From positions 1 through 57,906 of the forward strand of contig JACPUR010000034.1 of assembly GCA_016192135.1 (NCBI GenBank): a stretch of DNA of 57,906 bases, written 5' to 3'. Of the stretch, positions 1-57,906 are shown piece by piece; the stretch's first letter is position 1; every line of letters begins with the position of its first letter. A program made the translations under genes and the position numbers. The notes beneath the pieces were generated by a model. The model was not told where the DNA came from. It saw only the letters and a list, made by a program, of their open reading frames with translations, and made no database searches. This DNA is from Candidatus Tectomicrobia bacterium. Its GTDB lineage: Bacteria; UBA8248.

Positions 1-8
1 AAACAAAA

Positions 9-32
9 GCCGGAGGGATCATCCCCTCCGGC
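9..32 (-). terminator. Intrinsic terminator of the 251-aa membrane protein gene
   Basis: A GC-rich hairpin with about 9-bp arms (GCCGGAGGG and CCCTCCGGC) lies just past the stop codon at 61. Read on the minus strand it is followed by TTTTGTTT. The plus-strand side is also T-rich, so it could work in both directions. Confidence 0.75.
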
Positions 33-60
33 CTCTTTCTTTTCCCTTTTCGCTTCCGCC

Positions 61-816
61 CTACCGGCCCATCATGGCCTTGTACTTCTCCTTCAGCTTC
101 TGCTTGTCCGCCTCGGAGAGGTTTTTGAACTGGGAGGAGTTCTTGAGCTTGTCCTTCTGCGCGGCGGAGAGGTTCTGCATGGCCTTCAGGTTGCCGCCGG
201 TGACGACGCCGCCCGTCTGGGAGGGGTCGGCGCCCTTGTCGGCGAGGCCCATGGACTTGATGTCCTGGAGGGCGATGTAGTCGAAGACGAAGGCGAACAT
301 GCGCCCGGGCTCGGCCGAGATGACGGCCGAGATGATGAAGGCGAGGAGGGCGGTCGCCAGGCCGAGGCCGGCGTACTGGAGGAGGGCGCGGGTGCGCTTG
401 CTCATGGGGGCGCGGCCCGAGGAGCGGCGCTTCTTGTGCTTGAGGGGATGTGCCGCGGGCGCCGGGGCGGCCTGGGCGGGCCGGGGCGCGGGATGGGCCT
501 CCCCGTCTTTCGAGGCCCTTTGGTGGTAAGGGCACTGGTTGAAGGCCGCGAAGCAGGTTTCCGCCTGCCGTTCCTTGGTCAGCCGGCTGTAGGGGATGGT
601 GATGCGCCGGAGGCCCCGCCACTCCTTCCGGGGGTGGGCGTGGCAGACGTTCATGCGCGAGGGGGAGTTGTTGGCCAGGCCCGGGCCGTCCTGGGAGCCC
701 AGGAAAGGGCAGGGCCGGCCGGCGGCGAGGACGGTGCGGCCGCGCGGAGAGGACGTGACGGGAGCGTCCAGCGACGACGGGGAGCGGTCGGGAGACCCGG
801 AAAGCTGGATGCTCAT
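61..816 (-). CDS. Single-pass membrane protein with N-terminal CPFLG-type cysteine motif (251 aa)
   Basis: I do not recognise a named family. Around residues 35-100 there is a cysteine motif: CPFLG, then a Cys-x-Ala-His, then Cys-x6-Cys-Pro-Tyr-His-Gln. It resembles the short 'CPFLG...CP' modules at the N-termini of many membrane proteins in environmental bacteria and may bind a metal. An Ala/Pro-rich linker and a basic patch (KHKKRRSS) follow, then one membrane helix near residues 147-167. The C-terminal tail is charged and Lys-rich, with two related segments (LSAAQKDKLK and LSEADKQKLK), probably helical. The ATG at 816 lacks a strong ribosome binding site, so a later start is possible. It is monocistronic, with its own terminator downstream. 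Confidence 0.6.
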   Translation of the reverse strand: MSIQLSGSPDRSPSSLDAPVTSSPRGRTVLAAGRPCPFLGSQDGPGLANNSPSRMNVCHAHPRKEWRGLRRITIPYSRLTKERQAETCFAAFNQCPYHQRASKDGEAHPAPRPAQAAPAPAAHPLKHKKRRSSGRAPMSKRTRALLQYAGLGLATALLAFIISAVISAEPGRMFAFVFDYIALQDIKSMGLADKGADPSQTGGVVTGGNLKAMQNLSAAQKDKLKNSSQFKNLSEADKQKLKEKYKAMMGR

Positions 817-909
817 GGCGCGTCCACCCCGATTCGAGCCGGCACGTCATGAACATGCGCGAATGAATGACGGCTCTTGGTGAACGCAATCTAAGCAAAA
901 AAACAAATC

Positions 910-926
910 ATTCTCAAGTGGAGAAT
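910..926. promoter_or_regulatory. Inverted repeat in the gap upstream of the minus-strand membrane protein gene
   Basis: ATTCTC and GAGAAT arms flank AAGTG in an AT-rich patch about 95 bp upstream of the start at 816. The left arm sits within ATCATTCTCA, which resembles half of a Fur box, but the second half is degenerate. The role as an operator is inferred. Nothing else is seen in the 817-984 gap. Confidence 0.3.
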
Positions 927-984
927 CGGCGGCCCCGGGGCCCCCGCCGGGCGGGATGGCTGCAATGGATTAATTTTAAACGGT

Positions 985-1770
985 TTAAGGATTTTCCGCG
1001 GGAGCCCGTGGAGGCCGGAACAGATCCTCATGCTTGGGGCGGAAGAGGGTGCGGGCCGGCTCCTCCCCGGGGAGGTAGCGGGCCCCCCGGATGAGGACGG
1101 CCGGGACCCCCTCGGCCGCCTGGCCCATCACCGCGCTCGCGGCGGCGGCCAGCTCGTCCGCCTGCGCCACCTGGGTGATCTCGAGGGGGCGCCCCGCGCG
1201 GTCCTTCGTCCCCCGGAGGTCCGCCACGGGCTGCACCCCGGCGCAGCCGATGGCCACTCCCACCACCCCCCGGCGGAAGGCCCGCCCCTGGGTGTCGGCG
1301 ACGATGACCGCCGGACGCGCCCCCGCCGCCCGGGCGATGGACTCGCGCAGCGCGCGGGCCGAGGCGTCCGCGTCCCGGGGGAGGAGGAGCGCCGCCTCCT
1401 CCCCGCCCGGCAGGTTCGAGCGGTCCACGCCCGCGTGGGCGCACACCGCGCCCGAGCGGTGCTCGACGATGAGCGCCCGCTCCGAGGCCACGACGACCTC
1501 GTTCGACTCGCGAAGCACCACCTCGACCAGCCGCGCGTCGCGCCCGTCGCGCTCGGCGATGCGGCGCGCCTCGGGAGAGGGCGTCACGCTGGCGAGGCGC
1601 ACGAAGCGCCCCTCCGCCTTGCTCACGATCTTCTGGGCGAGGACGAGGATGTCTCCCTCCTGGACCTCGAGGCCCGCGCGGCCGAGGGCTTCGAGGAGAA
1701 GGGCGGCCAGGTCGTCCCCGGTCTTCACCTCGGGGATGCCGGGGAGGGGGAATATTTGAAGGGGCGTCAC
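985..1770 (-). CDS. cofE: Coenzyme F420-0:L-glutamate ligase CofE
   Basis: CofE adds L-glutamate to F420-0 using GTP, the last step in making the polyglutamylated deazaflavin F420; it acts in the cytosol. Family motifs are clear: LVLAQKIVSKAEG near residues 43-55, a CAHAGVDRSNLP segment near 110-121, and VADTQGRAFRRGVVGVAIG near 160-178. The length (261 aa) matches single-domain archaeal-type CofE, so the C-terminal FMN domain of mycobacterial FbiB is absent. It is encoded separately at 13778-14407. The start is the GTG at 1770, whose GTGA overlaps the cofC stop and implies translational coupling. A TTG at 1785 is less likely. Confidence 0.95.
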   Translation of the reverse strand: MTPLQIFPLPGIPEVKTGDDLAALLLEALGRAGLEVQEGDILVLAQKIVSKAEGRFVRLASVTPSPEARRIAERDGRDARLVEVVLRESNEVVVASERALIVEHRSGAVCAHAGVDRSNLPGGEEAALLLPRDADASARALRESIARAAGARPAVIVADTQGRAFRRGVVGVAIGCAGVQPVADLRGTKDRAGRPLEITQVAQADELAAAASAVMGQAAEGVPAVLIRGARYLPGEEPARTLFRPKHEDLFRPPRAPAENP

Positions 1771-2477
1771 GTGCGAGGGCCCCAAGCGGCAAGCCGCTCG
1801 GGATCCCCAAGCAGCGGGCTGCTTGGGGTGCCCCGTTCGGGGGGTCCCGTGCGCGCGGCCCCGGCGAGGCCGGCGGGGAGGGGAGCCCCGGCCTCGGCCA
1901 GGGCGGCCAGATCGGCGGGGAGGTCCACGTCCAGGACGAAGCCCGGGCTGTCGAGGCGCAGGGCGCGCAGGCCGCGGGCCTCGGCGAGGGCGAGGTGGCG
2001 GGCGAAGCTCCCCGGCCCGAAGGCGAAGGGCATGGCGTCCGCCGGGCGCAGGAGGAGGGCGTTCGTGCCTCCGTCGGGCGAGGGGGCCAGCACGGCGCAG
2101 CCCTCCTCACGGTCCGCCGCGAGGAGGCGCTCGGCGTCCGCCGCCTGGAGGAAGGGGAGATCGGCCGGCACCACGAAGACAGTCCCCGCCCCCTGCGCGA
2201 TCGCCCAGGCGCGGCCCCGCTCAAGGTCGGCGTTCAGGTCGAGGGCGGGGCAGCGAAGGCCCGCCGCCCCGCGCGCCCCGGCCAGGGCGAGCACCTCGGG
2301 AGAGTCGCTCAGCACCGCCACCCGCTCCACCCCCGCCGCGCCCTCGAGCGCGTCGAGAACCCGCCCCAGCATCCAGCGCCCCAGGCCGTCCCGCGCCTCC
2401 GCGCTCAGGACCGCGGCCAGGCGGCGCTTGGCCGTGCGGAAGTCTCTCGCCGGGATGAGGGCGGTGCAGGGCGCCAT
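1767..2477 (-). CDS. cofC: 2-phospho-L-lactate (or phosphoenolpyruvate) guanylyltransferase CofC
   Basis: CofC activates 2-phospholactate, 3-phosphoglycerate or phosphoenolpyruvate with GTP to give the guanylylated donor used by CofD. It shows the nucleotidyltransferase N-terminus IPARDFRTAKRRLA (residues 8-21), the VVPADLPFL metal-binding Asp and a DGGTNALLLRP motif. I start it at the ATG at 2477, which places the substrate-binding N-terminus at residue 1, and not at the longer start 42 bases upstream. It overlaps cofE by 4 bases. The last roughly 20 codons coincide with a palindromic repeat (1780-1828) and are unlikely to belong to the ancestral protein. Substrate choice cannot be read from sequence. 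Confidence 0.93.
   Translation of the reverse strand: MAPCTALIPARDFRTAKRRLAAVLSAEARDGLGRWMLGRVLDALEGAAGVERVAVLSDSPEVLALAGARGAAGLRCPALDLNADLERGRAWAIAQGAGTVFVVPADLPFLQAADAERLLAADREEGCAVLAPSPDGGTNALLLRPADAMPFAFGPGSFARHLALAEARGLRALRLDSPGFVLDVDLPADLAALAEAGAPLPAGLAGAARTGPPERGTPSSPLLGDPERLAAWGPRT
1780..1828. repeat. CCCCAAGCGGC-type palindromic repeat, copy 1 (inside the cofC 3' end)
   Basis: Two nested hairpins: CCCAAGCGGC/GCCGCTCGGG, then CCCCAAGCAGC/GCTGCTTGGGG. The first half and the joining GGATCCCCAA recur almost exactly at 43930-43962. Here the element is translated as the CofC C-terminus. Confidence 0.6.
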
Positions 2478-2816
2478 GAGATCCTCGGGTTCCTCGAAAG
2501 GGGGTCCAGGGGAGGACACTATCGCATCCGGCGCGGATCGGGAAGGCGGGCCCGGCCGGACCGCCGCCAGGACGAATGCGAAGCCCGGCGGGGCTTCCCG
2601 ATGCGGGCGCAGGGCAGATCAGCCATACGCGGCTTTGCCCACGTGGAACAAGTTTTCATCCAGGTCCGGGGTACATGAATTCCCTCCCGGAAAGGGAGGG
2701 TTTTCCCCCATCCCTCTCTCGGGCAGGATTCCCTATGCTGGCCGCGGCAGAATGGGCCTCCGCCCCCGGACGCGGGGGGAGGATGGGCCCGCGTGCAATG
2801 AAGAGCGGGGAACCCT
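2478..2816. other. Divergent intergenic region between cofC and the acetyltransferase
   Basis: This 339-bp gap separates the start of cofC (minus) from the acetyltransferase gene (plus). It contains the terminator-like hairpin at 2682-2706 and a possible -10 element (TATGCT) near 2734-2739. I see no convincing gene. Confidence 0.4.
2682..2706 (+). terminator. Terminator-like hairpin upstream of the acetyltransferase gene
   Basis: CCCTCCC and GGGAGGG form a perfect 7-bp stem with a short GGAAA loop, followed by TTTT on the plus strand. No plus-strand gene precedes it, so it may end a short RNA or attenuate transcription into the gene at 2817. Confidence 0.5.
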
Positions 2817-4085
2817 ATGCCGCCATTTCCAACGCCTTTCGAGGACATTCGCGCGAAGCCGTCGCCGGACGCCGGGGCGAACGGCCCGGCAACGCGGCCG
2901 CCCGCCGGGAGGCCGGGTGCGGCGGCCCAGGAAGTCATCCCCTCGTCCGGCATCCCCGCGTACAGGGTCGAAACTGTCACGGACTACGACGAGCTGGTCC
3001 GCTTGGGGCCATGGTGGGACAGGATGGTCGAGGAAGCGGGGATAGACCATCCCTTCCTCAGCCACGACTGGATATGCACGTGGTGGGAGTGCTTCGGCGA
3101 GGGGAAGGAGATCCATATCCTGCTCGTGAAGGAAGGAGGGGAGCTGAAGGGCATCGCCCCCATGATGCTGAGCCGGGAGAGGATGTACGGCCTGCCCGTG
3201 CGGCGCCTTGGCTTCGCCTATCACGCGCATGGCTTGCGGTGCGATTTCATCGTGGCGCGGGAGGCCGAAGGCGTGCACCTGGCGATTTGGAACCACATCC
3301 TCGGAAACATGGACAAGTGGGATGTGCTGGAATTCGGCCAGCTTCCGGCGGAGTCGAGGACGTTCAAGGAGCTCGCGGAGGCGGCGGGCGGCGAGGGCGT
3401 CCTCGCGGAGACGTGGGAGTCCACCCGCTCGCCCTACATCCGCATCGGGGATTGGGAGAGCTACTTCAGGGGGCTGCCCAGGAAGCACCGCGCGAACCTG
3501 AGGAACAGGCGCAAGCGGCTCGCCAGGCTGGGGCCGCTGCGGTTCGAGGAGATTGTCTCCGGCGAGGACATCGGGAAGGCCCTGGAGGACGGCTTCCGTC
3601 TCGAGGCGGCCGCCTGGAAGGGAGAGGCCGGGACGGCCATGATCTGCCGGCCCGAGGTCCGCCGGCTGTATGCCAAGTTCGCCGAGCGGACGGCGCGGCG
3701 GGGATGGCTGTGCCTTCATTTCATGTCCGTGGGCCAGCGCCGGATCGCGTTCGGATACTCCCTCTATTACAAGAACAGGCTCTATTGGCTCAAGTCCGGA
3801 TACGATCCGGCGTTCGCCGCATACTCCCCCTCCAACCTGCTCTTCTCGACGGTCCTGCGGAACGCCTTCGAGCGGGGCCTGGTCGAATGCGACCTGCTCG
3901 GTTTCGATGAGGACTGGAAGCTCAGGTGGACGAGGGAATTGAGGTCCCATCGATGGCTGTTCGTACTTCCGAAGACGCGGCACGGCAGGCTTCTCCATGC
4001 GGTCAAGTTCCAGCTGGTGTCGAGGCTGAAGAAATGGCGGAAACCGGTTTCGGCCATGCCGGACTTGGACGCGGAATGGACATGA
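2817..4085 (+). CDS. BioF2/CelD-family GNAT acetyltransferase
   Basis: This 422-aa protein has the layout of the CelD/BcsL (Acetyltransf_6, FemAB-like) family. An N-terminal half carries HPFLSHDWICTWW near residue 80, a middle block reads YFRGLPRKHRANLRNRRKRL near 225-245, and a C-terminal acyl-CoA-type fold ends in LLFSTVLRNAFERGL and DLLGFDEDWKLRW. Relatives acylate amino sugars or polysaccharide precursors in the cytosol. The target here is unknown and no polysaccharide cluster is nearby. The first 45 residues are Pro/Ala-rich and probably disordered. It is monocistronic. Confidence 0.8.
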   Translation: MPPFPTPFEDIRAKPSPDAGANGPATRPPAGRPGAAAQEVIPSSGIPAYRVETVTDYDELVRLGPWWDRMVEEAGIDHPFLSHDWICTWWECFGEGKEIHILLVKEGGELKGIAPMMLSRERMYGLPVRRLGFAYHAHGLRCDFIVAREAEGVHLAIWNHILGNMDKWDVLEFGQLPAESRTFKELAEAAGGEGVLAETWESTRSPYIRIGDWESYFRGLPRKHRANLRNRRKRLARLGPLRFEEIVSGEDIGKALEDGFRLEAAAWKGEAGTAMICRPEVRRLYAKFAERTARRGWLCLHFMSVGQRRIAFGYSLYYKNRLYWLKSGYDPAFAAYSPSNLLFSTVLRNAFERGLVECDLLGFDEDWKLRWTRELRSHRWLFVLPKTRHGRLLHAVKFQLVSRLKKWRKPVSAMPDLDAEWT

Positions 4086-4229
4086 GCCGGGAGCCCCCGG
4101 GTCTTCCTGGGATGTAAGCCTCTCGTCCGATGATCTCCCGGGCGCGCCCGCCCGCCTTGCCTCCCCATCCCATCCCGGCTACAAGGGCTCCGGATCGTTC
4201 GCCTCGCCCCTTCCGCAAGGAGCCCCCGC

Positions 4230-5912
4230 GTGAGCGCGGACAGCCTCGCCTTCTCCTCCATCGCCGGGCTCGTCCCCCGCATCGCCAATGGTGAGGTGCG
4301 CCCCACGGAGGTGCTGGAGGCCTGCATCGCGCGGATCGAGGCCCACGACCCCCTGATCAACGCCTTCATCACCCGCACCTTCGATCTCGCCCGCCGCCAG
4401 GCGCGCGAGCGCGAGGGGGAGCTGGCTCGGGGCTTCTGCCGGGGCCCGCTCCACGGCGTGCCCGTCGCCCTCAAGGATCTGCTCGACCTTGAGGGTTTCC
4501 CCACGACGGCGGGGAGCCGCATCCTGAAGGACCACGTCCCCCGCTCCACCGCCCCGGCGGTGCGGCGGCTCATCGAGGCGGGGGCGGTCATCCTCGGGAA
4601 GACGAACCTCCAGGAGTTCGCCCGCGGGGGCACCGGGGCGGACAGCTTCTTCGGCCCCTCGCGCAACCCCTGGGACACGAACCGTACCACCGGCGGGAGC
4701 AGCAGCGGCTCGGGGGCGGCGGTGGCGGCGGGGTTCGCCCTTGGGGCGCTCGGCTCGGACACGGGGGGCTCGGTACGGCTCCCCGCTGCCTTCTGCGGCC
4801 TGGCCGGCATCCGGGGGACCTACGGGCGTGTGAGCCGCTCGGGGGCGGTGCCGCTCGGCCGGAGCTTCGACGCCGTGGGCCCCCTGGCCCGGACCGTGGA
4901 GGACGCGGCCATCCTCCTCCAGGCCATCGCGGGCCCCGACCCGGCCGACCCCTCCACAGGCCGCGCGGAGCCTCCCGATTTCCGGGCGGAGATCGGGCGG
5001 GGCGTGGAGGGCCTCACGCTTGGAGTGCCCTCGAACTACTTCTGGCCCGGCTACGACAGGGAGGTGGAGGGGCTCGCCCGCGCGGCCGTCTCGGAGCTGG
5101 AGCGGCAGGGCGCGCGCCTCGTCGAAGTCGAGGTGCCCTGGGCGGTGCTGGGCCAAGTGGCCTACGCCGCCGTGGTGGGGCCCGAGAGCGCGGAGTACCA
5201 CCTGCCCTTCCTGCGGGAGCGGCGGGAGGAGTACGTCTCCCCGGGCGCCGACTTCTTTGAGCAGAGCCTTTTCATCCCGGGCTGGCGCTACGTGCAGGCC
5301 CAGCGGGCCCGGACGCTGTTCATCCGCCAGGCGGCGGCCCTCTTCCGCCGGGTGGACGCCATCCTGACCCCCACCATCCCCATCCAGCCCCCCGCCATCG
5401 CGGACTGCCTGGACGGGATGAAGACCTGGGCCCCCATCAGCCACGCCACAGCGCCCTTCAGCACGGTGGGCGTCCCGGCCGTCCAGGTGCCCTGCGGCTT
5501 CACGCGCCTGGGCCTGCCCGCCGGGCTCCAGATCGCCGGGCGGTGGGGGGAGGAGGCGCTCCTCGTCCGGATCGCGGCGGCCTACGAGCGCGCGCATCCC
5601 TGGTGGAAGCGCAGGCCCCCGGTGGCGCCCGGCGCCCCGCCCCCCGCACCGTGGGATATCCCTTCACCCACATCCCAAAGTGGCGTAGGGGCGACCGGCC
5701 GGTCGCCCCTACAGACGGAGGAGCAAATTAAAGCGTTTGCAGAAGCGATGAACCACCGCGTCGCGCCGGAGCGACTCGACGCGCTCACGGCGGGGGTGAA
5801 CCGGCTGAACGCCTCCCTCGCCGCCCTGGACGCGCTGGATTTGAAAGACTGCGAGCGCGCCGAGACGCTAGACGTGCTGACGCTGAAAGTGGAGAACGTG
5901 CCGGAGGCCTAG
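4230..5912 (+). CDS. Amidase-signature hydrolase with C-terminal GatC/AtzG-like tail
   Basis: Residues 1 to about 465 form an amidase-signature enzyme of the GatA/AtzE type. The Ser-cisSer-Lys triad is visible as Lys82 (VALKDLLDL), Ser157 (GGSSSGSG) and Ser181 (GSDTGGS). The final 70 residues (from EEQIKAFAEAMN) look like a GatC/AtzG-type small subunit, normally a separate protein in AtzE-AtzG pairs. Between the two parts the frame runs through a perfect 28-bp palindromic repeat (5685-5712), giving a linker around GVGATGRSPLQ. There is no gatB-like gene nearby, so this is probably a stand-alone amide or ureide hydrolase, not an amidotransferase. The GTG start at 4230 follows AAGGAG by 7 bases. 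Confidence 0.85.
   Translation: MSADSLAFSSIAGLVPRIANGEVRPTEVLEACIARIEAHDPLINAFITRTFDLARRQAREREGELARGFCRGPLHGVPVALKDLLDLEGFPTTAGSRILKDHVPRSTAPAVRRLIEAGAVILGKTNLQEFARGGTGADSFFGPSRNPWDTNRTTGGSSSGSGAAVAAGFALGALGSDTGGSVRLPAAFCGLAGIRGTYGRVSRSGAVPLGRSFDAVGPLARTVEDAAILLQAIAGPDPADPSTGRAEPPDFRAEIGRGVEGLTLGVPSNYFWPGYDREVEGLARAAVSELERQGARLVEVEVPWAVLGQVAYAAVVGPESAEYHLPFLRERREEYVSPGADFFEQSLFIPGWRYVQAQRARTLFIRQAAALFRRVDAILTPTIPIQPPAIADCLDGMKTWAPISHATAPFSTVGVPAVQVPCGFTRLGLPAGLQIAGRWGEEALLVRIAAAYERAHPWWKRRPPVAPGAPPPAPWDIPSPTSQSGVGATGRSPLQTEEQIKAFAEAMNHRVAPERLDALTAGVNRLNASLAALDALDLKDCERAETLDVLTLKVENVPEA
5685..5712. repeat. GTAGGGGCG palindromic repeat, copy A1 (inside the amidase gene)
   Basis: A perfect 28-bp palindrome: GTAGGGGCGACCGG followed by its exact reverse complement. 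It lies in frame inside the amidase coding sequence at the junction with the GatC/AtzG-like tail. Relatives occur at 8468, 12238, 32602, 32639, 46265 and 46301. Confidence 0.85.
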
Positions 5913-5917
5913 CCGCG

Positions 5918-6103
5918 CTAGGCGCGGAACCGCCGGATCGCGTAAGCGACCCCCAGGAAGATGAAACCCACCACGAGAAAGGTCGGCCCGATCGCGGTGA
6001 AGAGACGGGCGTCCTTCTCCTCGTAGAACCACGGCATGAAGAGGAGGACGGCGCCGAGCCCCGCGGCCAGATAGCCCGTGAACCACAGCCGGAACACGCG
6101 CAT
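5918..6103 (-). CDS. Small two-helix membrane protein (61 aa)
   Basis: This is an unrecognised small protein with two likely membrane helices, around residues 5-23 and 34-53, separated by a charged EEKDAR loop; it ends in a basic tail. I start it at the ATG at 6103, directly after an AGGAGGG ribosome binding site, and not at the upstream ATG at 6169. It is the third gene of an apparent minus-strand unit after the dehydrogenase and another mini membrane protein, with 23-bp gaps. Function is unknown. Confidence 0.65.
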   Translation of the reverse strand: MRVFRLWFTGYLAAGLGAVLLFMPWFYEEKDARLFTAIGPTFLVVGFIFLGVAYAIRRFRA

Positions 6104-6126
6104 CCCTCCTTCGCGGGCGGCCCGAC

Positions 6127-6306
6127 TTACCCGCTCCGGCCCTTGAGGTAGTGGTGGGCCAGGAAGCATCCCGCGCCGATGAAGAGGAAGAGGGCGCCCA
6201 CCTGATTATCCATGGCGGGATCCTTCGCGCCGGCGGAGAGCGCCCGGACGAAGAGGCCCAGCCCCCCGCCGATGAAGGCGATGCCGATGTATTGCAGGAG
6301 CTTCAT
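6127..6306 (-). CDS. Small two-helix membrane protein (59 aa)
   Basis: The ATG at 6306 opens a 59-aa protein beginning MKLLQYIGIAFIGGGLGLF. Two hydrophobic helices (about residues 3-24 and 37-53) flank a short polar loop, and the tail is basic (HHYLKGRSG). It resembles the neighbouring 61-aa protein in size and topology, but I see no clear sequence identity. It sits 23 bp downstream of the dehydrogenase stop, so is probably co-transcribed. Its frame is part of a much longer open frame in front, which hides it. Function is unknown. Confidence 0.65.
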   Translation of the reverse strand: MKLLQYIGIAFIGGGLGLFVRALSAGAKDPAMDNQVGALFLFIGAGCFLAHHYLKGRSG

Positions 6307-6329
6307 TCGCGGGCTCTCCCGAAGCGCCC

Positions 6330-7451
6330 CTAGGGCTTCAAGAGCACCTTGAGGCAGTCCCCCGTGCCGGTGATCTCGATCCCGGCCTGCACCTGGGCGA
6401 GCCCCATCCGGTGGGTGAACATCTCGTCCAGCGGCAGCGGCGAGCGCAGGAGCATGTCCAGGGCGGGCTCGAACTGCACCTGGGGGTAGGCCCAGGAGCC
6501 GAGGATGTCCACGTCCTTGTGGCAGACCCGGTGGGGGTGAATCTCGACTCCACCCGGGTCCCCGTAGTGCCCCACCTCGACGAGCCGCCCGCCGCGCCGC
6601 ACGAGCTCCAGCCCCTCGGCGAAGGCGGCGGGGACGCCCGCGGCCTCGATCACCACGTCGGGCCCCACCCCGTCCGTCCAGCCCAGCACCTGCTCCTTGC
6701 GCTGCGCCTCGGAGAGCTTGCCGATGTTCACGATGCGCGTCGCCCCGAACTTCCGGGAGAACGCCAGGCGCTCCTCCGACATGTCGAGGGCGATGATCTC
6801 CCCCGCCCCCATCGTCCGGAGGGCCGCCACCGCGAGGAGGCCGATGGGGCCCACCCCCATCACCGCGCAGCGCGAGCCGACGCCAAAGCCCTCGCCCGCC
6901 CAGGGCAGGCCCGGCGCCATCGCCCGGGCGGCGGCGCGCATGGCCACGGCCAGGGGCTCGGCCAGGGCCGCGCGCTCCAAGGAAAGCCCCTGGGGGAGCT
7001 TGAGCACGAAGGAGCTCCCGGGGACGTAGACGTACTCCGAGAAGGCCCCGTAGAGGTGGGGCGGCTCGGCCGAGGAGCGGAAGCCGAAGACGGTTCGGTT
7101 GGGGCAGAGCTGGGGCCGGTGGGGCACGTGGACGCAGTACCAGCACTTGCCGCAGGCCTGGCTGCCGGGGACGACGGTCACGGCGTCCCCCTCCCTGAGG
7201 GGCCCGCCCACGATCTTCATCGCGGCGTTCGCCCGGGGGCCGATGGCCTCGACCACCCCGCTGAACTCGTGGCCCGGGATGACGGGCCAGGCGAGGGTCA
7301 TCCGGCCGTGGAACATGTGCTTGTCCGAGCCGCACACCCCGACGGCGGCCACCTTGAGGAGCAGCGCGTCCTCGGCGACCTCGGGCTTGGGGTACTCCCG
7401 GAGGGCGATCTCGCCGGGCTGGAGCATGGTGGCGGCCTGGACGGTGGGCAT
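6330..7451 (-). CDS. Zinc-dependent medium-chain alcohol/polyol dehydrogenase
   Basis: This 373-aa enzyme is a zinc-dependent medium-chain dehydrogenase of the threonine/sorbitol dehydrogenase type. Catalytic zinc ligands lie in GVCGSDKHMFHG and GHEFSGVVEAIG. The structural zinc site is the four-cysteine run CGKCWYCVHVPHRPQLC. The Rossmann motif is VMGVGPIGLLAV, with an acidic residue (LDMSEER) favouring NAD. It would oxidise an alcohol or polyol in the cytosol; the substrate is not predictable. The ATG at 7451 follows a weak GA-rich site. Two mini membrane proteins lie immediately downstream. Confidence 0.85.
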   Translation of the reverse strand: MPTVQAATMLQPGEIALREYPKPEVAEDALLLKVAAVGVCGSDKHMFHGRMTLAWPVIPGHEFSGVVEAIGPRANAAMKIVGGPLREGDAVTVVPGSQACGKCWYCVHVPHRPQLCPNRTVFGFRSSAEPPHLYGAFSEYVYVPGSSFVLKLPQGLSLERAALAEPLAVAMRAAARAMAPGLPWAGEGFGVGSRCAVMGVGPIGLLAVAALRTMGAGEIIALDMSEERLAFSRKFGATRIVNIGKLSEAQRKEQVLGWTDGVGPDVVIEAAGVPAAFAEGLELVRRGGRLVEVGHYGDPGGVEIHPHRVCHKDVDILGSWAYPQVQFEPALDMLLRSPLPLDEMFTHRMGLAQVQAGIEITGTGDCLKVLLKP

Positions 7452-7509
7452 CTTGCCTTCTCCTCTCCCGGCGCGGCCGGGCACGAATGCGCATGAATGG
7501 ATTTCGGCC

Positions 7510-7538
7510 TTGCGGCTCCTCGGCTTCCGGCCTACTCT
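7510..7538 (+). promoter_or_regulatory. Putative promoter of aroE
   Basis: TTGCGG (7510-7515), a 17-bp spacer and TACTCT (7533-7538) fit a housekeeping promoter about 45 bp before the aroE start. It is inferred from the consensus only. Confidence 0.4.
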
Positions 7539-7583
7539 AGCGCAACCCGCGGGCAGGGGCACGGCCCCCAGGAGAGCTTGCGC

Positions 7584-8447
7584 ATGGCCCTCGAGAAGAC
7601 CCTCGCCATCTTCGGCTACCCGCTCGGCCACACCATGTCGCCCACCATGCACAACACGGCGGCGGCGGTCCTGGGGGTGCCCTACCATTTCCTGGCCTAC
7701 GAGGTGGCGCCGGAGAGGTTCGAGGCGGCGGTGCGGGGCGCCCAGGCCATGGGCTTCGCGGGGCTCTGCATCACCATCCCGCACAAGGTGACGATCGGCC
7801 GGATGGTGGACGAGCTCTCGGAGGACGCCCGCCTCATGGGGGCGGTGAACGTTGTCACCTTCGAGCCCGGGGGCCGCATGAAGGGCCACAACACGGACGG
7901 GATCGGCTGGCTGCGCTCCCTGGAGGAGGAGATGGGGACGACGCCCAAGGGGATGCGCTGCCTCCTCCTGGGCGCCGGGGGCGCGGCGCGCGCCATCGCC
8001 GTCAAGCTCGCCCAGTCGGGCGCCGCCCACCTGGAGATCCGCAACCGCACGGCCGAGAAGGCCGCCGCCCTCGCGGAGTCGGTGCGGAAGGCCTTCCCCG
8101 GCCTCCCGGTCGCGGGCGGGGGACTCGGCGGCCTGGAGGACGCTGCCCGGGACGCCCAGCTCATCGTGAACACCACGAGCCAGGGCATGACGGGGGACGC
8201 GGCCCGCATGGCGGCCCTGCCGGTGCCCGAGGCGGCCATCCCGCCTGGCGCGATCTGCTCGGACGCCGTCTACAACCCGGCCGAGACGGCCTTCCTGAAG
8301 GCGGCCCGGCGCCGCGGGGCGCGGGGGCTCTCGGGGGTGGGCTGGCTCGTCCACCAGGGCGCCGCCGCCTGGGAGATGTGGACGGGGACGAAGATGCCCG
8401 TCCCCCGGGTGCGCGAGGCGGTCCTCAAGGCGCTCGGGGCGGGGTGA
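7584..8447 (+). CDS. aroE: Shikimate dehydrogenase AroE
   Basis: AroE reduces 3-dehydroshikimate to shikimate with NADPH in aromatic amino acid synthesis. The 287-aa protein has the substrate motif GYPLGHTMSPTMHN at the N-terminus, ITIPHKVTIG with the catalytic Lys, NTDGIGWLRSL, and the nucleotide-binding LLGAGGAARAIA. Length is normal for the family. The ATG at 7584 sits 9 bases after GGAGAG; an upstream in-frame ATG at 7497 would add an unrelated leader and is rejected. It is monocistronic or loosely linked to the CoA transferase downstream. Lone aroE-like genes near CoA-transferase genes can be quinate/shikimate paralogues, so its role in primary aroE function is not certain. Confidence 0.9.
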   Translation: MALEKTLAIFGYPLGHTMSPTMHNTAAAVLGVPYHFLAYEVAPERFEAAVRGAQAMGFAGLCITIPHKVTIGRMVDELSEDARLMGAVNVVTFEPGGRMKGHNTDGIGWLRSLEEEMGTTPKGMRCLLLGAGGAARAIAVKLAQSGAAHLEIRNRTAEKAAALAESVRKAFPGLPVAGGGLGGLEDAARDAQLIVNTTSQGMTGDAARMAALPVPEAAIPPGAICSDAVYNPAETAFLKAARRRGARGLSGVGWLVHQGAAAWEMWTGTKMPVPRVREAVLKALGAG

Positions 8448-8467
8448 CCATCGAGGCGATATCTTTT

Positions 8468-8495
8468 GTAGGGGCGAGGCATACTTCGCCCCTAC
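8468..8495. repeat. GTAGGGGCG palindromic repeat, copy A2
   Basis: GTAGGGGCGA and TCGCCCCTAC arms (10 bp, perfect) around an 8-base centre, in the gap between aroE and the CoA transferase. Confidence 0.8.
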
Positions 8496-8542
8496 GGACG
8501 CAAAGAGCACGGCATCATCCGTCATCCATGGGAGCCTCTCGC

Positions 8543-9733
8543 ATGACCCTGCCGCTCGAAGGCCTGCGGGTCGTGGACCTCTCCCGCGTCCTGGCCGGGC
8601 CCTTCTGCACCATGATGCTCGGGGACATGGGGGCCGAGATCCTCAAGGTCGAGAACCCGGACGGGGGGGACGACACCCGGCTCTGGCCCCCCTTCTACGA
8701 GGGGGGCGAGAGCAGCTACTTCCAGGCCGTGAACCGCAACAAGCGGAGCCTCACCCTCAACATGAAGGCGGAGGAGGGGAAGGCCATCCTCCGCGACCTC
8801 GTGAAGGGGGCGGACATCCTGGTGCAGAACTTCCGCCCGGGGGCGGTGGAGCGGCTGGGCTTCGGGTGGGAGGACTGCCAAAAGCTCAACCCCAGGCTCG
8901 TCTACTGCTCCATCTCGGGCTACGGCCAGACGGGGCCCTACCGCGAGCGGCCCGCCTACGACATCCTCCTCCAGGCCGAGGGGGGCTTCATGAGCGTCAC
9001 CGGCACGGCGGACGGCCCCCCCTGCAAGGGCGGCATCGCCATCGCGGACCTCACGACCGCGCTGTTCGCCATCCAGGGCATCCTCCTCGCCGTCCTCGCG
9101 CGCGGGAAGACGGGCCGGGGCCAGCACGTGGACGTCGCCATCCAGGACGGCCAGGCCGCCCTCTTGAGCCACATGGCGGGCAACTTCTTCGCCACGGGTA
9201 AGCCCCCCACCCGCAACGGCAACCGCCACCCGAGCATCTCGCCCTACCGGGAGTTCCGCTGCGCGGACGGGGAGATCATCGTCGCCGCCGCGAACGACAG
9301 CCTGTGGGACCGCTTCGCCCGCGCCATCGGGCGCGGGGACCTGGCCGACAGCCCGCGCTGGAAGAAGAACCCGGACCGCGTGGCCGGGCGGGAGGAGATC
9401 GAGCGCGAGATCGAGGGGACCCTCATCAAGGACAAGCGCGCCCACTGGATCGAGCGCATCCAGAAGGGGGGCGTCCCCTGCGGCCCGGTCAAGACCATCG
9501 CCGAGGTGACCCAGGACCCGCAGGTGCGCCACCGCGAGATGGTGGTCGAGGTGGAGCACGCCCGCACCGGCACGCTGCGGATGATGGGCATCCCCATCAA
9601 GCTCTCGGACACCCCGGGCCGGGTCCAGCTCCCCCCGCCGCTGCTGGGGGAGCACACCGAGGAGATCCTCTGCGGCCTCCTCGGGCGACCCAAGGCCTCG
9701 CTGGCGGGGCTCAGGGAGAAGGGGGTGATATAG
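8543..9733 (+). CDS. CaiB/BaiF family (family III) CoA transferase
   Basis: This 396-aa protein is a family III CoA transferase, moving CoA between carboxylic acids through an aspartyl-CoA thioester. The N-terminal signature LEGLRVVDLSRVLAGPFCTMML, the GADILVQNFRPGAVERLG block and the GYGQTGPYRERPAYD segment containing the catalytic Asp are all present. Relatives act on formyl/oxalyl-CoA, carnitine, bile acids or aromatic succinates; the substrate is unknown here. The ATG at 8543 follows GGGAGC; another ATG at 8528 is in frame. It precedes cofG but is separated from it by 230 bp with a promoter, so it need not belong to the F420 operon. Confidence 0.92.
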   Translation: MTLPLEGLRVVDLSRVLAGPFCTMMLGDMGAEILKVENPDGGDDTRLWPPFYEGGESSYFQAVNRNKRSLTLNMKAEEGKAILRDLVKGADILVQNFRPGAVERLGFGWEDCQKLNPRLVYCSISGYGQTGPYRERPAYDILLQAEGGFMSVTGTADGPPCKGGIAIADLTTALFAIQGILLAVLARGKTGRGQHVDVAIQDGQAALLSHMAGNFFATGKPPTRNGNRHPSISPYREFRCADGEIIVAAANDSLWDRFARAIGRGDLADSPRWKKNPDRVAGREEIEREIEGTLIKDKRAHWIERIQKGGVPCGPVKTIAEVTQDPQVRHREMVVEVEHARTGTLRMMGIPIKLSDTPGRVQLPPPLLGEHTEEILCGLLGRPKASLAGLREKGVI

Positions 9734-9894
9734 CGGCGCAGTCCGTTCGCGCCGTCCTCTCGGGTGGACGAGGCCACTCTCCCTCTCCCTCCGGGAGAGG
9801 GGCGCCGGGCCAGGCGGGGCACACGGGTGACGGGTGATTCCCGATCGCAATCGGCCGGCGCGTGAAACACCGCGGGAGGCCGCCGCCCCGCCCC

Positions 9895-9923
9895 TTGCCA
9901 TCCCCCCGGCGGGCCGATAGGAT
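9895..9923 (+). promoter_or_regulatory. Putative promoter of the F420 operon (cofG)
   Basis: TTGCCA (9895-9900), exactly 17 bp, then TAGGAT (9918-9923). Transcription would begin near 9930. This makes GTG 9862 and TTG 9895 unusable as cofG starts if it is the only promoter. Confidence 0.5.
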
Positions 9924-9966
9924 CGGGCCGCCGTTCCTCTCGCTCACGAGCGCACGGGAGCCTGCC

Positions 9967-10986
9967 CTGAGAGCCGTCACCTACTCCTTCAACTTCACCC
10001 TGCCGGTCACCACCTGGTGCCTGAACCGCTGCGGCTACTGCAGCTTCAGGAGCGACGCGCCGGCCCTGCTCGCGCCCGGGGAGTGCGCCCGGCGCGCCCG
10101 CGCGGCCTCCGCCCAGGGGGTGATCGAGGCGCTGGTGATGACGGGGGAGGGCATCGACCGCCACGCGGGCCTGCGGAGGCAATTGAAGGAGTGGGGCTTC
10201 GGCTCCTACGCGGCCTACTGCGCCGAGGTCTGCCGCATGTGCCTGGCGGAGGGGATGCTCCCCCACACCAACATCGGCACCCTCGAGGCGTGGGAGCTCG
10301 AGCTCCTCAAGCCCTATAACGTGAGCCTGGGGATGATGGCCGAGACGGTGAGCCCGGAAGCCACGAGAGGGGTGGCCCACCGCCACGCCCCCACCAAGGC
10401 GCCGGAGCTCCGCCTGGCGACCGTGGAGGCGGCGGGGAGGCTCGGGATCGCCTTCACCACGGGCATCCTCATCGGCATCGGGGAAAAACCCGAAGAGAGG
10501 ATCGAGACCCTGGAGGCCATCGCGGCGCTCCATAAGAGGTACGGCCACATCCAGGAGGTCATCCTCCAGCCCCTGAACCCCCAGCCGGGGACGGCGATGG
10601 CGCGGTGGATGAAGCCCCCGGACGAGGAGGTGGCCGCCCTTATCCCCCACGTGCAGCGGCTCATGCCGGGGGTGCACATCCAGGTCCCCCCCAACCTGGT
10701 GGACGACCTGCCCGCCCTCCTGCGCGCCGGGGCGGACGACCTGGGCGGCATCGCCCCCGAGGCGGACCACATCAACCCCAACCGGCCCTGGCCCGAGCTC
10801 GAGGCCCTGGACCGGCGCCTGCGCCCGGAGGGGATGCGCTTGAAGCTCCGGATGCCCGTCTACGACGAGTTCATCGCGGCGGGCTGGTGCCCCGCGCCCA
10901 CGCTCCCGGCCCTGGAGAAGATGCTGGAGCGGCGGGACCAGGCCGACGGACTCTTGGCGCCCGCCGCGGCGGGAGGGTCTTCATGA
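9967..10986 (+). CDS. cofG: FO synthase subunit CofG (radical SAM)
   Basis: CofG works with CofH to build the deazaflavin FO (7,8-didemethyl-8-hydroxy-5-deazariboflavin) from the tyrosine adduct. The radical-SAM [4Fe-4S] motif C-x3-C-x2-C is seen as CLNRCGYC, directly after the conserved VTYSFNFTLP N-terminus. Further blocks are MTGEGID, HTNIGTLEAWELELLK and GILIGIGE. The frame has no ATG, GTG or TTG between 9895 and the conserved core. I place the start at a CTG (9967) six bases after GGGAG, giving 339 aa; GTG at 9862 (374 aa) is the conventional alternative. The stop overlaps the cofH ATG (ATGA). Confidence 0.93.
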   Translation: MRAVTYSFNFTLPVTTWCLNRCGYCSFRSDAPALLAPGECARRARAASAQGVIEALVMTGEGIDRHAGLRRQLKEWGFGSYAAYCAEVCRMCLAEGMLPHTNIGTLEAWELELLKPYNVSLGMMAETVSPEATRGVAHRHAPTKAPELRLATVEAAGRLGIAFTTGILIGIGEKPEERIETLEAIAALHKRYGHIQEVILQPLNPQPGTAMARWMKPPDEEVAALIPHVQRLMPGVHIQVPPNLVDDLPALLRAGADDLGGIAPEADHINPNRPWPELEALDRRLRPEGMRLKLRMPVYDEFIAAGWCPAPTLPALEKMLERRDQADGLLAPAAAGGSS

Positions 10987-12218
10987 CGCGATCCTTCACC
11001 CTCGACATCCTGGACGCCTGGGAGGCGGGCGAGGAGCTCTCCACGGAGCACGCCACGGCACTCCTGGAGGATTCCTCCCCCGAGACGGCCGAGCGGCTCC
11101 ACGGGCTCGCCGACGCCGAGCGGCGGCGAGCCGCCGGGGACGAGGTCAGCTACATCATCAATGCGAACGTCAACTTCACCAACGTCTGCTACACCGACTG
11201 CAAGTACTGCGGCTTCTACCGCCGGCCCAAGGACGAGGACGCCTACACCCACGGCGACGGCGCCCTGCGCGTGCGCTTCGAGCGCGCCCGGGAATTCGGG
11301 GTGCGCGAGATCTGCATGCAGGGGGGCCTCAACCCCAAGATCTCGCTCGACCGCTACGAGGAGGTGCTGCGCCTCGCGCGGGAGGTCATCCCCGGCGTCC
11401 ACATGCACGCCTACTCGCCGGCCGAGATCGACCACATCCAGCGCAAGACGCGCCTCCCGCTCGAGGTCATCCTCGTCCGGCTCAAGGAGGCGGGGCTGGG
11501 CTCCATCCCCGGGACCGCCGCCGAGGTGCTGGTCGAGCGGGTGAAGAAGCTCATCAGCCCGGGGCGCATCCCGGTGGCGCGCTGGCTCGAGATCATCCGC
11601 GCCGCCCACGCCGTGGGCATCCCCACGACCTCCACGGTCATGTACGGCCACATCGAGAAGCCCTCGGAACTGGCCGAGCACATGGGCATCCTGCGCGACC
11701 TCCAGAAGGAGTCCGCGCGCACCGCCCGGGCGCGCTTCACCGAGTTCGTGCCGCTGCCCTTCGTCCCCTACGACAACAAGATGGGGGAGGAGTTCAACAT
11801 CAAGGAGATGGCCCCGTTGGGCTACATCTTGAGGCTCCATGCCGTGGCGCGGCTCTTCTTCCGGGGGTGGATACCGAACCTTCAGGTGGCCTGGCCCAAG
11901 ATCGGCATCGGGGCGGCCAAGCGGGCGCTCTCCCTGGGCGTCAACGACCTGGGCGGCACCCTGATCGAGGAGAACATCTCGCGCACCTCGGGCTCCGAGT
12001 ACGGCCAGAGCCTCACGCCCGCCCAGTTCAACGCGGCCATCCGGGAGGCGGGGCGGGCGCCCGTCCAGCGCACCACGACCTACGACATCATCCGGGAGGG
12101 CGACCCGCGCTGGCGCCATCCCCGGCCGGACGACGAGGCGCTCCTCGGCGGGGGGGCCCAGGGCGGACAGAAGAAGGAGGGCCTCCTCCCCCTCCTGAAC
12201 GCCGGCGGGTGCCGGTGA
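10983..12218 (+). CDS. cofH: FO synthase subunit CofH (5-amino-6-(D-ribitylamino)uracil:tyrosine hydroxyphenyl transferase)
   Basis: CofH is the radical SAM enzyme that joins tyrosine-derived 4-hydroxybenzyl to 5-amino-6-ribitylaminouracil, giving the CofG substrate. The cluster ligands are Cys69, Cys73 and Cys76 in NVCYTDCKYCGFYR. ICMQGGLNPKIS, HAYSPAEIDHI and NDLGGTLIEENI are typical of the CofH/MqnC group. MqnE/MqnC of the futalosine pathway are close relatives, but the adjacent cofG and the rest of the cof genes decide for CofH. Length is 411 aa, with a slightly extended polar C-terminus. Its start overlaps the cofG stop by 4 bases, implying coupled translation and equal stoichiometry. 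Confidence 0.95.
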   Translation: MTRSFTLDILDAWEAGEELSTEHATALLEDSSPETAERLHGLADAERRRAAGDEVSYIINANVNFTNVCYTDCKYCGFYRRPKDEDAYTHGDGALRVRFERAREFGVREICMQGGLNPKISLDRYEEVLRLAREVIPGVHMHAYSPAEIDHIQRKTRLPLEVILVRLKEAGLGSIPGTAAEVLVERVKKLISPGRIPVARWLEIIRAAHAVGIPTTSTVMYGHIEKPSELAEHMGILRDLQKESARTARARFTEFVPLPFVPYDNKMGEEFNIKEMAPLGYILRLHAVARLFFRGWIPNLQVAWPKIGIGAAKRALSLGVNDLGGTLIEENISRTSGSEYGQSLTPAQFNAAIREAGRAPVQRTTTYDIIREGDPRWRHPRPDDEALLGGGAQGGQKKEGLLPLLNAGGCR

Positions 12219-12237
12219 CCGAAAGCCGCATTCCCAT

Positions 12238-12265
12238 GTAGGGGCGTTCAATTGAACGCCCGTGC
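12238..12265. repeat. GTAGGGGCG palindromic repeat, copy A3
   Basis: GTAGGGGCG on the left, with a perfectly palindromic core GGGCGTTCAATTGAACGCCC and a degraded right end (GTGC in place of CTAC). It lies in the 105-bp gap between cofH and the frhB-like gene. Confidence 0.75.
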
Positions 12266-12323
12266 GAAACCATCGCCCCGATTTCCGTAGAGGCAGTCAC
12301 CGTTCGCCCTGCGAAGGCCCCCC

Positions 12324-13781
12324 ATGACCCTCCACCACCCCAGCCTCAAGGACATGATGAACGACGTGGTGGCGGCGGGGACCTGCTGCGAGTGCGGGAG
12401 TTGCGTCCTCGTCTGCCCCCACAACGTCATCGAGTACATCGGGGGCAAGCCCAAGCAGACGGCCAAGGCGAGCGCGCCCTTCGACTACTGCGGGGTGAGC
12501 GAGGGCATCGGCTGCGACGTCTGCGCCCAGGCCTGCCCCAGGCTCTGGCCGCGCGAGATCCACCTGCGGGACGCCGTCTTCCGGGACCGCCGGCCCTGGG
12601 AGGACATCTTCGGGGCCTACCGCCACATCTTCGCGGCGCGCACGAAGGACGCGGGCATCATGGAGCGCGCCCAGGACGGCGGCATCGTCACCGCGCTCCT
12701 CTCGTGGGCGCTGGAGGCGGGCGAGATCGACGGCGCCGTGGTCGCGGCGGTGGGGGAGGATGACCCCCCCTGCGCCCCCAGCCCCAAGGTGGTCACGACG
12801 CAGGAGGGGATCCGCGCCAGCGCGGGGAGCTGGTATACCTACTGCCCGAACAACCTGGCGCTCAAGGAGGCGGCGGAGCGCGATTTGAAGAAGGTGGCCT
12901 TCGTGGGGGTGCCCTGCCAGATCACCCCCATCCGGAAGATGGAGCTCATCGACCCCTCCTTCCTCCTCTCGCCCAAGAAGCGCCCCCAGCACATCGAGAA
13001 GCAGCGGGGCTTCCTGCGGGGGTTCGCCGGGCGGGTAGCCCTCCAGATCGGGCTCTTCTGCACCGAGGTCTTCACCTTCGGCCTGATGACCGAGAAGATC
13101 GAGAAGGGCCTGGGCATCCCGCTCGCGGACGTGGCCAAGTTCAACGTGAAGGGGGAAGTCCTCGTCCACAAGAAGGACGGCGAGCTTGTCACCTTCCCGC
13201 TGGAGGAGGCCATGCGGGATTACCAGCGCCCCGAGTGCCGCCACTGCGCCGACTTCTCCGCCGAGCTGGCCGACATCGCCTGCGGGGGCGTCGGCACCCG
13301 GGGCTGGACCATCGTGATGATCCGCACCGAGCGCGGGGAGCGCGCCTGGCGGGCCTTCGAAGCGGCGGGCCGGGCCGAGACCATGCCCATCCGCGAGAAC
13401 CGCCGCGCCTGGAACATCCTCCAGATCCTCGCGCGGCGGCAGCGCGGCCGGGTGCCCGCCGTGGGCGGGAAGAGCGGCACCGGGCCGGGCCTTCCCCAGT
13501 ACAGCCCCAAGGAGGGCGCGGATCACGCCCTGGCCCGCATGGCGGGGAGCGGGAAGAGCGCCGCCGAGATCGAGGCCGGCCTCGCCGCGGCCTACGGCGG
13601 GGAGGATCGGCCCGTCCGCGTCACCGGCTACATGGCGGGCCAGCCCATCCCGGGCGACCCGGGGGAGCCTCCCCCGGGCGAGAAGCGCAAGCTTCCCCCC
13701 CCGCCCTCGCCCGAGCAGGGCGGGGCGCCCCCCGGCTGGCGCCCTCCGGAAATCCCCCCGGGGCAGGAGGGCGCCGGGTGA
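12324..13781 (+). CDS. F420-dependent oxidoreductase, FrhB/FdhB-like iron-sulfur flavoprotein
   Basis: This 485-aa protein matches the beta subunit family of F420-reducing hydrogenase, F420-linked formate dehydrogenase and F420H2 dehydrogenase (FrhB/FdhB/FpoF), which binds F420, FAD and Fe-S clusters. Two ferredoxin-like cysteine sets are visible in the first 75 residues: CCECGSCVLVCP, and C56 with CDVCAQACP. The core contains FVGVPCQITPIRKM and the C-terminal CRHCADFSAELADIACGG. The last 70 residues are Gly/Pro-rich and low complexity. No hydrogenase or formate dehydrogenase subunit is nearby, so the electron partner is unknown. It may act as a stand-alone F420H2-acceptor oxidoreductase. The next gene overlaps its stop. 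Confidence 0.88.
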   Translation: MTLHHPSLKDMMNDVVAAGTCCECGSCVLVCPHNVIEYIGGKPKQTAKASAPFDYCGVSEGIGCDVCAQACPRLWPREIHLRDAVFRDRRPWEDIFGAYRHIFAARTKDAGIMERAQDGGIVTALLSWALEAGEIDGAVVAAVGEDDPPCAPSPKVVTTQEGIRASAGSWYTYCPNNLALKEAAERDLKKVAFVGVPCQITPIRKMELIDPSFLLSPKKRPQHIEKQRGFLRGFAGRVALQIGLFCTEVFTFGLMTEKIEKGLGIPLADVAKFNVKGEVLVHKKDGELVTFPLEEAMRDYQRPECRHCADFSAELADIACGGVGTRGWTIVMIRTERGERAWRAFEAAGRAETMPIRENRRAWNILQILARRQRGRVPAVGGKSGTGPGLPQYSPKEGADHALARMAGSGKSAAEIEAGLAAAYGGEDRPVRVTGYMAGQPIPGDPGEPPPGEKRKLPPPPSPEQGGAPPGWRPPEIPPGQEGAG

Positions 13782-14407
13782 GCGGCGAGAACCTCCAGAC
13801 CGCCTTCGGCGGGGTGACGCTGGCGGACGCCCTCTTCTACCGGCGCTCGGTCCGGAAGTTCGCGGCCGAGCCCCTCCACCCCGACCGCCTGCGCGCCGCC
13901 CTCGAGGCGGCCTCCCTGGCCCCGAGCCCGCACGGGAGCGCCCCCTGGCGCTTCTGCATCGTGGCCACCCCGGAGGCGCGGCTCAGGCTCGCGACGGAGA
14001 TGGGAAGGGATTTCCTGCGCGACATGGAGCGGGAGGGCGTGCCCGAGGAGGAGCGCAGGCGCCGCCACGCGGGGAGCCTCCGCCTCATCACCGGGGCGCC
14101 CGCCCTCATCCTCGCCGCGCTCTCCTACAAGGACCTGGACCGCTACGAGGACCCCGCGAAGCAGGCGAACGAGCGCATGATGGCCGAGCACAGCCTGGGC
14201 GCGGCGCTCCAGAACCTGATGCTCGCCCTGGCCGCCCAGGGCATCGGCTCGGTGTGGCGCTGCGCGCCCCTCTTCTGCCCCGAGACGGCGCGGAAGGCGC
14301 TCTCGCTCCCCGAGGACTGGGTGCCCCGCGCCTACGTGGCGGCGGGCCGGGCGGCCGTCCCGCCTCCCGCCAGGCCGGATGCGCGCCCCGGCGTCCTCGT
14401 CCGGTGA
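13778..14407 (+). CDS. Nitroreductase-fold protein, FbiB C-terminal-like (putative dehydro-F420-0 reductase)
   Basis: This 209-aa FMN-dependent nitroreductase-family protein starts with the signature LFYRRSVRKFAAEPL. Later it has ASLAPSPHGSAPWRF and MMAEHSLGAALQNLMLALAAQGIGSVWRCAPLFC. Actinobacterial FbiB carries a domain of this type fused behind CofE; it reduces dehydro-F420-0 when phosphoenolpyruvate is the CofC substrate. Here it is a separate gene inside the F420 operon, so the same role is a good inference. A generic nitroreductase cannot be excluded. The GTG start overlaps the previous stop (GTGA) and cofD follows within 10 bp. Confidence 0.85.
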   Translation: MSGENLQTAFGGVTLADALFYRRSVRKFAAEPLHPDRLRAALEAASLAPSPHGSAPWRFCIVATPEARLRLATEMGRDFLRDMEREGVPEEERRRRHAGSLRLITGAPALILAALSYKDLDRYEDPAKQANERMMAEHSLGAALQNLMLALAAQGIGSVWRCAPLFCPETARKALSLPEDWVPRAYVAAGRAAVPPPARPDARPGVLVR

Positions 14408-14417
14408 GCTTCGTCCC

Positions 14418-15368
14418 GTGAGCTTCCGCGGTCCGGTGGCCGCCCTGGCCGGAGGGGTGGGGGGCGCCAAGCTCGCCGTGGGCCTGGCCCTCGCCCTGCC
14501 GGAGGGGGCGCTCTCCGTCATCGTGAACACGGCGGACGACCTGACCCTCCACGGCCTCCACATCAGCCCCGATCTCGACACGGTGATGTACAACTTGGCG
14601 GGCCTCGCCGATCCCCAGGCCGGCTGGGGCATCGCCGGGGACACGGCGGGGGCGCTCGGGCTCCTGGGCCGCTACGGCGGGCCCACTTGGTTCCGCCTGG
14701 GGGACAAGGACCTCGCCACCCACATCCGCCGCACCCAGCGCCTGGCCGAGGGCGCCCGGCTCACCGAGGCGACGGCCGAGCTCTGCAGGGCGCTGGGGGT
14801 GCGGGCGCGCGTCCTCCCCATGACGGACAGCCCGGTGGCGACCCGGGTCCAGACGCCCGAGGGGGAGCTCGAGTTCCAGGACTACTTCGTGGCGCGCGGC
14901 ACCCGGCCCTGGGTGCTCGGAGTGCGCTTCCAGGGGGCGGAGGAGGCGCGGCCCTCGCCCGAGGCGGCGCGCGCGCTGGAAGAGGCGCGGGCCATCGTCT
15001 TCTGCCCGTCGAACCCCATCGTGAGCGTCGGGCCCATCCTGGCCGTGGCGGGCATCCGCGAGCGCATCCTTGCGGCCCGCGTCCCCCGGATCGCGGTGAG
15101 CCCGATCGTCGGCGGCGTGGCCCTCAAGGGGCCGGCGGCCGAGATGCTCCGAAGCCTGGGGCACGAGGTCTCGGCCGCGGGGGTGGCCGCCATCCTGCGG
15201 GAGCACCTCGACGGGTTCGTGCTGGACGAGCGGGACGCGGCCCTCCTCCCCCAGGTGGAGGGCCTGGGCCTCAAGGCCAAGGCGCTGCCCACGGTGATGA
15301 CGGATGGGGCGTCCAAGCAGAGGCTCGCCGAGGGGGTGCTCGCCTTCGCGGCGGAGCTGGCCCGCTGA
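14418..15368 (+). CDS. cofD: 2-phospho-L-lactate transferase CofD (F420-0 synthesis)
   Basis: CofD transfers the phospholactyl or phosphoenolpyruvyl group from the CofC product onto FO, giving (dehydro-)F420-0. Family motifs are ALAGGVGGAKLAVGLA at the N-terminus, VNTADDLTLHGLHISPDLDTV, and PSNPIVSVGPILAV near residue 195. The length (316 aa) is typical. The GTG at 14418 brings the glycine-rich motif to its usual place; an ATG at 14379 inside the upstream gene would add 13 residues. It is the last gene of the F420 operon. Together with cofC and cofE on the other strand, the window encodes the whole FO-to-F420 route. Confidence 0.95.
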   Translation: MSFRGPVAALAGGVGGAKLAVGLALALPEGALSVIVNTADDLTLHGLHISPDLDTVMYNLAGLADPQAGWGIAGDTAGALGLLGRYGGPTWFRLGDKDLATHIRRTQRLAEGARLTEATAELCRALGVRARVLPMTDSPVATRVQTPEGELEFQDYFVARGTRPWVLGVRFQGAEEARPSPEAARALEEARAIVFCPSNPIVSVGPILAVAGIRERILAARVPRIAVSPIVGGVALKGPAAEMLRSLGHEVSAAGVAAILREHLDGFVLDERDAALLPQVEGLGLKAKALPTVMTDGASKQRLAEGVLAFAAELAR

Positions 15369-15408
15369 GGAATGGCCCTCGGAAAGCAAGGCGCGCTAAC
15401 GTAAATCC

Positions 15409-15430
15409 AACCTGAACCCAACCTGAATCC
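15409..15430 (+). promoter_or_regulatory. Tandem 11-bp direct repeat upstream of the cytochrome c gene
   Basis: AACCTGAACCC is followed immediately by AACCTGAATCC. An 11-bp direct repeat is the spacing bound by PhoB/OmpR-type response regulators, so this may be an activator site for the gene at 15572. The assignment to a regulator is inference. Confidence 0.35.
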
Positions 15431-15571
15431 TGCGTAACTCAAAAGTTTTTCCCACCGGTTCTCCCGGATCTAGCCGATATGCCCCTCTCCACGAAGCCTC
15501 TATACATGGGACGCGGACCGGCCCGCCTCCCGGCGGGGCCCCCGGAGCGCCGTCGCGTGAAAGGAAGCGAT

Positions 15572-16006
15572 GTGGACAAGATGATGCCCCTCGATCTTCT
15601 TCTTTTCATCTTGATGGCCCTGGGGCCCGCGCCTCCCGCCGCCCAAGCTGCCGATCCGAAGGCCCGCCGGGGGGAATATCTCGTCCATCACGTGGCGATG
15701 TGCGTGCAGTGCCACTCCCCGAGGGATGAGCGGGGGAGGCTCATCCCGGAGCAGCTCCTCCAGGGCGGGCGGATTCCCGTGGAAGGGCCCGCGCACCCGA
15801 AGACCGAATGGGCGCTCAAGCCCCCCCGCCTGGCGGGGCTCCCGGGCGGCTACAGCGAGGCGGACTTCATCCGGCTGCTCATGACGGGGAAGAAGCCGCG
15901 TGGCGGCTCCCCCCGCCCCCCCATGCCTCCCTTCCGGATGCAACGGGAGGACGCCGAGGCCGTCGCGGCCTATCTCAGGACGGTGAAGCCTCAGGGCGGC
16001 CGCTGA
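15572..16006 (+). CDS. Exported monoheme cytochrome c
   Basis: A signal peptide (about residues 1-26, hydrophobic LLLFILMALG, Ala-rich cleavage region) precedes a small class-I-like cytochrome. It has one heme motif, CVQCH (Cys44, Cys47, His48), and a Met-containing PPMPPF segment near residue 122 as likely axial ligand. The 144-aa protein would shuttle electrons in the periplasm. I choose GTG 15572, preceded by AAGGAAG; earlier in-frame starts lack a ribosome site. A degenerate second copy of its 3' end lies at 17347-17426. It faces the minus-strand cupredoxin gene. Confidence 0.8.
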   Translation: MDKMMPLDLLLFILMALGPAPPAAQAADPKARRGEYLVHHVAMCVQCHSPRDERGRLIPEQLLQGGRIPVEGPAHPKTEWALKPPRLAGLPGGYSEADFIRLLMTGKKPRGGSPRPPMPPFRMQREDAEAVAAYLRTVKPQGGR

Positions 16007-16160
16007 GCCGTGCTCCGGGGCCTGGACCTATTGAACATCCGGCCTGAAGGCCCAGCCAGCGATGGCCCAACTTTGATCTCCGCCGCCTTTAGATCGAATC
16101 GCGAGCCGGAGCGAAAGCGCAGCTTCAGCAGGCTCCGGTGGACCGAGGCGCCACCCGGTC

Positions 16161-17045
16161 TCAGTCCAGCACGATCAGCTTCCCGTACATCGCGGGTTGA
16201 GCCCCCTGGCACCTGATGCGGAATTCCCCCGCCCGGTCCGCCCTGAACCGGAGCGTCTCCATGCTTCCACGCCCCAGCTTCATCGCTTGATCCTGGTAAT
16301 GCTCCACCGAGATGCCCTGGACCGCCCCGTCGGCGCCCATGAAATTGAGCGTCACGTTCTCCCCCTTGTTGACGATGATCTGGGACGGCAGGACGCAACT
16401 CGATACCTGCCAGGTCTCCTTGGGGTCCGGATCTTTGCTTGGCGGGGTCTTGGCCGAGAGAGAGGGGTCCTCCTCCTCCGGGAGGAAGGCTTCCTCCTCC
16501 GCCGGGGCAGCGCCATTCGGCGGCGCCGCCAGCACGTCGAACGCCCGATAGCTCCACCCGCCCGCGACGAGCCCCGGCCGGCCGAGGGCTCCCCCCCCGC
16601 CGTCCCCTCCGCCGCCTTCGGGCATGCCGGGGACGGGCGCTCCCATGGCGGTCAGATCTCCTGGCGGATTGGAGGCCCCGGCCAGGGTCTCACCGCCTCC
16701 TTGGAAGACGGGGCCGCCGCCCGGGGAGGATGCACCTCCGTCCGGGGCGGGCGGGCCCGCCGCCTGGAGGGCACCTGCCACGGCGCCGCCCGCCTCGCCC
16801 GGGAGTCCCTCGCCCGCCGAAGCCTGGAGTTCTCCTTCGCCGGCCTCACCGGCGCCGCCTGGAGAAGCCTGCGGCCCAAATCCCGCGAGCCCCGCCACGG
16901 TTTCGAAGACCTGCCGCACGCCCGCCAGGTGCCATCCGTGGGAGCTGCCGCCAGCCGCAGCGCTGCAGGCCAGTGCAGGGGCAAAGAGCCCCGCGAGAGC
17001 GATGATCGCGATCTGCATCGCGACAAACGAGAACAGGGCTTTCAT
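16161..17045 (-). CDS. Cupredoxin-fold paralogue with lost copper ligands and long Gly/Ala-rich insert
   Basis: The 294-aa protein has an N-terminal signal peptide ending PALAC, which could be a lipoprotein or a signal peptidase I site. A Gly/Ala/Pro-rich stretch of about 135 residues follows, then a domain clearly homologous to the cupredoxin at 20003-20461 (both have WQVSS/WQVSA, VEHYQ and KLIVLD/ELIVQD). Relative to that protein, His97, His101 and His140 are replaced by Asp239, Gln243 and Ala282, while Cys279 and Met286 remain. A normal type-1 copper site is therefore unlikely. The ATG at 17045 follows AAGGAGG. It probably serves a structural or partner-binding role in the periplasm. Confidence 0.7.
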   Translation of the reverse strand: MKALFSFVAMQIAIIALAGLFAPALACSAAAGGSSHGWHLAGVRQVFETVAGLAGFGPQASPGGAGEAGEGELQASAGEGLPGEAGGAVAGALQAAGPPAPDGGASSPGGGPVFQGGGETLAGASNPPGDLTAMGAPVPGMPEGGGGDGGGGALGRPGLVAGGWSYRAFDVLAAPPNGAAPAEEEAFLPEEEDPSLSAKTPPSKDPDPKETWQVSSCVLPSQIIVNKGENVTLNFMGADGAVQGISVEHYQDQAMKLGRGSMETLRFRADRAGEFRIRCQGAQPAMYGKLIVLD

Positions 17046-17194
17046 GATGTCCTCCTTCCTTCCATCCATGCAGAAGGGGGGCGCCTTGGCGCTTTTTTGC
17101 GCCCGCCCCGGGCACCGCCGAATCTCAGGGTCAGCATGAAAGCCCGGGCAGGTGCTGGCCATGCGGGAAACCCCTCGAACCGTCAGGGCAAATC

Positions 17195-17275
17195 ATGTAA
17201 ATTCAACATCAATGAAACATAATATTCAAATAAATCAAAAATGAACCAAAAATGAATTTAAAATTATTTACGGGT
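17195..17275 (-). promoter_or_regulatory. AT-rich upstream region of the degenerate cupredoxin gene
   Basis: About 80 bp of strongly AT-rich DNA in a GC-rich setting, with AAAAATGAACC followed by AAAAATGAATT as a direct repeat. It lies 150-230 bp upstream of the gene at 17045. It is a likely promoter or UP-like zone, but no single -10/-35 pair stands out. Confidence 0.35.
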
Positions 17276-17346
17276 GTAACGAAGCCACACTTTCATCACG
17301 GAATCTCTCCGCGGATGCCAGGGAGCGAAGTCCTCGGTCACCCGGG

Positions 17347-17426
17347 GCTCCCCTTCCGGCTCTCCGCGAGGACGCCCAAGCCGTCGCGGCCTACTCAGGA
17401 CGCTGAAGCCAGAGGGCGGCCGCTGA
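17347..17426 (+). pseudogene. Fragment of a duplicated cytochrome c gene (3' end)
   Basis: About 80 bp ending in a stop (TGA at 17424-17426) match the last 80 bp of the cytochrome gene at 15572-16006. Shared blocks include GCCGTCGCGGCCTA, CTCAGGACG and GGGCGGCCGCTGAGC, with small deletions that break the frame. No heme motif or start remains. It is a remnant of a segmental duplication. Confidence 0.7.
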
Positions 17427-17510
17427 GCGGCCTCCCGGCCGATTTGCGAACACGGCATTCCGATTCCATTTGTCGTAATGGTGAATTCCGTATATCGCCG
17501 GGCGCGCCTC

Positions 17511-19592
17511 TCACTTCACGACAATGGGCAATACCACCATGGTCTGACCGGCCCACTGCAGGCGGCGCTCGATGGTGAACGCGGTCTGGTTGTGCAGGAA
17601 GGCGTGGTACCAGCGCTCGCGCTCGAATATGAGTTTTCCCGAAAAGAACGTGACGTGCGGAAACTCCCGGGCCACGTTCATGCAGAGCCTCTCCGCCGCC
17701 TCGACCACATCGATGCCCAGGCCGACCCGGTAGCCCGAGGAGAAGCCGAGGCGGCTCGCCAAGGCGGCGTACTTCTTCACGGTCCCCTCCGCCTGCTCTC
17801 GAAGCGACGCCAAGGCGTTTTCTCCTCCCTTGAAGGCGCCGGAATCGACGACGCCGACCGTGAGGAACACCATATTGGCAAAGTGCCCGGGGAACTGCTC
17901 GGAAATGTTCTTGACGGTCTTGACCCCCAGCTTCCCATAATCGGAAACCAAGACGGCGGCGGTCGGCTTGTTGGGGTCGATCTCCTCCGCCGGAGACGGC
18001 GCGGCGGGAAGCCCAACCGCCTTCCCTTCCGGCAGTTTCGCGATCTTTATCGAGACGGCGCGGTAGTGGCCGCGGATGAGAAAGCACAGGAGGATCACGC
18101 AACCCGTGACCACGAGCGTGACCCATCCGCCCTCCAGGAATTTCTCGAAGACGGTCACCGCAAGTATCGTCAGGCACATGGCCAGTCCGATGACGTGGAT
18201 CGAAATCTTCCGTTTCCAGTCCGGGTGCCGCTCGCGGTGACTGACCCAGAAGCGGCACATCGACGTCTCGGTCATCGAGAAGGTGAGAAAGACGTTGATG
18301 CTGTACATGACGACGAGGTGACGGACTTCCCCCATCGTATAGAAGAGCGCGACCAGGGACATCAGCCCCATGAGGAGGATTCCGTTCTGAATGGTCAGGC
18401 GGTCCGAGAGGGACGCGAACCGCCGCGGCAGCCACGAGTCCACGGCCATGTTCGCCATTACCCGCGGGCCGTCGACGAACCCGGCCTGCGCCGCGACGAC
18501 GAGGATCGCGCCTTCCGAGGCCATCGTCAGGATCACGAATAGGTTTCCGAGCGGCACGGTCTGCACGAACTTTTCCGCGAAGACCGCGTTCATCGTCTTG
18601 CCTTCGACGGCGGTCACGTTCCATAGGAGATAGCAAAAGAGAAGGCCCGACGCGGTGAAGGCCAGGGATACCGCCATGTAAAGCATGGTCCGCTTGCCGG
18701 TCTGCACCCGGGGCTCCCGCATGATCTGGATGCCGTTCGAGACGGCCTCGATCCCCGTGTAGGTTCCCCCTCCGAGCGAGTAGGCGTGGATGAACAGAAG
18801 AAACATCCCTCCCATCCCGAGGGTGGCGAGCCCGCCGGAAAAGCCCGCCTTGGCCGTCTGAAGCGTCTTGGGGAACTCCGACGAGTGCATGATGATCCCG
18901 CCCATGATGAGAATCACGTGCGTCGCGATGAAAAGAAGGAAGACCGGCGACAGCGTGAGCACCGACTCCCGCACCCCCCGGAGGTTGAGCACGATGAGAA
19001 AGGCGGTCATGAGAACCTCGGCGGGCAGCTTCCAGGCATGCCACGCCATCGGCAGGAAGCTGAACATGGCGTCCCCCGCCGCCGCGATCGAAATCGTAAT
19101 GGTGAGGATGTAGTCCACCAGCAGGGCGCTGCCCGACACCACGCCGGCCTGTTCCCCGAGAAGCTGCGTGGCCACCACGTATCCGCCTCCGCCGTGGGGG
19201 AAGTGCTCGATCACCCGGCTGTAGGCGATCGCGATGACGGAGATGGTCGACGCCATCACGAGGGCCAGCCCGATCGCCAGGTAGGTATGCTCCCCCAGTG
19301 TCCGGAACGCCTCTTCCGGCCCATAGGCGGAGGAGGACAAGCCGTCGGCGCCCAATCCGACCCAGGCCAGAAAGGGGATCAGCGACAACTTGTGGAACAA
19401 CGATTCGTCGGCCAGGCTGCGCGGGGCGCCGATCAGCGCCCGCCGCAGGCGCTTCCAGGGGGAGGGTTTCTCCTCCGAGGGCGCAAGGCCTTCCCCCGGG
19501 GATGGAGGCGGGGGAGAGTCCTGCGAAGCCGATGGGTCCTTCGGGACGGAGGTATCCCCGGGGTCGCCGGGACTGTCGGCGGGCATGGGCAC
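17511..19592 (-). CDS. KimA-like APC superfamily permease (putative potassium/amino acid transporter)
   Basis: This 693-aa transporter has about 12 membrane helices. The signature GADGLSSSAYGPEEAFR near residue 80 is characteristic of KimA/YdaO-type APC permeases, proton-coupled K+ importers controlled by c-di-AMP in Firmicutes. Helix 1 and helix 6 regions (SSSAYGPEE and GGTYTGIEAVSNG) are conserved. A cytosolic C-terminal domain of about 180 residues begins after RGHYRAV and includes SDYGKLGVKTV. The N-terminal 60 residues are a Pro/Ser-rich extension. Amino-acid transport cannot be ruled out. It is monocistronic, between the two cupredoxin genes. Confidence 0.8.
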   Translation of the reverse strand: MPMPADSPGDPGDTSVPKDPSASQDSPPPPSPGEGLAPSEEKPSPWKRLRRALIGAPRSLADESLFHKLSLIPFLAWVGLGADGLSSSAYGPEEAFRTLGEHTYLAIGLALVMASTISVIAIAYSRVIEHFPHGGGGYVVATQLLGEQAGVVSGSALLVDYILTITISIAAAGDAMFSFLPMAWHAWKLPAEVLMTAFLIVLNLRGVRESVLTLSPVFLLFIATHVILIMGGIIMHSSEFPKTLQTAKAGFSGGLATLGMGGMFLLFIHAYSLGGGTYTGIEAVSNGIQIMREPRVQTGKRTMLYMAVSLAFTASGLLFCYLLWNVTAVEGKTMNAVFAEKFVQTVPLGNLFVILTMASEGAILVVAAQAGFVDGPRVMANMAVDSWLPRRFASLSDRLTIQNGILLMGLMSLVALFYTMGEVRHLVVMYSINVFLTFSMTETSMCRFWVSHRERHPDWKRKISIHVIGLAMCLTILAVTVFEKFLEGGWVTLVVTGCVILLCFLIRGHYRAVSIKIAKLPEGKAVGLPAAPSPAEEIDPNKPTAAVLVSDYGKLGVKTVKNISEQFPGHFANMVFLTVGVVDSGAFKGGENALASLREQAEGTVKKYAALASRLGFSSGYRVGLGIDVVEAAERLCMNVAREFPHVTFFSGKLIFERERWYHAFLHNQTAFTIERRLQWAGQTMVVLPIVVK

Positions 19593-19942
19593 TTCTCCCC
19601 CCTCGCCGTGCCCGGACGGATCGAGGGCGCACGGCGAGGATGCACGGCAGACATCGCGGGAGGAAGTTTCGGAAGCATCTCCCAGAGAACGCTTGCGAGG
19701 TTAGCTGACGGGTTAGGACGTCCGAGTCGCCCCTGCCGGCAGGTTCGCCGGCATTCACCCCTGAAGCTTGGGTCCCCCGCCCCTTCCGGCCGGAAGGGTT
19801 CAGCGGCTGAGGGGAATTTTACTCTCGGATGGGGGAAGGGCAAGAGCCATTTGCGCGCGCCGCCGAAGCGCTCAGGCGGATTTGGTGAAAAATTCTGGCC
19901 ACAAGGCCGGCTCCACGCCGATTAACCGTGCTTGCAAAAAAG
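19593..19942. other. Upstream region of the KimA-like gene
   Basis: 350 bp between the start of the transporter gene (minus) and the cupredoxin promoter (plus). It includes CCGGCCGGAAGGG-type self-complementary sequence but no convincing gene. Confidence 0.3.
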
Positions 19943-19966
19943 TTTAGACTTGCCTAAAAATATAAT
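19943..19966 (+). promoter_or_regulatory. Promoter with palindromic operator upstream of the cupredoxin gene
   Basis: A consensus -10 TATAAT lies at 19961-19966 in AT-rich DNA. Just upstream, at 19943-19958, is the interrupted palindrome TTTAG-ACTTGC-CTAAA, positioned between the -35 and -10. Its shape resembles DtxR/MntR-family metal-regulator sites. Regulator identity is inference. Confidence 0.5.
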
Positions 19967-20002
19967 TAACGGCATTTGCCTGGATCTATGGAGGGTCTGT
20001 CT

Positions 20003-20461
20003 ATGCGGTGGTTCGTGGCGGTTGCGTTCGTTGTCATGCTGGCGGGGCTGGCGGGGCTCCCCGAGGCGCGGGGGGCGGAGCGCGTGTTCTATGTGCTGGG
20101 GGCGGAGCCCAAGGGGACGGCGGCGGCGGCGAAGGAGCCTTTCCCCCAGGCCAAGCTCCCTGCGGGGCCCGGGATGGTGCTCAAGGCGCCCGACGCCAAG
20201 GGGGACTGGCAGGTCTCGGCCTACGTGTTCCTGCCGGCCCAGATCGTGGTCCGGAAAGGAGACGATGTGACGCTCCACTTCGTGGGGATCCACGGCTCGC
20301 TGCACACCCTCGCGGTGGAGCACTACCAGACCCAGGGGGTGAAGCTGCGGCGGGGCCACGTGGAGACGATGCGCTTCAAGGCGGACCGGGCGGGGGTCTT
20401 CCGCATCATTTGCGCGGAGCATCAGCCCACGATGAACGGAGAGCTGATCGTGCAGGACTGA
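20003..20461 (+). CDS. Exported cupredoxin (type-1 copper-like site)
   Basis: This 152-aa protein has a signal peptide (residues 1-24, cleavage after ARGA or nearby). A single cupredoxin domain carries a plausible copper site: His97 or His101 upstream, then Cys137, His140 and Met144 in the C-terminal loop CAEHQPTM. The strand pattern IVVRKGDDVTLHF is typical of the fold. Such proteins carry electrons or store copper in the periplasm. The ATG at 20003 follows GGAGGG by 7 bases. Its promoter has a metal-regulator-like palindrome. It is paralogous to 16161-17045, which lacks most of these ligands. Confidence 0.8.
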   Translation: MRWFVAVAFVVMLAGLAGLPEARGAERVFYVLGAEPKGTAAAAKEPFPQAKLPAGPGMVLKAPDAKGDWQVSAYVFLPAQIVVRKGDDVTLHFVGIHGSLHTLAVEHYQTQGVKLRRGHVETMRFKADRAGVFRIICAEHQPTMNGELIVQD

Positions 20462-20631
20462 GCGGCGCGGGGGAAAGGGGAATAGGGCTTCTTTTTTCCT
20501 CTATTTCCGGGCGAAAAGGGGCCGGGCGAGCTTCTTTCCATGGGGCATTTTCCGCACAGTTGCGCACTTGAGCGGGACAAGTTGCCCCATGTTTAAGGAT
20601 TGGACGAGGCACCTCCTTTTCGGCTAATTAA

Positions 20632-20671
20632 CCTTAAGAGACCTGAAAATCTTTCACTTGAACGCTTAAGG
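20632..20671 (+). other. Hairpin-forming inverted repeat upstream of the universal stress gene
   Basis: CCTTAAG (20632-20638) and CTTAAGG (20665-20671) form a 7-bp inverted repeat around a 26-base AT-rich loop, within an AT-rich patch. It is possibly a promoter-associated site. Confidence 0.3.
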
Positions 20672-20761
20672 GAAGGTTCCGGCTAGGATGGCCCGTCGCT
20701 TGCAAATCATGCCGGACGTGGAGGCGAGAGCCTCCCGGACAACCAAATAGAGAGCCCGGAA

Positions 20762-20849
20762 ATGGCGGGCGATGCGAAGAGCGGGCTGCCGGAGACGGTG
20801 CCCACGGGAGGGCCGACCCAACTCACTGCATCGCCCGCCATGCATTTTT
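20762..20849 (+). other. Structured leader with 14-bp stem and T-run upstream of the universal stress gene
   Basis: ATGGCGGGCGATGC (20762-20775) pairs perfectly with GCATCGCCCGCCAT around a loop of about 54 bases containing smaller GC-rich hairpins. It is followed within a few bases by TTTTTT. This looks like a terminator-bearing leader or a small RNA about 50 bp before the gene at 20896. I could not match it to a known riboswitch consensus. Confidence 0.45.
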
Positions 20850-20895
20850 TCGTTAGATTGAAGGGGCCGCCCTTTCCGCCTGAGGAGGGGGAGCG

Positions 20896-21375
20896 ATGGC
20901 CGCTTCCCGGATCGTGCTGGCCGTGGCGCTCCAGCGCTACGTGGACTTCCCGCCCGTCGCCCTGCGGGCGCGCGAGGTCGCGGCGGCACTCGCACGGGCG
21001 GGCCGGGCCGTCATCGATGTGGTGACGGTGGAGGCGCCGGCCTCCCTGCTGCCGGACGTGGAAAGCACCGAGGAGAAGCTCAACCGCTTCGTCCGGGCCC
21101 TGCGCGGCATGGGACTCGAGGTGGAGGGCCATCTCCTGGCCGGAAAGCCCTCCGAGCGCATCCCGTCCTTCGTCGTCCACAGCGGCGCGGAATTCCTGGT
21201 CATCGGCTCGCACAGCAAGCGCAGCCCGCTGGACGTGGGCCTCGGCTCGACGGCCAACGCCCTCGTGGGCGAATGCCCATGCCCGATCGTCATGGTCTGG
21301 CCCACCCGCGAGGAGAGCGCCCGCGCGCGGGAACTGATGATTCCCGGATATCCCTTCGTCTTCCCTTACGGATGA
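20896..21375 (+). CDS. Universal stress protein (UspA family)
   Basis: This 159-aa protein has the Usp fold. It begins with a hydrophobic first strand RIVLAVALQR, has FLVIGSHSKRS in the penultimate strand, and ends with LGSTANALVGECPCPIVMV. That gives the G-x2-G-x(9)-G-(S/T)-like ATP-binding layout in slightly modified form. Such proteins are cytosolic and help survival under starvation or stress; the specific role is unknown. The ATG at 20896 follows GGAGGGGGAG. It is monocistronic, behind the structured leader at 20762-20849. Confidence 0.85.
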   Translation: MAASRIVLAVALQRYVDFPPVALRAREVAAALARAGRAVIDVVTVEAPASLLPDVESTEEKLNRFVRALRGMGLEVEGHLLAGKPSERIPSFVVHSGAEFLVIGSHSKRSPLDVGLGSTANALVGECPCPIVMVWPTREESARARELMIPGYPFVFPYG

Positions 21376-21481
21376 GGTTCTCGCATCCGGCGCCGAAGGG
21401 GCGTTCCCTGGAGTGCGCTCTTGCGGGCTCGGGTGCGGGAAAATGGACCGGCGCGCGGGTCCGCCGGGGAGGGTGGAGCGG

Positions 21482-21709
21482 CTAGACGAGGGCGTCCAGG
21501 GAGGCGCCCTTGCCCGTCACCTGAGCGGCCTGCTGGGCCGCCGAGGTGGCGGCGAGCAGGATCCCCAGCGCCACGTTGATGCCTTTATTGGCGCTGATGC
21601 CCCCCGCCGATGCGTCGGCGGCGGCAGCGGCCGCTGCGGCGGAGACGGTGGCCTGGGCGGTGTTCACGGCTTCCATGGTGCTGTCCCCTTCGACCCCACT
21701 GGGGGTCAT
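21482..21709 (-). CDS. Small Ala-rich protein with hydrophobic helix (75 aa)
   Basis: An unrecognised short protein. Residues 12-35 are extremely Ala-rich (eight consecutive Ala), followed by NKGINVALGILLAATSAAQQ, a hydrophobic helix, and a small polar tail. The ATG at 21709 is 6 bases after AGGAG; a second ATG at 21676 gives 64 aa. The Ala/Gln-rich helical pattern faintly recalls RebB-type R-body proteins, but the match is too weak to name it. No similar paralogue is next to it. AT-rich DNA upstream (21725-21840) probably holds its promoter. Confidence 0.5.
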   Translation of the reverse strand: MTPSGVEGDSTMEAVNTAQATVSAAAAAAAADASAGGISANKGINVALGILLAATSAAQQAAQVTGKGASLDALV

Positions 21710-21953
21710 CCATGTCTCCTAACGGAATGCCGCGGGGATTACTTTAGCGATTTTTTCCTGAAGAAATGGCTCCAACCGGCCTTGCTCCGGATTTCCAGCC
21801 GGAAAATCAGGCGATTTTGGGGATTCTTTGGGCAGATTTGGCCCAGGCCCCATCCGGCAGGGAGGCCCCGGGGGCGCCTTTGCCTGGGGGATGAGGCTCT
21901 TCCCGGGGCCAGCCAGGGAGGCAGGGCCGGAAGCTTTCGGCGCGGGGAGGGGC

Positions 21954-22739
21954 TTACTGGGTCTGCAGCTTGCCCCCGGGGCCGCCCGCGGGGGCCTTTC
22001 CGTCCTGAATCTCGTTCTCGCGGATTTGGAGGTAGATGCTGCGGATGAGGGTGTAGTAGTCCAGTGCCTCGGCCTTGAGCTGATCGAGAAGCTCAAGGTT
22101 GCGCTCGCGCAGGTCCACCGCCCCCACCCCGTAAAAGACGTAGGGCAGGTAGTCGAGGTCGTTGTGCGCGTAGACGTAGTTGAACGGGTTCATGAAGACG
22201 TCGGCCACGCGCCCGGCGGCGTCCCGCGTGGTGGAGGGCCCCAGGATGGGCAGCACGAGATAGATTCCCGGCTTGGCGCCCCACACCGCGAGGGTCTGGC
22301 CGAAGTCCTCGGAGTGGTAGGGGGCGCCCATCCCGTCCGCGACATCGAAGAGCCCGACGACGCCGAACGTGGTATTCACCATGAACCGGCCCAGGGTGAT
22401 CTGGGCCCGCTCCCCCTTCCCCTGCAGGACATCGTTGAAGAAGGTGACCGGGGCGCCCAGGTTGCGCAAGAAGTTGCGGACCGAGTCGCGCACCGGCTGG
22501 GGCAGGACCGCGCGGTAGCCCAGGGCGAGCGGCCGAAGGATGTAGATGTCCAGGTAATCGTTGAACTCGAAGACGGCGCGGTTCAGCTCTTCGAGCGGGT
22601 CGGGGACCTCGTCCTCCATGCCCGGAGGAGCGTCGGCCGACTGCTGCGCGGCGCAGCCGGCCAGCCCGGCGGAGGAGACGGCGAGCCAGGCGGCCAGGCA
22701 GACGCGGGCCAGGCACGACGCCTTGCGGCTCAACTCCAT
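21954..22739 (-). CDS. mlaA: MlaA/VacJ family outer-membrane lipoprotein
   Basis: MlaA sits in the outer membrane and removes mislocalised phospholipids from its outer leaflet for return by the Mla system. The 261-aa precursor has a lipoprotein signal with lipobox LAGC (Cys29). The family core follows: DPLEELNRAVFEFNDYLD, NFLRNLGAPVTFFNDVLQGK, GRFMVNTTFGVVGLFDVA, YHSEDFGQTLAVWG and PILGPSTTRDAAGRVAD. The ATG at 22739 is preceded by GAG-rich sequence. The rest of the mla system (mlaBCDEF) is not in the window. It indicates a diderm cell. Confidence 0.93.
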   Translation of the reverse strand: MELSRKASCLARVCLAAWLAVSSAGLAGCAAQQSADAPPGMEDEVPDPLEELNRAVFEFNDYLDIYILRPLALGYRAVLPQPVRDSVRNFLRNLGAPVTFFNDVLQGKGERAQITLGRFMVNTTFGVVGLFDVADGMGAPYHSEDFGQTLAVWGAKPGIYLVLPILGPSTTRDAAGRVADVFMNPFNYVYAHNDLDYLPYVFYGVGAVDLRERNLELLDQLKAEALDYYTLIRSIYLQIRENEIQDGKAPAGGPGGKLQTQ

Positions 22740-22801
22740 CGGGAGGCCTCCCAGGGACACCGCGCAAAAAAGCGGGGGCCGCCGACCCCCGCCGGACATC
22801 G

Positions 22802-22875
22802 TGGAGGCGCCACCCGGATTTGAACCGGGGATCGAGGATTTGCAGTCCTCTGCCTTACCGCTTGGCTATGGCGCC
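22802..22875 (-). tRNA. tRNA-Cys (GCA)
   Basis: On the minus strand the sequence folds into a cloverleaf. The 7-bp acceptor stem is GGCGCCA/TGGCGCC, the anticodon stem-loop is GAGGA-CTGCAAA-TCCTC (anticodon GCA), and the T-arm contains GGTTCAAAT. The discriminator U and an encoded CCA follow. It lies between mlaA and hemE. Confidence 0.95.
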
Positions 22876-23042
22876 CCGAAACCTAAGGCGCACCTGCACA
22901 TAAGGATTTCTAACTCAAAGCCCGATCGGGTGTCTACTCAGGGGGTTACCCCACCCTCGTGTGCTTCCGGGATGGGTTTCGATTACACTCCCCCTCGGCC
23001 CTTCCGGGCCGACTCCGTTTCACCGGCTGGAGGCATGTGCGT

Positions 23043-24104
23043 ATGAATCCGCGTCCGGAGGGGCCCGCGGCCCAGGATGCCTCTCCTTTCCTGCGGGCCT
23101 GCCGGCGCGAGCCGGGCGCCCCCACCCCCATCTGGCTCATGCGCCAGGCCGGACGCTACATGAAGGAGTACCGCGACCTGCGCGAGCGCGTGCCCTTCAA
23201 GGATCTTTGCCGCGACCCCGCCCTCGCCGCCGAGGTGACGGTGACGGCCGCCCGGGCCATCGGGGCGGACGCCGCCATTCTCTTCTCGGACATCCTCCTC
23301 ATCCTCGAGCCGATGGGGATGGAACTGGAATACTCCAAGGGGAACGGCCCCGTGCTGGCCAACCCCGTCCGCGAAGGGCGGGACGCCGAGCGCCTGCGCG
23401 AGGCGGAGCCGGGATGCCTCCCGTTCGTGTTCGAGGCCGTCCGGCAGATCCGCTCCGCGCTCCCGGCGGGCATGCCTCTCATCGGCTTCTCGGGCGCGCC
23501 CTTCACCCTGGCGTCCTACATGATCGAGGGGGGCGGCTCGCGCGAGTTCACCCTCACCAAGGGTTTCATGTACCGCGACCCCGGGGCATGGCGCTCCCTG
23601 ATGGAGCGCCTCGTGCGCGCGCTGGTGCCCTACCTGAACGGCCAGATCGAGGCGGGCGCGCAGGCCGTCCAGATCTTCGACTCCTGGGTCGGGGCCCTCG
23701 GGCCGGCGGACTACCGCGAGTTCGTGCTCCCCCACACCCGCGCCCTCATCGAGGGGCTGCGGCCCGGCGTCCCGGTCATCCACTTCGGCACGGGGACGGC
23801 TTCGCTGCTCGAGGCCATGCGCGAGGCGGGGGGCGACGTGATCGGCCTCGACTTCCGGGTGGAGCTCGGCGAGGCCTGGATGCGCCTGGGCGAGGTCGCG
23901 GTGCAAGGCAACCTCGACCCGGCCGTCCTGCTGGGGGACCGGGACCTCATCCGCCGGCGGGCCGAGGCCATCCTCCGCCAGGCGGGCGGAAGGCCCGGCC
24001 ACATCTTCAACCTGGGCCACGGCGTGCTGCCCTCGACGCCGGTGGACAACGTCCGCTTCCTGGTGGATCTGGTGCACACGTGGGAGCGGGGGAGCCGGCC
24101 ATGA
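23043..24104 (+). CDS. hemE: Uroporphyrinogen III decarboxylase HemE
   Basis: HemE removes the four acetate carboxyls of uroporphyrinogen III to give coproporphyrinogen III. The 353-aa protein has the N-terminal signature [16 protein letters not shown], the [15 protein letters not shown] block with the catalytic Asp, [19 protein letters not shown], and [15 protein letters not shown] at the end. Length is standard. The start is ATG 23043; a GTG two codons earlier (23037) is closer to the GGAGG site and could be used. Its last four bases overlap the hemH start, so hemE-hemH-hemY form one operon for late heme synthesis. Confidence 0.96.
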
Positions 24105-25069
24105 CCTCAGCCTTCGATTCCGTCCTTCTCGTCGGGTTCGGCGGCCCCACTCCCGGCTGCTGCCGGCGCCACGCGGACTGCCCGGGCGAGGCCTACTGCT
24201 ACGTCGAGAACGTCGTCGGGGGCCGCGCGGGGAGCGCCGACCGCATCCGCGAGGTGGCCGCCCACTACGCCCACTTCGGGGGCTTCTCCCCCTTCAGCTA
24301 CTTCTCCCAGAAGCAGGCGGGCGCGCTCGAAACCGCCCTCGACGCCGCCGGGAAGCCGCTTCCCGTCTATGTGGGCTTCCGCTTCTGGACTCCCTACGTG
24401 CGCGAGGCGCTCGCCGAGATGGCCCGCCGGGGCCTGCGCCGGGCGCTCGCCATCGTGCTCGCCCCGCACCGGGCGAAGGTGAGCTGGGAGGCCTACCAGG
24501 GCGCCGCGCGCGCCGCGCGGGAGGATATAGGCGCCGGCGCGCCCGAGGTCGAGTTCCTTGACGCCCCCTGGTTCGATCACCCCGCCTTCATCGAGGCGGT
24601 GGCGGACTGCGTGCGCCGCGCGGCGGGCCGCATGGGGACCGGCCGCTTCGAGAGGGCGCGCCTCATCTTCACCGCTCACTCCATCCCGGTGCCGATGGCC
24701 AAGGTTTCCCCCTACGAGCGCGAGTTCTCCCGCACCGCCGTCCTGGCCGCGGAGGCCCTTGGGGTGAAGCGCTTCGAGATCGGCTACCAGAGCAGCGCCA
24801 GCGATGTCCCCGGCACGTGGCTCGAGCCCGACGTGACGGACGTCGTGCGGAAGGCGGCGGGGGAAGGGGCGAGGGACGTGGTCCTGGCCCCCATCGGCTT
24901 CATCTGCGACCACGTCGAGGTCCTCTACGATCTCGATGAAGAGGCCCGCGAGGCGGCCGAGGAGGCGGGCCTCGGCTACTTCCGGGCGCCCACGGTGGGG
25001 ACCCACCCGGCCTTCATCCGGATGCTGCGCGACCTCGTGCTGGCGAGGGCGGCGGGAGGGGCCGCTTGA
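24101..25069 (+). CDS. hemH: Ferrochelatase HemH with N-terminal cysteine cluster
   Basis: This 322-aa enzyme inserts Fe2+ into protoporphyrin IX. The family core is clear: LLVGFGGP at the N-terminus, [32 protein letters not shown] with the conserved His, YQSSAS and [17 protein letters not shown] with the metal-site His and Glu. Unusually, the segment after GGP contains four cysteines (Cys20, Cys21, Cys27, Cys33 in [16 protein letters not shown]), where typical enzymes have an acidic stretch with no Cys. The ATG overlaps the hemE stop and the hemH stop overlaps the hemY TTG start. With hemY downstream, the protoporphyrin-dependent route is indicated. Confidence 0.93.
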
Positions 25070-26508
25070 CCCCCGTGCCCCGGCGGGCGGTGGTGCTGGG
25101 CGGCGGCGTCACGGGCCTGGCGGCCTGCCTCCGCCTCAGCCAGGGCGCCCGGGAGCGGGGGTTGCCGCTCGAAGTGACCTTGCTCGAGGCCTCCCCGCGG
25201 GTGGGCGGCGCCATCGAGACGGCCCGGGCGGGCGGCTGCCTCCTCGAGAAGGGCCCCGACTGCTTCCTCTCCATCAAGCCGGAGGGCTTGGCCCTCTGCC
25301 GGGAGCTGGGCCTCGAGGGCCGGCTCACGGGCACGCGCCCGGAGTGCCGCCGGAGCTTCATCCTGCGGGGCGGCAGGCTGCACCCCGTGCCGCAGGGCTT
25401 CTACCTGCTGGCGCCTTCCTCCCTCTGGCCCCTGGCCGCGACCTCCATCTTCAGCCCCCTGGGGAAGCTCCGCATGGGGCTCGACCTCGTGCTGCCGCGC
25501 CGCCGCGGGACGGGGGACGAGTCCCTCGCCTCCTTCGTCCGCCGCCGCCTCGGGCGCGAGGCGCTCGAGCGGATGGCCCAGCCGATGGTGGCGGGCATCT
25601 ATGCCGCCGATCCGGAGGAGCTGAGCCTCGAGGCGACCATGCCCCAGTTCATCGAGATGGAGCGCCGCCACCGCAGCGTCATCCTCGCCCTGCGCAGGCG
25701 CATGGCGGAGGCCCGGGGGACGGCGGGGGCGAGCGGGCCGCGCTATGCGCTCTTCGTCGCGCTCGACGAGGGGATGGGCCTGCTGGTCGAGGCGCTGCGG
25801 GAGCGGCTCGCCCGCGAAGGCGTTTCGCTTCGCTGCGGAGCCCGGGTTTCGGGCCTCCGCCGGGAGGGGGGCCGCTGGCGGGTGGGATTGGAGGAGGGAG
25901 GGGAGATGGAGGCCGACGCCGTGTGCTCCGCCCTGCCCGCGCACGCGGGGAGCCGGCTCCTGGCGGGCCTCTCGCCCCGCCTGGGCGCGCTGCTGGGGCA
26001 GATTCCCTACGGCTCGGTGGTCACCCTCAACCTGGTCTTCCGGCGGGAGCAGCTGGCCCACCCGCTCGACGGGATGGGTTTCGTCGTGCCGGCCTCCGAG
26101 GGGCTGTCCCTGATGGCGTGCTCGTTCTCGAGTTCGAAGTTCCCGGGCCGGGCCCCGGAGGGGAAGGTGCTGCTGCGCGCGTTCGCCGGGGGGGCGCGGG
26201 GCGGGACGGCGTTGGGGCTCCCGGACGCGGAGCTCCTCCGGCGGCTGATCGGGGAGCTGAGGCCCGTGCTGGGACTTTCCGGAGAACCCGAGGGAGTCCT
26301 GCTCCAGCGCTACGCGCGAGCCATGCCGCACTACACGGTGGGGCACCTGGAGCGGGTGGGGGAGATGGAGCGGCTGGCCGGGGAGCTGCCCGGGCTGGCC
26401 CTGGCCGGGAGCGCCTACCGCGGGGTGGGCATTCCCGACTGCGCCGCCAGCGCCCAGGCGGCGGCGGGCCGGCTGCTGGGCTTTCTGGCGAGCGCGCCGC
26501 CAGCGTGA
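25066..26508 (+). CDS. hemY: Protoporphyrinogen oxidase HemY (HemG-type FAD enzyme)
   Basis: This 480-aa FAD enzyme oxidises protoporphyrinogen IX to protoporphyrin IX using oxygen. It shows the dinucleotide motif VVLGGGVTGLAACLRL, the FAD-contact region LLEASPRVGGAIET, QPMVAGIYAADPEELS in the middle, and the C-terminal FAD motif LALAGSAYRGVGIPDCAAS. It begins with TTG at 25066, its TTGA overlapping the hemH stop; a GTG at 25075 is an alternative. Presence of the oxygen-dependent type implies heme synthesis in at least partly oxic conditions. It is the last gene of the hem operon and lies tail to tail with the small Cys protein. Confidence 0.93.
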   Translation: MTPVPRRAVVLGGGVTGLAACLRLSQGARERGLPLEVTLLEASPRVGGAIETARAGGCLLEKGPDCFLSIKPEGLALCRELGLEGRLTGTRPECRRSFILRGGRLHPVPQGFYLLAPSSLWPLAATSIFSPLGKLRMGLDLVLPRRRGTGDESLASFVRRRLGREALERMAQPMVAGIYAADPEELSLEATMPQFIEMERRHRSVILALRRRMAEARGTAGASGPRYALFVALDEGMGLLVEALRERLAREGVSLRCGARVSGLRREGGRWRVGLEEGGEMEADAVCSALPAHAGSRLLAGLSPRLGALLGQIPYGSVVTLNLVFRREQLAHPLDGMGFVVPASEGLSLMACSFSSSKFPGRAPEGKVLLRAFAGGARGGTALGLPDAELLRRLIGELRPVLGLSGEPEGVLLQRYARAMPHYTVGHLERVGEMERLAGELPGLALAGSAYRGVGIPDCAASAQAAAGRLLGFLASAPPA

Positions 26509-26512
26509 AAGC

Positions 26513-26695
26513 CTAGGCGTGGACTCGCTTGATTTTTTGCATCTGGTAAAACGGGCAGGCGGTGAAGTCGCCCTGGCAGAAGTCCCGCACGAAATGGGGT
26601 CCGCGCGAAACGCTCCGCACGAACCAAGGGTCGAAGCAGAGGATTTCCCCGTTCTCCAGGCAGATGCGGAACGGGCAGGTGACTGGGGGCGCCAT
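26513..26695 (-). CDS. Small cysteine-motif protein (60 aa)
   Basis: An unrecognised soluble mini-protein with five cysteines: CPFRIC at the N-terminus, one in GEILCFDPW, then DFCQGDFTACPFYQ near the end. The closing pattern Cys-x6-Cys-Pro-aromatic-x-Gln also occurs in the 251-aa protein at 61-816. A metal-binding (zinc or Fe-S) role is likely but unproven. The ATG at 26695 is six bases after AAGGAG and is preferred to the ATG at 26701, which directly abuts it. It is convergent with hemY, whose stop is 4 bp away. Confidence 0.65.
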   Translation of the reverse strand: MAPPVTCPFRICLENGEILCFDPWFVRSVSRGPHFVRDFCQGDFTACPFYQMQKIKRVHA

Positions 26696-26978
26696 GTCCA
26701 TCTCCTTGAGGGGGGAGGCCCCCTATCTTGGATAGCTTAATCCGAAATTCGGCGCTTGCCAAGGGGGGTGGAAGTCGGCAGGGAGTCGGTTTGGCGATTC
26801 TGCCGTCCCTCCCATTTCCTCACCCCCGGGGGAGAGAGCCGGGGCGAGGGGGGGTGCCGGCGGCGGGGGCCTCGCCATGCAAACGGGCCTGCTACCGAAA
26901 AATCCCTTGATACCCTGCCAATTGACCCTCCCCGAGGGGTCTGTTATGTAAGCACTCCCATCGGAGGGGGAAAAGCCG

Positions 26979-27479
26979 ATGTTCGACGAGCAGGGCCTCA
27001 GGGACGACCACCGCCGAATCCTCAAGGAAATCCAGATCGTCCGCCGGCCCTACCTGGGCATCGTCGCGGGCTACCACGAGCTGGGCTACCGGGTGCTGGG
27101 CCCCGAGGCGAAGCGGGACTCCGGCTCGGTCCAGATCTCGGGCCGGCTGATGGTTTCCCCAAAGCTCATCTGGACACCCGCCCAGGCCCAGAAGACCTTC
27201 GGCGATCTGTTCGAGGAGCGGGAGATCATGGACGCCAACCTGGTGGGGCGGGTCTTCGCCTTCCCGGCGGTGGCGGCGGGATCGTTCAACCTCCAGAGCG
27301 AGCACCTCACGATCACGCGCCACGAGTGGAGCCCCGAGGTGCTGATGGAGAAGGTCCTCGAAGAGCTCCTCCGCCAGGAGGAGACGCGCACGGCCGTCCT
27401 CCGCACCCCCGACATCCGCTTCTATCCCCTGGCCGTCCAGCGCTTCATTCACGAGATACTGGGCGAGGAGTTCGCCTGA
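26979..27479 (+). CDS. Conserved hypothetical protein (166 aa)
   Basis: I cannot assign a family. The protein is soluble, with no signal peptide or membrane helix. An N-terminal DDHRRILKEIQ helix is followed by alternating strands (YLGIVAGYHELGYRV, VQISGRLMVSPKLIW) and a helical C-terminal half rich in Glu/Leu (EVLMEKVLEELLRQEETR). There are no obvious catalytic motifs. The ATG at 26979 has only a weak GGAGGGGG site 15 bases upstream. It stands alone, 117 bp before the pilin gene and with its own upstream region. Confidence 0.55.
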   Translation: MFDEQGLRDDHRRILKEIQIVRRPYLGIVAGYHELGYRVLGPEAKRDSGSVQISGRLMVSPKLIWTPAQAQKTFGDLFEEREIMDANLVGRVFAFPAVAAGSFNLQSEHLTITRHEWSPEVLMEKVLEELLRQEETRTAVLRTPDIRFYPLAVQRFIHEILGEEFA

Positions 27480-27529
27480 ACCGGCGCGCGAAATATGTGA
27501 CATGGTTCATGGCCCGTGGTAAAACCTTG

Positions 27530-27535
27530 TATAAT
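27530..27535 (+). promoter_or_regulatory. Putative -10 element of the pilin operon
   Basis: A consensus TATAAT within TGTATAATAATG lies 60 bp before the Flp start. TTCATG, 18 bp upstream, could be the -35. TG just before the hexamer suggests an extended -10. Confidence 0.45.
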
Positions 27536-27595
27536 AATGACAATTGATCCACGGAATGGGAGCGGAGAGGCGGGAGGAGCGCCTCGGAGGGGTCT

Positions 27596-27796
27596 ATGAC
27601 GGGACCTGCCGGGAACTGGGGCTGCGGAGCGGCGGGCCGGGAGGGTCCCGCGAAATGGTGGCGGGACGACCGGGGACAGGGGCTGGTGGAGTACGCCCTC
27701 ATCCTCATGTTCGTCGGCCTGGTCCTGGCGGGCGCCCTCCTGACGTTCGGCGTTTCGGTCGGAAACCTCCTCCAGCCCGTCATCGCGGCGCTGTAA
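27596..27796 (+). CDS. Flp/Fap-type pilin
   Basis: This 66-aa prepilin has the class IVb Flp signature. A short basic leader ends in RDDRG, followed by QGLVEYALILMFVGLVLAGALL, with the Glu at +5 and a single membrane/coiled helix. Cleavage by TadV-type prepilin peptidase would fall after the Gly before QGLVEY. The subunit would form the thin Tad (tight adherence) pilus. The leader (about 27 residues) is long for Flp. GGAGGGG lies upstream of the ATG. TadE and TadG-like genes follow on the same strand, but no TadA ATPase or secretin is in the window. Confidence 0.85.
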   Translation: MTGPAGNWGCGAAGREGPAKWWRDDRGQGLVEYALILMFVGLVLAGALLTFGVSVGNLLQPVIAAL

Positions 27797-27961
27797 GAGA
27801 GCGCCCCCTGGCGGTGTGACCTCCGCCACGAATCTCCCAAAACCCCCCGTTCCCGCGTGTCCGGCTTCACGCGTTCGCCGATTTGGAGCGCGCTCGTGTG
27901 AACGCCCTTACTGCCACGGCCCGTGCGGGACCGCATGGTATACCGCAGGAAGGGAGGAGGA

Positions 27962-28399
27962 ATGAAAGGCGACGTCGGGGGGCGGAGTTCGGGGCGGGGC
28001 CGGCTCTTCCGGCCGCTGCGGAGCGGCCGCGGGCAGTCGATGGTCGAGTTCGCCCTGATCCTCCCGATGCTGATCCTGCTCGTGATGGGCGTGATCGACT
28101 TCGCGCGCGCCTTCAATGTCATGCAGGTGGTGACGAACGCCGCCCGCGAGGGCGCCCGCGTGGGCATCATCCCATCGAGCACCAACGGCGACGTCACCGG
28201 CACGGTGACCACCTACCTGTCCTCGGCGGGCCAGGGGGGGTGCAACACGGCCGGGGCCAACTGGGGGGGAGGCGGGAACGCGGGGGACTCCGTCACGGTG
28301 ACGGTGACCTGCCCCTTCCAGACCCTGACGGGCACCCTCATCCCGGGCTGGACGGGCACCATCAACCTCTCCCAGACCGCCACCATGCGGCACGAGTAG
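27962..28399 (+). CDS. TadE-family pilus assembly pseudopilin
   Basis: This 145-aa protein has a TadE-like domain. A basic N-terminus is followed by GQSMVEFALILPMLILLVMG, a prepilin-like G/Q-S-x-V-E-F cleavage site and membrane helix, then a small periplasmic domain with two Cys (GGCNTAG and VTCPFQ) that could form a disulfide. TadE and TadF are minor pseudopilins in Tad pilus assembly. The ATG at 27962 follows GGAGGAGG; an earlier in-frame ATG (27923) lacks a site. It is probably co-transcribed with the TadG-like gene 23 bp downstream. Confidence 0.88.
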   Translation: MKGDVGGRSSGRGRLFRPLRSGRGQSMVEFALILPMLILLVMGVIDFARAFNVMQVVTNAAREGARVGIIPSSTNGDVTGTVTTYLSSAGQGGCNTAGANWGGGGNAGDSVTVTVTCPFQTLTGTLIPGWTGTINLSQTATMRHE

Positions 28400-28422
28400 C
28401 CGGAGGCGGAGGAGGCGTCATC

Positions 28423-29436
28423 ATGCTCAGGCGGCTGCGGGCGGCGCGCTGGCTCCGGCGGGACGAGCGCGGCGTCTCCATGGCGATCGCGGCGCTCGCC
28501 CTCCCGGCGATCATCGGCATGGGCGCCCTGGCCGTGGACGTGGGCTACCTCTACACCGCCCGGAACGCCCTGCAGAACGCGGCCGACGCGGGCGCGATGG
28601 CGGGCGCGAACGTCCTGGCCGGGAGCAACAGCCAGAGCAACGCCTCCCAGCAGGCCGCGTCTTTCGCCAACCAGAACATCGCGGGCATCGGCTACCTGAG
28701 CGGGGCCGCCCCCGTCGTGAGCTTCCCCACGGCCACCACCATCCGCGTCCAGATCAACCACAGCGTGGGCCTGTTCTTCGCCCCCGTCATCGGCGTCCCG
28801 GCCGCGAGCATCCAGGTGAGCGCCACCGCGGGCTTCTCCGCCGTGAACGGCCTGCCGCCGAACGGCATCGTGCCGATCGGCATCTACTGCAACAATCCCG
28901 GCGCCTGCAACGGCCAGCTCGCCCTCAACCAGCTCCTCTCGGACATCAAGCGCCACTGCGGGAACTTCTTCGGCTCGGGCGGCTCCACCTGCAACTACAG
29001 CCCCGAGAACCCGGCCGACGGCGAAATCTTCCTCACCGGCATGACGCTCGAGGACGCCTCCGACGTGAGCAACGCCCAGTTCCGCAACGAGGTTTACGGC
29101 GGCTCGCCCGCCTCCGTCTCGATCGGCCAGCATTCCCGGGCGCTGCCGGGGACGCGGGAGGGCTGGTCCTCGGGCATGACGGACCGGCTCGCCGAGGGCC
29201 GCAACGAGATGACCTTCGTGGTAATCGAGCGCCTAGAGCCCCCCGTCGGCAACTACAACATCCGGGTGGTGGACTTCGTGCAGGTGCGCGTCAACAGTTT
29301 CAAGGTCGGGCACGGCAACAAGCAGGACAGCTTCGACATCGAGATCATCCGCGGCCCCGTCTCCTCGCAGAGCTTCGCCGGCCAGAACGAGGGACTCGGA
29401 CTCAACTCGGTGGTGGCGGTGCGGCTCACCCAGTAA
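28423..29436 (+). CDS. TadG-like Flp pilus protein, copy 1
   Basis: This 337-aa protein carries the TadG N-terminal domain: ERGVSMAIAALALPAIIGMGALAVDVGYLY forms the membrane helix, followed by NALQNAADAGAMAGA. The rest is an extracytoplasmic domain of about 290 residues with Asn/Gly/Ser-rich strands and Cys pairs (YCNNPGAC, HCGNFF, TCNY). No von Willebrand domain is evident. It anchors or exposes parts of the Tad system in the envelope. It is highly similar to the next gene over the whole length. The ATG at 28423 follows GGAGGAGG. Confidence 0.85.
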   Translation: MLRRLRAARWLRRDERGVSMAIAALALPAIIGMGALAVDVGYLYTARNALQNAADAGAMAGANVLAGSNSQSNASQQAASFANQNIAGIGYLSGAAPVVSFPTATTIRVQINHSVGLFFAPVIGVPAASIQVSATAGFSAVNGLPPNGIVPIGIYCNNPGACNGQLALNQLLSDIKRHCGNFFGSGGSTCNYSPENPADGEIFLTGMTLEDASDVSNAQFRNEVYGGSPASVSIGQHSRALPGTREGWSSGMTDRLAEGRNEMTFVVIERLEPPVGNYNIRVVDFVQVRVNSFKVGHGNKQDSFDIEIIRGPVSSQSFAGQNEGLGLNSVVAVRLTQ

Positions 29437-29518
29437 AAGGGCGAGTCTGCGGGGCGCCCCCGGGAAGAGGGTGGAGCGGGTATAATCGGGCGCTGACGCC
29501 CATCATGGGGGATTCCAG

Positions 29519-30523
29519 ATGACGACCCAGAGCTGGCGCCGCGGGTTCCCGCGCCGCATCCGGAGCGCGCGGGGGCAAGTGCTGGCGATCGTCGCCCTCA
29601 TGCTCCCGGTGCTCATGGGCATGGGAGCCCTCTCGGTGGACGTCGGCTACATGTACGTGGCGCGCTCGGCCATGCAGACGGCGGCCGACGCCGGCGCCCG
29701 GGCGGGGGCGGGCGTGCTGGCCACCGGAGGGAACCAGTCCGCCGCGAACGCCGAGGCGCTCAACTTCACGAACCAGAACCTCGGCCGGCTCGCCTACCTC
29801 ACGGGGGCCACACCCACGGTTAGCTTCCCGACGTCCACCTCGATCCAGGTGAACATCGTCCACAACCTGCCGCTCTTCTTCGCGCCCGTCATCGGCTTCA
29901 ACACCGCGGGCGTCAACGCCAACGCCGGGGCCTCCATCTCGCCGGCCTCCTCGGTGCCGCCGGGCAGCATGGTCCCCCTCGGGATCCACTGCAACAACCC
30001 CAGCGGCTGCTCCGGGGTGCTCCAGGTGGGGCAGACCTTCAGCCTGCGGCGCTACTGCGGCAACTTCTTCGCGGACGGCGCCGGCGGCAACGGCTGCGGG
30101 AACGCCATCGCCAACGGAGAGAACTTCCTGGTGGGCTTCACCCTGGACGACCACTCGAACAGCAACAGCCTGTTCCGGTCGCGGGTCTACGACGGCTACG
30201 ACGTCGAGGTGAACTACGGCGACCCGGCCCGCGCGCTGCCCGGCAACCGGAACGGCTGGCGCTCCGGGATGGAGGATCGCCTCGCCGAGGGCCGCAACGA
30301 GATGACCTTCGCCGTCATCCGGGGGCGCGACCCGGCGAGCCAGGCCTACAACATCGAGATCGTGGACTTCGTCCAGGTGCGCGTCTCGAGCTTCGCGCAG
30401 TCCGGCAACACCGACACGACCACCTTCGAGATCATCCGCACCGCCGTCTCCACCAACAGCTTCGCCCAGGCGGGGGAGGGGTACGGCATCAACTCCATCG
30501 TGGGGGTGAGGCTGACCAACTAG
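29519..30523 (+). CDS. TadG-like Flp pilus protein, copy 2
   Basis: This 334-aa tandem paralogue of the preceding protein has the same order: RGQVLAIVALMLPVLMGMGALSVDVGYMY helix, then AMQTAADAGARAGAGVLA. It shares blocks such as SFPTSTSIQVNI, LFFAPVIG, CNNPSGC, YCGNFF, RLAEGRNEMTF and the closing NSIVGVRLTN. An 82-bp gap contains TATAAT at 29481-29486, so it may have its own promoter. Divergence is spread evenly, suggesting an old duplication. Together the two copies may form a heteromeric surface component. Confidence 0.85.
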   Translation: MTTQSWRRGFPRRIRSARGQVLAIVALMLPVLMGMGALSVDVGYMYVARSAMQTAADAGARAGAGVLATGGNQSAANAEALNFTNQNLGRLAYLTGATPTVSFPTSTSIQVNIVHNLPLFFAPVIGFNTAGVNANAGASISPASSVPPGSMVPLGIHCNNPSGCSGVLQVGQTFSLRRYCGNFFADGAGGNGCGNAIANGENFLVGFTLDDHSNSNSLFRSRVYDGYDVEVNYGDPARALPGNRNGWRSGMEDRLAEGRNEMTFAVIRGRDPASQAYNIEIVDFVQVRVSSFAQSGNTDTTTFEIIRTAVSTNSFAQAGEGYGINSIVGVRLTN

Positions 30524-30570
30524 CCCCGCGGAATCCCGCCGCCTTGCCCATCCGCGGGCGGGGCCGGCAT

Positions 30571-30591
30571 CTTCCCCCTCTCCGGGGGAAG
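30571..30591 (+). terminator. Possible terminator after the pilin gene set
   Basis: CTTCCCC and GGGGAAG form a hairpin about 50 bp after the second TadG-like stop. The T-run is weak (GGGGTTG). It also resembles a C-rich intergenic repeat seen elsewhere in the window. Confidence 0.35.
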
Positions 30592-30654
30592 AGGGGTTGA
30601 GGCTCCATCGCCTTCCCGATCACTTGCCATGAGCGGCCCATCCGGATTTTACGG

Positions 30655-31026
30655 CTAGAGAAACCCCAGCCGCCGCCCCAGCCGGCCCCGGTTTTCCGAC
30701 ACCAGCCAGTAGCCCGCTTCGACGAGCCACACGAAGGGCGGGAGGGAGAGGAGCGCCGCCGAGCGCTCCCAGCCCAGGAGGGCGAGCACGCCCAGGGCCG
30801 CGCGGCCGGCGCGCAGCACGCGCCCGTCCGGCAGGATGAGGTGGACCCACCGGGCGCAGGCCCGGCGCAGCTCGTCCGTCATGGGGGGCGAGGAGGCCTG
30901 CTGATAGGGAACGGAACGGATGCGCCCGGCGCGGTCGCGGGCCTCGACCCAGGCCACGCTGCGGCGGCAGAAGCCGCAATCGCCGTCCCAGAGGAGGAGG
31001 GCGCGCCCGTCCCCGGGGGCGGCCAT
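30655..31026 (-). CDS. DCC-family thiol-disulfide oxidoreductase-like protein
   Basis: This 123-aa protein carries the family signature near the N-terminus: LLLWDGDCGFCRRSVAWV, with the D-x-x-C-x-x-C motif of DCC1 proteins, thioredoxin-like and thought to act on disulfides. The middle keeps VPYQQASSPPM and LILPDGRVLRAGRAALGVL, and the end is hydrophobic (LPPFVWLVEAGYWLV). Its ATG at 31026 overlaps the TGA of the ferredoxin gene, so they are co-translated; a redox partnership with the ferredoxin is inferred. Confidence 0.85.
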   Translation of the reverse strand: MAAPGDGRALLLWDGDCGFCRRSVAWVEARDRAGRIRSVPYQQASSPPMTDELRRACARWVHLILPDGRVLRAGRAALGVLALLGWERSAALLSLPPFVWLVEAGYWLVSENRGRLGRRLGFL

Positions 31027-31637
31027 CAGCCCTCCGCCAGCTCGCGGATGCGGACGGCGGCGGGATAGACGGGACAGTAGAACTCGCACACCCCGCAGCC
31101 CGTGCAGCCGGCCTCCCGCACCACGGGGCCCTTGGCCCCGTCCCTCTCCTCGATGGCGATGGCGGCCGCCCCGATCGGGCAGCGGTCGGCGCAGGCGGAG
31201 CAGGAGGGTTCCTCGCCCGACCAGGCGAAGCACTTCTCCGGGTACACCACGGCCAGGCCGATGCGGATCTCTTCGCGGGGGAGCAGGGTGAGGGCACCCG
31301 TCGGGCAGGCCTTCATGCAGGAGAGGTCCTCGCAGAGGACGCAGGCCGCCTCGCTGGGGCGGATGAGGGGGGCGATGAGGCCGGGGTCGTCGCGGCGCGG
31401 CACCATGCGGATGGCGTTGGCCGGGCAGGCGATGGAGCAGGCGGAGCTCCCGAGGCAGACCTCGAGGAAGCGCGCCTCGGGCCGGGCCGCCCCGGGCGGG
31501 CGGATGAGGAGGTCCTCCGCCGGGGGGCGGTAGCCCTTCGTCTCCCCCTCGTTCGCCCCCTGGAAGAAGGCGCGGATGAGGTGGAGGGGGCCCTCCTTCA
31601 GGAAGGTCTTGCGGTCCATCCGGCGCTCGGCGCCCAT
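31026..31637 (-). CDS. Multi-cluster 4Fe-4S ferredoxin-like protein
   Basis: This 203-aa cytosolic electron carrier has several cysteine groups: CLGSSACSIACP, CVLCEDLSCMKACP, CSACADRCP and CTGCGVCEFYCP. These fit up to four [4Fe-4S] clusters arranged as in NapG/MauM-type ferredoxins, but no Tat signal is present. The ATG at 31637 is preceded by GGGAAG. It lies directly upstream of and overlapping the DCC gene. The redox partner enzyme is unknown. Confidence 0.85.
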   Translation of the reverse strand: MGAERRMDRKTFLKEGPLHLIRAFFQGANEGETKGYRPPAEDLLIRPPGAARPEARFLEVCLGSSACSIACPANAIRMVPRRDDPGLIAPLIRPSEAACVLCEDLSCMKACPTGALTLLPREEIRIGLAVVYPEKCFAWSGEEPSCSACADRCPIGAAAIAIEERDGAKGPVVREAGCTGCGVCEFYCPVYPAAVRIRELAEG

Positions 31638-31711
31638 GCGTGCTTCCCGTTCGGCGGCGGGGGGCGGCCCGATAGCCGCCCCCGCATGCTACGCCGCCCG
31701 CCCCCCGAAGG

Positions 31712-32560
31712 CTAGCCCTTCGGGGCCACGACGCGGTTCCGCAGGACGCCGATCTTCTCGATCTCGCACTCGATGACGTCGCCCGGCTTCATGAGGCCCG
31801 GCGGGTCCATGGCGAAGCCCACGCCCTCGGGGGTGCCGGTGGCGATCATGTCGCCGGGCACGAGGGTGAAGCCTTCCGAGAGGACGGAAACCACGGTGGC
31901 GATGTTGAAGATCATGTCGTTCGTGTTCGACTTCTGGCGAACCTGGCCGTTCAGCCGGCTCTGTACGGCGAGGTTATCGGCGTCGCCGACCTCGTCGGCG
32001 GTCACGATCCAGGGGCCGAGGGGGCCGAAGGAGTCCAGGGCCTTCCCCTTGAACCACTGGAGGTGCCGCACCTGGATGTCGCGGGCCGACACTTCGTTCA
32101 TGATGGTGTAGCCGTAGACGTAATCGAGCGCCTTCTCCTTGGGGATGTTGATCCCCTTCCTGCCGATGACGATGACGAGCTCGCACTCGTAGTCGAGTTC
32201 CTTCGTGATGGGGTGGTAGAGGATGTCCCCCTCCGGGCCGTTGTGCGAGCCGATCCACTTGGTGAAGTAGACCGGGATCTCCGGGTACACCCCCACCGGC
32301 CGCCCGCGCTTCCGGGCGCCCTCGTCGGCGTGCTTCTTGTAGTTGAGCCCCACCGCGATGACGGGGCGCTTGAGCTCCGCGATGGGCGCGAGGAGCTTGA
32401 CCGACGAGAGGGGCTTGGGCTTGCCGTTCGTCTTGGGCGCGCCCCCCGCCGCGATGACGGCGCAGGCGTCCCCCGTCTCGGGCACCACGTCCTCCACCCC
32501 CGCGGCGGTCAGCACCGCCACGCGGGGGCCGTTCCCGGCCTGGTAGGTGAGCAGCTTCAT
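31712..32560 (-). CDS. Fumarylacetoacetate hydrolase (FAH) family protein
   Basis: This 282-aa protein carries the FAH catalytic domain. The metal-binding elements IAVGLNYKKHADE, DYECELVIVIG (the Asp/Glu metal ligands) and MNEVSARDIQ are all visible. The C-terminus has LVPGDMIATGTPEGVGFAM. Members hydrolyse or decarboxylate 2-oxo acids from aromatic catabolism, or act as oxaloacetate tautomerase/decarboxylase. The adjacent HpcH/HpaI aldolase on the same strand supports a catabolic 2-oxo acid role. Two GTAGGGGCG-type repeats lie between the two genes. Confidence 0.92.
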   Translation of the reverse strand: MKLLTYQAGNGPRVAVLTAAGVEDVVPETGDACAVIAAGGAPKTNGKPKPLSSVKLLAPIAELKRPVIAVGLNYKKHADEGARKRGRPVGVYPEIPVYFTKWIGSHNGPEGDILYHPITKELDYECELVIVIGRKGINIPKEKALDYVYGYTIMNEVSARDIQVRHLQWFKGKALDSFGPLGPWIVTADEVGDADNLAVQSRLNGQVRQKSNTNDMIFNIATVVSVLSEGFTLVPGDMIATGTPEGVGFAMDPPGLMKPGDVIECEIEKIGVLRNRVVAPKG

Positions 32561-32601
32561 CGTTCCTCCTGGATGCGTACCGATGGGGCCGATGCACCCA
32601 T

Positions 32602-32627
32602 AGGGGCGGCCCCCTGTGGCCGCCCCT
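32602..32627. repeat. GTAGGGGCG palindromic repeat, copy A4
   Basis: AGGGGCGGCC and GGCCGCCCCT arms around a 6-base centre, upstream of the FAH-family gene. It is immediately followed by copy A5. Confidence 0.7.
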
Positions 32628-32638
32628 GTGTCAGGGAT

Positions 32639-32665
32639 GGGGCGGGCGCGGGGGCCCGCCCCTAC
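32639..32665. repeat. GTAGGGGCG palindromic repeat, copy A5
   Basis: GGGGCGGGC and GCCCGCCCC arms plus a terminal TAC, between the FAH and aldolase genes. The left end has lost the GTA. Confidence 0.65.
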
Positions 32666-32681
32666 GGAGAAGCGGCAACCC

Positions 32682-33467
32682 TCAGCCCGCCGCCTTCCGG
32701 ATGGTCTCGGCCATGCTCTTGGCGCCCGCCATCATGAAGTTGAGGTCGCTGCCGGCCAGGATGAAGCGGATGCCCTCCTTCACCCGCCGCTCGATCATCG
32801 CCGGCTGGTAGGAGCCGCCCATGCCGGCCGTCTTGCCGTGCCGCTTGCAGGCCGCGATGACCTGCTCGTAGACCTTGTTCACCCTGGGGTGGTCGTGCTG
32901 GCCCACGATGCCCATCCCGGTGCTCAGGTCGTTCGTCCCGATGAGCAGCACGTCGACGCCCGGCACCGCCGCGATTTCGTCCGCGTTCTCCCCCGCCCCG
33001 GGCGTCTCGATCATGGCGACGAGGAGCATCTCGCGGTTCACGTCGGCCAGGAGCTTCCCCGGGTCCATCCCCTCGAAGCGGGCGTGGGCCAGCCCCCCGC
33101 CCGAGCTGCGCCCGCCCTCGGGGGGGAACTTGCAGACGTGCACGAGCTCCCGCGCCTCCTCCGCCGAGTCGACGTGGGGAAGCACGATGCCCTGCGCGCC
33201 CGCGTCCAGGATGCGGGTGCTGAGGTGGGGCGAGAGGTCCGCCACCCGCACCAGCGGGGTGATGCCCTGGGTCAGCGCCGCGATGGAGAGCTGCTGGGCC
33301 GTCTCGAGGTCGAAGGGGCCGTGCTCGAGGTCGATGAAGAGCCAGTCGTAGCCCGCGGCCCGCATGGCGAGGCCCACCTCGACCGTGCGGGCCATGCGCA
33401 CCCCCGTCCCCAGGGTGATCTTTCCCTCCCGGCACTTCCGCTTCGTCTCGTTCGCGATGACGGGCAA
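32682..33467 (-). CDS. HpcH/HpaI family aldolase
   Basis: This 261-aa class II pyruvate aldolase is of the 2,4-dihydroxyhept-2-ene-1,7-dioate type. Signatures are WLFIDLEHGPFD, IVLPHVDSAEEAREL, MIETPGAGENADEIAAVPGVDVLLIGTNDL and the closing GGSYQPAMIE region. It would reversibly split a hydroxy-oxo acid to pyruvate and an aldehyde using a divalent metal. The start is the TTG at 33467, six bases after GGAGG; the earlier in-frame ATG gives an unrelated Pro-rich leader. It is probably in one unit with the FAH gene downstream. Confidence 0.9.
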   Translation of the reverse strand: MPVIANETKRKCREGKITLGTGVRMARTVEVGLAMRAAGYDWLFIDLEHGPFDLETAQQLSIAALTQGITPLVRVADLSPHLSTRILDAGAQGIVLPHVDSAEEARELVHVCKFPPEGGRSSGGGLAHARFEGMDPGKLLADVNREMLLVAMIETPGAGENADEIAAVPGVDVLLIGTNDLSTGMGIVGQHDHPRVNKVYEQVIAACKRHGKTAGMGGSYQPAMIERRVKEGIRFILAGSDLNFMMAGAKSMAETIRKAAG

Positions 33468-33663
33468 GGCGGCCTCCTTCGCGCACACCGGTCCAGTGAA
33501 AGGCGGCGGGGCCGCCAGCGTTCGGATGGAATCCCGGAGGCCCCGATTCTTACCCCGAAACCCGGGGAGGGGCAAGGCGCACCCCGTGCCTTCCCGCCGC
33601 CCGGCCGTTGGTTTAGGATGGATGACCCGGCGCGTTCATCCGTCTTCCCCCAGGAGACCCTCC

Positions 33664-34200
33664 ATGACCCCCGCGGGCCACGCCGCCGTCTCGGTGCTCG
33701 CCGCCCAGGCGGACCGCCGGCTGCCTCCCTGGGCGCTGGTGATGGGGGGCGTCCTCCCCGACGCGGATTATGTGTTCGCGGGCTTCGATTTCTTCGTCTC
33801 CATCCACCGGGTGGCGACCCACAACCTGGCCTTCGCCTTCCTCGCCGCCGGGCTCGCGTGGGGAATCGCCCGGGAGGAGAAGGGCTGGGCCGCCCTGGCC
33901 GCCTTGGCCGGGGTGCTACTGCACTGCCTCGCGGACTCGGTCATGGATACGAATTCGGCCAACGGCATCGGGGTCGTGATCTTCTGGCCCTTCTCGGACT
34001 GGATGTTCTCTCCCTTCAACCTCGCCCCCGAAGTGAGGTACGCGACCCAGCTGCCCGGCCTCGGGACGATGATCGAGCGCTCGGCCTGGGCCGTGAAATG
34101 GGAGGCCCCCTTCTGGCTGCTGGCGGCCGTCATCTGGCTCAGGCGGCGCAAGGACACCCTCGCCGGACAAGGAGAATCGCATGCGCGCGGGATGGTATGA
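33664..34200 (+). CDS. Membrane-bound metal-dependent hydrolase-like protein (YdjM/DUF457 type)
   Basis: This 178-aa protein has about four hydrophobic segments and the conserved His/Asp pattern of the family: GHAAVSV at the start, GGVLPDADYV, IHRVATHN and HCLADSVMDTNSANG. Such proteins are poorly characterised inner-membrane zinc-hydrolase-like proteins. The ATG at 33664 follows GGAGACC. It overlaps the quinone reductase gene by 20 bases, so the two are co-transcribed. Confidence 0.75.
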   Translation: MTPAGHAAVSVLAAQADRRLPPWALVMGGVLPDADYVFAGFDFFVSIHRVATHNLAFAFLAAGLAWGIAREEKGWAALAALAGVLLHCLADSVMDTNSANGIGVVIFWPFSDWMFSPFNLAPEVRYATQLPGLGTMIERSAWAVKWEAPFWLLAAVIWLRRRKDTLAGQGESHARGMV

Positions 34201-35164
34201 GAAGTACGGCCCGGCCCGGGAGGTGATCCAGGTCGGGGAGCTCGAGACGCCCCAGGCGGGGCCGGGCGAGGTGCGCGTGAGACTGCGCGCCTCGGGGGTG
34301 AACCCCTCGGACGTGAAGAGCCGCGCGGGCTCGCGCGGCCCCTGGCGCTGGGAGCGCATCATCCCCCACAGCGACGGGGCGGGGGAGATCGACCAGGTCG
34401 GGCCCGGAGTGCCGGCCTCCCGCGTGGGGGAGCGGGTGTGGGTGTTCAACGGCCAGTGGCAGCGCACCCACGGCACGGCCGCCCAGTACATCGCGCTCCC
34501 GGCCCTCTACGCCGTCCCCCTCCCGGCCGGCGTCTCCTTCGAGGAGGGCGCCTGCCTGGGCATCCCGGCCATGACGGCCCACCGGGCGCTTTTCACGGAC
34601 GGCCCCATCCGGGGCAAGACGGTGCTCGTCACGGGGGGCGCCGGGGCGGTGGGCTTCTACGCCGTCCAGCTCGCCAGGTGGGGCGGGGCCCGGGTCATCG
34701 CCACCGTGAGCGGGGAGCAGAAGGCCGCCCGCGCCCGCGAGGCTGGGGCGGACGAGATCGTGAACTACCGCTCGGAGGACGTGGCCCAGCGCGTCAGGGC
34801 CCTGACCGGGGGCGAGGGGGTGGACCACGTGGTGGACGTGGACTTCGGGGAGAACCTCCCCATCACCAGCCAGGTCGTGAAGGAGAACGGGGTGGCCGCG
34901 GCCTACGCCTCCATGCGCGTCCGGGAGCCCGTGCTGCCCTGGTACGCCTTCATGCAGAAGGGCGTCCTCATCCGCCCCGTCTTCGTCTACACCATCCCCG
35001 ACGAGGCCAAGCGCGCCGCCTGCCGGGACATCAACCGGGCCATCGAGGAAGGGAAGATCCGCCACGCCGTGGCCCAGCGCTACCCCCTGGCCGACCTGGC
35101 CTCCGCCCACGAGGCCCAGGAGAGCGGCGAGGTCGTGGGGAACATCGTGGTGGAGGTGGGGTAG
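34181..35164 (+). CDS. NADPH:quinone oxidoreductase (zeta-crystallin-like MDR)
   Basis: This 327-aa zinc-free medium-chain reductase resembles quinone reductase. Motifs are RASGVNPSDVKSR (N-terminal MDR signature), EGACLGIPAMTAHRAL and the nucleotide motif TVLVTGGAGAVGFYAVQLA; the catalytic zinc ligands of alcohol dehydrogenases are missing. It would reduce quinones or activated alkenes with NADPH. It overlaps the upstream membrane hydrolase gene by 20 bp. The AT-rich island begins right after its stop. Confidence 0.9.
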   Translation: MRAGWYEKYGPAREVIQVGELETPQAGPGEVRVRLRASGVNPSDVKSRAGSRGPWRWERIIPHSDGAGEIDQVGPGVPASRVGERVWVFNGQWQRTHGTAAQYIALPALYAVPLPAGVSFEEGACLGIPAMTAHRALFTDGPIRGKTVLVTGGAGAVGFYAVQLARWGGARVIATVSGEQKAARAREAGADEIVNYRSEDVAQRVRALTGGEGVDHVVDVDFGENLPITSQVVKENGVAAAYASMRVREPVLPWYAFMQKGVLIRPVFVYTIPDEAKRAACRDINRAIEEGKIRHAVAQRYPLADLASAHEAQESGEVVGNIVVEVG

Positions 35165-35167
35165 GGT

Positions 35168-35196
35168 TTGATTGTAAATATAGTAATTTGATATAT
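35168..35196 (+). promoter_or_regulatory. Putative promoter of the AT-rich island gene
   Basis: TTGATT (35168-35173), 17 bp, ATATAT (35191-35196), in DNA much richer in A+T than the flanks. It fits a housekeeping promoter for the gene at 35243 and excludes the ATG at 35195 as its start. Confidence 0.45.
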
Positions 35197-35242
35197 GGGG
35201 ATTATCTCCGGCAAGAAGTTTAGCTCCTTCGGTGAGGGCGAA

Positions 35243-36442
35243 ATGACGATTTTCCTAATCGTGTCGGCGATTTTCCTTATTTTGGTTGTGGTTGCCATAT
35301 CCAACAGGCCGCGAAAAGCCAAATCCACAAAACATCTCTCAGAGATGCCTGCCGTATCCGTAACGGTAACAGGTTCACTTGACAGGGTTTCGGATGGCAT
35401 TGATACAGGCAGACTTCAAAAAGTGGGTTCAAATGATTGGGTGATTAATCCGAAGACAACATTTCCACTGACGATCTGCGGAGTGAGCCAATCTATAGCG
35501 AAGGAAATTAAGGATATCTTGGATTCAAATTTAAACCGTGGAATACACGAACAGATAAAATCCTTGGCTCCCATAATTGCGCGATCCAATCTTCGGTGCC
35601 GCGAGATTGACGAATATGTGAACGAGATTAAACCAAAGTATTTGCGGATAATCGAGGAGCAAAAGCGAGCGTCATCGGAATGGCCGGATGCATCAGAAAA
35701 GGACAGGGAAGACCTTTTGGAGACTTTCAAACAAAAGGCGATGGAATCAATTGAAATCAGGCCACGAGCCGACCTTGGGACAATACTCGAAGGTGAACCT
35801 ACGGATGCCACTTTCGATGATGACTTGATTGACCATTTCGGTTTTGAAGCTCTCCGGTTGTATTTCCGCTATTCCGATAACCTTGCAAAGGTCAGAGTGG
35901 TCCCCGCGAATCATAGAGATCGGGATGGATTTGAAGCCTTGGTTCAGAAGGGACTGGCCATCCGCGGGACGGAAATCCCTCTCGCATCTATCCTGGATTC
36001 ACTTAAACTTAAAGAGATGAATGAGATGGCGTCAGAATTAGGTGCTCCTGCATTTAAAAGGAAGGCGCAGGCTATCGAGTATTTGGAATCAATCAAGAAC
36101 ATTCAGGAGACGTTAGGCAAAAAGATTGCTTTCCGCGAATTGTTTCAACTGAAGCCACTGCCTGGTGAATTTTCTGGCATCAGGGTGGAAGAAGTTTCTC
36201 GTAGTTGGAAATATTACGAAGAAGTCGCCGAACTGCTTGCCCATACCTACTCGATGGCAGCATATGCCTCACGTTGGAAGGAATCCGATGCCTCGTATGT
36301 GTCCGGATGGGAAATTGCTGGGGCAGAATATTGCTGCCCGCATTGCCAAAAATTGGCAGCGAAAACCTATTCCAGAAAAAACTTCCCTCAGGTCCCCTGT
36401 CACATAGGGTGTTCTTGTTCAGTCCATCCTGTGGTTTCTTGA
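35243..36442 (+). CDS. Membrane-anchored protein with MuF-like C-terminal Cys/His motif, on an AT-rich island
   Basis: This 399-aa protein starts with a single membrane helix (TIFLIVSAIFLILVVVAIS) and a basic stop-transfer patch. A long charged, mostly helical cytosolic region follows; LKLKEMNEMASELGAPAFKRK near residue 255 faintly recalls a SAP motif. The end (residues 364-395) has CCPHC, then CHIGCSC and a final His. The spacing C-x2-C...C-H-x2-C-x-C resembles the C-terminal motif of phage SPP1 gp7/MuF-like proteins and some toxins. The gene's base composition (about 45% GC) is unlike its neighbours, so it was acquired recently. The ATG at 35243 follows GAGGG. Function is unknown. Confidence 0.6.
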   Translation: MTIFLIVSAIFLILVVVAISNRPRKAKSTKHLSEMPAVSVTVTGSLDRVSDGIDTGRLQKVGSNDWVINPKTTFPLTICGVSQSIAKEIKDILDSNLNRGIHEQIKSLAPIIARSNLRCREIDEYVNEIKPKYLRIIEEQKRASSEWPDASEKDREDLLETFKQKAMESIEIRPRADLGTILEGEPTDATFDDDLIDHFGFEALRLYFRYSDNLAKVRVVPANHRDRDGFEALVQKGLAIRGTEIPLASILDSLKLKEMNEMASELGAPAFKRKAQAIEYLESIKNIQETLGKKIAFRELFQLKPLPGEFSGIRVEEVSRSWKYYEEVAELLAHTYSMAAYASRWKESDASYVSGWEIAGAEYCCPHCQKLAAKTYSRKNFPQVPCHIGCSCSVHPVVS

Positions 36443-36636
36443 TGTAAGTTGCCCTGTCTAAATCGCGCGATGCGCCGCGCCATCTCCTCGTTCGAGATGA
36501 CGCGCTTCGCGTCCGAGTCCGCCAGGCCGCGCTCCACCATGACGTGGAAGGCAAGCTCGCGCACGATTTCCTCGCGCGAGCTGTCCTCGGGCTGCTCCTG
36601 GATGAGGCGGGTGAGTTCTTCCTTCGCCGTCGACAT
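36400..36636 (-). CDS. Orphan antitoxin-like protein (78 aa), C-terminus read from the foreign island
   Basis: The N-terminal part (TAKEELTRLIQEQPEDSSREEIVRELAF and ISNEEMARRIARF) matches small antitoxins paired with ParE/RelE toxins. No toxin gene follows on this strand: the next DNA is the AT-rich island. The last 17 residues (GNLHQETTGWTEQEHPM) are encoded by island sequence and overlap the 3' end of the convergent MuF-like gene by 43 bp. This suggests that insertion of the island removed the original C-terminus and probably the toxin. The start at 36636 is chosen because the longer frame adds an unrelated leader. Confidence 0.65.
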   Translation of the reverse strand: MSTAKEELTRLIQEQPEDSSREEIVRELAFHVMVERGLADSDAKRVISNEEMARRIARFRQGNLHQETTGWTEQEHPM

Positions 36637-36784
36637 CGCCTGAGCCTCCGCCTTCCCTTCAATCCCGCCAAGGCGCCCATCGATCGTAGCCGCCCCGGAA
36701 CCCGGCGCATCCGGCCAAGCGAAATTCATCATATCGATCCCCCCGATCCCTCCGCAACCGGTGCGAATCCGCCGGCAGGCGGCC

Positions 36785-38113
36785 TCACCCCGCCCTTCTC
36801 GCGGCGGCGCGCCAGGAGCGGAAGCGGCGCTTCCGGCTGCTGGAGGGGGCGGCGGCGGCCGGGGGGCGGTCCTGAGCCTGAGCCTGGGCCTGCGGGCGGG
36901 CGTGGGGGCGCGCCTTGGGGCGGGCGCCGCGCGCCGGGCGCTGGGGGCGGGCCTTGGGGGCGGCCGCCGGGACGGCGCGGGAGGGCTGGCCGCCCGCGAC
37001 GGCGAGGGGGCGCTTGGTCAGCCGCTCGATGTCGCGGAGGAAGGCCTGCTCCTGCGGATCGCAGAAGGAGAGGGCGATGCCCGAGGCGCCCGCGCGCGCG
37101 GTGCGCCCCACGCGGTGGACGTAGATCTCGGGCACGTTCGGCAGCTCGAAGTTGATGACGTGGGTCACGTCCGTGATGTCGATGCCCCGCGAGGCGACGT
37201 CGGTGGCGACGAGCACCCGGAGGCGGCCCGCGCGGAACATATCGAGGGCCCGCTGGCGGGCGCCCTGGGACTTGTTGCCGTGCAGGGCCTCGGCGGCGAT
37301 GCCGTCATCCGCCAGATGGCCGGTGACGCGGTTGGCGCCGTGCTTGGTGCGCGTGAAGACGAGCACCCGGCCCATCTCCGGCTCCTTCAGGAGCCGGGAG
37401 AGGAGGGCGCGCTTCTCCTGGGCGCCCACGAAGAAGACGCGCTGCTCCACCTGGTCCACCATGATGGCCGAGGGCGAGACCTGGACGCGCGCGGGCTCCC
37501 GGAGGATCTCCGCGGCCAGGCCCGCGACGCTCTCGGGCATGGTGGCCGAGAAGAGCATGGTCTGGCGCCGCCCGGGCATCGCCGAGATGATCTTCCGCAC
37601 GCTGCGGATGAAGCCCATGTCGAGCATCTGGTCGGCCTCGTCCAGGACGAGGATGGGCGTCCGGTCGAGGCGCAGCTTCCGCTGCTCCAGGAGGTCGAGT
37701 AGGCGGCCCGGGCAGGCGATGAGGACGTCCACCCCCCGGGCGAGCGCCTGGATCTGCTTCTCGTAGCCCACCCCGCCGTAGACGGCGGCCTGGCGCAGCC
37801 CCGTGTGGCGGCCATAGGTCCGGAAGCTCTCCGAGATCTGGAGGGCGAGCTCGCGGGTGGGCGCCAGGACGAGCGCGCTCGCCGAGCGGGGCCCGGCCGG
37901 CTCCCGGCCCGCCGCGAGCCGCTGGAGGATGGGCAGGGCGAAGGCGGCCGTCTTGCCGGTGCCCGTCTGGGCGATGCCGAGGAGGTCCCGGCCCTCGAGG
38001 AGCAGCGGGATGGCCTGGGCCTGGATGGGGGTGGGGCGGGCGTAGCCCTCGGCCTCGAGGGCGCGGCGGAGCGGCTCGGCCACGCCGAGTTCGGTGAAAT
38101 TCGGTTCGGTCAC
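36785..38113 (-). CDS. rhlE: DEAD-box RNA helicase, RhlE type
   Basis: This 442-aa ATP-dependent RNA helicase has all motifs in order: Q-motif RPTPIQAQAIP, Walker A AQTGTGKT, PTRELA, LDEADQMLDMGF, SAT, VFTRTKHGANR, ATDVASRGIDI and HRVGRTARAG. The C-terminal 70 residues are Ala/Pro/Arg-rich (RPQAQAQAQD, SSSRKRRFR), a basic tail typical of RhlE-like proteins that binds RNA. Roles include ribosome assembly and mRNA turnover, often cold-induced. It stands alone, flanked by toxin-antitoxin genes. Confidence 0.92.
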   Translation of the reverse strand: MTEPNFTELGVAEPLRRALEAEGYARPTPIQAQAIPLLLEGRDLLGIAQTGTGKTAAFALPILQRLAAGREPAGPRSASALVLAPTRELALQISESFRTYGRHTGLRQAAVYGGVGYEKQIQALARGVDVLIACPGRLLDLLEQRKLRLDRTPILVLDEADQMLDMGFIRSVRKIISAMPGRRQTMLFSATMPESVAGLAAEILREPARVQVSPSAIMVDQVEQRVFFVGAQEKRALLSRLLKEPEMGRVLVFTRTKHGANRVTGHLADDGIAAEALHGNKSQGARQRALDMFRAGRLRVLVATDVASRGIDITDVTHVINFELPNVPEIYVHRVGRTARAGASGIALSFCDPQEQAFLRDIERLTKRPLAVAGGQPSRAVPAAAPKARPQRPARGARPKARPHARPQAQAQAQDRPPAAAAPSSSRKRRFRSWRAAARRAG

Positions 38114-38333
38114 GTAGAGATATCCTTCTGTGCCTGGACGGCCGTCACCCGGCGGGTGCCGGACGCGTCGCGGCGCTTGTTCGCCGGGTCCAGGCGCATC
38201 TGGAGCAGACGGGGGGTTTGCCGGAATTGTCTCGGGATTGGGTGCTTCGGGCTACCTTGAGGAAGCACATTGCGCTATCGCGAGCAATCACGGCGCGGAC
38301 TATGGACCTCTTCCGGGCCGGTTGTCAAGGGGG

Positions 38334-38639
38334 TCAGGCTTGTCTTGCCTTCCAGTACCCGGGGCGACGCCGTCCGTGAGCGACGGCTACGACTTGGATG
38401 ACCCCGTGAATCTCGCGATAGACCAGCGCGAAAGGGAACCGCCGGAAAAGATACCGGCGCGTTCCCGCGATATGAAGGGGCCATCTGGCGGGAGCCTGGG
38501 CGACCTGAAGAACCGCATGGTCAACCTCGGCTAAGAATGCGTCCCCCGCTCGTTCTCCCCGTTCCCGGTACCAAGCCTCGGCGGCGGCTGTCTCCGCGGC
38601 GGCTTCCGAATGGAACTCGACAGGAAGCGGCGCCATCAC
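38334..38639 (-). CDS. ParE/RelE-family toxin
   Basis: This 101-aa protein has the ParE/RelE fold pattern: VEFHSEAAAETAAAEAWYRER at the N-terminus, ARWPLHIAGTRRYLFRRFPFALVYRE in the core, and VVAVAHGRRRPGYWKAR at the end. The core motif FPF-x-x-VYR and His-x-x-R-x-P-x-Y-W are typical of the ParE plasmid-type subgroup. It would act on gyrase or mRNA unless held by its antitoxin. GTG 38639 or ATG 38636 are both possible; they overlap the antitoxin stop. Confidence 0.88.
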   Translation of the reverse strand: MMAPLPVEFHSEAAAETAAAEAWYRERGERAGDAFLAEVDHAVLQVAQAPARWPLHIAGTRRYLFRRFPFALVYREIHGVIQVVAVAHGRRRPGYWKARQA

Positions 38640-38860
38640 CGCTCCGTGATGCGCCGCCTGACCTCCGCCCAGGGAACTGTCGCCGCTTGACCGCTATCCA
38701 GTGCTTTCAACCGCGCTGAGATTTCGGCTTCCCAGGCCGCTTCCGCTCCTTCGTCAACCGTTTCATCAAGGCTGTCCAGCAACGAACCCGCCAGCGCCGC
38801 ACGCGCCTCGGGAGGCAAGCTAAGGGCCTCTTTGAGAATTTCAGCGGGGTTCGGTGTCAT
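38636..38860 (-). CDS. Antitoxin of the ParE pair (addiction module component)
   Basis: This 74-aa protein resembles the addiction-module antitoxins that accompany ParE-like toxins: EILKEALSLPPEARAALAGSLLDSLDE followed by AWEAEISARLKALDSG and VPWAEVRRRI. It would bind the toxin and the promoter. The start at 38860 has AAGGA upstream and is preferred to 38887. Its stop overlaps the toxin start, the usual antitoxin-first order. Confidence 0.88.
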   Translation of the reverse strand: MTPNPAEILKEALSLPPEARAALAGSLLDSLDETVDEGAEAAWEAEISARLKALDSGQAATVPWAEVRRRITER

Positions 38861-38892
38861 GGCTGGTTCCTTCTCGCTTAGGACCATCCGCC

Positions 38893-39156
38893 TCAGGCCG
38901 CGATCTCGACCGTGGCGTAGAAATCCACTTGCCGCTTCGTCCGCCCCGGGCGGATGGCCCGCTGGCGCGGGCGGGGGACGGGCAGTCCATCTTCCCGCAG
39001 CCCCTCGATGTGCAGGGCGATCGCGGACTGGATGCGCCGGAGGGCGGCGTCAATCGTCTTTCCGGTGGCAACGCACCCCGGCAGATCAGGGACCGAGGCC
39101 CCCCAATCGCTTTCGGGATCTTTGTTGATCCGCACCAGGTACTGGAGCTTTCTCAT
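38893..39156 (-). CDS. hicB: HicB-family antitoxin
   Basis: This 87-aa protein has the HicB partially degraded RNase-H-like fold: YLVRINKDPESDWGASVPDLPGCVATGKTIDAALRRIQSAIALHIEGL is diagnostic. No clear DNA-binding domain follows; the C-terminal part is short (RQVDFYATVEIAA). The ATG at 39156 overlaps the HicA stop at 39153, so the toxin comes first, as usual for HicAB. It neutralises HicA and may autoregulate with it. Confidence 0.92.
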   Translation of the reverse strand: MRKLQYLVRINKDPESDWGASVPDLPGCVATGKTIDAALRRIQSAIALHIEGLREDGLPVPRPRQRAIRPGRTKRQVDFYATVEIAA

Positions 39157-39350
39157 ATCTGGCCTCTTTTCAGTCCCGCCTGCCGGAAAACCGAGCCGAG
39201 CGTGCCTTTGGGCATGTCATCGCCCGGATGACCATTCACGGTGACGCGGCCCGGCTTCGTGGGGTGCTTGAACTGCCGGTGGCTTCCCCGTGTCACCACC
39301 AAAACCCAGCCCTCGCGCTCCAAGAGACGAATCGCGTCGCGGACTTTCAA
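39153..39350 (-). CDS. hicA: HicA-family mRNA interferase toxin
   Basis: This 65-aa double-stranded-RNA-binding-fold toxin has the catalytic His24 in TRGSHRQFKHP and the C-terminal GTLGSVFRQAGL. It cleaves mRNA in the ribosome-independent manner typical of HicA. The start at 39350 (MKVRDAIRLLEREGWVL) fits family length. It overlaps hicB by 4 bases. Confidence 0.92.
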   Translation of the reverse strand: MKVRDAIRLLEREGWVLVVTRGSHRQFKHPTKPGRVTVNGHPGDDMPKGTLGSVFRQAGLKRGQI

Positions 39351-39450
39351 GGGCCTCTCCCGGCATCTTTCCCTCTTGCCTGCATTCTACTTGTTGTTTT
39401 CCTTGAGGGCTAGTTTCCGCCATGGAGGCAAACCGGCGCCGGACCCCCCC

Positions 39451-39777
39451 TCAATACCTCCCCGCTCCCGGGTCCGCCTCGCGCGCCCAGGCGTCGATGC
39501 CGCCGCGGAGGCTCTGGACGCGCTCGAAGTCGCGTCCGCGGAGGAACTGCGCGACCATGGCGCTGCGCTGGCCGAGGTGGCAGAGGACGACGATGCGGGC
39601 CTCGGGGTCGAGCTCGATCGAGCGGGAGGGGACGTCCCCCATCGGGATGTGGAGGGAGCCTTCGATGCGCGCGAGCGGAAGCTCCCCCGGCTCGCGCACG
39701 TCGAGGAGAAGGATATCCTCCTCCCCGCTCTCGATGAGGCGCTTGAGCTCGGCCGGCGCGATCTCGAAGGGAAGCAT
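39451..39777 (-). CDS. Rhodanese-like sulfurtransferase domain protein
   Basis: This 108-aa single-domain rhodanese of the GlpE/PspE size has the LLLDVREPGELPLARIEGSLHIPMGD signature and the active-site loop CHLGQRS with Cys66. It would carry a persulfide in sulfur transfer or cyanide detoxification in the cytosol. The ATG at 39777 follows GGAGG; the upstream in-frame ATG (39816) is rejected. It lies alone between hicA and the C-rich repeat array. Confidence 0.9.
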   Translation of the reverse strand: MLPFEIAPAELKRLIESGEEDILLLDVREPGELPLARIEGSLHIPMGDVPSRSIELDPEARIVVLCHLGQRSAMVAQFLRGRDFERVQSLRGGIDAWAREADPGAGRY

Positions 39778-39830
39778 GGTTCCTCCCCGGGATGAGAGAT
39801 GGCGGGCGAGTTCCATTGTTCTTTAAGAAT

Positions 39831-39975
39831 ACCACCCCCCCAACACCTCCCCCCCCTGAGGGGGGAAGGAGTTGTCTACCCAGAACCACCCCCCGACACC
39901 TCCCCCCCTGAGGGGGGAAGGAAGCTCTCCTACCCAAAACCACCCCCCCAACCCCTCCCCCCCTTGGGGGGAGGG
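39831..39975. repeat. C-rich hairpin repeat array (about 2.5-3 tandem units)
   Basis: Units of about 50-60 bp share CCACCCCCC, then ACACCTCCCCCC(C)TGAGGGGGGAAGGA and ACCCA. Each unit can fold as CTCCCCCC/GGGGGGAG. The third copy is diverged (CTTGGGGGGAGGG). It is intergenic, between the rhodanese and rdhA-like genes, with no spacers of CRISPR type. Confidence 0.75.
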
Positions 39976-40161
39976 TCGGGTCCGCACGGACCCGACGATG
40001 GCCCGATGGGGGGGTGGCGAATCCCCCCGCCGGCCGCGCGTCAACGGCTCGCCCGCGCACCCGGGGCCGGGATCGGCCCTCCCCGTGCGCTCGACCGTTC
40101 GCCCAATTTTATCAATGATTTTTTGGAAGGGCGGCGGAAATTTCCCGCATATAAGAGCAAA

Positions 40162-40196
40162 CATTCCGAAAATGCGCTATCTTTAAAATCGGAATG
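40162..40196 (+). promoter_or_regulatory. Inverted repeat upstream of the reductive dehalogenase-like gene
   Basis: CATTCCGA and TCGGAATG (8-bp arms, 19-base AT-rich loop) lie 33 bp before the ATG at 40229. It could be a regulator site or 5' UTR hairpin. It does not match the CprK dehalobox (TTAAT-N4-ATTAA). Confidence 0.4.
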
Positions 40197-40228
40197 AGCC
40201 CCGCAAGGGCAATGGAGGAAGACATCTT

Positions 40229-41383
40229 ATGGCGGCGAACTACGAGGTTCTTCCCGGCTACCGGCGCTTCAACCAGAAGCACAACGCCATCATGCGCTCC
40301 TCGTGGGACCCCAAGCTCGCGAGCTACGACCCGCGCAACGTCCGCTCGATCAAGGAGCACATCCAGCGCGAGGACGCCGGTTTCGATCACCTGGACTTCG
40401 CCCTCTCGAACGGCGCCACCACCGTCGCCTCCTCGCTGGGGACCGCCATCAACCGGCCCAACTCGGGCATCACCTCCTGGGAGTCCCTGGCCAAGCAGTG
40501 GGGCCGCACCTTCCCGATCGAGGCGGACCGCCTGGAGCCCGGGGATCCGGATCGGATGCGGGAGGCGCTCGGGAAGGTCGCCCGCTTCTACGGGGCCGAC
40601 CTCGTGGGCTTCACCCCGCTCGACATGCGCTGGGTCTACTCCCATCACTACGACCCGAGGACGGGCCGGAACGACCCGGTGGAGATCCCCGAGGGGTGCG
40701 ACCAGGTCATCGTCATGGGCGTGTCCATGGACCGCGACATGTTCGCCACCGCCCCCACGGCCATCATGATGGCCGAGACGCAGCGCAACTACTCGATCCT
40801 GGCCTCGCTGGCGGGCTCGATGGCGGAGTTCATCCGCACCCTGGGCTACCGCGCCGTGCCGTGCATGAACGACACCGCCCTCTCCGTCCCCCTCGCCGTG
40901 GACGCGGGCCTCGCCCAGCCCTCGCGGCTCGGCCCGGCCATCACGCCCCAATTCGGCCCCCGGGTGCGCTTCTGCAAGGTGATCACCGATCTCCCCCTCA
41001 ACGCCGTGAAGAAGAGCGCCGACTTCGGCGTCATCGAGTTCTGCGAGGCGTGCGAGCGGTGCGCCCAGGCCTGCCCGGCCAAGTCGCTGCCGCTCGGCCC
41101 GCGCACCACCGAGGCCAACAACATCTCGAACAACCCGGGCGTCCTCAAGTGGTACGGCAACTACGAGTCGTGCCGCCTCTACTGGTCCCACCTGGGCACC
41201 AACTGCGGCATCTGCATCCGGGTGTGCCCCTTCAACCACGGCAAGGGCTTCCACCACGCCATCGCCAAGCGCCTCATCCGGCTCAAGTGGCGCTGGGTGA
41301 ACCGCCTCCTCGTCCGGCTCCACGGCTGGCTGGGCTACGGCAGGCAGAAGGACCCGCGCCGCTTCTGGAACGGGGCGGGGTAG
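40229..41383 (+). CDS. Reductive dehalogenase-like (RdhA family) iron-sulfur, corrinoid-type protein without Tat signal
   Basis: This 384-aa protein has the reductive dehalogenase core. Two [4Fe-4S] motifs are seen: Cys272, 275, 278, 282 (CEACERCAQACP) and Cys315, 326, 329, 333 (CGICIRVCPFNHG). Upstream is RNYSILASLAGSMAEFIRTLGYRAVP, where Tyr188 is a candidate catalytic residue, and QFGPRVRFCK. Known enzymes bind cobalamin and remove halogens. Unlike respiratory RdhA there is no twin-arginine signal and no RdhB anchor, and it lacks the ferredoxin-reductase tail of NpRdhA. A basic amphipathic C-terminus (RLKWRWVNRLLVRLHGWLGY) could touch the membrane. The substrate may be other than an organohalide. 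Confidence 0.85.
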   Translation: MAANYEVLPGYRRFNQKHNAIMRSSWDPKLASYDPRNVRSIKEHIQREDAGFDHLDFALSNGATTVASSLGTAINRPNSGITSWESLAKQWGRTFPIEADRLEPGDPDRMREALGKVARFYGADLVGFTPLDMRWVYSHHYDPRTGRNDPVEIPEGCDQVIVMGVSMDRDMFATAPTAIMMAETQRNYSILASLAGSMAEFIRTLGYRAVPCMNDTALSVPLAVDAGLAQPSRLGPAITPQFGPRVRFCKVITDLPLNAVKKSADFGVIEFCEACERCAQACPAKSLPLGPRTTEANNISNNPGVLKWYGNYESCRLYWSHLGTNCGICIRVCPFNHGKGFHHAIAKRLIRLKWRWVNRLLVRLHGWLGYGRQKDPRRFWNGAG

Positions 41384-41618
41384 GGGATGTTCCCGCTGGC
41401 GGGATCCGCCGCCCGGGGAGATTTTTCATGTCAAGAATGGCGGGAATCGCGGAAGGGATCGGCCCTCCCTGTTTCTTTTCCGTTTTTTCGTGCAATGGCC
41501 GGCGGCCCGGCGCCATGGGCGAATGGCCATCCAAGCGCGTCCCCGCGCCTCGGGGAGGGAAGCGAAGGTTCCATTCAAGGAGAAGCCGGTTTCCGCTTCA
41601 CATCATGGAGAAAATGAG

Positions 41619-43136
41619 ATGAAACGCGAAAGGAGATGGCTGGAGGGAAAGAAAGGAAAATGTCTGACCCTTGCGTTGCTCCTGGTGGCTCTCTGGGCGG
41701 GGTCTCCTTACGCGGCGGAGCGAAGCGAGGTCAAGCCCACGTTCCCCACGTTCCAGCCGAAGGACGTCCCCGTGAAATGGGACGATATCCCGGCGAAGAC
41801 CATCCGCCTCTTCTATCCCGGCCAGACCTCTTGGGATCGCCTGGTGAATCCCCAGAAGGACTTCACTCATGCGGCCGGCCCGGTGGTCAAGATGGGCGTC
41901 GCCTGCCGGACCTGCCACGTGACGGGAGGGGCGGCGCCGGACGAGGAGGCCCTCGGCAAGAAGCTCGTCCCCAAGGGTCCCGCCGAGGACAAGCCCATCC
42001 CCGGCAAGCGCCCGACCGTCGACCTCGCCGTCAAGGCCGCCTACGACGCCCAGAACATGTACTTTCAGTTCCAGTGGGAGAGCGAGGAGCCCGGCGTTTA
42101 CCACAACGCGATGCGCTTCGACGGCAAGAAATGGGTGGGCTACGGGGGCAACAAGCCGGATAAGTCGCCGGGGCTCTACGAGGACCGCCTCACCCTTCTC
42201 CTCGGCTACAAGCAGGGAACCCCAGGTTACGTCGCGGCGGACGCGGGCACTCCCGCCGGCTTCCAGGCGGCCGGCTGCTTCATCACCTGCCACAACAGCA
42301 TGCGGGACATGCCCCTCGACGCGCTCAACAACAAGGGCGTGAAGTCGGTCTTCCCGAAGGAGAGCGACATCCGGAAGTACCTCCTCATCACCCGCAAGCC
42401 CGCCCAGGCCGGCGACCCGAAGGAAAAGAAGGGGACGACCGAGGCCGAGGGCCGCTGGTCGCTCCTGAAGAGCAAGGAGGAGCTGGCCGAGATGCAGAAG
42501 AAGGGCCAGTTCCTCGACATGTGGATGTGGCGGGCCGCGCGCTCGGGCCACATCGGCTATGCCGACGACATCTGGGTCTTCGACTACCGGAATAGCGACA
42601 AGGGGAAGGGGCCCTGGCAGATGCAGCGGCCCAATGACCTGAACGCGAATCCTCCCAAGGGCTTCATGTTCAATCCGCAGGCGGTCCCCTCCAGCCGCCT
42701 GGGCGGGGGCAAGTACGCCATCCAGGGCGGAAGCAACCCCTTGCCGGTGATCAAGAATCAGGAGACGATCGCCTTCCTCGCGACCCTGGGCAAGAATGCG
42801 GTTCCCTATGATCCCAAGGCGTATCAGCCGAAGGAGGGGGACATCCTCTTCCAGCGCGTCCTCCGGGCGCCGGACCAGAGCCGGGGCGACATCCAGGCCT
42901 ACGGCGTCTACCTGAAGAAGGCCGGCGAGAAGATGGGCAAGTACACTCTCGTGATGAAGCGCAAGCTCGACACCGGCCATCCCGAGGACGACGTGATCCT
43001 GAAGGACGGGGAGACGTATCCCATCGCCTTCGCCGTCCACGACGACCACGTCACCACCCGGCGCCACCACGTCTCGTTCGAGTACACCCTGGGGCTGGGG
43101 ACGAAGGCGGACATCGAGGCGAAGAAGATCAAGTAA
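41619..43136 (+). CDS. Exported ethylbenzene-dehydrogenase-related (EB_dh) c-type cytochrome
   Basis: This 505-aa secreted protein has a signal peptide (residues 1-33, CLTLALLLVALWAGSPYAA). A heme c motif CRTCH (Cys96, Cys99, His100) lies in a loop, and a second CFITCH has an atypical C-x3-CH spacing (Cys220, Cys224, His225). The rest matches the EB_dh beta-sandwich domain, as in the heme-b gamma subunits of DMSO-reductase type II enzymes: VKAAYDAQNMYFQFQWES, YEDRLTLLLGYK and a closing ETYPIAFAVHDDH. It probably transfers electrons in the periplasm. It lies 235 bp after the RdhA-like gene, and a strong terminator ends it. No catalytic molybdoenzyme subunit is nearby. Confidence 0.8.
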   Translation: MKRERRWLEGKKGKCLTLALLLVALWAGSPYAAERSEVKPTFPTFQPKDVPVKWDDIPAKTIRLFYPGQTSWDRLVNPQKDFTHAAGPVVKMGVACRTCHVTGGAAPDEEALGKKLVPKGPAEDKPIPGKRPTVDLAVKAAYDAQNMYFQFQWESEEPGVYHNAMRFDGKKWVGYGGNKPDKSPGLYEDRLTLLLGYKQGTPGYVAADAGTPAGFQAAGCFITCHNSMRDMPLDALNNKGVKSVFPKESDIRKYLLITRKPAQAGDPKEKKGTTEAEGRWSLLKSKEELAEMQKKGQFLDMWMWRAARSGHIGYADDIWVFDYRNSDKGKGPWQMQRPNDLNANPPKGFMFNPQAVPSSRLGGGKYAIQGGSNPLPVIKNQETIAFLATLGKNAVPYDPKAYQPKEGDILFQRVLRAPDQSRGDIQAYGVYLKKAGEKMGKYTLVMKRKLDTGHPEDDVILKDGETYPIAFAVHDDHVTTRRHHVSFEYTLGLGTKADIEAKKIK

Positions 43137-43190
43137 CCGGAGCCTGTCCGGGCCTCCCCGGCCCGGATGGGTCCAACGCCAGCGCATGAA

Positions 43191-43222
43191 CCGCCGCCCG
43201 GGAAACCCCTCCCGGGCGGCGG
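43191..43222 (+). terminator. Intrinsic terminator of the EB_dh cytochrome gene
   Basis: A perfect 12-bp GC stem, CCGCCGCCCGGG and CCCGGGCGGCGG, with an 8-base loop, 55 bp after the stop, followed by GGCGTTTC. Confidence 0.75.
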
Positions 43223-43278
43223 GGCGTTTCTGCGCCCGCGCGTGATAGGATGCCCCCGTTCGCTCCGGGAGGCTCCGC

Positions 43279-43734
43279 ATGCGGCGCGTGGCGGCGGCTG
43301 TGGCCGTTCTCATCTTCCTGGCGTCGGCCCTGGCCTCGGCCCAGGCGAGGCGGGCGCCGCTCGTCATCGAGCAGGGCATCCGCCGGGCGACCGTCCAGGC
43401 CGAGCTCGCCGAGACCGCCCGCCAGCGTGAGATCGGCCTCATGCACCGGGAGAGCCTGCCCGAGGACGCGGGCATGCTCTTCATCTACCCCGAGGCGGCC
43501 CGGCTCACCTTCTGGATGAAGGACACGCGCATCCCCCTCTCCATCGCCTTCATCTCCGCCCAGGGCGTCATCACCGAGATCCTCGACATGGACCCGCCCC
43601 GGCCCGGGCAGCCGCCCCGCATCTACACCTCCCGCGAGAGGAACCGCTACGCCCTCGAGGTGAACCAGGGCTGGTTCCGGAAGAAGGGCATCGAGCCCGG
43701 GGCGCGGGTGCGCCTCGAGGCGCTGGGGAAATAG
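43279..43734 (+). CDS. Exported DUF192 (UPF0127) family protein
   Basis: This 151-aa protein has a signal peptide (residues 1-23) and then the DUF192 domain. Signatures are AELAETARQREIGLMHRESLPEDAGMLFIYP and FWMKDTRIPLSIAFISAQGVI. The family is small and beta-rich, with unknown biochemical function, and many members are exported. The ATG at 43279 follows GGAGG. An independent -10-like TAGGAT lies at 43246-43251. Confidence 0.9.
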   Translation: MRRVAAAVAVLIFLASALASAQARRAPLVIEQGIRRATVQAELAETARQREIGLMHRESLPEDAGMLFIYPEAARLTFWMKDTRIPLSIAFISAQGVITEILDMDPPRPGQPPRIYTSRERNRYALEVNQGWFRKKGIEPGARVRLEALGK

Positions 43735-43929
43735 GTGGTGAAGCCGGAACATGCGGTTCAAGGGACGAAGGTCCGGGCAACCGCACCACTTGGACGACAC
43801 CCCCTCCCTCCGGGCCTTCGCCCGCCGGAGCCAGGGTCGTGAAGGCGGGAGGGCTTCGGCCCGCGGAGGCGGGAGGGGGTGAGGGGGAGGGAAGGCCCAG
43901 AGCGCTCCCCCTCCCCGACCCTCCCCCAC

Positions 43930-43962
43930 GCCCCAAGCGGCTGAGCCGCTTGGGGATCCCCA
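43930..43962. repeat. CCCCAAGCGGC-type palindromic repeat, copy 2
   Basis: CCCCAAGCGGC and GCCGCTTGGGG form an 11-bp stem around TGA, followed by ATCCCCAA. It matches copy 1 at 1780-1828 (GGATCCCCAA junction shared). It lies in the gap before the AlgH-like gene. Confidence 0.6.
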
Positions 43963-44033
43963 AAAAATCGGGGGAGGGAGAGTGGCTCTCGCCTTCGCGG
44001 TGCGAACAACGTGCTTGGATTTCACAGCTACGG

Positions 44034-44666
44034 GTGAGGGGAGCTTCCCTTCTCCTCGCCGCCGCGCTCCTCCTGCCGGGCCCCCTGCCGGGGCCGGGGC
44101 TCCGCGCCCAGGAGCCGGGAGTCTCCCCCGCCCTGCCCCCGCCCGGCTCCCACCAGGGGGAGCTGCTCATCGCCTCGCCCGAGATGCGGGACCCGCGCTT
44201 CCGGGAGGCCGTCATCCTCCTCGTCCGCCATAACGCCGATGGGGCCCTGGGGCTCATCCTGAACCGCCCGCTGGAGGAGGTGCCGCTGGCCGGGCTCATG
44301 CAAGGCCTGGGCGTCGAGGGGCCCGGGACGGAGGAGGGGGTGCTCCTCCACTACGGGGGGCCGGTGCGGCCCGGCGCGGGCTTCGTCCTCCACACGGCGG
44401 AGGAGGGCTTCGCGCCCAAGGAGCCCCTCGCCCCCGGCTACGGCGTCAGCCCCTTCGCCGAGGTCCTCCGCGCCATGGCCGGAGGAAAGCGCCCCCGGCG
44501 GGCCGTCTTCATCCTGGGCTACGCCGGCTGGGGGCCGGGCCAGCTCGAGGCGGAGATGCGCCGCGGAGGGTGGGAGACCGCCCCCGCGGACGAGGACCTC
44601 CTCTTCGACGCGGACCACCGCACCAAGTGGGAGCGGGCGATGGAGCGGAGGACCCGGACGCTGTAG
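44034..44666 (+). CDS. YqgE/AlgH (UPF0301) family protein with signal peptide
   Basis: The domain core is typical: LLIASPEMRDPRFREAVILLVRHNADGALGLILNRPLEEVPL, then a glycine-rich strand (LLHYGGPVRPGAGFVLH) and FILGYAGWGPGQLEAEM. This family is usually cytosolic and about 185 aa. Here residues 1-40 form a convincing export signal (GASLLLAAALLLPGPLPGPGLRAQ), giving 210 aa, so this copy may be periplasmic. The GTG at 44034 follows directly on GG; the longer in-frame ATG (43839) starts in repeat-rich DNA and is rejected. AlgH proteins were first linked to alginate regulation, but the biochemical role is unknown. Confidence 0.85.
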   Translation: MRGASLLLAAALLLPGPLPGPGLRAQEPGVSPALPPPGSHQGELLIASPEMRDPRFREAVILLVRHNADGALGLILNRPLEEVPLAGLMQGLGVEGPGTEEGVLLHYGGPVRPGAGFVLHTAEEGFAPKEPLAPGYGVSPFAEVLRAMAGGKRPRRAVFILGYAGWGPGQLEAEMRRGGWETAPADEDLLFDADHRTKWERAMERRTRTL

Positions 44667-44715
44667 GCATTTCCCCTTTTTTCTTCGGAATTTTGGCCCT
44701 CCACGCCAAAAAATA

Positions 44716-44750
44716 TTGACAAAGAAGCAAAGTTAAGTTAGATTAACTTT
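44716..44750 (+). promoter_or_regulatory. Consensus promoter overlapped by a perfect palindromic operator
   Basis: TTGACA at 44716-44721 is followed at about 16-19 bp by TAGATT/AGATTA-like -10 sequence. Across the -10 lies AAAGTTAA-GTTAGA-TTAACTTT (44729-44750), 8-bp perfect arms. The whole block is AT-rich within GC-rich DNA. It looks like a repressor-controlled promoter. Confidence 0.6.
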
Positions 44751-44751
44751 G

Positions 44752-44853
44752 TTGTTGAGGATTAACAGGCAAGCGCCATCGGTGCCGTCAAGGGAACAGG
44801 GACGACCGGTCAGCCAGCCAGGGACAGAGCTTCTGCCTGCCGTGGCTTTTTTT
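44752..44853 (+). ncRNA. Candidate small RNA or attenuator leader
   Basis: From the promoter above to a terminator-like hairpin ending in T7 (44847-44853). The last stem includes GCCA...TGGC and CAGG...CCTG pairs around CAGAGCTTCTG. The leader contains further GC hairpins (GCGCCATCGGTGCC). A transcript of about 100 nt would end before the membrane-protein gene at 44908. No match to a known riboswitch was made by eye. Confidence 0.4.
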
Positions 44854-44907
44854 GTGGCGGGACCTCCCGGCACATCAAGCGCCGCGGCCCGGCGGGGAGG
44901 GCGGGCG

Positions 44908-45225
44908 ATGGTTTGGGCTGGAACGTCCCGGAGGAATCTCGCGGCGGCGAGGATGGCGAGGGCGCGCGAGATGGCGGGCGATGTGGCTGCCGGCGTGGCC
45001 GTATTCTTGCTGGTGCTGAGCATGGCGCTCAGCATGATCGGCTTGTATTACAAGGTGCCCCGGATGCGGGGCGGGTTATTTGTGGCGGCGGCCGGCGCGG
45101 CCGAGCGCGCGGCTGGAATCTCTGCCAGAGGCGATTGCCCGGGGCAGGCCCTCCCACGGGAGCCGGGCCGCCGCCCGGGGACGGGCGGCGGCCCCGCCAT
45201 CCACCAGACGAGAGGAGAATTCTAG
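44908..45225 (+). CDS. Small single-pass membrane protein (105 aa)
   Basis: An unrecognised protein. A basic Arg/Ala-rich N-terminus of about 30 residues precedes one hydrophobic helix (VAAGVAVFLLVLSMALSMIGLYY), then a short positive patch (KVPRMRG) and a Gly/Ala/Pro-rich tail. The ATG at 44908 is seven bases after GGGGAGG. The frame is open further upstream, but that stretch is the regulatory leader. Its TAG stop is followed directly by the TTG of the next gene, so they are likely co-translated. Confidence 0.5.
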   Translation: MVWAGTSRRNLAAARMARAREMAGDVAAGVAVFLLVLSMALSMIGLYYKVPRMRGGLFVAAAGAAERAAGISARGDCPGQALPREPGRRPGTGGGPAIHQTRGEF

Positions 45226-45555
45226 TTGGAAACGGAATTCCAGTTGGGCGGCCAGGCCAACCAAGAGGGGACGGAGCGGGTGGACGTGGTGGTGGTCTCC
45301 GGCCGGGGGGAGAGGGCGCTCGAGCTCCGGCTCATGGGCTGGGGCCAGGGCCTCGGCTGGTACGTCCAGAAGAGCATCCGCCTCGACCGCCGGCAGGCGG
45401 CGGCCCTGCGGGAGCTTTTGGGGGTGGCGGGGGCGTTGGTGCCGTCCCCGCGCCGGGCGGGCCGCTCGGCTTCCCGTGCCGGCCAGTCCGCGGCGCAAGG
45501 CGATGCCGGGATCGCGGGCAATGTCGTGCCCCTGATGGAAAGGCGCGCCGGCTGA
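45226..45555 (+). CDS. Small hypothetical protein with PC4-like core (109 aa)
   Basis: The core ALELRLMGWGQGLGWYVQKSIRLDRRQAAALRELL has the strand-strand-helix layout and K-x-I-x-L ending of bacterial PC4-like ssDNA-binding domains, but the match is only by pattern. Asp/Val-rich sequence precedes it, and a low-complexity Arg/Ala tail follows. It begins with TTG directly after the upstream stop, eight bases from GAGGAG. It is tail to tail with the ferritin-like gene with no gap. A DNA/RNA-binding role is only a suggestion. Confidence 0.6.
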   Translation: METEFQLGGQANQEGTERVDVVVVSGRGERALELRLMGWGQGLGWYVQKSIRLDRRQAAALRELLGVAGALVPSPRRAGRSASRAGQSAAQGDAGIAGNVVPLMERRAG

Positions 45556-46017
45556 TCAGGCGCTCTTCGTCAGGCGCACCACCTTGGCCGAAATCACCGG
45601 CTTCTTTTGGGCGAGCAGCATCTCCAGCTGCTCGATCTCTTCCTGCTCGTCCCGGATCATCTCCTCCAGCATGACGCGGAGGGGGACGTCGTCCTGGACC
45701 TTGGCCAGGAGCTCTTTCTGGGCTTCCTGGGCGGCGCGCTCGGCCTCGAGCGCCTGCTGGAGCATCTCGGTGACGTCCGCCGACTGGCGGATGGGGGCGG
45801 GCTCGACTGTAGGGAGCCCGCCCAAGGCCACGATCTTCTCCCCCACCTGCTTGGTGTGCCCCTTGAAACTCCCCTCGGCCATCCCGCGGAAGAAGCCGCG
45901 CAGGTAGGCCCTCTCCTTGCCCTGGACCAGGTAGCTGTGCTGGAGATGCTGGAGCATGGCGGAGTATTCGAGCGAGAGTATCTTGTTCAGTCCTGCGATC
46001 GCGGTCTGGGCATCCAT
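45556..46017 (-). CDS. Ferritin-like (bacterioferritin/Dps-related) protein
   Basis: This 153-aa all-helical protein resembles ferritin-like proteins. Helix 1 is AIAGLNKILSLEYSAMLQHLQHSYLVQG, with a conserved Glu and His. Helix 2 is MAEGSFKGHTKQVGEKIVALGG, with the E-x-x-x-x-x-H pattern. Helices 3-4 are Glu/Gln-rich (EAERAAQEAQKELLAKV, MIRDEQEEIEQLEMLL). A di-iron site is plausible but the exact ligands are not certain. The ATG at 46017 is chosen over a much longer leader in front. It may store iron or protect against oxidants. Confidence 0.75.
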   Translation of the reverse strand: MDAQTAIAGLNKILSLEYSAMLQHLQHSYLVQGKERAYLRGFFRGMAEGSFKGHTKQVGEKIVALGGLPTVEPAPIRQSADVTEMLQQALEAERAAQEAQKELLAKVQDDVPLRVMLEEMIRDEQEEIEQLEMLLAQKKPVISAKVVRLTKSA

Positions 46018-46264
46018 GATGGCGCCTCCGATGGGGGAAGGCGGCGATCCCGGCTCCCTCTGGGATGCAAGGTATTTTATCACGTGCAGGGGGTGTGGTC
46101 TTATTTTTTGGGAAGCGACCCGGCGAAGCCATCGCCCGGTTTTTTGCGCTTTGACCATGAACGTGCGCGAAAATGGACGAGATTGCGGTAGCGGGTTTTC
46201 CCGGCCCGGGGCGTATCTTGCCCTTGGCGGCCCTGCCGGCCTCGGGGGCGGGCCGGTTGGTCCG

Positions 46265-46290
46265 CAGGGGCGATGCTCGTCAGCGCCCCT
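46265..46290. repeat. GTAGGGGCG-type palindromic repeat, copy A6
   Basis: CAGGGGCGATGC and an imperfect complement GTCAGCGCCCCT; the left end has CAGGGGCG in place of TAGGGGCG. It is directly upstream of copy A7. Confidence 0.5.
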
Positions 46291-46300
46291 TCCAATGGGG

Positions 46301-46328
46301 GTAGGGGCGAACACGAGGTTCACCCCTG
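46301..46328. repeat. GTAGGGGCG-type palindromic repeat, copy A7
   Basis: GTAGGGGCGAAC and GTTCACCCCTGC arms around a short centre; one arm position is mismatched. It lies in the gene-free region before the ferritin-like gene. Confidence 0.65.
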
Positions 46329-46480
46329 CCGACAAGAGGGGCGCCGGATACGGGAGGAAACACGCTTGTCGCGCGAATTGAAGGGAATTGAGGGGAAAAG
46401 CCCCCCAAACCCGCCCCTGGTCAGACCGCGAGGGGGAGAAAAGGAGGGGAGCCGGAGGAGGCGGCCGGAGGCAGTTGTCG

Positions 46481-46596
46481 CGGATATTGGCGGATATTGA
46501 GGGATAAAAGGTGCTTATTGATGGGGGAGGGCCATTTCTTCCTCGGCGGGGCCGGCGGGGGGCAATTGACGGCTAATGACGGATAGTGACGGATAA
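46481..46596. repeat. 10-bp periodic direct repeats
   Basis: Two clusters of three 10-mers: CGGATATTGG, CGGATATTGA, GGGATAAAAG at 46481-46510, and TGACGGCTAA, TGACGGATAG, TGACGGATAA at 46567-46596. All share a G-GATA-like core. A 10-bp period means the sites face the same side of the helix. Confidence 0.6.
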
Positions 46597-46632
46597 AGAC
46601 CCCATAAAGACGGGCGGCCGGGCGCGCGCGGC

Positions 46633-47427
46633 CTAGGTGGTGGTCAGCTCGGTGGGGAGGGGGTTCCGGAAGGCGTCAGCGTACTTTTTCATGAAGTGCT
46701 CGGTCGAGTCGATGAACTCCTGGACGATGAGGGAGGAGGCGCGCGTCATCTGGTCGAAGGAGCGGTGGTCGGCGGCCCGGCGCATGGCCTCGCCGAGCCG
46801 GGTGTAGGCGCCCGTGCTGAAGGGCACCTGGTCGAGGCGCGCCTTCTGCTCGGCGACCACCTCGCGGTAGCGGGCCTGGAAGTCCTCGTCCTGGTCCTCC
46901 TCGTTCACGAAGGCGGCGAGGAAGCCCAGCGCCAGCGAGGACTGCTTGAAGAGCGCCATCGCCACGCGGCCCCGGCCGTCCCAGCGGCTCTCGAGCACCT
47001 TCTCCTTCGGGCTCTCGTCCTTTGTTTTCTCGCTCTCGTCGACGTGCCGCTTGATGAACTCGAGGAAGGGCGTGTAGAGCTGGCGGAGCCCGGTGTCCAC
47101 CGTCAGGAATATCTTGAGCGCGTTCTGGCAGATCTCCTTCTCCTTGGCCTTCTCGATCTCGACCTGGGCGGCCAGCATGTTCTTGCGGGCGGTGTACTTC
47201 TTCCAGCGGTCGTGCGCCTCCTCGAGCACCCCGTAGCCCTCCCCGAGGGCGCGGTGAAACCGCGTCACGTCCGCGAGGAAGGAGGCGGGGTCGCGGTGCC
47301 GGGCGGCGCCCGGGTTGCGGCGGTCGGACCGGCCGCCGGGGCGGACGGAGGCCTCCTCCGGCGAGCGGCGGCGTCCGCCGGTCATCAGGTCCGGGTGCGC
47401 GATCTTTTCTTCCGCCGGCTCGGCCAT
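46633..47427 (-). CDS. Hypothetical coiled-coil protein (264 aa)
   Basis: I do not recognise a family. After a disordered, Arg/Gly/Pro-rich first 45 residues the protein is predicted all-helical and highly charged (AQVEIEKAKEKEICQNALKIF, HVDESEKTKDESPKEKVLE, EEDQDEDFQARYREVVAEQKARLD). No signal peptide, membrane helix or catalytic motif is visible. It ends NPLPTELTTT. It is monocistronic on the minus strand, with the gene-free repeat region downstream. Confidence 0.6.
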   Translation of the reverse strand: MAEPAEEKIAHPDLMTGGRRRSPEEASVRPGGRSDRRNPGAARHRDPASFLADVTRFHRALGEGYGVLEEAHDRWKKYTARKNMLAAQVEIEKAKEKEICQNALKIFLTVDTGLRQLYTPFLEFIKRHVDESEKTKDESPKEKVLESRWDGRGRVAMALFKQSSLALGFLAAFVNEEDQDEDFQARYREVVAEQKARLDQVPFSTGAYTRLGEAMRRAADHRSFDQMTRASSLIVQEFIDSTEHFMKKYADAFRNPLPTELTTT

Positions 47428-47570
47428 CCGGCCTCCTTTCCTGGGCGCTGCCCCCGCCGGAACGGGGGCGAATTCCGTCCCATTCTATCGCAGACCCTAC
47501 GGATCGGGCGGAACGAAGTGCGAACCGGGCCACATGCCGAGGCGATCCGGCGCGGGTCCGGAATGGAAAG

Positions 47571-47597
47571 CCGCCCAGGATCGCCCCGGGCGGCTTG
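47571..47597 (-). terminator. Hairpin terminator downstream of the secreted coiled-coil gene
   Basis: AGCCGCCC and GGGCGGCT form an 8-bp stem 31-57 bp after the minus-strand stop at 47628, followed by TTCC. The T-run is weak. Confidence 0.5.
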
Positions 47598-47627
47598 CGT
47601 TCCGCGGGACAGGCCCGAGGATCCAGG

Positions 47628-48074
47628 CTACTTCAGGTTCTGGATGATCTGCTTGGAGGTTTCATGCTGTGCCTTTAAGAGGTTGCTCAGCATCTGGAAC
47701 ATCCGCTGCTGCCTCTGCATGGCCTCCTGTAATTCCAGCTGGGCCTTCTGGGCGTCCTGTGGGGTGAACTTCTTCACGGGAGCCTGGTTGATCTTCTGCT
47801 GGGCGGCGGCGTTCTGGGTCTTGAGATCGGCCAGGAGCTTATGGAGGGACTGGTTCGCGGCGAGCACCTTCTGGCACGACTGCACGGAAGGCTGAAGCTG
47901 CTGAATCTTGGCCGCGGTCTCGCGGTACTGCTTCTCGGTCTGCGCCTTCTGCTTGGCCAGCGCGTTGAGGGCCTGCTTCTCCTGCGGGGTGGGCGCCTTC
48001 TGGACCGGCTGCTGGGCCTGGGCGGCGGCGGCGAGCGCGAAGGCGGCTGCGGCGGCGAGCAAGATGGCTTTCAT
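47628..48074 (-). CDS. Exported Gln-rich coiled-coil protein (148 aa)
   Basis: A clean signal peptide (MKAILLAAAAAFALAAAAQA) is followed by a wholly helical, Gln/Ala/Lys-rich mature protein with heptad-like repeats (QALNALAKQKAQTEKQYRETA, QNAAAQQKINQAP, ELQEAMQRQQRMFQML). One Cys (QSCQK) is present. It may be a periplasmic chaperone-like or structural coiled coil, similar in style to Skp/LppX-type small proteins, but without specific family motifs. The ATG at 48074 is chosen for the signal peptide. Upstream, AT-rich DNA (48130-48200) may hold its promoter. Confidence 0.65.
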   Translation of the reverse strand: MKAILLAAAAAFALAAAAQAQQPVQKAPTPQEKQALNALAKQKAQTEKQYRETAAKIQQLQPSVQSCQKVLAANQSLHKLLADLKTQNAAAQQKINQAPVKKFTPQDAQKAQLELQEAMQRQQRMFQMLSNLLKAQHETSKQIIQNLK

Positions 48075-48274
48075 CGAATGCCCCCAAGGACGATGGAAAG
48101 TGAAAGAACATCTCCTCTCCCTCCACACCGAGGGGAGTGGAAGAAAACGATATTTAATCATATTTCAGAAAACGAGATAGTCAAATAAGAAAATAGAGGC
48201 CCCAATCGGCTCCCCGGCCCGGCGCCGGACTGGATTCCCTGGACTTGGCCGCCCGGCGCAACGCCCCAGCGCAG

Positions 48275-48306
48275 AAAAACCGCCCGGGGGCTGCCAGGCG
48301 GTTTTT
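48275..48306. terminator. Strong bidirectional intrinsic terminator
   Basis: AAAAACCGCC and GGCGGTTTTT flank a short loop: a 10-bp stem with A and T tracts on each side. It ends the minus-strand mini-gene unit (48357-48801) and can act on the plus strand too. Confidence 0.85.
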
Positions 48307-48356
48307 CCTCCGTCAGTGGAGCGCGGCGGACCGGGGCGGGATTGGGCGGCGCCTCC

Positions 48357-48509
48357 CTATATCCTTCCCAGGAGGGCGAGGATCAGGAGCACGATGAGGA
48401 CGGTCCCGAGGGTGCCGCTCGGGTAGTAGCCCCACCCGGAGCTGTAGGGCCAGGTGGGCAGGGCGCCGACGAGTAAGAGGATGAGGATGACGAGGAGGAC
48501 GGTAGTCAT
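48357..48509 (-). CDS. DUF3309 family mini membrane protein (50 aa)
   Basis: This 50-aa protein reads MTTVLLVILILLLVGALP, then TWPYSSGWGYYPSGTLG and a second helix ending LLGRI. The TWPYS-x-GWGY-x-PSG-x-LG motif between two helices is diagnostic for DUF3309. Function is unknown; the family is common in proteobacteria. It is too short for routine gene finding. The ATG at 48509 follows GGAGA by 7-8 bases. It probably shares a transcript with the DUF3185 gene upstream. Confidence 0.88.
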   Translation of the reverse strand: MTTVLLVILILLLVGALPTWPYSSGWGYYPSGTLGTVLIVLLILALLGRI

Positions 48510-48582
48510 GGGCCGATCTCCAAAATGGGGCCGTTCCCGGGCCCGTTCGGTGAGGAGGCGGCGGGAAGGAATCCGGCGGGCG

Positions 48583-48801
48583 TCAGTCGAACCGGCGGCG
48601 GCTCCCGAAGGCCGCGAGCAGGAAGCCGCCGATGGCGGCCGCCGTGCCCGTGACGAGGAACCACATGGTGCGGTCGGTGTACTGGCCGGTCAGGGCCTCG
48701 GAGGCCCGGTTGACGGTGGAATCGGTGGCGTTGAACCCGAAGACCAGGAGCAGCACCCCGACGGCGACGAGGACGAAGCCAAGGATTCGCTGCGGGCTCA
48801 T
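48583..48801 (-). CDS. DUF3185 family membrane protein (72 aa)
   Basis: Two hydrophobic helices (RILGFVLVAVGVLLLVFGF, then MWFLVTGTAAAIGGFLLAAFG) flank the NATDSTVNRASEALTGQYTDRTMW loop. The LVFGFNA-x-DS and TD-(R/K)-T-(M/I)-W motifs fit DUF3185. Function is unknown, and its stress-associated co-occurrence with DUF3309 is inference. The ATG at 48801 follows GGAGCGGAGGAAA. Confidence 0.85.
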   Translation of the reverse strand: MSPQRILGFVLVAVGVLLLVFGFNATDSTVNRASEALTGQYTDRTMWFLVTGTAAAIGGFLLAAFGSRRRFD

Positions 48802-48999
48802 GGGAATTTCCTCCGCTCCCGGAGTTGGGGGAGGAGGGAGGGGCCCGGCCTCCGGGCGCGCGCGGGCCTCCGGTGATTCGAGGCGGCACGTGTCAGGCGG
48901 CGGATGCTGCGAGGGCGGCGCTGCGGAAGGCGGCGCCCCGGAAGCCGGGAGGCTTCCGGGGACCGAAGCAGCGGCGGTGCTGCGATCGGGCGGGGCGGG

Positions 49000-50823
<1,824 letters not shown>

Positions 50824-50867
50824 TTATGGGCGACAAATACGGCTATCGGGAAGGAACCGGATCGAAC

Positions 50868-50955
50868 GATGACGGGATTCGCTTCCCTACGCCGGTCTAA
50901 ACCGGATCAGGTTCGAAGGGTATCATCTCAGCCTTTCGGCACCCCCAGCGAACAG
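50868..50955 (-). promoter_or_regulatory. TPP riboswitch (THI element) of thiC
   Basis: On the minus strand the conserved cores are present: CTGGGGGTGCCGAAAGGCTGAGATGAT at the 5' side, ACCCTTCGAACCTGATC..GGTTTAGACC, and GCGTAGGGAAGC at the 3' end. TPP binding would fold it to block thiC expression. It lies about 105 bp before the start codon; the rest of the 50764-51081 gap holds nothing else recognised. Confidence 0.96.
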
Positions 50956-51081
50956 GCTCACAGCCTACCAGCCCCGGCGCATACGGTCAAAGAGGGTTTC
51001 GGACCTCAACCGCGGCGCGCGGCGGGGTGGCGACTTTCATCCCGAATGGGTGTAAGGTTTCTCCGCCCGCCCGCCCGCTTT

Positions 51082-53034
51082 ATGGATTCCGAGCCCATGC
51101 GACCCGGTTCCTCCCCCGGACCCTCCTCCCGGGCCCTGTGGCTGTGGGCGGCGGCCGTCTTCCTGGCGGCCTGCCTCCCCTACGCCGGTACGCTCTCCCA
51201 TCCCTTCGTCCACGACGATCTCACCCTCATCGGCACCAACCCGGTTGTCCAGGAGCGGGGGCGCGCCCTCGATGCCTTCCGCACGGACTACTGGGCCATG
51301 CGCAAGGGAGACGAGAAGCGCGACCGCCTCTACCGGCCCCTCACCGTCCTCACTCTGGCGCTCAACCACGCCTTGGGCGGGGAGGGGCCGGCGGGCTACC
51401 GGCTTCTCAACGTCCTCCTCCACGCCCTGGCCAGCCTGCTGCTCCTCTGGGCGGCGCTGCGGTCCGGGCTGGGGCCGCACGCGGCGGGAGCGGTGGCCCT
51501 GCTCTTCGCCCTGCACCCCATCCACACCGAGGCGGTGAACGCCGTGGTGGCCCGGGCGGACCTCATGGCCGCGGCGGGCGTCTTCGCCGGGATGGCCCTC
51601 CTCCTGGGCCGGGCGCTGCCCCCGCCCGGCGAGACGGGGGAGGGCGCCGCCCCCGGGAGGAAAGGGAAAAAAAGCGAGGCCCCGGCGCCCCCTCCGGCGC
51701 GGGCCGCGGCCCTGGGCGCGGGGGCCGGGGGCGTGTTTCTCCTCGCCCTCCTCTCGAAGGAGGCGGGCGCGGCCCTGCTTCTGTGGGCGGGGGGATGGTG
51801 GCTCTGGTGCCGCCTCGCCGGGTGGAGACGGGGGAGCGGCGCGCCCGCCCTCGCCGCCTGGGCCGGGCTGGGCGCGGCCCTCCTTCTCTACCTCGCCATG
51901 CGCTATGCGGCGCTGGGGATGTGGGCGCGGCCCGTCCCGCCCTCGCGCCTCGACAATCCGCTCGCCCACGCGGGGCTTCTCGAACAGTGGTGGGGGGCGC
52001 TCGGGGTGCTAGGCCGCTTCCTCAATCTCCTCGCCTGGCCCTGGCCCCTGAGCCTGGACTACTCCTACGCCCAGGTCCTTCCGGGCGGGATGGAGACGGC
52101 CCTCTACGCGGCGGCGGGGCTTGCGGCGATGGCGGGGTGGGGCTGGCTGGCCTGGAGGCGGCGGGAGGAGGCCCCCTGGCTGGGCCTTGGCCTCGTTCTC
52201 TTCCTGGCGGGCTACCTCCCGGCGGCCAACCTCCTGGTCCCCATCGGCACCGTCATGGCCGAGCGGACGATGTACCTGCCCTCCGCCGGTTTCCTCCTCG
52301 CCGCCGTGCCCTCGATGGCGCTGGGGCTCGCGCGCCTGGCGCGGGGGGACTGGCGCCTTCCGGCGGGGGCGCTCGCGGCGGCGGCGCTTCTCCTCGGGGG
52401 CCTCGCCTGGGCGCGCAACCGGGATTGGGCCGATCCCCTCCGCCTGTGGGGGCGCGCGGCCGAGGTTTCCCCCCGGAGCGCGCGGGCGCTGGCCACCTAC
52501 GGCCAGTATCTCAACCGCAAGGGCCGCTTCGCGGAGGCCATCCCCCCCTTGCGCGAGGCGGCGCGCATCTACCCCCTCTACGACCCCGCCTGGATCGACC
52601 TGGGCATCGCCCAGATGCAGACCCGCCACGAGAAGGAGGCGGAGGTCTCGCTCAAGGAGGCCCTGCGGCTCCGCTCCGACTCCCCCGAGGCCCACCTCGC
52701 GCTGGGGGCGCTCTACAGCGGGACGGGCCGGCTCGAGGAGGCTCAGGGCCACCTGGAGCGCGCGGTGGCCCTCGCCCCCCATTTCGCGGAGTCGCGCTTC
52801 AACCTCGGCACGCTCTACCTGAAGCTGGGCCAGCGGAAGCTCGCCATCGCCCAGCTCACCGCGGCTCTCTCGCTCGAGCCGGGGCGGGGGGACGCCCACC
52901 ACAACCTGGCCATCGCCCTCTACCTGGAGAGGGACGAGGCCGGAGCGCGCCGGCACGCCCGGGAGGCCTCCCGCCTGGGGGTGCGCCTCCACCCGGCGAT
53001 GGCCAAGGCCCTCGGGCTCGCCCCCGCGCCGTGA
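51082..53034 (+). CDS. TMTC/DUF1736-like membrane protein with C-terminal TPR repeats
   Basis: This 650-aa protein has about 10-11 membrane helices in residues 15-460. FVHDDLTLI sits after helix 1, then LYRPLTVLTLALNHALGG and LFALHPIHTEAVNAVVARADL, which are the hallmarks of the TMTC-type mannosyltransferase-like (GT-C) family. Residues about 475-630 form four to five TPR repeats, e.g. ARALATYGQYLNRKGRFAEAIPPL, AHLALGALYSGTGRLEEAQGHL and AESRFNLGTLYLKLGQRKLAI. It may transfer a sugar from a lipid carrier to envelope proteins, but this is inference. The ATG at 51082 is chosen; earlier in-frame starts lie in the riboswitch-side DNA. Confidence 0.8.
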   Translation: MDSEPMRPGSSPGPSSRALWLWAAAVFLAACLPYAGTLSHPFVHDDLTLIGTNPVVQERGRALDAFRTDYWAMRKGDEKRDRLYRPLTVLTLALNHALGGEGPAGYRLLNVLLHALASLLLLWAALRSGLGPHAAGAVALLFALHPIHTEAVNAVVARADLMAAAGVFAGMALLLGRALPPPGETGEGAAPGRKGKKSEAPAPPPARAAALGAGAGGVFLLALLSKEAGAALLLWAGGWWLWCRLAGWRRGSGAPALAAWAGLGAALLLYLAMRYAALGMWARPVPPSRLDNPLAHAGLLEQWWGALGVLGRFLNLLAWPWPLSLDYSYAQVLPGGMETALYAAAGLAAMAGWGWLAWRRREEAPWLGLGLVLFLAGYLPAANLLVPIGTVMAERTMYLPSAGFLLAAVPSMALGLARLARGDWRLPAGALAAAALLLGGLAWARNRDWADPLRLWGRAAEVSPRSARALATYGQYLNRKGRFAEAIPPLREAARIYPLYDPAWIDLGIAQMQTRHEKEAEVSLKEALRLRSDSPEAHLALGALYSGTGRLEEAQGHLERAVALAPHFAESRFNLGTLYLKLGQRKLAIAQLTAALSLEPGRGDAHHNLAIALYLERDEAGARRHAREASRLGVRLHPAMAKALGLAPAP

Positions 53035-53136
53035 GGGTTTGCGGGCGCCAGCCAATTGAATTTTCTTTGGTTTTTCAGGTTCTCACCCTTGTGATAGACT
53101 GCGGCCGCGTCCGTCCTGGTGAAGAGGTCTAGAGCA

Positions 53137-55323
53137 GTGCGTTGCGCGAAATGCGGCTATGTGACCTTCGACCGGGCCGGTGAATGCCCCCGGTGCGGCA
53201 AGAGCCTTCCCGAACCCCTGGTCGCGACGGCCGTGCTCGCGCCGGCCGCTTCCCGAGCGGGCCGCCCGGCGTTCCTCTCCTCCCTCATGCTCGGCCCCAT
53301 CCCCCGCTTCTACGGCGATCCGGGCGATCCGGCCGTCCCCTCCCTGCTCGATCCGGAGGAGGAGGGCCTTGCCGGCTCCGATCTCACGGACGGCGGGACC
53401 GAATCCCCTCCGGCCGTTGCCTCGCGCCCCGGTGGGGGTGAGGACGCGCCCGCCGCCTCGCGGGACGATCTGGCGCTCGAAGATGCGCTCGAGGGCATGG
53501 AGGAGCCGGCTGCTGGGGCGGAGGCGCTGGCCCCTCCGATCGCGGAACCTCCGGCCGCGCGCGCCCCGCGGCGCGCCGGGCCGCCCTCCGAGGAGGATGA
53601 CCCGCTCGCCTCCCTGGACCTGGGGGCCTCGCTGGAGCTGACGGAAGCGCCCACGCCCGCCCGCAGCCAGGCGGGCGCCCGGAAGGCCGGCGACCCCGGC
53701 GACGCCTTGCCCGTCGGCCTGGATGCGGCTCTCCTCGATGATAATCTCAATGAGGAAGAGGCGCCCTCGGCCGCTCCCGCCCGGGCCGCGCAGGCCACGG
53801 GGGACGCGGGCGGGGCGTCCACGGAGGCGGCGGAGGAGGACCTCGCCGCCCTCTTCGCCGACGAGGAAGCCCCGGCCCCGGCGGCCCGCCGGGCGCGGGA
53901 GAAAGCGCCGGAGGCCCCCGCCGCTTCGCAGGAGGACGAGGACGTTCTCTCGATTCTCGATGAAGCCGATGCGGCGGACGCGCCCGCCAAGGCGCCCGCA
54001 ATCTCCCGGGCTCCCGAGTCCGTTCCGTCCCGGGCCCTCCCGGCGGAGGAGGCTCCGGGGCTCGATGCCCTGGATGAGCTGGGGGTGGACGAGGCCGGCG
54101 CGGCCCCCGACCCGGCGTCCCCGGCCGCTTTGGCGGGCCCCAAGGCGGGCGAGGAGGAGGACATCTCGAACCTCTGGGCGGAGGCCTTCACCGAAGCCGC
54201 CCCTTCTCCGCCCGGGCTTCCGGACGAGCAGGGGGGAGAGTTCCCGGCCGCGCGATCTTCGGCCGCCGGGGATGGCGGCGCCGAGGACATGTGGGCGGGC
54301 GCCCTTGAAGAGGGCGGGGGCGCCCCGGCCCCGGCAAAGCGGGAGGTCGCGCCTCCGGTCGGGGCCTCCGCCGGGGGAGGAGAAGACAGCCTCTCGGACA
54401 TGTGGAGCGACGCCTTCGCCGAGCAGGAGGCCGCGGCCAAGGCCCAGCGCGAGGGGAAGAAGCCTCAGGCGGGGGCGGCCGACCTGGGCGAGGGCGACCT
54501 CGAGCAGATGTGGTCGGAGGCCCTGAACGAATCCGGGGACGCCCCCCGCGCGGCCGCGCCCGCCGGCGCGGCCCCGGCCGAGGCGGAGCTTCCCAAGGAG
54601 GATTTGGCCGGCTTCCTCGACGAAGGCGAGGCGGTCCCGGCTTCCACCCCCGCCGAGGACGAAGCCGCCGCCGGGGACGCCAAGAAGGCGCCGGTCCGGC
54701 CGGGCGGCGGATTGATGGCGGACGACGAGGATTCCGGCGATATCGAGGCCTATGTCCCCGACGAGGCCCCCGCGGCGGCGGCTCCTCCCGAGGGGAAGGC
54801 GCCGGCCGGGGATTTCTTCGAAGGCGGGGCCGCCGCCCCGGAGGAGCCTGAGGAAGAAGAGGAGGAAAAGGGGAAGGCCGAGGTCATCGGGGTCCCGCTG
54901 GCCGCCCGCGCCGCGGCGGGAGCGGTGGATTTTGGCGTCCTGGCGGCCTTGCAGGCCGTCTTCGCGTTCATCTCCCACGGGATCGTGAGCCGGGCGGCCG
55001 GGCCGGTTTCGGCGAACATGGAGGCGCTCATCCTGCTCGGTCTCCTCAACGGAGTGGTGCTGTTCCTGCTCTCCATCTTTTACTCGGTCTATTTCGTCGG
55101 AATGTTCGGCTGCACCCCGGGCCAGAGGTGCATGGGACTGTCGGTGGTGGACATGGAGGACAAGCCGGTACAATACATGCAGGCGATTCTGCGTTACTTT
55201 GGCGGCCTCGCGGCCACCCTTCCCCTGGGAGCGGGACACCTCCTGGTCCCCTTCGACAAGAAGCGCCGGGGGATCGGAGACCGCCTGGCGGGGACCCGTG
55301 TGGTCCTCAAGATGAAGGTGTAG
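53137..55323 (+). CDS. Zinc-ribbon, acidic-linker, RDD-domain membrane protein with repeated Trp motif
   Basis: The N-terminus (CAKCGYVTF...CPRCGK) is a four-Cys zinc ribbon. Residues about 30-590 are a long, disordered, Ala/Glu/Asp/Pro-rich linker. Within it a short motif recurs four times at 36-39-residue spacing: ISNLWAEAF, AEDMWAGAL, LSDMWSDAF and LEQMWSEAL. The C-terminus is an RDD domain (LAARAAAGAVDFGVLAAL, then GCTPGQRCMGLSVVD, and RRGIGDRLAGTRVV) with two to three membrane helices. The repeats suggest a multivalent docking platform on the cytosolic side. GTG 53137 puts the zinc ribbon at residue 2; GTG 53119 is a close alternative. Confidence 0.75.
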   Translation: MRCAKCGYVTFDRAGECPRCGKSLPEPLVATAVLAPAASRAGRPAFLSSLMLGPIPRFYGDPGDPAVPSLLDPEEEGLAGSDLTDGGTESPPAVASRPGGGEDAPAASRDDLALEDALEGMEEPAAGAEALAPPIAEPPAARAPRRAGPPSEEDDPLASLDLGASLELTEAPTPARSQAGARKAGDPGDALPVGLDAALLDDNLNEEEAPSAAPARAAQATGDAGGASTEAAEEDLAALFADEEAPAPAARRAREKAPEAPAASQEDEDVLSILDEADAADAPAKAPAISRAPESVPSRALPAEEAPGLDALDELGVDEAGAAPDPASPAALAGPKAGEEEDISNLWAEAFTEAAPSPPGLPDEQGGEFPAARSSAAGDGGAEDMWAGALEEGGGAPAPAKREVAPPVGASAGGGEDSLSDMWSDAFAEQEAAAKAQREGKKPQAGAADLGEGDLEQMWSEALNESGDAPRAAAPAGAAPAEAELPKEDLAGFLDEGEAVPASTPAEDEAAAGDAKKAPVRPGGGLMADDEDSGDIEAYVPDEAPAAAAPPEGKAPAGDFFEGGAAAPEEPEEEEEEKGKAEVIGVPLAARAAAGAVDFGVLAALQAVFAFISHGIVSRAAGPVSANMEALILLGLLNGVVLFLLSIFYSVYFVGMFGCTPGQRCMGLSVVDMEDKPVQYMQAILRYFGGLAATLPLGAGHLLVPFDKKRRGIGDRLAGTRVVLKMKV

Positions 55324-55385
55324 ACGGACCAGGCACGAGTCCGGACGGGGAGAATTCCCCGATTCTTCAGGAGATAGGGACGCAC

Positions 55386-57299
55386 ATGATGCGCAAAGCC
55401 CTGCGGTGGACAGCCGGCCTCATGACGCTCGCCCTCCTGGCGGCGGCCCCCTGGGCCGGCGCCCAGGGGATGGATTCCGCGCGGGCGCTTCAATCCCTCA
55501 GCGACAAGCTCCACCAGCGCTACCCCCACCTGGAGGGCCACGTGGTGGCCGTCAGGGGAGGCGACCTCTATCTGAGCCTGGGCGAGAAGGATCGCCCGGT
55601 CAAGGGGGTGAAGCTCACGGTTTTGCGCAAGGGCGCCCCCTTCCGCCATCCGGTCACCGGCGCGGTCCTGGGGACGCTCGAGGAGGAGGTCGGCGAGGCC
55701 GAGGTGGTGGAGGTGCAGCCCAAGTTCTCGGTCGCGCGGATGGTGCGCCTCGCCCCGGGCCGGGACCTGGCGCCCCAGGTGAACGACATCGTGCGGCTCT
55801 CCTCGGCCAAGATCCGCCTCGCCGTCCTGCCCTTCATCAACCAGACCAAGGAATCCCTGGGGATGGACGTCCTGACGCGGGAACTGGCGCAGATGCTCCT
55901 GGCGCAGGGGCGGTTCGACGTGTACGACGTGGACCGGCTTCAGGTGTGGATGCTGGAGCAGGGGCTGGCGGTGGATGAGCTCCTGAAGGGGGACAATTCC
56001 ATCAAGCTCCGCAACCAGGTGCGCTCCGATCTGGCGCTGGAGACGAGCGTCCGCGACGTTCGGGGCAAGAAGGTCATCACCAGCCGGCTCGTGTCGCTCA
56101 CCAACCGGGAGGAGCTGTTCCAGGCGGTGGCCATCGCGGACGAGCTTCCGTTCGAGCAGCGGCCTCCCCGCGAGCAGGCCCTGCGCCGGGGGGAGGGGGG
56201 AGCGCCGGTCAGCGGGCTCGCCTCGAACCCGAGCTTCATCCTGAACCGCGAGGGCGTCCCCGGCGCGAAGGGCCGGGTGACCAACTTCCAGTTCGACGGC
56301 AAGTTCCGCGGCCTCGCGGTGGCGGACCTGGACGGCGACGGGAAGAACGAGGTGGTCATCATCACGGTGAACGAGGTGCGGGTCTACCAGTTCGCCCAGA
56401 ACCGGATGCGCGAAGTGGCGCGCTTCAGCGACGGGCGCGCGAACGACTACCGCTGGGTGGACGCGGCCGACATGAACGGCAATGGGAAGGCGGAACTCTA
56501 CATCGCCAACTACCGCTACGGCGGTCTTTTCTCCCTCGTATTGGAGCTGCAGGGCAAGGAATTCAAGACGCTGGCGGACAACGAGAGCGTTTTCTTCCGC
56601 CTGCTCCGCGTCCGGCGCCCCGAGCGCGGGGCCAAGATCCCCGACGCCGACGCCTTCCTCCTCCTGGGCCAGATCCAGGGGCTCGGCAAGCCCTTCGAGG
56701 GGCCCATCCAGCGCTACCGGTGGTCGGGCAGCCGGCTCGCCGCGGCCGCCCCGTACCTCCTGCCGTCGCGCTTGAACATCCTGGGCTTCGGCCTGTGGGA
56801 CGTGGACAAGGACGGCACCCTCGATGTCATCGAGGTGGGGGAGGACGACAAGCTGCGCGTTTTCTCCCGGCGGGGCGAGCAGAGGTTCGTGAGCGCGGGC
56901 CGCTATGGGGGGCCCGTGCACACTTTCTTTTCCAAGGAAGTTAGCAGCGATGAAGAGTTGGGCGGGCGCACCCCCGACCTCCCCATCCGGTCGAGGGTCC
57001 TGGTCGCCGACGTGGACGGGGACGGGACCGACGAAGTGCTCGTCATCGCGAATGAATATTCCGCCACCCGGCTCGTGCCCGGCCTTGGGGTCGGGAGCGG
57101 GCAGATCGCCAGCCTGGTCTGGGACGGCAGCGGCCTCTCCGACATCTGGAGGTCCACCAAGCTCTCCAAGGGGATCGCCGATTTCGCCTATGCCGACGCC
57201 GACAACGACGGCCTGGAGGACCTCGTGGTGATCACCACCGATACGGGGGTCCTCCCGGACGACATTAGCACCTTATATATATTCAAAACAAAGGGTTAG
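55386..57299 (+). CDS. Exported FG-GAP/VCBS beta-propeller protein with CsgG/TolB-like N-terminal domain
   Basis: This 637-aa protein has a signal peptide (residues 1-27). The N-terminal part (to about 300) contains LAVLPFINQTKESLGMDVLTRELAQMLLAQGRFDVYDVDRL, typical of CsgG- or TolB-N-like domains that bind outer-membrane partners. The rest is a beta-propeller with five FG-GAP calcium loops: VADLDGDGKNEVV, AADMNGNGKAELY, LWDVDKDGTLDVI, VADVDGDGTDEVL and YADADNDGLEDLV. It is probably periplasmic or surface-exposed. The ATG at 55386 has AGGAG 13 bases upstream; ATG 55389 is an alternative. It follows the RDD gene by 62 bp. Confidence 0.85.
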   Translation: MMRKALRWTAGLMTLALLAAAPWAGAQGMDSARALQSLSDKLHQRYPHLEGHVVAVRGGDLYLSLGEKDRPVKGVKLTVLRKGAPFRHPVTGAVLGTLEEEVGEAEVVEVQPKFSVARMVRLAPGRDLAPQVNDIVRLSSAKIRLAVLPFINQTKESLGMDVLTRELAQMLLAQGRFDVYDVDRLQVWMLEQGLAVDELLKGDNSIKLRNQVRSDLALETSVRDVRGKKVITSRLVSLTNREELFQAVAIADELPFEQRPPREQALRRGEGGAPVSGLASNPSFILNREGVPGAKGRVTNFQFDGKFRGLAVADLDGDGKNEVVIITVNEVRVYQFAQNRMREVARFSDGRANDYRWVDAADMNGNGKAELYIANYRYGGLFSLVLELQGKEFKTLADNESVFFRLLRVRRPERGAKIPDADAFLLLGQIQGLGKPFEGPIQRYRWSGSRLAAAAPYLLPSRLNILGFGLWDVDKDGTLDVIEVGEDDKLRVFSRRGEQRFVSAGRYGGPVHTFFSKEVSSDEELGGRTPDLPIRSRVLVADVDGDGTDEVLVIANEYSATRLVPGLGVGSGQIASLVWDGSGLSDIWRSTKLSKGIADFAYADADNDGLEDLVVITTDTGVLPDDISTLYIFKTKG

Positions 57300-57571
57300 G
57301 AGTTCCGAGGGCGGCGCGGAAGGGGGGGGTTGACAAGATTCCCTCTATTTCCGCATGATTGCTCCGGTTTACCTGAAATTTACGAAGCCGTAAGGAAGCT
57401 CCCCGCCCGGTTGTTGCGAGGGGGGAGCTTCCGTTCGAAGCTTGGCGGCGCCCAAGGCGCGCCGGGAGAAGGCGGATGTAAATAGGCGGGATCGTCCGGT
57501 GCGGCGGGCGGTTCGGCCTTGAGGGCCGGTGCGCGCGACGGCGAAGCGCCGGTTTTCTCTCAACTCCACGG
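57300..57571 (+). other. Long leader with promoter and hairpin upstream of the porin-like gene
   Basis: TTGACA at 57329-57334 and a weak CATGAT 18 bp downstream suggest a promoter. GGAAGCTCCCC (57394-57404) and GGGGAGCTTCC (57422-57432) form a perfect 11-bp hairpin with no T-run. A strong terminator follows at 57572, so a short RNA or attenuated leader about 200 nt long is likely. No gene is seen. Confidence 0.4.
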
Positions 57572-57606
57572 AGCCGCACGCTTGCGCGTGCGGCTTTTTT
57601 ATTTTT
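57572..57606 (+). terminator. Strong intrinsic terminator before the porin-like gene
   Basis: AGCCGCACGC and GCGTGCGGCT (10-bp perfect stem, TTGC loop) directly followed by TTTTTTATTTTT. It ends either the FG-GAP gene's transcript or the leader RNA. Confidence 0.9.
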
Positions 57607-57727
57607 CTCCGCCCCGGGAAAGGAGGTGAGAGCCGGAAGAGAAAGCCGCCGAAGCTCCCATGCACGGAACTTGAATGAAAGACCGGCAAGATCGGCACCA
57701 TAGAGCACCTTCTGAGGAGAGACAGAA

Positions 57728-57906
57728 ATGCGGAAATACCTGCTGGCCCTGGCCGCGGGCGTGCTCGCGGCCAGCCTGGCGGCTCCTTCCTACGCCGCCG
57801 ACTTCAAGTACACGGGCATCTTCCGCCTGCGCGGCATCACGACGGAAGACCTCGACCGCAACGAGAACACCCACGACGGCAGCCAGTACATGGACGCCCT
57901 CGTGCG
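57728..57906 (+). CDS. Outer-membrane porin-like beta-barrel protein (partial, 3' end outside window)
   Basis: The ATG at 57728, 8 bases after GAGGAGAG, begins a signal peptide (MRKYLLALAAGVLAASLAA, cleavage near SYAA) and then FKYTGIFRLRGITTEDLDRN, the short alternating first strand typical of outer-membrane barrels. Only 59 residues are inside the window. The specific porin type cannot be told from this. Confidence 0.65.
   Translation, partial: MRKYLLALAAGVLAASLAAPSYAADFKYTGIFRLRGITTEDLDRNENTHDGSQYMDALV

Follow-up and report, generated by a model that had tools for sequence, protein, structure and literature searches.

What does a membrane protein do with a disordered acidic linker of more than 500 residues in which a short tryptophan motif recurs four times? 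The question is raised by a gene at 53137–55323 of the window, that is, the whole stretch of 57,906 nucleotides from a Candidatus Tectomicrobia bacterium analysed here; this gene and all other features located in the window below are on the forward strand. The layout proposed in the initial annotation, a zinc ribbon, a disordered acidic linker and a membrane RDD domain, is borne out by Pfam profiles, residue composition and predicted local confidence (pLDDT). The reading frame is open from a GTG at 53119 (734 residues counted from there, the numbering used for all residues of this protein), and the likeliest start is the GTG at 53137, giving 728 amino acids, because AAGAGG lies 9 bases upstream and the orthologues start at an identical V-R-C. 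Pfam matches to the N-terminal zinc ribbon (CAKCGYVTFDRAGECPRCG, residues 9–28, 53143–53202) are weak and below the cut-off; its CxxC...CxxC pattern is clear and conserved in the orthologues. The Ala/Pro-rich linker (residues 35–588, about 550 residues, 53221–54882) contains 22% Asp plus Glu, 25% Ala and 12% Pro, and is followed by the RDD domain (residues 594–725, 54898–55293), which PF06271 matches with 67.6 bits against a cut-off of 24.1 (E 1.7e-18). The AlphaFold2 model, built with the orthologues in the alignment, is weak evidence because this alignment is shallow (eight rows); it shows pLDDT <50 across nearly the whole linker, with helices in the RDD domain and, within the linker, at motif copies 3 and 4 only.

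All four tryptophans of the protein sit in the four motifs, at the places that the initial annotation had given. Copy 1 lies around DISNLWAEAFTE (54163–54198; Trp 353, codon at 54175), copy 2 around GAEDMWAGALEE (54280–54315; Trp 392, codon at 54292), copy 3 around LSDMWSDAFAEQ (54391–54426; Trp 429, codon at 54403; predicted helix 425–445) and copy 4 around LEQMWSEALNES (54499–54534; Trp 465, codon at 54511; predicted helix 459–470). When the linker was shuffled 200,000 times, two matches to the pattern [LMIV]WxxA[FLMI] were obtained 12 times and three or more were never obtained. The hydrophobic moment of the motif helix stands out for copies 1 and 4 only and is uninformative on amphipathicity. 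The spacing from Trp to Trp is 39, 37 and 36 residues, and the evenness claimed for it holds in the genus of the window protein but not in its relatives, where the copies number 2–5 and the gaps range from 31 to 118 residues. Such variation in number and spacing fits docking peptides arranged as beads on a string rather than a folded repeat.

Comparison with relatives indicates that the motif copies are retained by selection. The tryptophans, whose conservation the initial annotation had taken as decisive, are kept together with their motifs in all sufficiently long orthologues, and conservation extends over the whole 12–14 residues, including the Gln and the acidic positions; the motifs are 75% identical at the amino-acid level, against 50% for the linker. 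By the Nei–Gojobori method, and with few motif codons to count, the comparison G000-G002 yields a dN/dS of 0.10 for the motifs, 0.39 for the remaining linker and 0.25 for the RDD domain, while the pair G012-G004 gives 0.03 in the motifs and 0.26 in the linker. The idea that these are short linear motifs in disorder, putatively able to bind a partner many times over, is thus supported in kind. The exceptions are a Trp-to-Leu change in G004 (copy 4), a copy cut short in G008 and, in the G012 orthologue (L030, G012:C43, about 5034–5036), a TAG in frame two codons ahead of Trp 4. The stop in G012 and the substitution in G004 suggest that the constraint may be loosening in the group without flagella.

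As to what the motif is, profile comparisons identify it as the N-terminal motif of the flagellar switch protein FliN (Pfam FliN_N, PF16973). In the window protein, in which copy 3 gives the best match, FliN_N scores 24.9 bits against a cut-off of 24, and because this margin is thin, the identity was tested in three ways. Firstly, the orthologues show a sharper motif, such as DDLWAEAFAEQEA, with FliN_N E values of up to 2.5e-11 in L029 of genome G007, where the motifs read DADDLWAEAFAEQEA; in two FliL-type proteins of a second phylum (see below), E values reach 4.4e-13 and 2.7e-15. Secondly, a 20-residue profile built from 31 instances of the motif, with no FliN sequence among them, was run against 177,635 PDB sequences and retrieved Salmonella FliN (ALDDLWADALNEQKAT) as the top hit with an E value of 8.4e-5, the next, unrelated, hit being at 0.51. 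Thirdly, FliN_N matches at E <= 0.01 across 386 sampled genomes fall almost exclusively on proteins with such motif arrays, so acidic disorder per se does not produce the match. A match in L077, a regulator-like protein of a different kind, looks like chance. A hunt with our motif profile through the same 386 genomes found arrays in two phyla only, plus four weak single hits.

In Salmonella FliN (residues 14–29), the same D-D-L-W-A-x-A-F/L-x-E-Q motif also lies in a disordered acidic stretch. FliN has one copy before its SPOA domain, whereas the window protein has four copies before a membrane domain and no Pfam match to SPOA (PF01052). The FliN-like proteins of the window genome (G000) lack the motif: contig C37 carries its three SPOA proteins, and there FliM is followed by a tandem pair of short FliN-like SPOA proteins (L045, G000:C37:30530–31238), both without it. 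A related N-terminal motif occurs in two tandem copies, ALAEEWANALMKEEG and ALADEWAKALATQEV, in the FliN-like protein L038 of genome G040.

A second switch-type motif lies on the array arm of some orthologues. A FliM-type motif resembling SQDELDALL follows the Trp motifs in four of them, reading VSQADLDALL in G007, VSQDELDSPL in G014, VGQDELDALL in G004 and LSQGDLDDLL in G003; it is matched by 1, 4, 9 and 18 per 1000 shuffled linkers, respectively. The N-terminal LSQxEIDALL of FliM and FliY is likewise a disordered, helix-forming ligand, but it stands there at the N-terminus of a C-ring protein, not on an array arm, and in the window protein it has a degenerate counterpart (LPKEDLAGFLDEG, 54589–54627) in the same alignment column as in these four genomes. 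The site (LPKEDLAGFL) is plausible by eye but not significant: the best-scoring site, elsewhere in the window linker, is already equalled in 432 of 1000 shuffles, so we claim the FliM-type motif for the relatives only. In L117 and L124, FliN-type and FliM-type motifs grade into one another (NQDELDNLWAEA, LSQDELWNEAFADQ), which may point to a single type of binding groove for both.

Similar arrays are found on a different membrane domain in the second phylum, where a search centred on G309 gave FliN_N matches in 30 of 77 genomes, mostly in large acidic proteins. Most of the fifteen proteins that we read consist of an MJ0042-type zinc ribbon, LDxLLDDL-like repeats, 2–7 copies of SEEDMWAEAFADQ, one transmembrane helix and a C-terminal domain that Pfam recognizes as FliL in 10 of 11 members (best E 2.6e-5, mostly below the cut-off). 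Foldseek agrees: FliL accounts for all of its eleven best hits, with E values from 4.7e-5 and TM-scores by target of up to 0.82. The layout of zinc ribbon, FliN-motif array and membrane anchor thus comes with either of two membrane domains; judged by the motifs and zinc ribbon that both families share, it recurs in two phyla as analogous proteins. FliL, a stator-associated protein, is itself a separate short protein in the flagellar locus of the window genome, and where the second-phylum array proteins carry a periplasmic domain that folds as FliL, the window protein has RDD. In the G309 protein (L076/L091, 1–600), whose gene overruns the contig start, the acidic arm contains near-identical tandem repeats with DLDGLMDDILTD. 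In four of the five genomes of this phylum that were examined, genes near the array gene encode a lytic transglycosylase as well as a secreted protein bearing FimV_N (E 2.8e-12 to 2.5e-9), FimV_core and SPOR domains, so that FimV/HubP looks as if it were split over two genes. These secreted proteins (L192:10277–12472, L193:3259–5256 on the reverse strand, L194:3192–5342 on the reverse strand and L196:10817–12847) lack a cytoplasmic acidic arm.

The initial annotation knew of no described system of this kind. That still holds for the layout, for which a literature search (zinc ribbon, motif array and membrane part) returned no paper, but not for the motif, known from FliN; what we describe is a known docking motif in a new, multivalent membrane presentation, in a layout that recurs and is undescribed. 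Two other kinds of protein come close to it. The zinc ribbon-RDD proteins L034 and L061, like GltJ-type MJ0042 proteins, have an N-terminal zinc ribbon, a linker and a membrane part, but the linkers of L034 and L061 are short and without the motif. The GltJ model (NCBIfam NF033761) does not match the window protein and matches L118 at 5.1e-7 over its first 135 residues, far below the cut-off. HubP and FimV share with the window protein a long, acidic, poorly conserved, motif-bearing disordered arm on a membrane anchor, yet the window protein has a zinc ribbon and RDD in place of LysM/FimV_N and the C-terminal TPR, and its motifs are FliN-like.

Taken at the level of sequence, these features indicate that the protein probably captures some cell protein in many copies at the membrane. 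More specifically, we infer a membrane-anchored, multivalent docking array with a cytoplasmic arm, most likely for a CheY-like receiver, a reading to which we give about even chances. The RDD domain would anchor the protein in the inner membrane, from which the floppy acidic arm would extend into the cytoplasm. Each Trp motif would act as a short helix-forming ligand of the type that FliN bears once in its disordered N-terminus, and many copies per arm would concentrate a cytoplasmic partner locally at the membrane. The array would then be a membrane sink or hub for the receiver, possibly at the pole. A CheY-like receiver ranks first for us, since the two motif types both lead to CheY and since receiver proteins are common in genomes without flagella. 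The disordered N-terminal LSQxEIDALL of FliM is a ligand of CheY-P (PMC6700473; PMC9126983), and the FliN N-terminus, also disordered and dispensable for FliN function, seems to tune the affinity for CheY-P (PMC6700473).

Hints at flagella, chemotaxis or polarity come from the FliN and FliM motifs, from the FliL domain and from the FimV neighbour. In the phylum of the window, the array protein is present in 9 of 18 sampled genomes: all five with FliM/FliN versus 4 of the 13 without (Fisher p about 0.015, calculated by hand and ignoring kinship). FliM/FliN are present in 28 of the 30 array genomes of the second phylum versus 35 of its 47 array-less genomes. However, the association has limits. 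FliM/FliN were not found in the array-bearing G003, G004, G008 and G012, which are draft MAGs of 90–98% completeness in which absence is not proof, nor CheW in the last three. Motifs under purifying selection in genomes without FliM/FliN, CheW or FlhG argue that the flagellar switch is not the sole partner, and neither SPOA proteins nor classical CheA/CheW chemotaxis can fill that role. In G004, G008 and G012, which lack both FliM/FliN and CheW, classical CheY-P signalling would be absent and the receiver would be a different one. A bolder form of the receiver reading goes further: membrane proteins of two phyla, of RDD or FliL type, may mimic the switch N-termini with many FliN- and FliM-type helices and so titrate or relocate the signal protein of the switch at the membrane or pole, with flagellum-less descendants keeping the array for a non-flagellar receiver. 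We put this forward tentatively, as possible but with the balance somewhat against it.

Among the alternatives, a HubP/FimV-like hub at the pole or in the envelope survives best, though we consider it rather unlikely. Here, the array would recruit MinD/ParA-like ATPases such as FlhG, or polarity clients, and the RDD or FliL part would position them; FimV's task in the second phylum would be divided between a periplasmic FimV_N-LysM-SPOR gene and the neighbouring cytoplasmic array gene. The genes for FimV_N, FimV_core and SPOR proteins close to the array gene in the four genomes mentioned above favour this view, as does the long acidic cytoplasmic arm of HubP and FimV, which has varying repeats and a role under study (PMC12918733), and FlhG does bind the FliM N-terminus in monotrichous bacteria (PMC12826062). 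Yet the window protein and its neighbours have no FimV domain, and no FlhG orthologue was found in the array-bearing G003, G004, G008 and G012, FlhG being confined to flagellated genomes in this phylum, which rules it out as the sole partner.

The co-occurrence with FliM/FliN in both phyla, together with the fusion of the second-phylum array to a stator-associated protein, is also what would be expected if the array were a docking site for switch or export parts (the SPOA domains of FliM/FliN, or FliH), keeping C-ring parts close to the membrane during assembly, or close to the stators. We judge this quite unlikely, as the array genes are situated outside flagellar loci and no SPOA domain was detected in either genome of the pair with a motif dN/dS of 0.03. 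Very doubtful is the proposal of sticker-like Trp motifs that associate with one another or with the RDD domain, the protein thereby forming membrane-bound condensates without a dedicated partner: the few strong stickers, separated by acidic Ala/Pro-rich spacers and variable in number and spacing, would suit it, but plain stickers need only the aromatic residue, whereas here the full motif is conserved and matches FliN. That the motifs are nothing functional, merely chance or duplicated low-complexity sequence in GC-rich DNA, is extremely improbable in view of the shuffling result, the dN/dS contrast and the recurrence in two phyla.

The arrays bear on wider questions. The binding partner of the FliN N-terminal Trp motif is a gap in the picture of the flagellar switch, and selected arrays with up to seven copies, some of them in genomes without flagella, are a natural amplified bait for it. 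They show that the docking peptides of the switch serve as a module in their own right on membrane scaffolds, and give a tangible example of a possible task for the acidic arms of HubP/FimV-like proteins.

The array gene is flanked by genes for a membrane protein with C-terminal TPR repeats (50869–53034), found at the same position in relatives, and for a secreted FG-GAP propeller protein with a weak LpoB/FlgT_C-like N-terminal part (55386–57299), found in 16 of the phylum's 18 genomes. The array gene was not found in any of the seven g5 genomes, all of which have the FG-GAP gene; where gene order was inspected, in three of them, ThiC, TPR protein and FG-GAP protein follow one another intact, with the zinc ribbon-RDD gene absent between the last two. 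Since the TPR and FG-GAP genes persist where the array gene has been lost, they do not need it, and a partner cannot be deduced by operon logic. Together with the in-frame stop in G012, the absence from the g5 genomes marks the array gene as dispensable. The gaps between the TPR and FG-GAP genes are clean (L180 6321–6462, L181 6331–6560 and L183 6652–6874) and represent a natural loss useful for comparison. The FG-GAP neighbour is 49–85% identical across the phylum.
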